Assembly (NCBI GenBank): GCA_016788565.1
Contig: JAEUSP010000082.1
Span: 1 to 38,972, forward strand
Direction: 5' to 3'
DNA: 38,972 nt
DNA from: Chlorobiota bacterium
GTDB lineage: Bacteria > Bacteroidota > Ignavibacteria > OLB7
Shown here: positions 1-38,972 of the stretch, piece by piece
Layout of the letters: every line of letters starts with the position of its first letter
Numbering within the stretch: position 1 is the stretch's first letter
Translations under genes and position numbers: made by a program
The notes under the pieces: generated by a model
The model's database searches: none
Seen by the model: only the letters and a program-made list of their open reading frames with translations
Told to the model about the DNA's origin: nothing

Positions 1-645
1 GGCAACCACTTCAACGTGCGAAATTGGTGTTGCTGTTCCAATCCCCACTTTCCCGCTGGTGAACAACCCCGCGTAGTTGGTTGCCCCGCCTGAAGCCTCC
101 ACACTCAACCCTGTGGATGTTCCCGTCCCGTTGGCTGTGGCACGGATGGATAGGCCACCCGCGTTTGCGTTGGCACCACTTTCTGCGGCAATCCGTGCGC
201 CAAGCGCGGCCACACCCGAACCCAACCCACTGTACGCCACATCAAACAACCGGCTTCCAGAACCAGCCGTGCTTTGGGCTGTTGCTACGTTGTAGCGCAC
301 AAAGCTCCCCTGAACAAGCGTCACCGGATCAACCCACGCTGGCAATCCGCCGGAGAGTGACAGGATGGAGCCGTCGGCCCCAGCACCCAACCAACCTGTT
401 GCCCCTGTTCCGTTCGTTGTGAACAGCAATGCCCCCGTTCCGGGTCCGGTTGCCGGAAACTCCAGCGTGTAATTGCTGCTAATCCCACCCGCAGGACTAC
501 GAAGAGTAATGCGCTTGCTGGCGTTGTCTTGTAGCTGTATCCCAGGATTGAACGGGGCAGAGGTTTGCCCCAATGCTTCGCCGGCCAATCCCACCATGAT
601 GATGATTGCCGGAAAAAGCCGTGCGAGATGTTGCTGCTGCCTCAT
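1..645 (-). CDS. Secreted tail-fibre-like surface protein (C-terminus beyond window)
   Basis: The open frame runs leftwards from an ATG at 645 off the window edge (215 codons visible). It opens with a signal peptide (basic start, hydrophobic stretch, cleavage probably after 'ALGQ' near residue 27). The body is rich in Gly, Ala, Ser and Thr, with short beta-type repeats. Near the edge it has a 'GKVGIGTATP' motif, typical of Bacteroidota surface proteins that resemble phage tail-fibre or trimeric-adhesin stalks. It is the last of three similar secreted genes read leftwards (2573, 1534, 645). No catalytic motif is visible. I infer an exported structural or adhesive protein; the missing C-terminus could hold a chaperone or T9SS domain. 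Confidence 0.75.
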   Translation of the reverse strand, partial: MRQQQHLARLFPAIIIMVGLAGEALGQTSAPFNPGIQLQDNASKRITLRSPAGGISSNYTLEFPATGPGTGALLFTTNGTGATGWLGAGADGSILSLSGGLPAWVDPVTLVQGSFVRYNVATAQSTAGSGSRLFDVAYSGLGSGVAALGARIAAESGANANAGGLSIRATANGTGTSTGLSVEASGGATNYAGLFTSGKVGIGTATPISHVEVVA

Positions 646-731
646 GCTGTTGGTGCTGCCTGGTTTTAGGAATCCTGGTTCTGGAAATCGCGACAAAAAA
701 ATCTGCTCACTTGCCCATTGGCCGATTTACC

Positions 732-785
732 GGACTGATACCCTGCGGTTGAAGGAGACTGAGGAAATCCGCAGGGCATCAGTCC
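732..785 (-). terminator. Hairpin downstream of the 809-1534 gene
   Basis: Arms at 732-748 and 769-785 pair over 17 nt with one mismatch around a 20-nt loop, about 25 nt past the stop codon at 809. A T-run on the minus strand lies roughly 30 nt further on, too far for a classical intrinsic terminator. It could instead be an attenuating or RNA-stabilising stem between two co-transcribed surface-protein genes. Confidence 0.5.
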
Positions 786-808
786 ATGATGTTTTGTTCG
801 GGTTCGGC

Positions 809-1534
809 TTATGGGTTCATGCAGATGATGTTGGCGGTGCAGTTTGCTGGTGGCAAACCGTTCAGCACAAAATCAAAGGTATTGGCTCCGGTATTCACCC
901 CTGTCACCGTGGCCCAGTATTGGGTTGCGTCGGTTCCATTCTGCACCGTGATGGTAATCACCGACCCCGCCGCCAACGTAAATCCCGTTGGTGGAGTAAC
1001 GCCAGTGTAGGTGTCTTGCCCATCGGTCAGCCCAAAACGGCGTGCGTTGATGGTGTTGGCAATGTTGGCAGCAATCGTGATGGAGCCAGCCCCGTTTGTC
1101 ACGGTGACCCCTGCGCCCGCAGTAATTGTCCCCAAAGTGTATCCGGTCCCGTTGCCAATCAGAAGCTGGCCGTTGATTGGTGCGGTGGATAATCCCGTTC
1201 CACCGTTGCCAACGTTCAGTGTGCCGGTCACGTCGCCACCAGCGCCGTTTGCTGCCAGGTTTACCGCCCCCACCGCAACATCAAGAATGCCGCTGCCAAA
1301 CGTGATCCCTTTCAGCACGCCGGTGCTGCTTGGGCGGGCAAACCGCATGGTGGCGTTGCCGCCGTTGGCCGTTGTGTAATCCCCTTGGTTGGATTGTATG
1401 ATAAGGCCGTTCGAAGGGTTTGTCCCCCCGCCTTGTTGCAGCTTCACGCTGCTGAATGGTGTCTGTGCCGAAGTTGATAGCGTCAGTCCGATTAGGGCAA
1501 GTCCTAACCCTGCAACTGTTTTCATTGCGTTCAT
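809..1534 (-). CDS. Secreted tail-fibre-like surface protein, 241 aa
   Basis: A signal peptide is visible (MNAMKTVAGLGLALIGL, cleavage near 'TSAQ'). The rest is Gly/Thr/Asn-rich beta-repeat sequence, including 'LNVGNGGTGLSTAPINGQLL', which resembles the short repeats of phage tail fibres and Bacteroidota stalk proteins. The C-terminus contains two Cys ('ANCTANIICMNP') that could form a disulphide. The ATG at 1534 is preceded by AGAGGT at suitable spacing, so I prefer it to the in-frame ATG at 1525. It sits between two genes of the same style, suggesting a surface-protein cluster. The function beyond export and a fibrous structure is unknown. Confidence 0.78.
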   Translation of the reverse strand: MNAMKTVAGLGLALIGLTLSTSAQTPFSSVKLQQGGGTNPSNGLIIQSNQGDYTTANGGNATMRFARPSSTGVLKGITFGSGILDVAVGAVNLAANGAGGDVTGTLNVGNGGTGLSTAPINGQLLIGNGTGYTLGTITAGAGVTVTNGAGSITIAANIANTINARRFGLTDGQDTYTGVTPPTGFTLAAGSVITITVQNGTDATQYWATVTGVNTGANTFDFVLNGLPPANCTANIICMNP

Positions 1535-1658
1535 GGTGCGTACCTCTGTTGATTGTTATGTTGAACGTTGAGCTGTTTCGTAGCTCGTTTTCTGATGCCT
1601 GTACCTTGATGCTTTTACTCTATGCTGCCTCTACACAGGTAGAGCTTGATGCCGTGGG

Positions 1659-2573
1659 CTATTTATCAATCACATATTTCAGGCTTCCGGTGGCCGTTGG
1701 GTAGAATCCACCGAACGTCACAAGGAAGCCCACGCCGGGGGTGATGGAGGTGACCGATGCTGTGATGGTCTGGCCGCTGGGGTCGGAAATAGAGATTACA
1801 ACGTTTGCTCCGGCGGTCACTAACGGGTTGCTGACCGTTAGCGTGGTGGCTTCGAACGGAATCGGTTCCGTGCCAGAAATCCCCCCATCGAACGACACCC
1901 AGTTGGGTGCCCCCGGCGTTCCGGCGTTGTACTCAAACTGCTGCGTGGTGGTGTTGAACAGAATCAGCGATGTGGACGGCCCCGCGATGTTGTCGCGCTC
2001 GGTTGTGGTTACGCGGGGGAGCAACACGCCTTGCGAGGAGGAGGAGAAATCGGCAACTGCCGAAGGGTTTGGTGATGAAGTTCCAACGCCCAACGAGCCG
2101 TTTGGGGCAATGCGCATCCGCTCGATGTTGTTGCTGCGGAACACCAACGGCTGCGGGTCGGTGGTGCCAAGGAAGTTGATTGTGGGATTAGTCCCGCTGT
2201 TTCCGGTCAGCGACCAACCAACAGTGTTGATGTTGATCCCCGACAAAAAAGGGACCCAGTTCGGGGCCAGCGGCGTGCCAGCGTTGTACTCGAACTGATT
2301 AGCGGTTGTGTTAAAAATCAGGAGGGTGGTTGCTGGTTGGTAGATGGCATTCCGTTGGGCAACGGCCATGCGTGGCAACAGCAATCCGGCGTGGAAGGAG
2401 GTGAGGTCCAGCACTGCGGAGATGTCGGGGCGCAATGTTCCAACCCCCATGTGGCCGTAGATATCGGTCATTGGGCTTGGCGAAATACCGGGGGTGGGCT
2501 GCGCGGATGCGATGATGCTGGCAGCCCCCAACAGGAAGGGAACCAACCAGCGACGTTGTGCTGGAATCATCAT
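1659..2573 (-). CDS. Secreted repeat protein with two 'LLPR' stalk repeats, 304 aa
   Basis: A signal peptide covers roughly residues 1-24 (cleavage near 'IASAQ'). Two imperfect copies of a ~60-residue module follow. Each begins with an 'SAVLDLTS'- or 'SAVADFSS'-like strand, continues through 'GLLLPRM' or 'GVLLPRV', then 'LIFNTTANQFEYN' or 'LILFNTTTQQFEYN', and ends in 'AGTP..PNW'. This module is very common in Bacteroidota secreted proteins of tail-fibre type. A separate beta-rich C-terminal domain ends the protein. It is the first of the three secreted genes read leftwards and lies 45 bp after the zinc-ribbon gene. I infer a surface-exposed structural protein; no enzyme motif is visible. Confidence 0.78.
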   Translation of the reverse strand: MMIPAQRRWLVPFLLGAASIIASAQPTPGISPSPMTDIYGHMGVGTLRPDISAVLDLTSFHAGLLLPRMAVAQRNAIYQPATTLLIFNTTANQFEYNAGTPLAPNWVPFLSGININTVGWSLTGNSGTNPTINFLGTTDPQPLVFRSNNIERMRIAPNGSLGVGTSSPNPSAVADFSSSSQGVLLPRVTTTERDNIAGPSTSLILFNTTTQQFEYNAGTPGAPNWVSFDGGISGTEPIPFEATTLTVSNPLVTAGANVVISISDPSGQTITASVTSITPGVGFLVTFGGFYPTATGSLKYVIDK

Positions 2574-2618
2574 TGACGTTGCTGAAATGCCGGGTTCTAC
2601 CAGCCGATAGCGTCATCA

Positions 2619-2936
2619 TTATCGGCCAGTACGCCAATTCCAGAAAAGCCCCTTTCCCTCCCCTGCTCTGCATTCTTGCTCTGTGGCCGCTTGCTTGGAA
2701 CCCTCTTCTTGTTCGCCAAAGCATGTGGCGTGTAATCGCCCCTGCAATCGTACCCCACAAGCCGTACAGAACCATGCAATTGGATGCTCAATCACCGCAC
2801 CGCAACTGCACTCTGGTGGTTCGGTCTGGTGGTCGCACGCCAAACAGCGGCCAGTTTCGCCGAAGCTGACCAACTGCCCACATGCAGCACAGTACCGAAG
2901 GTTTTCAAACGCTGAAGAAGTAGATGGAGGGATCAC
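2619..2936 (-). CDS. Small double zinc-ribbon protein, 105 aa
   Basis: Eight cysteines are arranged as two putative zinc knuckle pairs: C16-x2-C19 with C31-x2-C34, and C43-x-C45 with C57-x2-C60. This is the pattern of double zinc-ribbon proteins. The C-terminal 40 residues are basic and of low complexity. The start is a GTG at 2936 with only a weak ribosome-binding site. The spacing of the cysteines makes chance unlikely despite the short length. The role is unknown; such ribbons often serve as nucleic-acid or protein-binding modules. It may be co-transcribed with the secreted genes downstream. Confidence 0.6.
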   Translation of the reverse strand: MIPPSTSSAFENLRYCAACGQLVSFGETGRCLACDHQTEPPECSCGAVIEHPIAWFCTACGVRLQGRLHATCFGEQEEGSKQAATEQECRAGEGKGLFWNWRTGR

Positions 2937-3342
2937 GGTTGCCTGAAGTATTTCTGCGGCGGCGGGTTAGGCCCTGTTCAATGTGGCAGTCATTCTCACG
3001 GCATCGTGATGCTCTCGCTGTACCTTGCTGGAATCTGCCGGACAAGGTAATGGCGGCCCGCACCAGCAATCGGGCGTGGCGCATCAGGGGCGATTACCAG
3101 CGCATCAGTTGCTTCATTCCCGCGCATCACTTCTGTTTTTTTTCAGATTCAGGCCACTAACCGAACAGCGTGCAAGCCCATAATTGGTCTTGCACGCTGT
3201 TGGAACCCCTTGCATATCTCCCTTCCACCAAAGGGCCTTTTGGCTCTTCCTTCTCGCGATTCTTTCAAGCCTTCTGGGGAACGGCGTTATATTGGCTCCG
3301 CGTAGCTTTCTCTCTACCAGCCTAATTTTTACTGCTGTGGCC
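2937..3342. other. Intergenic region between divergent genes
   Basis: About 400 bp between the leftward zinc-ribbon gene and the rightward beta-barrel gene. Open frames here are short and look like shadows. The only clear structure is the palindrome at 3164-3201. Promoters for both directions presumably lie here, but I cannot assign one by motif. Confidence 0.5.
3164..3201. promoter_or_regulatory. Perfect 13-bp inverted repeat
   Basis: Arms at 3164-3176 and 3189-3201 are perfectly complementary around a 12-nt loop. No T-run follows directly on either strand, so it is not a convincing terminator. It may be an operator or a 5'-leader hairpin of the beta-barrel gene that starts at 3343. Confidence 0.5.
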
Positions 3343-4143
3343 ATGAACCCATTTCGCTCGAGTATCACACTGATTGCTGCAATGCCGCTGCTGCTGGCGC
3401 AACCAACAACAGCGCAGCCTGCTGCCGCACCACCCGTTTCGGCCCCCTTCAACTCGGCATGGTTTGGGACCGTTGGGGCCGGGCTAACCGCCCACGATAA
3501 CGGCGCGTTCTCACGGCGGCTTGCCAGCTACGTGCCGCAAAAACCGGATGGTGAACCATACCTGTACCAGAATGATGAGTTCTCCGAAACCGGAACAATT
3601 TTGACTGCGGGTGGTGGATTCCTTTTTAACGAGCGATACCTGCTGGGGGGAAGTGCGGAGATGGTGAGCTACCCCGAATCGGAATCTATCATGCCCCCCG
3701 GCTCCCCTCGCGACCGCTACACACTTGGCGGAATCGGCGGCGGCGTGGACGTTGGCTACGCGCTGGTGAACGATGGCCAAACTCTGCTGTTCCCATATCT
3801 GCAAGCGGGCTACTACGGCTACACGCTTGAATATCACAACAACCAAACCGACTCACTCTCCTTCTTTGAAGGAAATCCCGTGGCACCGGGCGGGGTTGGC
3901 AGCTACGCCGGAGCCGCCCCGCGCGTGGCGTTGGGGCTTGGGCTGGTGCATTTTTTAGGGTCGGCAGAAAGTGACGGATCCAAAAGTGGATTGGTGATTG
4001 CGGCGCGGCTGACTTGGGGGGTGATGCCTTCGCGCCCGGCGTGGAAGCAGGATGGCGTGACGGTGAACAACGGAGGATTGACCCCTGCATGGAATGGAGT
4101 TTCGTTCAGCATCTCCGTTGGCGGCGGCGGCGGGGAACGATAG
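3343..4143 (+). CDS. Predicted outer-membrane beta-barrel protein, 266 aa
   Basis: I start the gene at ATG 3343, because it opens directly into a signal peptide (MNPFRSSITLIAAMPLLLAQ, cleavage near 'TTAQP'). A longer in-frame extension upstream looks non-coding. The mature part alternates Gly/aromatic-rich strands ('GTVGAGLTAH', 'ILTAGGGFLF', 'GGGVDVGYAL', 'LQAGYYGYTL', 'RVALGLGLVHFL', 'VIAARLTWGVM') with polar loops. It ends in a strand with a Gly tail. This is the pattern of a small OmpA/OmpW-like barrel of about eight strands. The function is unknown. It stands alone, with the convergent DinB-like gene 17 bp downstream. Confidence 0.72.
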   Translation: MNPFRSSITLIAAMPLLLAQPTTAQPAAAPPVSAPFNSAWFGTVGAGLTAHDNGAFSRRLASYVPQKPDGEPYLYQNDEFSETGTILTAGGGFLFNERYLLGGSAEMVSYPESESIMPPGSPRDRYTLGGIGGGVDVGYALVNDGQTLLFPYLQAGYYGYTLEYHNNQTDSLSFFEGNPVAPGGVGSYAGAAPRVALGLGLVHFLGSAESDGSKSGLVIAARLTWGVMPSRPAWKQDGVTVNNGGLTPAWNGVSFSISVGGGGGER

Positions 4144-4160
4144 CTACGGCAACCGCCCTG

Positions 4161-4811
4161 CTACCCAGAAATTTCTGCGAACCCACCCAACTTCATCACC
4201 CGCCTTGCTTGCGCAATGTGGCGACGCTCGTGGGCAAGGGTTGCGGCAAACCATGCCCCCAACGACAAGTTGAGTAACGGCATTGCCGGCGAGCGAACTT
4301 TCACCTTCTTTAAATCCACCCCGTTCGCGCTGCCGATTGCTTCGGCCAACCGCTGGTGGAACTGGCCGAACTCCACCGCCACCCGCTCCCCGATGTTGCT
4401 TGCCGATGGCACGTAGATCGGGAACGTCTTCACCTTCCTCGTTTCACCCTCATCCAGCGTCCGAGCAAACCAGCGGTTGATTGGGCCGTAGCGGAACGGG
4501 CCATCCGCAAACCGCCCTCTGGATCGTGCGTTGGCAATGGCTGGCTCAATCCGTTCCAGCAGCCGGGTTCCGGTCACGGTCAGATGATCCACACACTCCC
4601 CCACCGACCACTGCTCCGGCCCCGGCCGCCAGTTCAACTGCTCTTCGGTGATGTTCGCCAGCAAGGCATCAACCTGGCCGTCAATCGCGGCAAGCTGGTC
4701 AAGGTAGGATTGGAGTTCGGGAAGCAGATGTTGAGTAGGCATTGGGTAGTTGGTAATTGATAGTTGGGAAATCGGGATTGAGTTCACGCTGGAATAGCCA
4801 GCATTCAACAT
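4161..4811 (-). CDS. DinB/YfiT-like putative metalloenzyme
   Basis: The sequence reads as a four-helix DinB-superfamily protein. It has an early 'EQWSVGECVDHLTVTG' segment with the first His ligand and a late 'ATLAHERRHIAQARRV' segment with the second and third, the usual three-His metal site of YfiT/DinB_2 proteins. Members include thiol-dependent transferases and many uncharacterised proteins, so the substrate is unknown. Start choice is uncertain. The ATG at 4811 has a purine-rich AGGGGGAAAG just upstream, but its first 23 codons look like A+T-rich leader. The internal ATG at 4742 starts at the family's usual N-terminus without a ribosome-binding site. A second DinB-like gene lies at 26686-27234. 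Confidence 0.78.
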   Translation of the reverse strand: MLNAGYSSVNSIPISQLSITNYPMPTQHLLPELQSYLDQLAAIDGQVDALLANITEEQLNWRPGPEQWSVGECVDHLTVTGTRLLERIEPAIANARSRGRFADGPFRYGPINRWFARTLDEGETRKVKTFPIYVPSASNIGERVAVEFGQFHQRLAEAIGSANGVDLKKVKVRSPAMPLLNLSLGAWFAATLAHERRHIAQARRVMKLGGFAEISG

Positions 4812-4951
4812 TTCTTTCCCCCTTCCACCACTTTTCCGAAAAAAAAACTTTCTTCCGGTGATTGTTCATTTGGCCAAATGCTTAACTTTTGCCGCCTTTT
4901 CTTGTACGCCTCTGTTCCTTCCTTCAAGCACATCAAACCTCCGCAAACAAC

Positions 4952-7447
4952 ATGAAAGCAGTCATCATGGCAGGCGGGTTCGGCACACGGTTGCGTCCGC
5001 TTACTTGCAACGTACCCAAACCGATGGCATCAATGGCAAACCGCCCGATGATGCACCACATCGTCAACGTACTCACCGATCTTGGCATCCGTGAAATCGT
5101 CTCGCTGCTCTACTATCAACCGGAAGTCATCACGGCCTATTTCGGCAACGGGTCGGCGTTCGGGATTGATATGCACTACGTCCAGTCGGAAGCCGATTTT
5201 GGCACGGCGGGTTCGGTGCGCAACGCCCACGAATTTCTGGACGAACGGTTTATCATCATCAGCGGCGACGTGCTGACCGACATTGATTTGGCAAAAGCCA
5301 TCGCCTACCACGAAGAGAAAAACGCCCGCGCAACCATTGTTCTTACCCGCGTCCCCGACCCCCTTGCCTTTGGGGTGGTGATGACCAACGACGACGGCAA
5401 AATTACCCGCTTTTTGGAAAAACCACAGTGGGGGGAAGTCTTCAGCGACACGATCAACACCGGAATCTACATTCTGGAGCCGGAGGTGCTGGACCTGATC
5501 CCGTTCAAGCGGGATTACGATTTCTCCAAGGACCTGTTCCCGCAGATGCTTCGCGACGATTTGGGGCTGTTCGGCTACATCGCCGATGGCTACTGGCGCG
5601 ACATCGGCAACCTGAACGAGTACCAAACCGCACAGATGGATATCCTTGCCGGCCGCGTAAAAGTCCAGATTCCCGGAACACGGCTGGGCCATGTCTATAT
5701 GGGTGAGCAAAGCGTGGTGGCCGATGGCGTGACGTTCGACGGAACGGTGGTGCTGGGCGATGGAGTGACGGTGCAGACCGGCGCACATATCAGCAACTGC
5801 ATTCTTGGGGATGGATGCGAGGTGGAGTCGGGGGCGCGGCTTAGCAACACCGTCGTCTGGGAACGCTCCACAATCGGGGCCGGCGCGCTGCTTGCCGACG
5901 ACGTTATCTGCAACGATGTGGAGATTGGGCGGGATGTGGTGATTCACGAGAACGTGTTCATTGCCGACCGCTGCCGGATTGGCGATGGGGCGCGGCTTCT
6001 TTCCAACATCAAACTTTGGCCCGATAAAGAAGTGGAGTCGCGCGCAACCCTTTCCACCAGCATGGTCTGGGCCGACCGTTGGTCGCGGGCGTTGTTCACC
6101 GACGCACGGGTTAGCGGGTTATCGAACGTTGAGATGAACCCTGAGTTTGCCGCGAAATTAGGCTCGGCATTTGGTGCCTATGCTGGCAAAGGGCGAACCG
6201 TAGCAATCAGCCGCGATGCCGACAACGTTTCCCGAATGATTAACCGCGCCATGATTGCCGGGCTGATGTCCGCCGGGGTGCAGGTGAACGATCTTCAACG
6301 GCTTCCAATACCGATCACCCGAGCCGAGTTGTTGAACGGGAAACAGGCTGCCGGAGTCCACATCCGTAAATCCCCCCACGACCGCCGCAAAACCGACATC
6401 ATCTTCTTTGATGGCGACGGCAAGGATATGCCAACCGGAAAAGCCAAGTCTATCGAGCGGCTCTTCTTTGGCGAAGAATATGGCCGCGCCCGCCACGACG
6501 AAGTTGGAAGCATCTACTTCCCAGAACGGACCAACGAATCCTACCTTGCCCGCTTTCTGCAATCGTTGGACGAAACCGCAATCCGCGACGCACGGTTCAA
6601 GGTGGCGTTCGATTTCAGCTACGGCGTGGGATCAACGCTGATGCCAAATATCCTGAGCGCGCTAGGACCCGAGGTGGTCTCGCTGAACGCCTACTTGGAC
6701 CCCAGCCGGATGACCCGCGAGCGGGAAGAAATGATTGCAGCCGAGCAGAAACTGGGGGGGGTTGTCACCTCGTTGGGGTACGATTTTGGGTTTATCATTG
6801 ACCCCGGTGCCGAGCGGATCAACGTGGTATCGGAAACGGGGGAAGCGATTCATAACTACCGGCTTCTTTCCATCGTCACCAAGCTCTATCTGGAAGCACA
6901 CCAGGGGGAGGTGAAGAAAATTGCAGTCCCGATCCTTGCCTCGCGCGAGGTGGAGATGATTGCTGCGGATTACGGTGTTGAACTGGTTTATACCAAGAAC
7001 AACCACTCGGCAATGATGGATGCAACCAAGGACCCCGACATCAGCTTCGTTGGCGGGACACGCGGCGGGTTCATCTTCCCCCGCTTCCTGTTTTCGGTGG
7101 ATGGAATGTTTGCCGCTGCCAAAATCATGGAGATGTGCGCCCGCACCGGGATGACGATTGGCCAACTCCATGCCGAACTTCCCCGGCGTGCCGTTACCGA
7201 GCGCTCGGTGGAATGCCCGTGGGAAGTGAAAGGGCGGGTGATGCGCCACGCCATGCACCACAGCGAAGGGGAGCGGCGGATGCTGGTGGACGGCGTGAAG
7301 ATGTTCCTGGATGATGACTGGGTGATGTTGATTCCCGACAAAGAACGCCCCCTGTTCCACGTGGTGGCCGAAACCGACGAAGCCGAGCGTTCGGCCCAAC
7401 TTGCACAGCAGTACGAACGATTGGTGCGGGAATGGAAGGAGGGGTAA
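4952..7447 (+). CDS. Bifunctional mannose-1-phosphate guanylyltransferase / phosphomannomutase-like protein, 831 aa
   Basis: Three domains are visible. Residues 1 to ~235 are a sugar-phosphate nucleotidyltransferase with the 'AGGFGTRLRPLT' loop at 7-18 and 'PKPM' at 22-25. Residues ~245-370 are a left-handed beta-helix of hexapeptide repeats. Residues ~380-831 are a phosphohexomutase-like module. The fusion resembles known actinobacterial and cyanobacterial proteins thought to supply GDP-mannose or a related NDP-sugar for cell-surface glycans. The mutase part is unusual: the phosphoserine loop reads 'HIRKSPHD' (Ser474), the metal loop is 'DPGAER' (617-622) instead of DGD.DR, and the sugar-binding loop is 'GGTRGG' near 701 instead of GGE.SG. 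Mutase activity is therefore doubtful. The ATG at 4952 opens straight into the nucleotide-binding loop. A terminator follows at 7477. Confidence 0.88.
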   Translation: MKAVIMAGGFGTRLRPLTCNVPKPMASMANRPMMHHIVNVLTDLGIREIVSLLYYQPEVITAYFGNGSAFGIDMHYVQSEADFGTAGSVRNAHEFLDERFIIISGDVLTDIDLAKAIAYHEEKNARATIVLTRVPDPLAFGVVMTNDDGKITRFLEKPQWGEVFSDTINTGIYILEPEVLDLIPFKRDYDFSKDLFPQMLRDDLGLFGYIADGYWRDIGNLNEYQTAQMDILAGRVKVQIPGTRLGHVYMGEQSVVADGVTFDGTVVLGDGVTVQTGAHISNCILGDGCEVESGARLSNTVVWERSTIGAGALLADDVICNDVEIGRDVVIHENVFIADRCRIGDGARLLSNIKLWPDKEVESRATLSTSMVWADRWSRALFTDARVSGLSNVEMNPEFAAKLGSAFGAYAGKGRTVAISRDADNVSRMINRAMIAGLMSAGVQVNDLQRLPIPITRAELLNGKQAAGVHIRKSPHDRRKTDIIFFDGDGKDMPTGKAKSIERLFFGEEYGRARHDEVGSIYFPERTNESYLARFLQSLDETAIRDARFKVAFDFSYGVGSTLMPNILSALGPEVVSLNAYLDPSRMTREREEMIAAEQKLGGVVTSLGYDFGFIIDPGAERINVVSETGEAIHNYRLLSIVTKLYLEAHQGEVKKIAVPILASREVEMIAADYGVELVYTKNNHSAMMDATKDPDISFVGGTRGGFIFPRFLFSVDGMFAAAKIMEMCARTGMTIGQLHAELPRRAVTERSVECPWEVKGRVMRHAMHHSEGERRMLVDGVKMFLDDDWVMLIPDKERPLFHVVAETDEAERSAQLAQQYERLVREWKEG

Positions 7448-7476
7448 AAAACGCCGCTCAACCACAGAAATATCAC

Positions 7477-7507
7477 AAGTTCGGGGCGCGCCCCGAACTT
7501 TTTTTTG
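7477..7507 (+). terminator. Intrinsic terminator
   Basis: A perfect G+C-rich palindrome (left arm 7477-7487) is followed at once by about eight T residues, 30 bp after the stop of the nucleotidyltransferase gene. This is a textbook rho-independent terminator. Confidence 0.9.
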
Positions 7508-7796
7508 GGGGGGTGCTTGGTATCTCACAATCATTCTGCATTTTTGCAGCCGAATAGTAATCCACTCTCGCTCATCAACGGTGATGTGCGCCTGCTTCAA
7601 TAAAAAAGGTTGGCGTGACGGTTTTCGGGATAGTTAGAGGTGGTGATTTGTCAACCTTGCAGAAGCGGCTCATACACACGCACATAACAAGCACTGAGTC
7701 TTGGGGTCATTGTCTTCCCTACCGACAGTTTCCGTTGAAGCCACCGATCCTCCGCTTCGCAGCCTATTTCCCAGATTGGGAAGGAATGTTAGTTCC
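7508..7796. other. Long leader region of the RNA-binding protein gene
   Basis: About 290 bp without a convincing gene. It must hold the promoter and 5' leader of the RRM protein. I see no strong hairpin or known riboswitch pattern. A GGAAGGA ribosome-binding-like stretch lies at about 7779-7786. Confidence 0.4.
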
Positions 7797-8177
7797 ATGT
7801 CAATTAAGCTGTACGTAGGGAATCTCCCCTACAAAACCACAGGCGACGACCTGAGTGACCTGTTCTCGCAGGTTGGTGAAGTCCTCTCCGCTTCGGTTCT
7901 TGAAGACCGCGAAACCGGCCGCTCACGCGGGTTTGGTTTTGTGGAAATGGAAAACCGCGAAGCCGGAAACGAAGCAATCGAGCGTTTCAACAATGCCGAG
8001 TTCCAGGGCCGGAACCTTGTGGTGAACGAAGCCAAGCCACGCGAAGAGCGTAGCGGCGGCGGTGGCCGTGGGTTCGGTGGCGGCGGCGGACGCGGCGGGT
8101 TCGGCGGTGGCAATCGCGGTGGCGGTGGCTACGGCGGCGGAAACCGCGGCGGCGGCGGTGGCGGCGGACGCTGGTAA
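7797..8177 (+). CDS. Glycine-rich RRM RNA-binding protein, 126 aa
   Basis: A single RNA-recognition motif spans about residues 1-80, with RNP2 'LYVGNL' at 5-10 and RNP1 'RGFGFVEM' near 43-50. A tail of about 40 residues made almost wholly of Gly with Arg, Asn and Phe follows and ends 'GGRW'. This is the architecture of bacterial and plant-like glycine-rich RNA-binding proteins (the Rbp family), which bind single-stranded RNA, often in cold or stress responses. The in-frame upstream extension to 7701 is rejected because the family begins at '[10 protein letters not shown]'. Cold induction is an inference from the family and the long leader. Confidence 0.9.
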
Positions 8178-8210
8178 TCCCAGCCGAGCCACAACACACC
8201 GTGAAAGATC

Positions 8211-8242
8211 AAGCCCCGGCAGAGGAATATCTGCCGGGGCTT
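8211..8242 (+). terminator. Hairpin after the RRM gene
   Basis: A 12-bp perfect stem (8211-8222 with 8231-8242) and an 8-nt loop lie 33 bp after the stop codon. No clean T-run follows, so termination may be partial or assisted. Confidence 0.65.
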
Positions 8243-8319
8243 GCTGTTGCTACTTGTGGCTCATCTCAAGGTAGTGTGCGAAGGCGGGAAGCCGTAGAGG
8301 GGAGATCGGTGGCTTCTTG

Positions 8320-8380
8320 GTTCGGTGGCTCCGCTCATACTTCGACGTGGCTCAGCATGAGCGGAGGGCGACGTTCGATG
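8320..8380. repeat. REP-like palindromic repeat, copy 1
   Basis: This copy carries the shared core: 'CTCCGCTCAT' and 'ATGAGCGGAG' arms around an ~18-nt loop containing 'CTTCGAC', framed by 'TTCGGTGGC' on the left and 'GGGCGACGTTCG' on the right. Related copies occur at 19758, 19865, 19971, 28553 and 32587, always between genes. Confidence 0.8.
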
Positions 8381-8397
8381 AATTTTGCCCACTACCC

Positions 8398-10383
8398 CTA
8401 CTTGCCATTGAGTATCACCACGATTTCCCCAACACCTGCACCTCCGTTTGCTACCGTCAAACAGTAACTTCCCGTCGGCAAACCCTCCACCTCCATCCCC
8501 CATTGATGCTGGCCAGGCCTGGCCCAGCCAAGATATTTTTGGCGGACAAGCTGGCCATGCACATCCCACAACTGAAGGGTGATATCCCCCGATTCGGGGA
8601 TCAGCGCCGACACGTTCAACATGCCGCTGGCTGGGTTCGGGAAGCAACTCACGCTCCATCCCCCCTTCTCCATTTCTTGCTTCACCCCACTGCTTCCGGT
8701 TGGCTTCTCTTCAAGGATCACTGGCTCGAACCCTAACCGTATTCCAAACTTGTTGTTGGTTGCTGGCAAGGTGGCCACGTTGGGTTCAATCGCTTCCAGT
8801 GTGGTAATGATGTTGGTGATGATGATGCTGTCACTACCAAGCGGGATCACCACTTCCTCACCGTTTGGCGTGCCGGGGTTATCGGCCACCGGGGTTGCTT
8901 CGCTCCAAAGGATGTAGCATGGCGTTCCCCGTTTCCGCTGGAATTTGTAGCAGCGGGTTTGCTGGCTGCTCCCCACCGGAATCCGCTCCACCGCTGTGAA
9001 ATCATGCAGCTTCTGGATAAGCAGCCGCATGGTGTGCAGCACTGGCTTCGGAGCGTAGTTGCTGGCTTTGTCGCCAACAATTCCGGTGTATCGCCACAGT
9101 TGGCTAATGAAGTACAGTGGGTGAGTGCTTTGGAAGTCGTTCGATAGCGAAAACATCGCCCGCTCGGCACCTTCGCCAAAGGTGGTGGCAAAGCATTTAA
9201 CGGCATCGCGCGCACCTTTGGCGTTGTACCACGCGGTGGCGGCGGGGTCCTTTGCGTTCAGCTTGTCGCGCAGTTGGGCAAAGCTGCCGACGGTGCTGTT
9301 CGGCAAGTCGCGCGTGGCCGAATCGCCGCCGATGAACTGCAAAAACCCATCATGCGGAAGAACATCAGTCAGGATGTTGGACCACATGTCGTCAATAAAA
9401 ATCGGCTTGTTGGGGGCGTGCTTTCGGATGAACTTCAGCGATTGATCGGTGGCTTGCCACGTGAAGTGTGGATGCCAGCCGATGTAGTCGCACTTCACCC
9501 CGCCGGCATCGCTCCCAAGCTGCTGCATCAGGAATATGGTGCTGTCGAAACTTTGGCGGTAGATGCTCTTCCCCAAGTTGGCCCCGTTCAGCCGTGCTTG
9601 TGTGGTGGGGCCGTCAACGGCCGGGTAGTCGGGGAAATCGGAGTAGAGGTCGAAGAACAATCCGCCGCTTCCCACAAGTTTGGTTTGGCCGGTTGGATCC
9701 GCCTGGCGCATTGCCTGCCACGTGATGTTGTGAAGGCGCACCAAGTTCACCATGTTGTCTTCCCAGTATCCGTTCCCCTGTGCTTCCCCCTTATCCCCTT
9801 TGCCATCACCGCCGAAATAAACCTCCTGCATCATCACATAAAACCTAACGGGGATTGTCAGGCCAGGCATATCATCCACTCCATCGCCATCGTAGCGTTC
9901 CACCAGTGTCCTGATGTAGTTCTGCCAGTGTGACTCGTGGGCGGGGTCGGGGGCGCATTCATCGTTGCCAAGCCCATCAATGCAGGCGGTGTTCCCAACT
10001 TGCGACCACGGGGCGTTGGGGGTAAGATTAAACACCAGCTCGAACCCATTCCGTTGCAGCCGCCTCACCCAAGAATCGGTATTGGTGAAGTTGATTGGTG
10101 AAGTCTCGGTTGGCTGCATTCCGTTCCAGCCGCCGCCGATTTCGTTCACGTTGATCCCCCCCCGCTTCCGCTGCGCGGCGGCGGCGTAGGCAAGCCGCGA
10201 CATCAAGGTGTCGTGCTGGGCTTCGGTGGCAAACGGAGGCTCAATCTCGATATACTCAAACCCGAACCTCCAATCGGGCTGCTGTGAGTACAGACGTGGC
10301 GAAACGGGAAGGAGCAACTCCATCAAGGACACCATCAAGAACACCATCAGCAAGGCTAACAAGCAAGATTGAAAACGTCCCAT
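8398..10383 (-). CDS. T9SS-exported glycoside-hydrolase-like protein, 661 aa
   Basis: A signal peptide or anchor (MGRFQSCLLALLMVFLMVSL) is followed by a region that reads as a TIM barrel. 'NVNEIGGGWNG', 'FELVFNLTPNAPW', 'PVRFYVMMQEVYFGG', 'YIGWHPHFTW' and 'KPIFIDDMWSN' resemble successive strands of clan-A glycosidases. The last ~80 residues, from 'CFPNPASGMLNVSAL' to the end, are a type A T9SS sorting domain. At the two usual catalytic positions there is Glu187 (in 'MMQEVYF', without the usual preceding Asn) and Asp331/Asp332 in place of the expected Glu, so activity is uncertain. I prefer the start at 10383 over 10398 because AGGGGG lies at ideal spacing before it. A cell-surface or secreted role is inferred. 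Confidence 0.75.
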   Translation of the reverse strand: MGRFQSCLLALLMVFLMVSLMELLLPVSPRLYSQQPDWRFGFEYIEIEPPFATEAQHDTLMSRLAYAAAAQRKRGGINVNEIGGGWNGMQPTETSPINFTNTDSWVRRLQRNGFELVFNLTPNAPWSQVGNTACIDGLGNDECAPDPAHESHWQNYIRTLVERYDGDGVDDMPGLTIPVRFYVMMQEVYFGGDGKGDKGEAQGNGYWEDNMVNLVRLHNITWQAMRQADPTGQTKLVGSGGLFFDLYSDFPDYPAVDGPTTQARLNGANLGKSIYRQSFDSTIFLMQQLGSDAGGVKCDYIGWHPHFTWQATDQSLKFIRKHAPNKPIFIDDMWSNILTDVLPHDGFLQFIGGDSATRDLPNSTVGSFAQLRDKLNAKDPAATAWYNAKGARDAVKCFATTFGEGAERAMFSLSNDFQSTHPLYFISQLWRYTGIVGDKASNYAPKPVLHTMRLLIQKLHDFTAVERIPVGSSQQTRCYKFQRKRGTPCYILWSEATPVADNPGTPNGEEVVIPLGSDSIIITNIITTLEAIEPNVATLPATNNKFGIRLGFEPVILEEKPTGSSGVKQEMEKGGWSVSCFPNPASGMLNVSALIPESGDITLQLWDVHGQLVRQKYLGWARPGQHQWGMEVEGLPTGSYCLTVANGGAGVGEIVVILNGK

Positions 10384-10712
10384 TCTGACCCCCTTCATGC
10401 TGTGTTGACGTTAGACCGGTGCAGACTTACGGGGCGAAAGTACAGAACAGACAGGGAAACACCACCCCCGAAATAGCGATTGCAAGAGGAGCAATTCCCC
10501 CCTTGCAATCGCTGGGCAAACCCTTCATCAGAAAAATGACAAAAAATTAAGTTGCCATCGCGTTCCCGAAACCCCATCTTTGCACCGCCGTGAAGGAGTG
10601 GCACTCCCGCTGTGCCGGTTTTTCACGCTCCAACCGAATATCTGAACAGCATCCGAAACAACGATTGAGCAACCGTCCAGCGGTGGGCGGAACCTCACTC
10701 CCTTTCTTCTTT
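10384..10712. other. Divergent promoter region
   Basis: About 330 bp between the divergent secreted glycosidase-like gene and the first solute-binding lipoprotein gene. It contains one perfect palindrome (10475-10513). The in-frame extension of the lipoprotein ORF across this region is rejected because the signal peptide begins at 10713. Confidence 0.5.
10475..10513. promoter_or_regulatory. Perfect 12-bp inverted repeat between divergent genes
   Basis: Arms at 10475-10486 and 10502-10513 are fully complementary around a 15-nt loop. The arm ends 'GCAAG/CTTGC' match the arm ends of the palindrome at 3164-3201. The position between divergent promoters suggests an operator or leader hairpin; no T-run follows. 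Confidence 0.5.
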
Positions 10713-12446
10713 ATGCGGATTTTCCTACGCTACGCTTCCCTTACTCTTCTTGCTTGCGGCCTTGCTTCTTGTGGTTCGGGCGATACGCCGGAATCGAAGG
10801 GGGATTCGGCTGTGCAGAATGGCGGGATCACCATGGGGGGAACGTTCCGCATGAACGAGGTGCAAGAGATCCGCACGCTGGACCCGGTGCGGATGAACGA
10901 TGCTCCATCGCACCACATCGCCCACCAGATTTACGATATGCTGGTGGATTTCGACAGCAGCCTGACGCTTCAGCCGGAGCTTGCCGAACGCTGGGAGGTC
11001 AGCCCCGACGGGCTAACCTACACCTACCACCTTCGCAAAGGGGTCATGTTCCATGACAACGCCTGCTTCCCCGGCGGAAAAGGGCGCGAGCTGAAAGCCA
11101 GCGATGTGAAGTTCACCTTCGACCGAATTCTTGATGCCCGCTCCGGAACCTTTGGCGACAGCTACTTCCGGGGCAAGGTGAAAGGGGCCACCGAATACTA
11201 CCAAGCAACCCAAAAAGGGAACGCCCCAGCCGAAGGGGTCAGCGGCTTCCGTGTGGTGGATGACTACACGTTTGCGATTGACCTTCTGAAGCCGTTTGCC
11301 GCGTTCAAATACTACCCAGCGCTCGGCTTCTGCTACATCTACCCAAAGGAAGCGGTGGAGAAATACGGGAAAGATTTCTTCCGCAATCCGGTGGGAACCG
11401 GGCCGTTCGTTTTTGAGAAATGGAGCCCGGGTCAGGAACTGACCTTGAAGAAAAACCCCAGCTACTGGGGCACCGATGCCGCAGGGAACAAACTCCCCTA
11501 CATGGATGGCTTCCGGCTCAGTTTTTTGAAAGATGAGAAGCAGCAGATTAACGAGTTCACGTCTGGGAATTTGGAGGAATCGTACCGCATCCCCAGCGAG
11601 TTTTTTGGGCAGATTATTGATGCCGCCACCGGCCAACCAACGCCGGAGTATGCGAAGTTCCGCATCCACCGCGTGCCGGCACTTTCCACACAGTTCTACG
11701 GGTTCAACACCACTGCCGCGCCGTTCAGCGATAAGCGGGTGCGCCAGGCGTTCAACTTGGCGATTGACCGGAAGAAGATCATCACTTACGTGCTGCAAGG
11801 CCAAGCCGCGGGGCCTGGGGTTCACGGCTTAGTTCCCGGCTCGATGCCTGGTTACTCAGCCGATAAGATCAAAGGCTACGACTTCGACCTGCAGAAAGCC
11901 AAATCACTCATGGCCGAAGCTGGCTTCCCGAACGGGCAAGGCTTCCCGGCAATGACGCTGAACCTGAACAGCGGCGGCGGACGCAACCAAGAAGTTGCCG
12001 AAGCAATGACCGAGATGCTGAACAAAGGGCTGGGGATCAACGTGACGATGCAGATTCTGGAATGGCCGCAACACCAGGAGCTGTTGGAAACCGGAAAAGC
12101 CCCCTTCTGGCGGCTTGGCTGGATTACCGATTATCCCGACCCAGAAAATTTCCTGAACCTGTTCTACGGGCCAAATATCCCCGCAAGCGGCCCATCGCCA
12201 ATTAACTCAACACGCTACGCCAACCCAACGTTCGATTCGCTGTTCGCGATTGCCCTGGGCACCCAGGACGACGCGCAGCGAATGGCACTCTACGCCCAAG
12301 CCGAGCAAATAGCGATTGATGACGCGCCGATGATTATGATCTATCATGACCTGGATTACCGCCTTGTGCAGCCCTGGGTTCACAACTACAGCAGCAACCC
12401 GATGGATCGCCGCGACTTCAAAGCGGTCTGGCTTGCCAAACACTAA
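10713..12446 (+). CDS. Peptide-type ABC solute-binding lipoprotein (SBP family 5), 577 aa
   Basis: A lipoprotein signal with lipobox 'LASC' (Cys20) opens the protein. The mature part matches the family-5 extracellular solute-binding (oligopeptide/DppA-like) pattern: 'IRTLDPVRMND', 'LAERWEVSPDGLTYTYHLRKGVMFHD', 'ASDVKFTFDRIL', 'NPVGTGPFVFEKW', 'RQAFNLAIDRKKI' and 'GWITDYPDPENFL'. Members capture peptides, nickel or other small ligands for an ABC importer. No permease or ATPase gene is adjacent, so the cognate transporter must be elsewhere, or the protein acts alone. A paralogue starts 51 bp downstream, probably in the same transcript. The start at 10713 is set by the signal peptide. The ligand cannot be told from the sequence. 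Confidence 0.9.
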   Translation: MRIFLRYASLTLLACGLASCGSGDTPESKGDSAVQNGGITMGGTFRMNEVQEIRTLDPVRMNDAPSHHIAHQIYDMLVDFDSSLTLQPELAERWEVSPDGLTYTYHLRKGVMFHDNACFPGGKGRELKASDVKFTFDRILDARSGTFGDSYFRGKVKGATEYYQATQKGNAPAEGVSGFRVVDDYTFAIDLLKPFAAFKYYPALGFCYIYPKEAVEKYGKDFFRNPVGTGPFVFEKWSPGQELTLKKNPSYWGTDAAGNKLPYMDGFRLSFLKDEKQQINEFTSGNLEESYRIPSEFFGQIIDAATGQPTPEYAKFRIHRVPALSTQFYGFNTTAAPFSDKRVRQAFNLAIDRKKIITYVLQGQAAGPGVHGLVPGSMPGYSADKIKGYDFDLQKAKSLMAEAGFPNGQGFPAMTLNLNSGGGRNQEVAEAMTEMLNKGLGINVTMQILEWPQHQELLETGKAPFWRLGWITDYPDPENFLNLFYGPNIPASGPSPINSTRYANPTFDSLFAIALGTQDDAQRMALYAQAEQIAIDDAPMIMIYHDLDYRLVQPWVHNYSSNPMDRRDFKAVWLAKH

Positions 12447-12497
12447 GCCATTGCTGCTAACAATCCCAACTCTGCACGAAGAACAATCCATTCCTGA

Positions 12498-14204
12498 ATG
12501 ACCGTGAAGCTCTGCCGCTCTTTGACATTGTTCCTGATTGCCACGCTTGGCATTGCCCTGGGCGTTAGCAGTTGTGGTGGTGATGCGCCGCGCAGCGGAA
12601 ACGTTTTTTACTACAACGAGCAGGACGGCCTAACAACGCTGGACCCCGCACGGATTGGCGCACGCGCAAGCGGTTGGATTGGCGCGCAGATATTCTCCGG
12701 ATTGGTCACGCTGGACACCGCGCTTCGGCCAGCACCGCAGCTTGCCAAAAACTGGAGCGTGAGCGACGATGGATTGCGCTGGACCTTCCACCTGCGGGGC
12801 GATGCCCGATTTACGGATGACCCCTGCTTCCCCAACGGCAAAGGCCGCACGGTGACAGCCCAGGATGTTCGCTACAGCTTCGAGCGGGTCTGCTCGCCGG
12901 AATCAAAATCCACCGGCGCGTGGGTGTTCCGCGATAAAGTGAAAGGGGCCGCAGCGTTCATTGATGCCGAACCGGGGAAACGCCCCGAGCATATCGAAGG
13001 CTTCCGGGTGGTGAACGATTCCACGCTGGAGATTGAGCTGAACCAGCCGTTCGCTCCGTTCCTCACTCTGCTCTCGATCCCCTACGCCTACGTTGTCCCG
13101 CGTGAAGCGGTGGAGAAATATGGCGAAGATTTTTTCCGGCATCCGGTTGGCTCGGGGCCGTTCAAGCTGAAAGAGTGGAACACGGACCTTTTGTTGACGC
13201 TGGAGCGGAACCCGAACTACTTCGAGCGTGACGCCGAAGGGAAGCAGCTTCCCTACCTTGATGGAGTTCAGATTTCGTTCATCAAGGATATCAACACCGA
13301 GTTTGTGGAGTTCGAGCAGGGGAATTTAGACATGGTTGCCAGCATCGCTCCAACCCGTGTGGATGTGATCCTTTCGGAAGATGGGATGCGGCTGAAAGAA
13401 GGCTATCAGCAGTTCCGCTACTTCCGTGTGCCGGCACTTTCCACCGAGTACTACGGCTTCCAGCTGGACTCCGCCAGCGAAGGTGGCAAAGGAAGTCCGA
13501 TGGCAACAAACCGCTATCTGCGGTTGGCCTTGAATTACGGGATTGACCGCGAGGCAATAATCAAATACGTGCTGAAGGGGCAAGCAATGGCTGGGAAGCA
13601 TGGGCCAATCCCCCCCGGCGCGCCAGGGTTCAGCGGAGTTGAGGGATACCGTTACGACCGTGAGTTGGCCAAGCGGCTGTTGGATTCGGCAGGGTTCCCC
13701 GGCGGCAAGGGGCTTCCCCCCATCCTTCTGCAGACAGGAACAAACGAGCGGACCGCATCGGTGGCCGAAGCAGTGATTGAGCAGTTGAAAGCGATTGGCG
13801 TGACGGTGACAACCAAGCAAGTGGAGTTCGCGCAGCTTCGCGAGATGTACAAGTCGGCAAAAATTCCCTTCTGGCGGGCAAGCTGGATTGCTGATTATCC
13901 CGACGGCGAAAATTTTATGGCGTTATTCTACAGCCCGTTCATCGAACACCAGGGGCCGAACACAACGCACTACCGGAATCCAGCGGTGGATTCCCTGTAC
14001 CGGCAAGCGCTTGATCCGCATCTAACAACGGAGCAGCGCGCAGCCATCTACTCCAAGGCCGAGCGGATCATTCTTGATGATGCCCCTTGGGTTATCCTCT
14101 CCTACAGCATCCTGCAACGGCTTTCGCAGCCGTGGATCGCAGGCTACACCGTTGATCCACTGGATCGGCTGGTTCTAACAACGGTTCGTAAACAACAGTC
14201 CTAA
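12498..14204 (+). CDS. Peptide-type ABC solute-binding lipoprotein (SBP family 5), paralogue, 568 aa
   Basis: A second family-5 solute-binding lipoprotein (lipobox 'VSSC', Cys26). It shares the same landmarks as the preceding gene in the same order: 'LTTLDPARIGA', 'LAKNWSVSDDGLRWTFHLRG', 'AQDVRYSFERV', 'HPVGSGPFKLKEW', 'ALNYGIDREAI' and 'ASWIADYPDGENFM'. The two clearly arose by tandem duplication but have diverged widely, suggesting different ligands. No clear ribosome-binding site precedes the ATG. It is followed after 32 bp by the NlpC/P60 gene, so the three may form an operon linking peptide capture with cell-wall turnover; that link is inference only. Confidence 0.9.
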   Translation: MTVKLCRSLTLFLIATLGIALGVSSCGGDAPRSGNVFYYNEQDGLTTLDPARIGARASGWIGAQIFSGLVTLDTALRPAPQLAKNWSVSDDGLRWTFHLRGDARFTDDPCFPNGKGRTVTAQDVRYSFERVCSPESKSTGAWVFRDKVKGAAAFIDAEPGKRPEHIEGFRVVNDSTLEIELNQPFAPFLTLLSIPYAYVVPREAVEKYGEDFFRHPVGSGPFKLKEWNTDLLLTLERNPNYFERDAEGKQLPYLDGVQISFIKDINTEFVEFEQGNLDMVASIAPTRVDVILSEDGMRLKEGYQQFRYFRVPALSTEYYGFQLDSASEGGKGSPMATNRYLRLALNYGIDREAIIKYVLKGQAMAGKHGPIPPGAPGFSGVEGYRYDRELAKRLLDSAGFPGGKGLPPILLQTGTNERTASVAEAVIEQLKAIGVTVTTKQVEFAQLREMYKSAKIPFWRASWIADYPDGENFMALFYSPFIEHQGPNTTHYRNPAVDSLYRQALDPHLTTEQRAAIYSKAERIILDDAPWVILSYSILQRLSQPWIAGYTVDPLDRLVLTTVRKQQS

Positions 14205-14225
14205 ACTCAATATCCACTCGAAATC

Positions 14226-14233
14226 ACGGAGGA
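14226..14233 (+). promoter_or_regulatory. Strong ribosome-binding site that fixes a GTG start
   Basis: ACGGAGGA ends a few bases before the GTG at 14237. It supports the GTG as the true start of the NlpC/P60 gene, in a window where many genes lack a clear Shine-Dalgarno. Confidence 0.75.
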
Positions 14234-14236
14234 CAC

Positions 14237-15250
14237 GTGACGAGAATCCTGCAACGGATTACCATTCTTGCGTTGCTTGCAGCCATGCTGCTTGCCCTTG
14301 CGCCTGCTGCCGATAACGGTTCAGCGGCATACGCAAAGGCACGCAAACCAGCGTCGGCAAAGGTGAGCAAGGGGAAAAAACCAGCGAAGGTTGCCAAAGC
14401 CACCAAAAAGAAAAAAGGCCGCTACGCCAAGAAGTCGCGCCGCCACTACCGCCGCACCTACACACTGCGCGGCAATCCAGAAGTTACCCGCCGCGTGGCA
14501 AGCCAACTTCTGATGGAGAAGTTGCCAGAGCTTGCAGTGCTGGTTGATTTGCCAGTCGCATCACCAGTCGGGACCGAGCCGGTTCCGGTCCAGGCTCCGG
14601 CACAGCCAATCCAAACCGACCTGAGCAGTGGGCTGCGCTACGTCAACGGCAATGCCTATCAAGACTCTGAGCTTGACGAGCAGGAAGATCCCGACGGCAT
14701 TTCCGAAGCAGATGAGGAAGAGTTGGAGGAAATTCCCGACGACATCAACTACTTCTACAAGGAGTTCACCACCTACATGGCCTCGCTGAACGGAAGCGGC
14801 GAATCGCTGGTGACGTACAACGGAGCCGACAAGCAGACGCTGATGGAAGCACTGGTGGATTGGCTGGGAACCCGCTACCTGTTCGGTGGTGTCACCCGCA
14901 CCGGGATTGACTGCTCGGCCTTCACCGGAATGATGTACCGCTCGCTGAACTACAAGCTGCCACGCACCGCCGCAATGCAATGGGGCGTTGGGCTTCCGGT
15001 TGACCGGAACGAGCTTCAGTTTGGCGATCTTGTGTTCTTCAACACCCGCTCGGCTGTTTATGTCTCGCACGTGGGAATGTACTTGGGGAACGGGATGTTT
15101 GCCCACGCTTCCAGCCGCAACGGCGTAACGGTAAGCTCGCTGGAAGCCGATTACTACAGCAGCCACTACATCGGTGGCCGCCGCTACGATTTCAACAGCG
15201 TTGCCACCACGGCATCGCTGGAATCGGGGAAGGGGAACTCGCTTCAGTAA
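14237..15250 (+). CDS. NlpC/P60-family cell-wall peptidase, 337 aa
   Basis: A signal peptide (residues ~1-30) is followed by a very basic Lys/Ala/Arg segment (31-75), a Pro-rich linker, and an acidic stretch of Asp/Glu at 142-170. The C-terminal NlpC/P60 domain covers ~195-325. The catalytic triad is visible: Cys226 in 'GIDCSAF', His278 in 'SHVGMYLG' and His290 in 'MFAHASS'. The family cleaves peptide stems of peptidoglycan (typically gamma-D-Glu to diamino acid bonds) in the periplasm. The basic N-terminal tract could bind the wall or other polyanions; this is inference. The GTG start has an excellent ribosome-binding site. A terminator follows at 15292. Confidence 0.9.
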   Translation: MTRILQRITILALLAAMLLALAPAADNGSAAYAKARKPASAKVSKGKKPAKVAKATKKKKGRYAKKSRRHYRRTYTLRGNPEVTRRVASQLLMEKLPELAVLVDLPVASPVGTEPVPVQAPAQPIQTDLSSGLRYVNGNAYQDSELDEQEDPDGISEADEEELEEIPDDINYFYKEFTTYMASLNGSGESLVTYNGADKQTLMEALVDWLGTRYLFGGVTRTGIDCSAFTGMMYRSLNYKLPRTAAMQWGVGLPVDRNELQFGDLVFFNTRSAVYVSHVGMYLGNGMFAHASSRNGVTVSSLEADYYSSHYIGGRRYDFNSVATTASLESGKGNSLQ

Positions 15251-15291
15251 GCCCGGCTTTGGGCGGCCATAGATTTTATGCTTGGAACCAT

Positions 15292-15323
15292 AAAAAAAGC
15301 ACGATTCATCATCGTGCTTTTTT
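15292..15323 (+). terminator. Intrinsic terminator (possibly bidirectional)
   Basis: A stem of about 13 bp reads A-run, 'GCACGAT', a 5-nt loop, 'ATCGTGC', T-run. It lies 40 bp after the NlpC/P60 stop. The A-run on the left and T-run on the right would allow termination in both directions. Confidence 0.9.
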
Positions 15324-15462
15324 ATTGGCAATAATCTTGCCTCACCAAGCATTTGCTGTTGGGTTAGCACTCTCATCGGAAGAGTGACAAGGCTAGTCCC
15401 TGCAACTATTGCAACTTGGATTGGATAGTCATCTTAACGTCATTTACCTACAAGACCATGCT

Positions 15463-16176
15463 ATGGCTATAATTAGGATACCTCCGTCCACTAAACGGGG
15501 CTTACTGAAGGCACTTCAACTTGATGATGCAGCATTCGAAGCATTCGTTTCGGCGGTGAACAGTGTGCCGATGTCTCTGATGGATAGAGATTTTCCCGAG
15601 CAGTTGTCTGCCAAGATTCAGGAAATGGGTGTTTTGAGCTTATCACCTACTGTGTGTGCAGATATATTGACGACAATGTTGTCGCTCTATCGTTTTCGAT
15701 CGGAGGAAGAATGCTCTGTTGATGATATGGCCGCACGTATTATAGCCTCGATAGAGCCAAGTGCTGACACGAATTCCACCTACAATGAAGTGATCGAGAG
15801 ATTGAAAAGCGGCTTGGACAGCAAACTCAAAGGTCATCTATTACGATTACTTAGTATCAGGCCATTCGAGAACTGGGCAAAGGCAGATACATTACTACAT
15901 GAACATGGGCACATCTTTCACACAGCGCGCATTCTCACTGACATTCGCCCAGTTTTTGATGAAACCGCTGAAGAATTAGTGGGTGCTGTGATCGTGCATA
16001 TGCTAAAAATTCGACATTCGGAAAACAGAGAAATCAAAGAATTTTATGTGGCACTTGATACACAAGATATTGACGACCTTCGCAATACCCTAGACCGTGC
16101 TAGTAAAAAAGCTGAACGGCTGAAGGCTATGCTTTCAGCCTCTAATACTCCTTACTATTATCCAGAAGAGAAATAA
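15463..16176 (+). CDS. Uncharacterised protein, first gene of a three-gene operon, 237 aa
   Basis: The protein is mostly alpha-helical by inspection. The N-terminal half is leucine-rich and helical. The C-terminal half holds 'LLHEHGHIFHTARILTDIRPVFDETAEELVGAVIVHMLKI' (in pieces: HEHGH, 'ILTDIRPVF', 'AVIVHMLKI'), then 'EFYVALDTQDIDDLRNTLDRASKKAERLKAML', a likely coiled helix. From memory this resembles a widespread uncharacterised family with a conserved ILTDIRPVF segment; I could not verify it. The HEHGH cluster could bind a metal, but it lacks a full zincin HExxH. I start at ATG 15463, since the upstream in-frame start would be a rare TTG. The next gene begins 2 bp after the stop. A+T content and codon use differ from the neighbours, suggesting transfer. 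Confidence 0.72.
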   Translation: MAIIRIPPSTKRGLLKALQLDDAAFEAFVSAVNSVPMSLMDRDFPEQLSAKIQEMGVLSLSPTVCADILTTMLSLYRFRSEEECSVDDMAARIIASIEPSADTNSTYNEVIERLKSGLDSKLKGHLLRLLSIRPFENWAKADTLLHEHGHIFHTARILTDIRPVFDETAEELVGAVIVHMLKIRHSENREIKEFYVALDTQDIDDLRNTLDRASKKAERLKAMLSASNTPYYYPEEK

Positions 16177-16178
16177 AA

Positions 16179-16664
16179 ATGAAACTTAACAGAGCCTGGG
16201 GAGGCTGCGACGAAATTTATCCATACACTGAAGATGATTCAGCAGGCTCTGAGGAATTGGTTCGCTTTAGATGGAACGACTCTATTGTTGTCAATGAAGA
16301 TGGCGATAGGCTTCCTCCCGTCAGCAAGCGAATTCAATTTCCACCTATCACATATCTTTCCAGTGTTCGATTGGTCGTTGAAAAACCATTTCGTGAGCTT
16401 GCTCAGCAATGGCAGAAAGACACGGGTGGTATGTCGTTGATGACTCAGCGCGCTATACATCCAGCCTATCAACGAATTATCGGTATGGGGAAAGAAGTTA
16501 TTGTTCTTCTGTTGCAAGAGTTGCAAAACGATCCCGATGATTGGTTTTGGGCTCTTGAAGCTATCACCGGAGTACGCCCAACAAAACCTGAAGACGCAGG
16601 GGATTTAGATATGATGGCTCAATCTTGGATTCAATGGGGCAAAGACAATAATTACATTGTATGA
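16179..16664 (+). CDS. Uncharacterised protein, second gene of a three-gene operon, 161 aa
   Basis: A soluble protein. Its N-terminal ~70 residues include 'RFRWNDSIVVNEDGDRLPP', and its C-terminal half carries 'YQRIIGMGKEVIVLLLQEL', 'DDWFWALEAITGVRP' and 'MAQSWIQWGKDNNYIV'. From memory the latter half resembles a common uncharacterised bacterial family that often sits beside the type of protein encoded by the next gene. I know of no assigned function. It has no signal peptide or membrane segment. Its last four bases overlap the start of the next gene (ATGA), which implies translational coupling. The helical repeat-like C-terminus could be a protein-binding module; that is a guess. Confidence 0.75.
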   Translation: MKLNRAWGGCDEIYPYTEDDSAGSEELVRFRWNDSIVVNEDGDRLPPVSKRIQFPPITYLSSVRLVVEKPFRELAQQWQKDTGGMSLMTQRAIHPAYQRIIGMGKEVIVLLLQELQNDPDDWFWALEAITGVRPTKPEDAGDLDMMAQSWIQWGKDNNYIV

Positions 16665-17143
16665 GTCGAAATCTTGCCAATGATAGAATTGAAGGACTGG
16701 GCTTGCGTAATCTCAGACAAGATGTTTACCAAGTTACCAGCGAAGAGAATAGACGATATAATTGTTTTGCGTGGGCTGCTGGTGATGTCCGCAGGCGTTG
16801 GGAACCCGATTTACGTGGCGAACGTTTTTGGCCGATAGCCCAAAGAGAATATACACTCGAATGTTATGTAGAAGCATTCAAGACACTAGGATATCAACCA
16901 TGTAGTACGGGTGATTTCGAAGAAGGATATCAGAAAGTGGTGATATATGCAGATCGCAATCTCCCTGCTCACATGGCACGCCAGTTGGAATCAGGTCGTT
17001 GGACAAGTAAACTTGGTAATTGGGAAGATATTCGACATGAAACTCCCGAAGTGGTCGAAGGAACCGAATATGGGAAGGTAGCGCAATTTCTTAAACGCCG
17101 CCGAACCGAACCCGATCCCGAACCCCCTCTACCAATATCATAA
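16661..17143 (+). CDS. Uncharacterised protein resembling the DUF7689 family, possible papain-like fold, 160 aa
   Basis: Landmarks are 'RRYNCFAWAAGD' (Cys35), 'TLECYVEAFKTLGYQPC', 'GYQKVVIYAD', 'PAHMARQLESGRWTSKLGNW' (His104) and 'EDIRHE' (His126). The order Cys then His, each in a hydrophobic strand or helix setting, with the 'G.WTSKLG' segment, recalls NlpC/P60 or CHAP-type cysteine peptidases and amidases. The overall pattern matches what I recall of DUF7689. The function is unproven. There is no signal peptide, so any activity would be cytoplasmic. The gene overlaps the previous one by 4 bp and is followed by a strong terminator, so the three genes form a closed unit. The C-terminal ~15 residues are a disordered basic/acidic/Pro tail. 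Confidence 0.75.
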   Translation: MSRNLANDRIEGLGLRNLRQDVYQVTSEENRRYNCFAWAAGDVRRRWEPDLRGERFWPIAQREYTLECYVEAFKTLGYQPCSTGDFEEGYQKVVIYADRNLPAHMARQLESGRWTSKLGNWEDIRHETPEVVEGTEYGKVAQFLKRRRTEPDPEPPLPIS

Positions 17144-17159
17144 GATGAGCTAAACAACA

Positions 17160-17194
17160 AAGAAGGGACACGGCTAATCGCCGTGTCCCTTCTT
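17160..17194 (+). terminator. Strong hairpin closing the three-gene operon
   Basis: A perfect 15-bp stem (17160-17174 with 17180-17194) and 5-nt loop lie 16 bp after the stop. The right arm ends in CTTCTT rather than a pure T-run. Confidence 0.85.
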
Positions 17195-17200
17195 CCGTTC

Positions 17201-17339
17201 TCTGCTTCCACCAGCCTAACTTCCCAGAACCACCATCCCCATCCGGTGCATCATCTGGTGCAGTTTTGGGGTTGCAACGGCGCGGGCTTGTTCGGCTCCG
17301 CGCGCCAGCAGGCGGTCAAGTTCGGCGGGGTCCTGCATG
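17201..17339 (-). pseudogene. 139-bp exact duplicate of the trpS 3' end
   Basis: This stretch is identical, base for base as far as I can read, to 25507-25645. It encodes the last 40 residues of TrpS (from 'MQDPAELDRLL' to 'MVVLGS') plus the stop and 15 bp beyond. Upstream of the fragment the frame continues into unrelated sequence (to about 17401), so it cannot make a synthetase. It lies immediately right of the three-gene operon's terminator. The two copies are direct repeats 8306 bp apart, framing the XRE gene and two T9SS genes. They may mark an insertion or a recombination event. Confidence 0.9.
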
Positions 17340-17471
17340 GCCTCCCAAGACTGTTTCTTATTGCTTAACCCCTTCCACGGAAGCACCACCTCCAAAAGCA
17401 TTCAGCCTTCGCGATTACCGAAGCCAGATGGCGTTGGGACGAACCAACGAGGCGCAAGCCTTTCGCTCGAG

Positions 17472-17747
17472 CTAACGATGGTTGTTTAACCAATCATCAA
17501 TTTCTTGAACAAGTTGGGCCGGAGGAATGCCGAAGCGTTGGGCAAACAGGAAGACCGTTGTGAGGGAAGGACGGCGTAGCCCGCGTTCCATCAACGAAAG
17601 GAAAGTACGATCAAGCCCAGTCTGGAGCGCAAGTTCTTCTTGAGACCACTGATGAGCGCGGCGATGAGTACGCAAAATTTCAGCGAAGGCTTGCTCCAAA
17701 CCGGGGATCCGAATCTCGTCATGGTGTTTGGGATTGGCCGATTTCAT
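17472..17747 (-). CDS. XRE-family helix-turn-helix regulator
   Basis: A small cytoplasmic DNA-binding protein of 91 aa. 'WSQEELALQTGLDRTFLSLMERG' followed by 'RRPSLTTVFLFAQRFGIPP' is a clear Cro/C1-type HTH of five helices. The Met at 17747 gives the usual length; the frame stays open to an ATG at 17822 (116 aa), which cannot be excluded. It is transcribed away from the T9SS gene at 17964, so it could regulate that gene or itself through the 140-bp shared region. Similar small XRE proteins act as antitoxins, restriction controllers or element repressors. No toxin partner is adjacent. Given the flanking trpS repeat it may be a leftover regulator of a mobile element. Confidence 0.82.
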   Translation of the reverse strand: MKSANPKHHDEIRIPGLEQAFAEILRTHRRAHQWSQEELALQTGLDRTFLSLMERGLRRPSLTTVFLFAQRFGIPPAQLVQEIDDWLNNHR

Positions 17748-17963
17748 CGGCGGAGAAGATGAACGCAGGTAACAGAAATAACCGAAGACTTTTGTACTTT
17801 TTTTCCACTTGAAGTCGTACATTGTGGACAGCCGTTAGAAACAGAATTAGAAGGAGAAATTTTTGGAGAGGGTGAGAACAATAGCCCCAAACGTTGTCTT
17901 TATCAGGTACGCCAATTCGCGTAAGTTCCTGCAGAGTGACAATCACTTTTCAATGATGAACCA

Positions 17964-19628
17964 ATGACTACCCAACGTGCCATCTTGTTCCTCCTCCTGC
18001 TTGTCCTCCCAAGCCTACTTGCCATTGCCCAACCAGTCATTGAACCCATCACCCAAAACCCCAACGCCGTGCTGCTCCGAAGAATCTGGATGGTTCGTGG
18101 GCAATCCGCTGGCGAGGATTATGTCGGTTCTGGCTGCGGGCCGGTGGGGGATATTAATGGGGACTCCATTACCGATTTCGCCGTGTACTATGGCAAAGCT
18201 GTTGAGTGGCGAGTATTTCTGGGAGGATCGCCCGCACCAACAACCGAACCAATCTGGAAGCGAAAAACTGATATTGGCCTGACAACCCCTGTGTATGGTG
18301 ACTTCTATGGAAACGGTAGCCATCTGGTCGGCTTTGGTGATTTCATTCCTGTTAATCAAGGGGCAACTCGTGCGCCACAGATACGATTGTTTCCGGTAGA
18401 AGATGGCATCTTGAAGGATTCGGCGCACTTGGTGTTGGATATGTACAGTCGCTCGAAGATTCGTATGGGAATGGATGTTGTAATAGGTCAAAATACAGAT
18501 GGTGAGGCAGGGGATGAATTGATTATTGCCAACGGTGGGGTTCGTCGTCAGGAGCCATTTATTCGGATACCGGAGGTATGGTTCTACCGAGGGGGAAGTG
18601 GGTTCCAAGTGGATACTCCAAGCTACATCGTCTATGATACTGAACCGACACGAAGCAGCAGTTCCTACACCGCCCAGATCGTTGATCTTGACGGGGACCG
18701 ACACTTCGATCTGGTGACGGTGGGGCACTATGCCGAAGGCTACAAACTCAAACTCTGGTTCGGCACCGAGACTTCTCCCTGGACGTGGACAAAGCCCGAT
18801 CGAGAAATCACCCTCAATGATGACCTTGCACTCTCGACCGAACTTGCCATTAGTGATCTCGATGGAGATCGCAAACCTGACCTCGCCAGTGCCACAGGCT
18901 ACTCCACTAACCGTGGCCTTTATGTCTTCCTTTCACGCAACGGATTCAATCCCCGTACTGCATCGTTTACTCGGTCAGAAGCTCACCGACTGCTCACCGA
19001 TAGCACGTTGATTCAAGCCATGACACTTCCTCCATGGAATGATACTACCCGACGAGTAGCAATGCTTGGAGCCATTCGTCCGGGTGTACGCGATGGTCAG
19101 CTACTAGCGTTTTCGGGGAGTGGAACCGGCCCGAATGGAGCCTACGATGGATACTATTCTGCATCACAAGATGGCTTAACGCCAGGCGCAGTATTTCTGG
19201 TAACTGCGCCCTTGAAGGACGTAAACGATGACGGATGGATGGACCAAATCAACAGCTACTTCGGCTGGTTTGGCAACAACGCAGGGATTGCAATGATCCT
19301 TGCCGGGGGCCCATACATCCCATTAGATCAACCCACCGTTGGCGTTCGCACCGAGCCGATGGCTGACCACCAACGAGGATTGTACCTCTGGCCAAACCCT
19401 GCCACCACCGAACTGAACATTGCTTGGCGGGGCGACCTTTCAGCGATGCCGACCCGACTTGCGATTCACGATTTGAGCGGGAAGGTGGTTGCTGAAAGTG
19501 TGTTACGCCCAGAACTTGGATCGGCACGTTGGGCGACTGATGGAGTTGCTTCGGGGAGGTATCTGCTGACGGTGTATGATCGTTCGGGGAAGCTGCTGGC
19601 TTCGACTTCGGTGGTGGTGCAGAACTGA
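17964..19628 (+). CDS. T9SS-exported FG-GAP/VCBS-type beta-propeller protein, 554 aa
   Basis: A signal peptide (MTTQRAILFLLLLVLPSLLAIAQ in two parts, cleavage near residue 23) precedes FG-GAP/VCBS-like repeats with Ca-binding loops: 'DINGDSITDF', 'DLDGDRHFDL', 'DLDGDRKPDL' and 'DVNDDGWMDQ'. Such repeats build a seven-bladed propeller of the integrin-alpha type, often for adhesion or ligand binding. The last ~80 residues ('LYLWPNPATTELNI', 'LAIHDLSGKVV', 'GRYLLTVYDRSGKLL') form a type A T9SS sorting domain for export and surface anchoring. There is no catalytic motif. A block of palindromic repeats follows, then a larger T9SS gene. The A+T-richer middle may reflect older transfer. Confidence 0.85.
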   Translation: MTTQRAILFLLLLVLPSLLAIAQPVIEPITQNPNAVLLRRIWMVRGQSAGEDYVGSGCGPVGDINGDSITDFAVYYGKAVEWRVFLGGSPAPTTEPIWKRKTDIGLTTPVYGDFYGNGSHLVGFGDFIPVNQGATRAPQIRLFPVEDGILKDSAHLVLDMYSRSKIRMGMDVVIGQNTDGEAGDELIIANGGVRRQEPFIRIPEVWFYRGGSGFQVDTPSYIVYDTEPTRSSSSYTAQIVDLDGDRHFDLVTVGHYAEGYKLKLWFGTETSPWTWTKPDREITLNDDLALSTELAISDLDGDRKPDLASATGYSTNRGLYVFLSRNGFNPRTASFTRSEAHRLLTDSTLIQAMTLPPWNDTTRRVAMLGAIRPGVRDGQLLAFSGSGTGPNGAYDGYYSASQDGLTPGAVFLVTAPLKDVNDDGWMDQINSYFGWFGNNAGIAMILAGGPYIPLDQPTVGVRTEPMADHQRGLYLWPNPATTELNIAWRGDLSAMPTRLAIHDLSGKVVAESVLRPELGSARWATDGVASGRYLLTVYDRSGKLLASTSVVVQN

Positions 19629-19757
19629 GGCTTCCTTGTTCGGTGGCTCCTGCCAGCCCTCACCCCCCGCCCTCTCCCAATCGGGTAGAGGTGCTGGTTG
19701 CCTCACATTGGTCGGGTGGGAGAGGGAGCCAAAGCCGGGGAGAAGAGCAGGGCTTGG

Positions 19758-19834
19758 TTCGGTGGCTCCGCTCATACTTCGATGCTTCGACAGGCTCAGC
19801 ACTCAGCATGAGCGGAGGGCGGCGTTCGGTGAAG
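19758..19834. repeat. REP-like palindromic repeat, copy 2 (expanded loop)
   Basis: Same arms as copy 1, but the loop carries an extra 'GCTTCGACAGGCTCAGCA'-like insertion (partial duplication of the loop). It is followed by a 'GATTCTTCATTCGGCATTCGG' heptamer-like tract, given here as motif names only. Confidence 0.75.
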
Positions 19835-19864
19835 GCTCCGATTCTTCATTCGGCATTCGGCATT

Positions 19865-19926
19865 CCGGTGGCTCCGCTCATACTTCGACGGGGCTCAGCA
19901 TGAGCGGAGGGCGGCGTTCGGTGAAG
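19865..19926. repeat. REP-like palindromic repeat, copy 3
   Basis: Complete unit with perfect 10-nt arms, the 'CTTCGACGGGGCTCAG' loop and the flanking 'GGGCGGCGTTCGGTGAAG'. Nearly identical to copy 4. Confidence 0.8.
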
Positions 19927-19970
19927 ACTCCGATTCTTCATTCGGCATTCTTCATTCGGCATTCGACATT

Positions 19971-20032
19971 CCGGTGGCTCCGCTCATACTTCGACGGGGC
20001 TCAGCATGAGCGGAGGGCGGCGTTCGGTGGTG
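19971..20032. repeat. REP-like palindromic repeat, copy 4
   Basis: Complete unit nearly identical to copy 3, followed by a partial right-hand half unit at about 20039-20065 and a heptamer-like tract to about 20125. Confidence 0.8.
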
Positions 20033-20185
20033 GTCGGAGCTGAGCGGAGGGCGATGTTCGGTGAAGGCTCCGATTCTTCATTCGGCATTCGGCATTCGAC
20101 ATTCGGCATTCAACATTCGACACTTCGATCAATCCAAGCCATCGCTCGCGGTGGCATCCTCAATACTCTTTCATGGAGAATCACC

Positions 20186-23100
20186 ATGACTACGTTCACC
20201 GTTTCGTTACGCCGTCGGCTCCACTGGCCGACATTCCTCACCACACTCCTGTTCCTTCTGGCTGGAAGCCAGTGCTATGCCCAGTTCCTTCGTGCTGTGG
20301 ATAACACCAAGCCGCCCTTACGTCGCATTTATGGCGTGGGAGACAATGAGTTCTACCTTTCTGGATATTTCCAGAAATGGACACAGTTCTCCGAACAACC
20401 ATGGAATGACACTCGCTATGATGACCTCTGGAATCATGCCCACTACATGCGGATACCGATCCTGCATATCGCCGTTCCGAACGATGGGAACTTCCACAAT
20501 TTCTACAACCACACCTCGAAGCAAGCTGGCGATCGGGTGTCGTTGATATTTGGCGATGCATTTCGCAGTGGTTGGGGTCAAGCCATCGAGTTGTACCCGT
20601 TCGATTCGGTGCAAAGCACGGTCTGGCCAACCAAGTTCCTGCACCGGCAAGGGGGGGGAGAACTGTACAATGCCGTTGAGCTTGACGCATATCAGCGTGG
20701 CAAGCGAGAAGTGCAGTACACGACCACGAACACTGGCGCGAACGATTCAATTTTGTGGGGGACGGTCTATGGCTACAACCAAAGCAAACAGATCTACCGC
20801 TATGCCCCCTACAGTATGCCGCTCTATCACTTTGAGGACAGCGTCCAGAACAACGAAAGCATCCTTCGGCCAAATCATACCGTCGGTCCCGATACCCTGC
20901 CATACCTCGTTGTGACTGGGCATCTGCGGCGCGACATTGACCAAAACAGTGCTGTCAGCAACGATTCAGCCTTACTTCGGATAGACATCATCTACGAGTT
21001 ACCGAAGTTCAGCGGTGCATACGGACAACGCACCCGATACTTCGATAACACCCTGGGCCGTCGCGTAGCCCAAAGCGATACCGAAATGCTCTGCCGTTCC
21101 TTCTTCGTTCGCAAAGGGCAACTGCAACCCGCTGCTGGCGGGCAATGGAACGCCTACCGTGAAGCGGCCTTCGAGATGAACCTGCAATGGTGCAGCGATA
21201 TGCGAACTCCCGGGCCAAACACACTCTTAAGTACCGATAGCCTCTCCCGCCGATTCGACATCCGCGTCCACTGGCTTGGCGTGGATGAAGACCTCTACCT
21301 CCGCTCCATTAGCGTCCGCGATTCGGTCGGGCAACTTGTCCTTGGCCAACAGCAACGCTGCATCACCTGGCGCAACAACACCTTGATGCGCGGGCTGAAA
21401 GAAATCTTCTACGGCCCTAACCAGAACTTCAACAACGGTATCTCCACCTACGCCGCCAACACCTTCCGATCTGACATCATTGCCTTGCAAAGCGGAGAAG
21501 AGCAGCATAGTTCGGAGTACGGAGTCTATGCCGCCATGCAGAAGATGGTCGCCGATAGCTTCAACCTGCTGCCGGTTAAAGGTGCTGGCAATATGCAGCA
21601 GGGCGATAGCGTGCAACTGTTTTCCTTCAGTTTGGGGAACCACGCCTTCGAGGCACTGGGCGGCAGCCGCCAAGCCAGCACCTACATGTACATGAACGAT
21701 CTTCGCGACACGGTCAAGCATGATAGCGCAGGGTTCAAGAGCTACTGGGCTAAGAGTCCTCACATCTCCCCCCAGCACATCTTCGAGACGACGATGCACC
21801 AAGTCCCCACCCTTGTTGAACACAACGGCGGGCGCGGGCATCTGCCAACACTGAACCTTACCGAGCAGGGGATAGAAGACTACAACACCGCCTTCCAACG
21901 GATGTTTTTGGGGTTCTACGACCCCACCGAAAGTGACCTGTACCGCTATCCGTACAACGCTGTTCCCGGGATTATTGATGGCATTGGCAACACCGCCGAA
22001 CTTGCCCGCGACCAGGGCACCCGCCACATTCCGGTGATTGGAACCACCTTTGCCATCAACCTTCGCGATAGCTCTACGGGTGGCGCGGCGCAGTATGACA
22101 CGATCTATAGCCACGTTCCCGAAGGGAGTGAGCTATGGACGTTAGCCAACTGTGCGCTTGCCTACGGAGCCAAAGGGGCATTGTGGTGGTATTTGGGAAG
22201 CTATCCAGGATTGCTACGAAACAACTCCGTTGGCCACTTAATTTCTTCGGAGGACTTTGCCTGCTGTGTTGGTTCGCAAGGGTATTACACATACCAGAAC
22301 TACCAAGACAAAATAGATTACCAACTGCACGACCAATTTCCGAATCCCACACAAACCATCACCATCCCGAACTTCTATATCGGCTGGGCTGACCGCACCG
22401 ATGCGATTCGTGGTATCAACCAGTGGCTTGCTCAGATCGGCCCCTACATGATGAAGCTGAAATGGCGCGATGCCTACAGCATCCACCACTGCGTTCGCGA
22501 TACCAGCCGCAGCCACGATACGCTCTTCCGCCCGTTACCGGCAAACGAGATCGTCAAAAAAGTCACCAGCAACAAACCGGGCGGCCCGCTGGATGCGCCA
22601 GAGCGCACCTTTGTTGAGCTTGGCCTGTTCCAAACCGTCGCCAGCGACACCGCCACCAGCCGCCATAACGACACCAACTACATCTACGTCGTCAACCGCC
22701 GCTCGTTTGAACGCCCCAACGGCGTTTCCCCCGGAACAGATCGGGGATACGCAATGGATTCACTTACCGACATCCGCACCATTAGCCTGTACCTCAACAT
22801 GAAGCATCCAGATAGTACCAGCTATAATCTTGTTCGTGTTCGTGAGGTAGTAAGCGACAACAGTAAAATCCCCTTTATTGGCGGGATACGTCCGTTGCTT
22901 GATACGGTTGTAGGAGCAAGAAGCGTTGTAAATCTTACGTTATCCGCCGGGCGCGGAACGTTGATAGAACTAAGTTACACCCAACCCGGCGATCAGATGA
23001 AGTTCGGCGACCTTCGCTTCAACAACCAACGGAAATTCATGTTCGACGGTGTTCGATGGCACGCTCTGTATCAACGGCGACTACAAGACAGTATAAATCT

Positions 23101-25351
23101 ATTACTGACCGATGACTACGATGCCAAGATTTTATACCGTCGTTCTTATGCTGTCAGGCCAGGTGTTGGTGGCATTCTTTGGGAGCCTGACGAATATGCC
23201 ATTAGTGATAGCCTTGTTCCAGGAGATTCCCCAATGTTGAACCCTGATGGAGTCTGTATGCAGAACCGTTTTCCTTCGATGACCATTCGGACAGACATCG
23301 GCGACACCTCGATTGTTTTTGTTTGGACTGCCCACCACGACCCATCAAAACGGGAACGGAAGGTGATGTTCCGCACCTTGTACTACAACAGTACGCAGAT
23401 CGTTCGAAGCGCTGGTGACACCATTCAATTCTTAGAGTTTTTCCCAAAAGAAGTCGTCTCCCTTTATCGCGGAGCCGATGGCAAAGCGGCCGAGACGTGG
23501 GGTGTGCCAACCATCAGTGCGTTGCATGGTTCGTATGCTATCGCATGGTCCGATGATTCGCTTGGGGTGATGGCAAAGCTCCGCACCTTGCATGCGGGTG
23601 CTCATTGGTGGAAGCCTGCGCCCTACCTCAATAGCGTCAACGTTAGCGCAACGGCTACCACAATGCTTGGCGGGATTGGTTTGCGTCCATCGGTTCCATC
23701 GTGTGCCAACGTTCGGGCTAAGGATAGCAGCTGTGCAATCGTCTGGGAACATCAAACCGGAGGAGGGGCTAACAAGATATTCTACTCCCGATTGGAGCAT
23801 ATCCCCTTTGGTTCAACTCCGGGCTTGTTGCAGGTGCGATTGGATTGCCAGCAGGAAATCTCTGAAGGGACACAAAACTTCCATCCTTCCATTGACCAAA
23901 CCCAAGACTACCATGGGCAAGTGCAAGAGGCTATCACATGGGAAAGTGTGGATTATCCTATTTCGGTCATCTTCAACGGAACACCGCACTATGTCCGCGA
24001 TGTTGGGGTGAACTACCTGACGATGTTCACCGAAACACGCCGTCGGGGTGGCGGAATGATTCTACCGTCATCACCCCAATGGGATTCTATTGAAGTGCCA
24101 ACGCCGCAACTACGGTTGAAACGGTGGCTTGTACGGCGGAACATGGACTCAGGCTGGTATGCCTTTCCCGATGTCAACCCTTATTTCACCTATCCAAATA
24201 TCGGTTCGGCCAACGAAAACGCTGTTGCATATCAAACAGGCAGCGAGCCACAGACCTATTTCTCGGTAGTGCTGAATCCCTATAGTGCAATCAAGCGAGA
24301 ATGGACTCCTTATGGTATGCGGTTCCTGCGCGAACCGTTCAAAGGAACCAGCCAGAACATCGTTTTTGGAACGTATGGATATGGCGGCGGTGCGTGGCCA
24401 AATGCTTCAGCTTCGCCAATCAAACAAGCAGGGTGGCAAGCAACACTCTATGAGCGGTTTATGATTGATTCAATGGATACTGCCTTGCGAGCAACCCGAG
24501 AGTTCATGGCGAAAACCCGCCCGACGGATTACGTTAGCACTGGCAGAACCGTTCATCTGCTATTAGATGACACGTTACGAGCAAGCATTAGCGGCAGCCT
24601 CATTGATGTCTGGATGGCCAGCGATAGCAGCAGTAACCCTGTAGCGATGATACAACGAAGCCCAACTCAACAAACCACGAACACCATTGGGGATGTACAG
24701 GCATTGCTGCGAAGCGAAAATTTCACGGCACACGACAGCGTAGTAGTTGGCTGTGATGTCAGTGGCCTGTTTCAGGGTGATAGCTTGTTCTCGCATGGAT
24801 ATGAGCTATGGTTTGTCACGGAACTAAGAGATGCCAGCAATAACCAAGTAGTGGCTCAACTGGACTCGTTCGCAATTTCGGCTATTGACAAGGCCTACGC
24901 ACGAGTTGTGGTTGACACGTTGGATTTAGTCAGCGGAAGCTATTACGTGCAAATGCGGGTTGCAGGCGACTCACTCCCAATGGTGGCCGAAGCAGGACAC
25001 TCCGTCTATCCAGTCATTGAATTGTTTGGCATGGTCGAGGGTGGCGGAGGCCTAGCCAAACTCCGCCGTGAGGGAACAACCACCACCGCCCAAGCCCGGA
25101 TTGATGCCCAACCCAACCCGTTCACGGGAACCACCGAACTCCGGTTCAGCATCCCGACACCGGGCTACGCAACGGTTCGTGTGTTCGATCCCGTAGGCCG
25201 CATGATTGCCGAAGTCCTTCCGCAGCAATGGATGGAGGTTGGCCGCTACGCCGTGGAGTTCGACGCAAGCCAGCTGCAACCAGGAACGTACTTGGTGGAG
25301 TTGATGCTTGGCCAACAAAGGGTGGTGGAGAAGATGGTGGTGGTGAGGTAG
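20186..25351 (+). CDS. Giant T9SS-exported surface protein, 1721 aa
   Basis: The ATG at 20186 has GGAG nine bases upstream and opens a signal peptide with a basic start and the hydrophobic run 'FLTTLLFLLAGSQ', cleaved near 'CYAQ'. The first ~900 residues read as a large extracellular domain with some TIM-barrel-like character ('GNTAELARDQGT', 'LWTLANCALAYGAKGALWWYLG', 'GWADRTDAIRGINQWLAQIG'). Residues ~1000-1350 contain beta-propeller-like stretches ('SIVFVWTAHHD', 'SYAIAWSDDSLGV', 'SCAIVWEHQTGGG'). The final ~80 residues, from 'DAQPNPFTGTTEL' to the end, are a T9SS type A sorting domain. The function is unknown; a surface carbohydrate- or matrix-related role is plausible. G+C falls noticeably after about 22800, so the gene may be mosaic. 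Confidence 0.85.
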   Translation: MTTFTVSLRRRLHWPTFLTTLLFLLAGSQCYAQFLRAVDNTKPPLRRIYGVGDNEFYLSGYFQKWTQFSEQPWNDTRYDDLWNHAHYMRIPILHIAVPNDGNFHNFYNHTSKQAGDRVSLIFGDAFRSGWGQAIELYPFDSVQSTVWPTKFLHRQGGGELYNAVELDAYQRGKREVQYTTTNTGANDSILWGTVYGYNQSKQIYRYAPYSMPLYHFEDSVQNNESILRPNHTVGPDTLPYLVVTGHLRRDIDQNSAVSNDSALLRIDIIYELPKFSGAYGQRTRYFDNTLGRRVAQSDTEMLCRSFFVRKGQLQPAAGGQWNAYREAAFEMNLQWCSDMRTPGPNTLLSTDSLSRRFDIRVHWLGVDEDLYLRSISVRDSVGQLVLGQQQRCITWRNNTLMRGLKEIFYGPNQNFNNGISTYAANTFRSDIIALQSGEEQHSSEYGVYAAMQKMVADSFNLLPVKGAGNMQQGDSVQLFSFSLGNHAFEALGGSRQASTYMYMNDLRDTVKHDSAGFKSYWAKSPHISPQHIFETTMHQVPTLVEHNGGRGHLPTLNLTEQGIEDYNTAFQRMFLGFYDPTESDLYRYPYNAVPGIIDGIGNTAELARDQGTRHIPVIGTTFAINLRDSSTGGAAQYDTIYSHVPEGSELWTLANCALAYGAKGALWWYLGSYPGLLRNNSVGHLISSEDFACCVGSQGYYTYQNYQDKIDYQLHDQFPNPTQTITIPNFYIGWADRTDAIRGINQWLAQIGPYMMKLKWRDAYSIHHCVRDTSRSHDTLFRPLPANEIVKKVTSNKPGGPLDAPERTFVELGLFQTVASDTATSRHNDTNYIYVVNRRSFERPNGVSPGTDRGYAMDSLTDIRTISLYLNMKHPDSTSYNLVRVREVVSDNSKIPFIGGIRPLLDTVVGARSVVNLTLSAGRGTLIELSYTQPGDQMKFGDLRFNNQRKFMFDGVRWHALYQRRLQDSINLLLTDDYDAKILYRRSYAVRPGVGGILWEPDEYAISDSLVPGDSPMLNPDGVCMQNRFPSMTIRTDIGDTSIVFVWTAHHDPSKRERKVMFRTLYYNSTQIVRSAGDTIQFLEFFPKEVVSLYRGADGKAAETWGVPTISALHGSYAIAWSDDSLGVMAKLRTLHAGAHWWKPAPYLNSVNVSATATTMLGGIGLRPSVPSCANVRAKDSSCAIVWEHQTGGGANKIFYSRLEHIPFGSTPGLLQVRLDCQQEISEGTQNFHPSIDQTQDYHGQVQEAITWESVDYPISVIFNGTPHYVRDVGVNYLTMFTETRRRGGGMILPSSPQWDSIEVPTPQLRLKRWLVRRNMDSGWYAFPDVNPYFTYPNIGSANENAVAYQTGSEPQTYFSVVLNPYSAIKREWTPYGMRFLREPFKGTSQNIVFGTYGYGGGAWPNASASPIKQAGWQATLYERFMIDSMDTALRATREFMAKTRPTDYVSTGRTVHLLLDDTLRASISGSLIDVWMASDSSSNPVAMIQRSPTQQTTNTIGDVQALLRSENFTAHDSVVVGCDVSGLFQGDSLFSHGYELWFVTELRDASNNQVVAQLDSFAISAIDKAYARVVVDTLDLVSGSYYVQMRVAGDSLPMVAEAGHSVYPVIELFGMVEGGGGLAKLRREGTTTTAQARIDAQPNPFTGTTELRFSIPTPGYATVRVFDPVGRMIAEVLPQQWMEVGRYAVEFDASQLQPGTYLVELMLGQQRVVEKMVVVR

Positions 25352-25368
25352 AGGGTTACTCTGCAGAA

Positions 25369-25402
25369 CAGAACGGCCCGCCAGCATTGGCGGGCCGTTC
25401 TG
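25369..25402 (+). terminator. Strong hairpin between convergent genes
   Basis: A perfect 15-bp stem (25369-25383 with 25388-25402) and 4-nt loop lie 17 bp after the stop of the 1721-aa gene. It may serve both this gene and the convergent trpS. The T-run is weak. Confidence 0.8.
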
Positions 25403-25506
25403 CTTATACTCGGCACAACAAGGTTTGCAAAATCCTACGAAGCTGAACGCGCTGCTACTCAACTTCTTCGTGCACACATTGCTCACGAAGTTATAGATGA
25501 GTCAAT

Positions 25507-25645
25507 TCTGCTTCCACCAGCCTAACTTCCCAGAACCACCATCCCCATCCGGTGCATCATCTGGTGCAGTTTTGGGGTTGCAACGGCGCGGGCTTGTTCG
25601 GCTCCGCGCGCCAGCAGGCGGTCAAGTTCGGCGGGGTCCTGCATG
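25507..25645. repeat. Right copy of the 139-bp direct repeat
   Basis: This copy covers the intact trpS 3' end plus 15 bp downstream. It is identical to 17201-17339, and sequence on both sides differs between the copies. Confidence 0.9.
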
Positions 25646-26631
25646 AACTGTTGGTAGCGTTGGCGCACCGGCGTTAGCTCGGCAATCACCGCTTCGGCCA
25701 CCTTCAACTTCAAATCGCCGTAGCCGCGTGCGTTGGCAAAATCCAACTCCACCTGCTGGGTAGTGCGCCCGGTGATTGCACGGTAGATCGTGAGCAAGTT
25801 GTTCACCCCTGCGCGCTCTGGGTTTTCGGAGAAACGAATTTCGCCCGATGAATCCGTCACCGCACGTTTGAACGAGCGTTCGATTTCGGCAGGATCATCC
25901 AACAACCCAACGGCATGGCCCCGCACGCTGCTGGCACTTTTGGACATCTTGCTGGTGGGGTCATCCAGCCCCATAATCCGTGCCCCAACGGTTGGGATCA
26001 CCGGATCGGGAATCACAAACGTTGGCCCATCTTGGCCATACAACCTGTTGAACCGCTCGGCAATGTTGCGGGTTAGCTCAACGTGCTGTTTTTGGTCTTC
26101 CCCCACCGGAACCTGGTCGGCATCGTACAGCAGAATATCGGCAGCTTGCAGCACCGGGTAATCCAGCAATCCGGTGGAGACCGATTCCTGCTTGGCCGAT
26201 TTATCTTTGAACTGCGTCATCTTCTGCAACCAGCCAAGCGGGGTGATGCAGTTCAGCAACCAGCAGGCTTCGGCGTGCGCGCTGACGTGGCTTTGGATAA
26301 ACAGCGTGCTGCGGTCGGGATCAATCCCCGAAGCCAGATAGACCGCCGCAAGCGACCGGGTCCGTTTCCGCAGATCATCGGGGTCCTGGTGGATTGTCAC
26401 CGAGTGGAGGTCAACGATGCAGAAGAAGTTGATGCTTCCACTATCCTGCATCTGCACCCAACGCTTCACCGCGCCGATGTAGTTGCCCAAGTGTGGTTCG
26501 CCGGTTGGCTGCATTCCGCTGAACACCCGTTGTGGGCGGCCCAAGTCAGCCGCCGCTGGCGCGATTGAGTCTGTGATTGAGTCTGGTGTTGGCTGGGCCA
26601 CCGAGGCCAAGCCTTCTGCGTCTATTTCCAT
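25522..26631 (-). CDS. trpS: Tryptophanyl-tRNA synthetase, 369 aa
   Basis: Class I synthetase that charges tRNA-Trp with tryptophan in the cytoplasm. The HIGH-type motif is 'PTGEPHLGN' (His47, Asn50) and the KMSKS loop is at 228-232, both intact. 'GEDQKQHVELTRNIAERFN' is typical TrpRS. An N-terminal extension of about 30 residues precedes the usual start of the family near 'RVFSGMQPTG'. No clear ribosome-binding site precedes the ATG at 26631, and no better internal start exists before the catalytic core. Its last 40 codons are duplicated at 17201-17339. Essential and not in an obvious operon; the DinB-like gene lies 54 bp upstream of it. Confidence 0.97.
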   Translation of the reverse strand: MEIDAEGLASVAQPTPDSITDSIAPAAADLGRPQRVFSGMQPTGEPHLGNYIGAVKRWVQMQDSGSINFFCIVDLHSVTIHQDPDDLRKRTRSLAAVYLASGIDPDRSTLFIQSHVSAHAEACWLLNCITPLGWLQKMTQFKDKSAKQESVSTGLLDYPVLQAADILLYDADQVPVGEDQKQHVELTRNIAERFNRLYGQDGPTFVIPDPVIPTVGARIMGLDDPTSKMSKSASSVRGHAVGLLDDPAEIERSFKRAVTDSSGEIRFSENPERAGVNNLLTIYRAITGRTTQQVELDFANARGYGDLKLKVAEAVIAELTPVRQRYQQFMQDPAELDRLLARGAEQARAVATPKLHQMMHRMGMVVLGS

Positions 26632-26685
26632 GATATTTCTGTTCTTTGAGGTTGAAGATTGTAGCCCTTCCCCCCTGCCGCTTTT

Positions 26686-27234
26686 CTACGTCCCTGTTTC
26701 CCCCCGTTCCAAAGCACGGCGTAGCTGCGGGAAGTGGTACGGCTCGTGGTAGGCTGCCATTTGAAGCCAACCAAGCCCGTTCAGCTCACCAAAAAATGGA
26801 TGTGTGAAGCTAGCCGGATGCTGAAGCAACTGGCCGCTTTGCTGAAGCTGATCCAGAAGATGTTGGCGGCTTTGCCACAGCATGGCGATCAGTTCGTCGC
26901 GGCTCATCTGGCCACGCGGGCTAACCCGGTCGGGGGCGATAGCGCGGCCATCATCGCGCCGCTGGCCAGGGGCACTCGCCACGGTTCGCATTGTTTGCCC
27001 GTTGGCAATGTTGCGCACCCACGCCAGCATCCTTGCCACCGATTCCTCCACGCGGGCGATATGCTCAATCGTCTCGGCCCCGCTCCATTCATCGGCATCT
27101 GGCTTTGCAAACAGCACCGAATCGGACGCGGCATCAACCGCAGCAAGAAGCTCCAGACGTGAGGCTTCAAGGCGTTGCACGCACTCTTGGGAATCGCCAA
27201 GCGCGGCAAGGTTGGGAAGGTTTCCGTTGTTCAT
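26686..27234 (-). CDS. DinB-like putative metalloenzyme, 182 aa
   Basis: DinB_2-type four-helix protein. It has 'DEWSGAETIEHIARVEESVARML' with the first His ligand and 'LQMAAYHEPYHFPQLRRAL' with the other two. I start at ATG 27234 ('MNNGNLPNLAAL'), since the 33 extra codons upstream look like leader. The family includes bacillithiol- or mycothiol-type transferases and many unknowns; the substrate here is unknown. It is the second DinB-like protein in the window (with 4161-4811) but only distantly similar. It probably shares a transcript with trpS. Confidence 0.83.
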   Translation of the reverse strand: MNNGNLPNLAALGDSQECVQRLEASRLELLAAVDAASDSVLFAKPDADEWSGAETIEHIARVEESVARMLAWVRNIANGQTMRTVASAPGQRRDDGRAIAPDRVSPRGQMSRDELIAMLWQSRQHLLDQLQQSGQLLQHPASFTHPFFGELNGLGWLQMAAYHEPYHFPQLRRALERGETGT

Positions 27235-27347
27235 TGATGGCGTAGAGTACTGAAAGGAGAATGTGATAGCACGCAGAAGATACTTCTGTGTTCCTGTGGC
27301 TGGCGAACCGGGTAAAAAATCCCCGCCAACCATTGCGACAGCTGCCG

Positions 27348-27584
27348 CTACGGCATATACTGCACAGGGTGAGTTTCTTGCTGCGTGCCAATGGCCACAT
27401 ACAGCAGATAGACCCCGGCATCCAACGGCTGCGGCAGGGTTCGCAGGTCAAATTTCACGGTGTGCACACCCGGCTGGCAGACCCCCACGAAGATGGGGTG
27501 AATAGGGCGCGAACTTAAATCGCGCAGCTCGATGACGCATTGTTGGGGCGCGCCTTCCACAGAGAACGGGATCGTGAGTTCCAT
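27348..27584 (-). CDS. Small Ig-like/FlgD-like domain protein, 78 aa
   Basis: The short frame begins at ATG 27584 with AAGGAT at good spacing. It reads as a single beta-sandwich: 'LTIPFSVEGAPQQCVIELRD', 'GVHTVKFDLRTLPQPLDAGVYLLYVAIG'. This pattern ('VIELRD....G.H.V.FDL..L..GVYLL') is that of the Ig-like FlgD C-terminal and T9SS sorting domains, but it stands alone and lacks a signal peptide. It could be a remnant of a larger surface protein or a real small domain. A longer in-frame extension to 27923 is antisense to the permease gene and is rejected. Confidence 0.6.
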   Translation of the reverse strand: MELTIPFSVEGAPQQCVIELRDLSSRPIHPIFVGVCQPGVHTVKFDLRTLPQPLDAGVYLLYVAIGTQQETHPVQYMP

Positions 27585-27586
27585 TT

Positions 27587-27612
27587 GAGTATCCTTGCTG
27601 AGTATCCTTGCT
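27587..27612 (-). repeat. 13-bp tandem duplication carrying the ribosome-binding site
   Basis: GAGTATCCTTGCT occurs twice in tandem (plus strand). On the minus strand each copy contains AAGGAT, so the leader of the 78-aa gene has two candidate ribosome-binding sites; the closer one has the right spacing. Confidence 0.6.
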
Positions 27613-27665
27613 GAAATGACTGCTGACGGTACGGTGTAGAAATCCAACCGCAACAAAAATAACCG

Positions 27666-28460
27666 ATGCGATTGCTGAACCGCTATTTCACATTGTTGGC
27701 CGCGTACATGCGGGTAAACTGGCACGGTGCGTTGGAGTACCGCGCAAATTTTTTGTTCGAGACGCTGCTCTCGATTCTGGAAGTGGGGATGTACCTGTTT
27801 TACTGGAAGCTCTTCTTCGGGATTGCCGGCGGTGTTGGCGGGGCAAGCTACCAGCAGTTGGTGGCGTTGATTGCGTTCAACCATTGCATCTACGCCATGC
27901 TGGACACGGTGATGGGGAATCATATCTGGGATGCGTCGGGGTTAATCATCAAAGGGCAGTTCGATGTGTTGCTGGTTCAGCCGGCATCGCCAATTTTTCA
28001 GCTGTTTTTTTCCGGTGCGCAGCCGTTGCGTGCGGTCCAGTTGATCACCGGCACTGCGGTCTATTTTGCCATCATCCCGCTCACCCCCGAAAGCCTTGGG
28101 CTGTACCTGTTCGGGATCGTTGCTGGGGGGGTAATTTTTGGGTCGTGGCTGGTGGCAATCCACGCGCTCACGTTCCGGTTTGGGAATTACTTGATTGTGA
28201 TTAAGCTGATGTCGGTTATTCTGCATTTCGCAAAAAAACCGGCAACGATTTTTTCGGGGGCCGTGCGGTTGGTTCTGTACACCGTCATCCCCGCAGCATA
28301 TTTGGGAACCGTTCAAGCCGAGCAGGTGATGAATCCAGAGTGGGGAACAATCGGGGCGTTGGCAGCGGTGGCGGTGGTTACTCCATTTATTGCCAGCCTA
28401 ATTTTCCGGCGCGGTATGCGCCTGTACGAAAGCGGCAATTTGATTGGGGCGCGGATGTAG
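27666..28460 (+). CDS. ABC-2 family transporter permease, 264 aa
   Basis: An integral membrane protein with about six hydrophobic segments, including 'FETLLSILEVGMYLFYWKLFFG', 'LVALIAFNHCIYAMLD', 'LITGTAVYFAIIPL', 'LFGIVAGGVIFGSWLVAIHAL' and 'AVAVVTPFIASLIF'. Sequence style and length match the ABC-2 permease family of COG3694/DUF990 type (exporters of unknown, often multidrug or lipid, substrates). Such permeases normally come with an ATPase and a second permease; neither is adjacent, so it is an orphan here. It starts 81 bp from the divergent Ig-like gene. Confidence 0.83.
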   Translation: MRLLNRYFTLLAAYMRVNWHGALEYRANFLFETLLSILEVGMYLFYWKLFFGIAGGVGGASYQQLVALIAFNHCIYAMLDTVMGNHIWDASGLIIKGQFDVLLVQPASPIFQLFFSGAQPLRAVQLITGTAVYFAIIPLTPESLGLYLFGIVAGGVIFGSWLVAIHALTFRFGNYLIVIKLMSVILHFAKKPATIFSGAVRLVLYTVIPAAYLGTVQAEQVMNPEWGTIGALAAVAVVTPFIASLIFRRGMRLYESGNLIGARM

Positions 28461-28655
28461 GCGGCTGCAATGTTCCGGAAATTCTGGAAGCTCACCTACA
28501 ATTTGTGTGAGAAGTGAGCAAACGGGTAGGTAGAAGATCGGCAACTTCTCGGTTCGGTGGCTCCGCTCATACTTCGACGGGGCTCAGCATGAGCGGGGAC
28601 GATGTTGGGTGGTTCGGATCATAGTTTGCACACTAACTGTAGAGGAGCGGTTCTG
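28461..28655. other. Intergenic spacer with a REP-like repeat
   Basis: About 195 bp. It holds one REP-like copy (28553-28608) and otherwise nothing I can recognise. Confidence 0.6.
28553..28608. repeat. REP-like palindromic repeat, copy 5
   Basis: Same 'TTCGGTGGCTCCGCTCAT' left half and 'CTTCGACGGGGCTCAGC' loop as copies 3 and 4, but the right arm reads 'ATGAGCGGGG', a one-base change, with a diverged right flank. Confidence 0.75.
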
Positions 28656-28697
28656 AAAAAAAAGCGAACACCAGTTGAAGGTGCTCACTTTTTTTTA
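28656..28697 (-). terminator. Bidirectional intrinsic terminator
   Basis: A palindrome flanked by eight A on the left and eight T on the right, with two G-U-type mismatches in the stem. It serves the beta-barrel gene that stops at 28717 on the minus strand, and could also end rightward transcripts. Confidence 0.85.
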
Positions 28698-28716
28698 GAC
28701 GATTACGCCAAGCGGC

Positions 28717-29214
28717 TTAGAAGTAAAAATTCACCCCACCCTGCAATGCCAAATCGGTGCCGGTGTCATCAAGGAAGAAGATTTTGATGCCGCCCCAGGG
28801 TTGCAGTAACGAGCGTGGGTTTACCGTTACGCCGGCACCCAAGTTCAGCCGGAACCCGGTGTCGGTGAAGGACTGGCTGGCTGCTGAGTAAATATCAATG
28901 CGGCCCGCAAGGCCTGCCAAGACGAACGGCTCGATGGATGCGCCCTTCACAAGGAAGGTGTAGCGGGCGTTCAAGTCGGCAACAAGGCGGGTGGTGTTTG
29001 GGATGCCGAAAATCATCTCGGCCCCAGGCTCGAAAAAGATATTTGCGGCAACAGGAAATTCACCCAATGCCCCCACCATAAATCGGCCTTGATCTAGATA
29101 TAAGCCGATTTTGGGGCCAAACCCATATCCCTTTACCTGGCCAAATGCCGACGGTGCAGCGATGCTAATCAGCCCCAACAGGAGCAGCAGAGGAAGGATG
29201 CGATTCAGTTTCAT
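28717..29214 (-). CDS. Small predicted outer-membrane beta-barrel protein, 165 aa
   Basis: The start at 29214 opens a signal peptide (MKLNRILPLLLLLGLISIAA, cleavage near 'AFGQ'). The frame continues upstream without coding character, so a longer start is rejected. The mature part alternates strands: 'GYGFGPKIGLYL', 'FMVGALGEFPV', 'LVADLNARYTFLV', 'PFVLAGLAGRIDI', 'FRLNLGAGVTV', 'PWGGIKIFFL' and 'LALQGGVNFYF'. It ends on an aromatic residue, as outer-membrane barrels do for BAM recognition. It is an OmpW/OmpX-sized eight-strand barrel of unknown role. It lies 189 bp downstream of the clpC stop, beyond the clpC terminator, so it is likely transcribed on its own. Confidence 0.8.
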   Translation of the reverse strand: MKLNRILPLLLLLGLISIAAPSAFGQVKGYGFGPKIGLYLDQGRFMVGALGEFPVAANIFFEPGAEMIFGIPNTTRLVADLNARYTFLVKGASIEPFVLAGLAGRIDIYSAASQSFTDTGFRLNLGAGVTVNPRSLLQPWGGIKIFFLDDTGTDLALQGGVNFYF

Positions 29215-29344
29215 GCGGACGGTGTGAACGGTTGTTGAACGGTTGGTTGTTGGTGCTGGGCAACGGTGCGGCTTCCTTGTTCGCGGTGTTTCGGTTAGGC
29301 TGTTCATCAGTAGGCTGTTCATGTGGAACGGGGCGCAAGCTAAC

Positions 29345-29377
29345 AAAAATCCCGGGCGTGCGATGCACACCCGGGAT
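29345..29377 (-). terminator. Intrinsic terminator of clpC
   Basis: A 13-bp stem with one mismatch (29349-29361 with 29365-29377) and a 3-nt loop, followed on the minus strand by TTTTT. It begins 26 bp after the clpC stop. Confidence 0.88.
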
Positions 29378-29402
29378 ATTCAGTTCTGGCTTGCTGGTTC
29401 TT

Positions 29403-32048
<2,646 letters not shown>

Positions 32049-32586
32049 TGCTTCTCTCTTGATCCTTCCACGCCCGTTCCGCACGGTTGGTTGTTGGCGG
32101 CTCGGCAGGCGATGGTGTGAAGTTTGTAGTTGTTGGTTCCCCAACTCATGCTTATTAACGTTTGAACCGAGCATTCAGTGCAATCCGCCAGATCAGCATC
32201 TCCCCTTCTGCGGTCCCCGTTCAGCGATGACGTTCGGTGGTTTCTCCCCGCCGCCCCCAATCATCACGCTCCATTCTTTGGCAGGGACACAACGGGTGGG
32301 GCTTGGTAACATCGCCACAAAAAATCTTTGGATGCCCCCCCGCCAATCGCTCTTGCATCAATATACAGCCAAGCACGGCTGGGGCTTCAGAAAAAAAAAA
32401 CTTGAGGGCGAGAAATGGGGCGGGGATAGGCGAAGGGGGGGGGCAGAACTCCACCACCGTCATCGTCGCGTCATTTCTTCCGCCCACTACGGGGCTATGC
32501 AACCGAAATGTTTTCGTGATCCCCAAGGCTTACGCCATTGGGCTATGCTGGCTTCCGCCCCATTCGGGGCTTTGGTGGATTCGGGG
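32049..32586. other. Long intergenic region upstream of clpC
   Basis: About 540 bp without a convincing gene; frames here are short or run antisense into res. It must hold the clpC promoter. A homopolymer A10 (about 32391-32400) and a G-run (about 32437-32445) are visible. A stretch at about 32515-32575 ('AGGCTTACGCCATTGGGC' and 'CGCCCCATTCGGGGC') resembles an interspersed repeat I recall from unrelated genomes, but only one copy is here. Confidence 0.5.
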
Positions 32587-32650
32587 TTCGGTGGCTCCGC
32601 TTCATACTTCGACAGGCTCAGCATGAGCGGGAGGCTACATTCGCTGGAAA
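32587..32650. repeat. REP-like palindromic repeat, copy 6 (degenerate)
   Basis: It retains 'TTCGGTGGCTCCGCT' and 'CTTCGACAGGCTCAGCATGAGCGGGAG', but with a one-base insertion in the left arm and changes in the right. It abuts the heptamer array at 32658, the same pairing as at 19758-20125. Confidence 0.72.
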
Positions 32651-32657
32651 CTCCAAG

Positions 32658-32783
32658 ATTCGACATTCGACATTCGACATTCGGCATTCGACATTCGGCA
32701 TTCGACATTCGACATTCGACATTCGACATTCGACATTCGGCATTCGGCATTCGACATTCGACATTCGGCAATCGGCAATCGGC
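32658..32783. repeat. Heptanucleotide tandem array, 18 units
   Basis: Units are ATTCGAC (11), ATTCGGC (5) and AATCGGC (2), in perfect 7-bp phase over 126 bp with no indel. It resembles the short tandem heptanucleotide repeats of cyanobacteria in design, though not in sequence. Because 7 is not a multiple of 3, all six frames cycle; resulting frames full of 'RHSTFDI' or 'CRMSNVE' repeats are artefacts. It lies between clpC and res, next to REP copy 6. Confidence 0.9.
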
Positions 32784-32799
32784 AATCCAACAGTTCTGT

Positions 32800-35700
32800 T
32801 CAAGCCACAATCTCCATCAGCCTTCCGAAGTTGTCCACCACGTCGTACTTGACTTGCTCCGGGGCGAAACGGCGGTTCATTTCGTCGAAGAACTTGCGGG
32901 CGCAGGTGATTTTTGTCTTTTCAATCTCACGCAACTCCATTGTGGAGACTGTCCCTTTGGTTTCGGCCACGAAGTAGATGTGCTTGACGCTCCCTTCGGT
33001 GAAAGCAATGGCCCAGTCGGGGTTGTAGTCGCCGACCGGTGTTGGGATCAGGAAACCACGCGGCAGCTTGGCATAGACTACCACCTGATTGGCCGTGTCC
33101 AGCCCTTGCACAAACTCCCGCTCCACCTTCGAATCTGTCAGCACGTAATCGTAGATATGCCGCTGAAGCTTTTGGCCGGCATTGCTGAAGTCCTGCTTGG
33201 TTTGCCCTGCGGTGAAGATGTCCATATCGAATTTCTCCTCAACCGGATCGTAGGTTAGATGCTCGATGATGATGGTCGCCTTCTGCTCGTTGATCAACCG
33301 CACGGCCTGGGCAATGAAGCCCTCAGGGTTGGTCTTGAATTGCGCGAATACGTCATCGTTCAGGCCCTTCAAAATATCTGCTACCGTTGCGCGCGTCAGC
33401 TGGGTCCCTTCGGCCAGCTTGCCAATCAGGTCGTATTTCACTGCTGAGTGAGGCGACTGATTGCTGTACTCAACTTCTGTTTCCACAACCTTGAAGCCCT
33501 GGCCACGCTTCAGCGCGTCTGCCGTTATCTGGTCGGTCTGCTGGCCTTCCACAATGGTGTATTGCAGCGGCGTGACCCGCAAGCCGTTGTCCTTGTTGTT
33601 AAGCGCGGCCACGGCATTGCCGATAAGTTCGCTGGAATCGAACGCCACGCTGTAGGCCGCTTTGCGGTTGATCCGTTGCCACAACGCCTTGAACTCCTGC
33701 TTCTGGAAATTGGCGTTCAACGGGTTCTTCTTGGGCCGCCGGTCGTCGGTGATTTCCGGCAGCTGGCTTTCGCTGAAAACGCTGTCAATCAGCTGGAACA
33801 CCTGCTCGGCGTGCGGCGCAAGCTCCGGCGGCAGCGCGGCCAACGCCCCTTCCTTCTTGGCCTGGTGGTAGCTGCTGGTGATGTAGTCGGCGTCGTCGGT
33901 GTAGTCGTGCTTCAGCAGATATTTATAGATCTGCTTGGCCATCTGCGGCGTGACTTGAAGGTCGCCAGCTGCGGTCTTCAGCACCTTGCCGGTGAAGTAG
34001 GCTTCGTTTGCCAGGCGCGGCCGTGCAGAAAGGGATTCGCTGATGTCCTTCTGCAGCGCGTCCACAAACTCCTTGTAGCTTTCGCTGGCCACCACCGTCA
34101 GCACGTTCACATCGTGGACCGTGGCCGGGTGATCCATTCGGTCGCCACTTTGGTTTACCGACAACCGCAAACCACGCCCCACTTCCTGCCGGCGCGAAAT
34201 GGTGTTGTCGCTGTGCTTCAACGTGCAGATCACGAACACGTTCGGGTTGTCCCAGCCTTCGCGCAGTGCCGAGTGCGAAAAGATGAACCGCACCGGCTCG
34301 GCCAGCGCCAGCAGCCGCTCCTTGTCTTTCAAGATCAAATCATACGCATCCACGTCGTCCGATAACCCTGCGTTCTCGCCACGCGCGGCAACCGTGGGGT
34401 CGGCCAGCCGCTTGCTTTTTTTGTCAATGGAGAAATATCCGCTGTGGGTTTTTCCGACGGGAATACCGTTCAGATAGTCGTGGTAACGTGAAGAGTGAGA
34501 AGTCACGTTTTCATCACTCACTCTTCCCAATTCACTCTTCACCATTTCTTCGTATTCTTCCTCGAAGATGCGGGCGTACTCCCCTTTCTCGTCGGGCGTG
34601 GCGTAGTCGCGGTACTTGGCAACTTCATCAATGAAGAACAACGTCAGCACCTTCACCCCTTGCTGGAACAGCGCTTGCTCCTTCTCGAAATGGGCCTGAA
34701 TCGCCTCCCGAATTTGGATGCGGCGCAGTGCGGTCTCGGTAACGTCGCCGGTGGCATCCCCCACGGTCAGCTCAAGGCCGTTGGTGAAACTCACGGTGTC
34801 GGTGTTGGCGTTGATGTCGGCCACCACGAAGCCAACGCGGTATTGGTCTAACTGGTTGGAAAGGTCGAACAAATTGTCCCCCTTCCCCAGCTTCCGCACC
34901 ACACGCTTAATCTGGCCCGCGGCCAATTTCTGCTCGAACTCCACCCGCGCTTGCGGCGGGTTCTTGCTGGAAATTTCGATGGACTGCAGATAGAGGTATC
35001 CCGCCGTTCCGGCCAGCCCTTTCACGGCAATTCCCCGCACCGCAATTTTCTTTACCAACTTCTGGTTGTAGGCATCCAGCGCGTCCAAACGGTGAACCTT
35101 GTTGTGGGTGGTTTTGTGGGTGGCCGAGTAGCGCAACACCATCAGCGGCTTGAAGTTGGTCAGCGAGTCCAGGGTCTTCCCCCCTTCCATTTTCTGCGGC
35201 TCGTCCAGAATCAGAATGGGCCGGTTGGCGCTGATTACGTCAATCGGTTTGCGCGACTGGAAGTCGTCTAACTCCTCGTAGATGCGCCGGTTTTCCTTGC
35301 CGGTGGCGTTGAACGCCTGGACGTTAATCACCATCACGTTAATCCCCGCGTCGGACGAAAAACTTTCTAAGTGATGCAGCTGCTTGGAGTTGTAGATAAA
35401 AAACCGCGCCTTCTTCTGGTAGCTCTCCAGAAAATGCTCGGCGGTGATTTCCAGCGACTTCGCCACCCCTTCGCGGATGGCTATGCTGGGGACCACAATG
35501 ATGAACTTGCTCCAACCATACCGCTTGTTCAGCTCGAAAATGGTTTTGATGTAGCAGTAAGTTTTCCCGGTCCCCGTCTCCATCTCCACATCCAGATTGA
35601 CCCCGGCCACTTTGGTTTTTACCAGCGTTTCCGATAGCGGCAGGTTCTGCTCGCGCTGAACGTTGTGGATGTTTTCCAGCAGCTGTGTTTCCGGCAACAC

Positions 35701-35883
35701 AAGGTCGGCGTTCTTGAAACCAGCGTCGGCAAGCAGTCTCTCGTTCCCCATTCTGTTGGCTTTGCCCGGGTCCACGCGGTAGCTGATGGCTTCGGCGGAT
35801 GCCGGGGGTTGCCCCGTAAAACAATTCACCACCGCTTGCACCGCGGCGGTCTGGTAGGCTTGGGTTTTGAATTTGAGTTTCAT
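32800..35883 (-). CDS. res: Type III restriction enzyme, helicase/nuclease (Res) subunit, 1027 aa
   Basis: A superfamily-2 helicase with Walker A 'METGTGKT' (101-108) and Walker B box 'DEPQ' (227-230), the usual DEAH-variant of type III Res. Motif VI 'QEVGRGLRL' lies further on. The C-terminal nuclease domain has 'PDW' (955-956) and 'AETKG' (Glu974, Lys976), an intact PD...ExK site. The length is normal and no frameshift is seen, so it is probably active. Res acts with Mod to translocate along and cut DNA with unmethylated sites in opposite orientation. The ATG overlaps the stop of the upstream DUF1016 gene by 4 bp, implying coupling. Its first 57 bp are repeated at 37457-37513. Confidence 0.95.
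35827..35883 (-). repeat. Res 5'-end repeat, intact copy
   Basis: The first 19 codons of res. Identical over 57 bp to 37457-37513, where the copy follows the other DUF1016 gene with the same 4-bp ATGA overlap. Confidence 0.88.
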
Positions 35884-36899
35884 TCTTCTCCGGCTTCTCG
35901 TAGGGTCTGTTCTATTTCACGCCGCAGCTCCTCCCTGTCCGGCAGGTATAGCTGGTACTTCTGCACAAAAAGCTGGCTGTTCATCTGGTAGGTGGCGTAT
36001 TCCACCAGCAGTTCGTCCTTGCTGCGACTGAGGATGATGCCAATGGGTGGCTGGTCGTCGGGCATGTTTTCTTCCTTGGCGAAGTAGCCCAGATAGAGAT
36101 TCATCTGCCCGATGTCGTAGTGCTGAATGCTCCCCATCTTCAGGTCAATTAAAACGAAGCAGCGCAGGATACGGTGGTAAAACACCAAGTCCACCTTGTA
36201 GTGCGTGTTGCTTACAGTGATGCGGTATTGCCGCCCCACAAACGTGAACCCTTTGCCCAGTTCCAGCAAGAACTGTTGCAAGTGCTGACTTAAGGCCTGT
36301 TCCAACTGCGTTTCCGACACCTGCCCGAATTCCGGGATTTTGAGAAACTCGAACACATAGGGCTCGCGCAGTAAGTCTTCGGGTTGTGCGACCACTTGCC
36401 CCTGCTGCGCCAGTTGCAAAATGCCCGCTTTGTCCTTGCTGGCCGCCAGACGCAGGAACAGAGACGCGGCCTTTTGCCGCTTCAGTTCGGCCACCGACCA
36501 GCGTTCCTGAATGGCTTGTTGTTCATAAAAACTGCGTTCCAGCGGATCGTCGAGCATCAGGAGTTCCACATAATGCGACCAGCTCAATAGGTCAGACGGC
36601 GTCTGACCTATTGGGTAGCGCAGGTACAACAGACGCATGTAGATCAGATTGCTGCGGCTGAAGCCCTTGCCGTGACGTAAGCGCAGATCCGTCGCCAGCT
36701 GGCTCATCAGACTTGCACCGTATTCAGCCCGCTCTTTGCCCCCCTGCTCAAACTCCACAATCTGTCGCCCCACCTGCCAGTAGGTGCGTACCAACTGCGT
36801 GTTTACGGCTTGCAGTGCCGCACCGCGACCTGCTGTGTAGGTATTGGAGATTTGCTCCAACAAGCCCTGATAGGTGGCATTTTGCACAAGTTCGCTCAC
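35880..36899 (-). CDS. DUF1016/YhcG-family PD-(D/E)XK nuclease, variant A, 339 aa
   Basis: The N-terminal DUF1016_N part (about 1-170) includes '[18 protein letters not shown]', '[21 protein letters not shown]' and '[10 protein letters not shown]'. The C-terminal PD-(D/E)XK domain has Asp237 ('[10 protein letters not shown]') and 'IDLK' (Asp252, Lys254), with Asp in place of the usual Glu. The family is often found in restriction and defence loci; its role within type III R-M is not settled. The GTG start at 36899 has GAGG eight bases upstream, overlapping the stop of the mod remnant. Its stop overlaps the res start by 4 bp. It contains a perfect 27-bp palindrome (36586-36612) encoding part of '[11 protein letters not shown]'. 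It differs clearly from variant B, although the catalytic residues fall at the same positions. Confidence 0.9.
36586..36612. repeat. Perfect 27-bp palindrome inside a coding region
   Basis: Two 13-bp arms around a single central base. It encodes residues near 96-104 of the variant A nuclease and is read through in frame. The core 'GTCAGACGGC' differs from the Neisseria uptake sequence (GCCGTCTGAA, reverse complement) by one base, probably by chance. Confidence 0.7.
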
Positions 36900-36908
36900 T
36901 GTACAACC

Positions 36909-37340
36909 TCAAATACATTTCACTTCCGTTGCCGGCGATAGCAGCTTGAAGATCTGCTCCACGTTAATTTTCGCCGCGCTATCCCGGAACCCCGCGTCGC
37001 GAAACACCGCACGCAAGGGCTTCCGCACGGCCAGCTCTTTCACGAATGCTTCATCCACTCCCTTGTTTGCGTCGAAACAGGCGGCCAGCGCGTTGCTATC
37101 CACAAACAATACTTCTTTGCCCTGGATATTTTCTTTCTCAATCGGCAGCGTCCGCAAACTCCAACGTGTTTTCTCCCTTCCCCGCTACTTCTTTTTGAAT
37201 TTTCTTTCCCGCCCGCCGAATCCGCTCCTTGCTTATTTCCGCAATGGTGTTGTACCCCGCTTTGTACGCCTCCGATTTTTCATCACACGCCTCCGGCAAT
37301 TGCACCATGATGAATTTCCGGTTGCCACCGTCGGCAGCAT
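36909..37340 (-). pseudogene. mod: Type III methyltransferase (mod) remnant, internally deleted and truncated
   Basis: Two mod pieces are joined out of frame. On the right, 37158-37340 (read leftwards) encodes 'ADGGNRKFIMVQLPEACDEK', then a segment with 'SEAYKAGYNTIAEISKERIRR', which is the conserved C-proximal part of type III Mod. It ends at a stop (TGA) just inside the second piece. The second piece, 36909-37150, encodes the Mod C-terminus from 'LPIEKENIQGKEVLF' to 'SPATEVKCI'. The segment that lies between them in an intact Mod (including 'AIDTSNMADIYYTPDAFK' at the right edge of this window) is missing. The right end is cut by the MITE-like element at 37341. No functional methyltransferase can be made from this piece. 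Confidence 0.85.
36911..37150 (-). repeat. Mod 3'-end repeat, copy in the remnant
   Basis: 240 bp matching 38582-38821 with about eight differences. Seven lie in one ~25-bp patch; of these only one changes the protein (Val for Ala). The eighth gives Ser for Gly in 'VDSNALAA'. Confidence 0.88.
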
Positions 37341-37453
37341 TTATACTTCAAACAGAATGGTTTGCGAAAAACCTAGTCGTTGTCATTCCCGCGAAAGCGG
37401 GAATCCATACCTAGTTGAGTAGAGTTTCGCAAACCAATTTCATCTGAGTATAA
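37341..37453. mobile_element. 113-bp MITE-like palindromic element
   Basis: Terminal inverted repeats of 29 bp (37341-37369 and 37425-37453) match at about 21 of 29 positions, with perfect outer 'TTATACT' and inner 'TGGTTTGCGAAA' blocks. In the centre a perfect stem, ATTCCCGC-GAAA-GCGGGAAT (37385-37404), resembles the widely distributed REP of dRS3 type. No transposase is encoded. The element abuts the mod remnant on the left and, 3 bp later, the res stub on the right, so it sits exactly at the junction of the rearrangement. Confidence 0.75.
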
Positions 37454-37456
37454 TTG

Positions 37457-37513
37457 CACCACCGCTTGCACCGCGGCGGTCTGGTAGGCTTGGGTTTTGA
37501 ATTTGAGTTTCAT
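37457..37513 (-). pseudogene. res: Res 5' stub (19 codons)
   Basis: Identical to the first 57 bp of res (35827-35883), including the ATG that overlaps the stop of the variant B nuclease by 4 bp. After codon 19 the frame runs on into the MITE-like element and stops at 37373, giving a 46-residue product at most. It is a decapitated res gene left by a rearrangement. Confidence 0.88.
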
Positions 37514-38568
37514 CATGGCAATGGTTCTCCGTGCGTATCGTTGCCCCCCTCTAGCTCACGCTCAATCTCCTCGATGCGTGGTAAGTCAGTCTGTAGTTCT
37601 TTGGGCAAAGCCTGCACCAGTTGATACTCCGCCACGCCGATTGGCTTCTTCATGTTCCGCAAGGCGTATTCGGCCACAACTTTGTCCCTGCTTTTGCACA
37701 GCAGCAAGCCCAGGCTTGGGTTGTCGCTGGCATCTTTGATCTGGCTATCCACTGCACTAAGGTAGAAGTTCAGCTTGCCCGCATACTCGGGCTGAAATTC
37801 GCCCGCTTTCAGTTCTACCACCACATAGCAGCGCAACTTAAGGTGATAAAACAGCAGGTCAATGTAGAAATCCTTGCTCCCCACGGCCAGATGCACCTGC
37901 CTTCCTACGAAGGCGAAACCCGCGCCCAACTCAAGCAGAAACTGTGTGACATGCTTGACCAAAGCATCCTCGATGGCACGTTCCTGCGCTTGTTTGCCCA
38001 AACCAAGAAATTCAAGACGATAAGGGTCCTTCAGCGATTCCCGAGCCAAATCCGATTGCGGCCCGGGCAGCCGCTGGCTGAAGTTGGTGACCGCATTACC
38101 CGTGCGCTCACGCAAGCCAGATTCGATCTGCATCACCAGCACATTGCGCGACCAACCATGTTCTATGGCTTGTGCGGCATACCATTGGCGCTCATCTGCG
38201 GTCCGGAGCTTATCAAGCAAGGCCAACTGGTGATACCACGGTAATTGTGCAAGCACCGCTTGCACAAATTCGGCATCGGGCCACGCTTGGGCGAAGGCAC
38301 GCATATATTTGAGGTTCCTCGGGGAAAAACCCTTCATGTCCGGAAAGGCATTGCGTAGATCACGCGCCAGCGTTTCCACCACCTTGCTCCCCCAACCCTG
38401 GGTTGCCTGGCGCTCCAGAATACCCTGACCAATTTGCCAATGGAGCAGCACCAGCTCACGATTGACCGCCAGCGTTGCGCGTTGCTGTGCCGCTTGGATC
38501 CGCTGTTTAAGTTCGGCCAGCCAGTCGGCATAGCCGGGCGGCAGGGTTATGGATGATGTCGTGCGCAT
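37513..38568 (-). CDS. DUF1016/YhcG-family PD-(D/E)XK nuclease, variant B, 351 aa
   Basis: The N-terminal DUF1016_N region includes 'ELVLLHWQIGQGILERQ', 'FSPRNLKYMRAFAQAWP' and 'LPWYHQLALLDKL'. The C-terminal nuclease has Asp237 ('FYIDLLFYHL') and 'VELK' (Glu252, Lys254), a canonical site. The ATG at 38568 has GGAGGTGGG just upstream and is preferred over 38589, which would overlap mod. It lies 11 bp after the mod stop, and its stop overlaps the res stub by 4 bp, the same arrangement as variant A with the full res gene. It is therefore the nuclease attached to the intact-looking mod 3' end, yet its own res is truncated. Confidence 0.9.
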   Translation of the reverse strand: MRTTSSITLPPGYADWLAELKQRIQAAQQRATLAVNRELVLLHWQIGQGILERQATQGWGSKVVETLARDLRNAFPDMKGFSPRNLKYMRAFAQAWPDAEFVQAVLAQLPWYHQLALLDKLRTADERQWYAAQAIEHGWSRNVLVMQIESGLRERTGNAVTNFSQRLPGPQSDLARESLKDPYRLEFLGLGKQAQERAIEDALVKHVTQFLLELGAGFAFVGRQVHLAVGSKDFYIDLLFYHLKLRCYVVVELKAGEFQPEYAGKLNFYLSAVDSQIKDASDNPSLGLLLCKSRDKVVAEYALRNMKKPIGVAEYQLVQALPKELQTDLPRIEEIERELEGGNDTHGEPLP

Positions 38569-38579
38569 ACCCACCTCCA

Positions 38580-38972
38580 CTAAATACATTTCACTTCCGT
38601 TGCCGGCGATAGCAGCTTGAAGATCTGCTCCACGTTAATTTTCGCCGCGCTATCCCGGAACCCCGCGTCGCGAAATACGGCGCGCAAGGGTTTTCGTGCG
38701 GCCAGCTCTTTCACGAATGCTTCATCCACTCCCTTGTTTGCGTCGAAACAGGCGGCCAGCGCGTTGCCATCCACAAACAATACTTCTTTGCCCTGGATAT
38801 TTTCTTTCTCAATCGGCAGCGATAAATCCACCCCCCAATCCAACATCACCTGGAATAATAAATCCTCCGGCGTGCGGCCGGGCTTGATGTTATCCACAAA
38901 TAACTCCAAATCCTCCCGCTTGAACGCATCGGGGGTGTAGTAAATATCGGCCATGTTGGAGGTGTCAATCGC
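38580..38972 (-). CDS. mod: Type III DNA methyltransferase (Mod), C-terminal part only
   Basis: The frame is open to the right edge (131 codons visible before the stop). Landmarks are 'AIDTSNMADIYYTPDAFK', 'TPEDLLFQVMLDWGVDL', 'KEVLFVDGNALAACFD', 'AVFRDAGFRDSAAKINVEQIF' and the final 'SPATEVKCI'. This is the conserved C-terminus of type III Mod, an N6-adenine methyltransferase that gives site recognition to the Mod-Res complex. The catalytic motifs and target domain lie outside the window. Its last 240 bp recur at 36911-37150. It is the promoter-proximal gene of the R-M operon. Confidence 0.9.
   Translation of the reverse strand, partial: AIDTSNMADIYYTPDAFKREDLELFVDNIKPGRTPEDLLFQVMLDWGVDLSLPIEKENIQGKEVLFVDGNALAACFDANKGVDEAFVKELAARKPLRAVFRDAGFRDSAAKINVEQIFKLLSPATEVKCI
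38582..38821 (-). repeat. Mod 3'-end repeat, copy in the intact gene
   Basis: Partner of 36911-37150. The two copies stop being similar at the same base on the right, where the remnant carries its internal deletion. Confidence 0.88.

What the first reader, a model, noticed from the sequence alone, without database searches (positions are those of the whole stretch)
15463..17143. Compact three-gene operon of uncharacterised proteins, likely a transferred functional unit
Three genes with a 2-bp gap and a 4-bp ATGA overlap sit between two strong terminators. Their codon and base composition is A+T-richer than the surroundings. The first carries HEHGH and 'ILTDIRPVF', the second 'WFWALEAITG', and the third resembles DUF7689 with Cys/His positions like a papain-like enzyme. 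Tight coupling suggests a complex or ordered expression. The lack of a signal peptide in any of them suggests a cytoplasmic role. A defence, toxin-antitoxin or regulatory system is possible but unproven.
Basis: partly seen in the sequence, partly recalled or inferred. Interest (0 to 1): 0.65.

Follow-up and report, generated by a model that had tools for sequence, protein, structure and literature searches.

The report
Bacterial COMMD gene in effector cassette
The three genes form a transferred bacterial cassette: a relative of the COMMD scaffold proteins of the animal-cell Commander complex, an adaptor or antitoxin-like protein, and a probable papain-like enzyme; related cassettes pair the same scaffold with RNase-type and Fic-type toxins, so it looks like an undescribed tripartite toxin or defence system.

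Summary
The operon is real and is a foreign insertion: a same-genus genome has the empty site. Gene 1 is not a metalloprotease; HEHGH is not conserved. It is a COMMD-like protein: full-length profile match to PDB 9q6a, an octameric bacterial COMMD-like protein (E 1e-36), and its predicted fold matches 9q6a (Z 12.9) and, more weakly, human Commander COMMDs. A 2023 Cell paper reported no COMMD homologues in bacteria. Across 20 tabulated cassettes from four phyla and two viral contigs, the COMMD-like gene comes first, with two tightly linked genes behind it. Genes 2 and 3 change: this protein pair with DUF7689 (probable papain-like cysteine enzyme), HEPN, STAS plus a PIN-like protein, Fic, and unnamed pairs. 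Gene 2 carries a variable N-terminal tail; in related psaAB-linked loci the COMMD gene and tail are kept while the gene-2 core and gene 3 are swapped. In COMMD-free relatives that end of gene 2 is short or AbrB-like or RHH-like. TIGR04255 proteins fill the same first slot before the same partners, once before PemK/MazF. Best reading: a tripartite toxin-antitoxin-like or defence cassette with an exchangeable scaffold. Toxicity, antitoxin action and ring-tail docking are inferred, not shown.

The parts
15251..17155 (.). Inserted segment: absent from the orthologous junction of same-genus genome G296, where 49 bp separate the NlpC-like gene match from the terminator match
   Evidence: Window 11379-15250 and 17156-17207 align to adjacent stretches of G296:C12; nothing in between aligns
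15293..15325 (+). Hairpin with A/T tracts at the 5' edge of the insertion, terminator-like
   Evidence: RNA fold -18.1 kcal/mol for 15288-15332; not found in G296
15463..16176 (+). Gene 1: COMMD-like protein, 237 aa; helical N-terminal domain (8-151) and beta-beta-beta-alpha COMM-like domain (152-226)
   Evidence: phmmer to 9q6a 2.1e-10, family profile 1.2e-36 full length, AlphaFold pLDDT 84.9, VIA Z 12.9 to 9q6a and 6.9-7.5 to human COMMDs
16179..16376 (+). Gene 2, N-terminal tail of about 66 residues, specific to this cassette; proposed docking element for the COMMD scaffold (inferred)
   Evidence: Core match starts at residue 67; position is taken by other N-terminal types in COMMD-free relatives
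16377..16664 (+). Gene 2, conserved core (residues 67-161, HPAYQ..IGMG..WFWAL..ITG); antitoxin-like partner of DUF7689 (inferred)
   Evidence: Core-bearing gene directly upstream of DUF7689 in nearly all 46 DUF7689 loci found
16661..17143 (+). Gene 3: DUF7689 protein, 160 aa, probable papain-like cysteine enzyme (Cys35, His104 invariant)
   Evidence: PF24738 1.3e-34; 31-sequence alignment; model pLDDT 89.8; the best VIA hits are papain-like, Z up to 5.8
17159..17195 (-). Hairpin terminator that predates the insertion

Best explanation
The operon is one version of a modular three-gene cassette. Gene 1 is a scaffold protein of the COMMD fold that probably forms a ring (the solved relative 9q6a is an octamer). 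Gene 2 is an adaptor or antitoxin: its variable N-terminal tail docks on the scaffold and its core binds and restrains the gene-3 enzyme. Gene 3 is the effector, here a papain-like cysteine enzyme (DUF7689). I propose that the scaffold holds the pair inactive and releases or activates the effector on a trigger such as phage infection or stress, as in a toxin-antitoxin or abortive-infection system. Shown here: gene identities, the fold of gene 1, the linkage, the partner swapping, and the insertion. Inferred: ring assembly in this protein, tail docking, toxicity of gene 3, neutralisation by gene 2, and the trigger.
For: COMMD identity. Linkage: 20 tabulated cassettes with gene 1 first, gene 1-2 gaps of -8 to 109 bp (mostly 2 to 13) and overlapping or abutting genes 2-3. 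Effector slot: DUF7689, HEPN PF05168 1.5e-5, Fic PF02661 8.8e-8, STAS DUF4325 4e-18 with a PIN-like third gene, and retropepsin-like 8e-4 behind a COMMD fusion. Tail: the tail of the L069 STAS protein matches the tails of L077 and L078 gene 2 with scores 12 and 10 sd above 2000 shuffles although the cores are unrelated; L069 and L078 share the psaAB-COMMD stretch at 80% DNA identity up to gene 2. The gene-2 N terminus elsewhere is AbrB-like (1.5e-32) or RHH-like. Second scaffold family: TIGR04255 precedes the same gene-2/gene-3 families in 5 of 9 loci of one phylum, plus Thermus pTB1 (HEPN) and L007 (P2-DUF7689); in another, gene 3 is PemK/MazF, 4e-13. Mobility/defence: empty site; an AbiH gene beside L091 and a helicase plus type IIG enzyme beside L109; integrase near L092; two viral contigs.
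Against: No experiment shows toxicity, antitoxin action or phage protection. Several COMMD cassettes lie by ordinary genes (psaAB, vWA genes), not defence genes. PADLOC gives no confident hit for the three window proteins. The papain-like match is by predicted fold only, with Z under 6. The window gene-2 tail shares nothing detectable with the L069-type tails, so docking is an analogy here. Many DUF7689 pairs do without any scaffold gene. The RHH match is below Pfam's cut-off.
Confidence: 0.6

Rival explanations
1. A plain two-gene toxin-antitoxin pair (gene 2 with DUF7689) that has captured an accessory COMMD-like gene; the scaffold only adjusts expression or stability and is not needed for control.
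For: P2-DUF7689 pairs without any scaffold are common in cyanobacteria, with short, RHH-like or AbrB-like N termini.
Against: The scaffold is gene 1 with tight spacing in front of at least five different partner pairs, and a second scaffold family takes the same slot.
Confidence: 0.2
2. A regulatory or metabolic enzyme complex without toxicity: the COMMD ring organises enzymes (protease, nuclease, AMPylase) for protein or RNA turnover.
For: Some loci sit beside photosystem genes and not in defence islands; no toxicity is known for DUF7689.
Against: Third-slot families (HEPN, Fic, PIN-like, PemK/MazF) are typical toxin families; distribution is sporadic (5 of 395, 7 of 244, 2 of 246, 3 of 247 genomes) and the window copy is an insertion.
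Confidence: 0.15
3. Gene 1 is a zinc metalloprotease through HEHGH, acting with a papain-like partner.
For: The string HEHGH at residues 146-150 of gene 1.
Against: No relative among the 20 aligned keeps it; the fold is COMMD.
Confidence: 0.01

Closest known systems
Bacterial COMMD-like protein MBK5214510 (PDB 9q6a, 9q6c, 9q6d; Flavobacteriaceae; 9q6a and 9q6c released 2025-10-01)
   Same: Full-length sequence and fold match to gene 1
   Different: About 22-24% identity; its gene neighbourhood and function could not be looked up here
Eukaryotic COMMD proteins of the Commander/CCC complex (PMC10187114)
   Same: Helical N-terminal domain plus beta-beta-beta-alpha COMM domain; a ring held together by unstructured segments of partner proteins is the model for scaffold plus gene-2 tail
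   Different: No Trp in the C-terminal helix; single gene, not ten paralogues; no CCDC22/93 or Retriever; partners are enzymes
Type II toxin-antitoxin systems (VapBC, MazEF, HEPN-type, Fic-type)
   Same: Small, tightly linked antitoxin-like and toxin-like genes; the gene-2 N terminus can be a DNA-binding domain
   Different: A third, scaffold gene stands first; the gene-2 N terminus is instead a tail; autorepression and neutralisation not shown
TIGR04255 family cassettes
   Same: Same three-gene order and the same gene-2/gene-3 families
   Different: First gene is a different, uncharacterised family; fold not compared here

Membership tests
COMMD family | Two-domain fold: all-helical N-terminal domain and C-terminal beta-beta-beta-alpha COMM domain | tested here: met
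   Model pLDDT 84.9 with helices over 8-151, strands over 152-198 and helix 200-226; Foldseek prob 1.00 to human COMMDs; VIA Z 7.5 whole chain, 6.9 for the COMMD9 COMM domain
COMMD family | Sequence match to Pfam COMM_domain PF07258 above its cut-off | tested here: not met
   Window protein gives no match; relative L002 15.1 bits, E 0.026, cut-off 22.4
COMMD family | Strictly conserved Trp in the C-terminal helix of eukaryotic COMMDs (PMC10187114) | tested here: not met
   No Trp in that helix in any of 20 bacterial relatives
Bacterial COMMD-like (9q6a) family | Full-length homology to 9q6a | tested here: met
   Profile E 1.2e-36 over positions 3-218; 2.1e-41 with 20 sequences
Bacterial COMMD-like (9q6a) family | Octameric assembly | not testable with these tools
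   No complex prediction available
DUF7689 (PF24738) | Profile match above cut-off over the full domain | tested here: met
   119.8 bits, cut-off 22.6, positions 1-118 of 118
Papain-like cysteine enzymes | Catalytic Cys at a helix start and His on a following strand, conserved | tested here: met
   Cys35 opens helix 35-39, His104 lies in strand 101-108; both invariant in 31 sequences; distances were not measured
Papain-like cysteine enzymes | Fold match to solved members | tested here: inconclusive
   The top VIA rows are papain-like but Z is at most 5.8; no Foldseek hit under 0.1
Type II toxin-antitoxin systems | Adjacent antitoxin and toxin genes with overlapping or near-abutting ends | tested here: met
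   4-bp overlap; pair adjacent in nearly all DUF7689 loci found
Type II toxin-antitoxin systems | Toxin arrests growth and antitoxin neutralises it | not testable with these tools
   Needs expression tests
Zinc metalloproteases (HExxH) | Conserved HExxH motif | tested here: not met
   HEHGH occurs only in the window protein among the 20 aligned

The most novel reading that the evidence does not exclude
Bacterial COMMD-like rings are effector-holding platforms of a widespread tripartite immune or toxin-antitoxin system, in which unstructured tails of adaptor proteins thread the ring, and the eukaryotic COMMD ring with its CCDC22/CCDC93 linkers descends from such a platform.
Probability: 0.2. 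Interest if true: 0.93.

Novelty: new variant of a known kind. Interest (0 to 1): 0.78.

Why it matters
COMMD proteins were reported to have no bacterial or archaeal homologues and to have arisen in the eukaryotic stem (PMC10187114). A bacterial COMMD-like family recurring as the first gene of swappable enzyme cassettes gives this fold a testable bacterial function, adds a third, scaffold component to toxin-antitoxin-like modules, offers a use for the uncharacterised families TIGR04255 and DUF7689, and makes the origin of the Commander ring a direct question.

Tried and rejected
Metalloprotease reading of HEHGH: rejected. Known defence system: PADLOC found only a weak type II restriction hit (E 0.033) for gene 1 and nothing for genes 2 and 3. 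The neighbouring minus-strand HTH gene (17475-17822) is not counted as part of the unit: it lies beyond the old terminator, inside a separate insertion. Plasmid and phage record searches with window proteins, the L002, L056 and L053 COMMD proteins and a type-b third gene found nothing. A viral-contig scan with the cyanobacterial COMMD group found nothing. Sequence profile search of PDB reaches 9q6a but no human COMMD chain, so the link to eukaryotic COMMDs rests on fold. A shared tail between the window gene 2 and the L069-type tails: not detectable. The COMMD tree has mostly weak forks, so the number of swaps was not counted. Papers: no text on bacterial COMMD, DUF7689 or TIGR04255 in the held library; preprints are not held.

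Full report
OBSERVATION. The window carries three open frames at 15463-16176, 16179-16664 and 16661-17143 on the plus strand, with a 2-bp gap and a 4-bp overlap. Their GC is 0.44-0.46 against 0.570 +/- 0.021 for 20 other genes, and GC3 0.32-0.41 against 0.669 +/- 0.051. Both hairpins fold. The downstream hairpin also exists in the same-genus genome that lacks the operon, so it is older than the operon.

INSERTION. In same-genus genome G296, window 11379-15250 aligns at 90% identity and the terminator at 17156-17207 follows after only 49 bp; the 1.9 kb with the operon is missing. G296 has no DUF7689 match anywhere, and only 3 of 61 relatives do, the window genome included. The operon is therefore a gain in the window genome or, less simply, a loss in G296; the base composition favours gain.

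GENE 1. Pfam and NCBIfam give nothing. phmmer against PDB sequences gives one hit, 9q6a, a COMMD-like protein, at 2.1e-10; a 16-sequence family profile matches it over its full length at 1.2e-36. The predicted structure (pLDDT 84.9) has eight helices followed by three strands and a long helix. Foldseek and VIA put 9q6a first (Z 12.9, rmsd 3.4 over 210 residues), then human CCC/Commander COMMDs (Z 7.5 and 7.3, with rmsd near 10, probably because the two domains are placed differently) and the isolated COMMD9 COMM domain (Z 6.9 over 77 residues). The titles give 9q6a as octameric, from a Flavobacteriaceae bacterium, released 2025-10-01. The tryptophan described as strictly conserved in the last helix of eukaryotic COMMDs is absent in all 20 bacterial relatives, and the Pfam COMM model is reached only below its cut-off by one relative. 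So gene 1 is a member of the bacterial COMMD-like family and shares the COMMD fold; common descent with eukaryotic COMMDs is likely but not proved. HEHGH is unique to this protein; TD-RP-F in the first strand is the family signature.

GENE 3. DUF7689 (1.3e-34). In 31 sequences Cys35, His104, Gln108, Asp123 and His126 are invariant. The model (pLDDT 89.8) has Cys35 at the start of a helix and His104 on a strand; the best VIA matches are papain-like: AvrPphB (Z 5.8), a papain-like toxin with its immunity protein (Z 5.2), NlpC/P60 enzymes, staphopain, CDI and type VI effectors. Each score is weak on its own; the agreement is what counts.

GENE 2 AND ITS TAIL. The C-terminal core (residues 67-161) lies directly upstream of DUF7689 in nearly all of 46 loci from genome contigs, mostly cyanobacteria. 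By my reading, COMMD-free versions are mostly short, about 13 begin with an RHH-like stretch (L006: RHH_1 E 0.0022, below cut-off) and L004 begins with an AbrB-like domain (1.5e-32). With a COMMD gene in front the N terminus is a variable tail of roughly 50-94 residues. This is the behaviour of an antitoxin whose N-terminal module decides what it is attached to. That the tail is unstructured is an assumption; it was not predicted.

THE CASSETTE IS MODULAR. COMMD-like genes were found in the window's phylum, in cyanobacteria, in genomes of the phyla of an Acidobacteriaceae and a Phycisphaerae locus, and in two viral contigs. In 20 tabulated loci the COMMD gene is first and two genes follow closely. 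Pairs: gene 2 core with DUF7689 (8 loci); a 193-259 aa protein with a 126-144 aa protein (4 loci), plus a related pair in L109; a 161-185 aa protein with HEPN (4 loci, of which two were tested against Pfam, L070 above the cut-off and L073 below it); DUF4325/STAS with a PIN-like protein (L069; PIN by my reading, no Pfam match); a 151 aa protein with Fic (L054); and an unnamed pair (L093). Not tabulated: L076 has only one gene after its COMMD gene; L074 has a COMMD part fused to a longer protein, followed by a retropepsin-like gene; L075 has a COMMD remnant fused to gene 2. In L094 the DUF7689 match is split over two frames.

SWAP AT ONE LOCUS. L069, L077 and L078 all lie behind psaA-psaB. L069 and L078 align at 80% DNA identity through psaA, psaB and the COMMD gene to the start of gene 2, then diverge; the tails remain similar (12 and 10 sd above 2000 shuffles for L069 against L077 and L078), while the gene-2 cores and gene 3 are unrelated: STAS plus PIN-like in L069, P2 plus DUF7689 in the others. 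The COMMD-tail unit was kept while the effector part changed, as expected if the tail is the contact to the scaffold.

A SECOND SCAFFOLD FAMILY. In L007 the P2-DUF7689 pair is preceded by a TIGR04255 protein (1.1e-43). A search of 186 genomes for TIGR04255 gave nine loci; in five, genes 2 or 3 match the families built from COMMD cassettes (HEPN pair, 126-144 aa pair), and among 1270 genes scanned those were the only matches away from COMMD genes. Another TIGR04255 locus has PemK/MazF as third gene (4e-13), and Thermus plasmid pTB1 has TIGR04255 followed by a second gene and a HEPN-type gene. The window's own genome has one more TIGR04255 gene followed by two small genes (L118). The profiles were made from few sequences and some of these matches are weak (E 1e-4 to 1e-3).

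MECHANISM. In Commander, unstructured segments of CCDC22 and CCDC93 wind through the COMMD ring and stabilise it (PMC10187114). By analogy, a COMMD-like ring would hold several gene-2/gene-3 pairs through the gene-2 tails. Because other third-slot genes belong to toxin families, I infer that gene 3 is a toxin or effector and gene 2 its restraint. Defence is suggested, not shown, by an AbiH gene beside L091, a PLD-SNF2 helicase and type IIG enzyme directly before L109, an integrase near L092, a Schlafen-type gene beside L081, and two viral contigs; other loci have no such neighbours.

NOVELTY. The bacterial COMMD-like fold itself is known from deposited structures of 2025. I found no description, in the papers held here, of its linkage to toxin-like genes, of the tail swapping, or of TIGR04255 in the same slot; preprints could not be searched. 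The 2023 Commander paper states that no homologues were found in Archaea or Bacteria.

LIMITS. Only a few phyla were sampled; hit rates are around 1-3%. No complex was predicted. The third-slot PIN assignment and several pair families are unnamed or rest on my reading. No experiment bears on function.

Noticed in passing
17201-17339 and 25507-25645: 139-bp exact direct repeats of the 3' end of trpS flank an 8.3-kb segment absent from same-genus G296; the intact trpS is at 25528-26631. It looks like a second, recent insertion next to the operon.
   Followed up: partly
8303-8382, 19753-20128, 28535-28618, 32574-32790: A dispersed family of short repeats, also in many copies in G296.
   Followed up: no
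36911-37150 and 38582-38821: A 240-bp repeat pair at 96.7% identity.
   Followed up: no
L118 (G000:C128:3557-4306): The window's own genome has a TIGR04255 gene followed by two small genes, apparently a sister cassette.
   Followed up: partly
L082 (G101:C13:79000-94000): A DUF7689 match lies near an integrase-like gene and a long tape-measure-like gene, without a recognised gene-2 partner.
   Followed up: no
L042:6904-7521: An unnamed 206-aa gene sits 5 bp before a long-tailed gene 2 and DUF7689, possibly a third scaffold family.
   Followed up: partly
L075:6783-7316: Part of a COMMD-like helical domain fused directly to the gene-2 core before DUF7689, apparently a decayed cassette.
   Followed up: no
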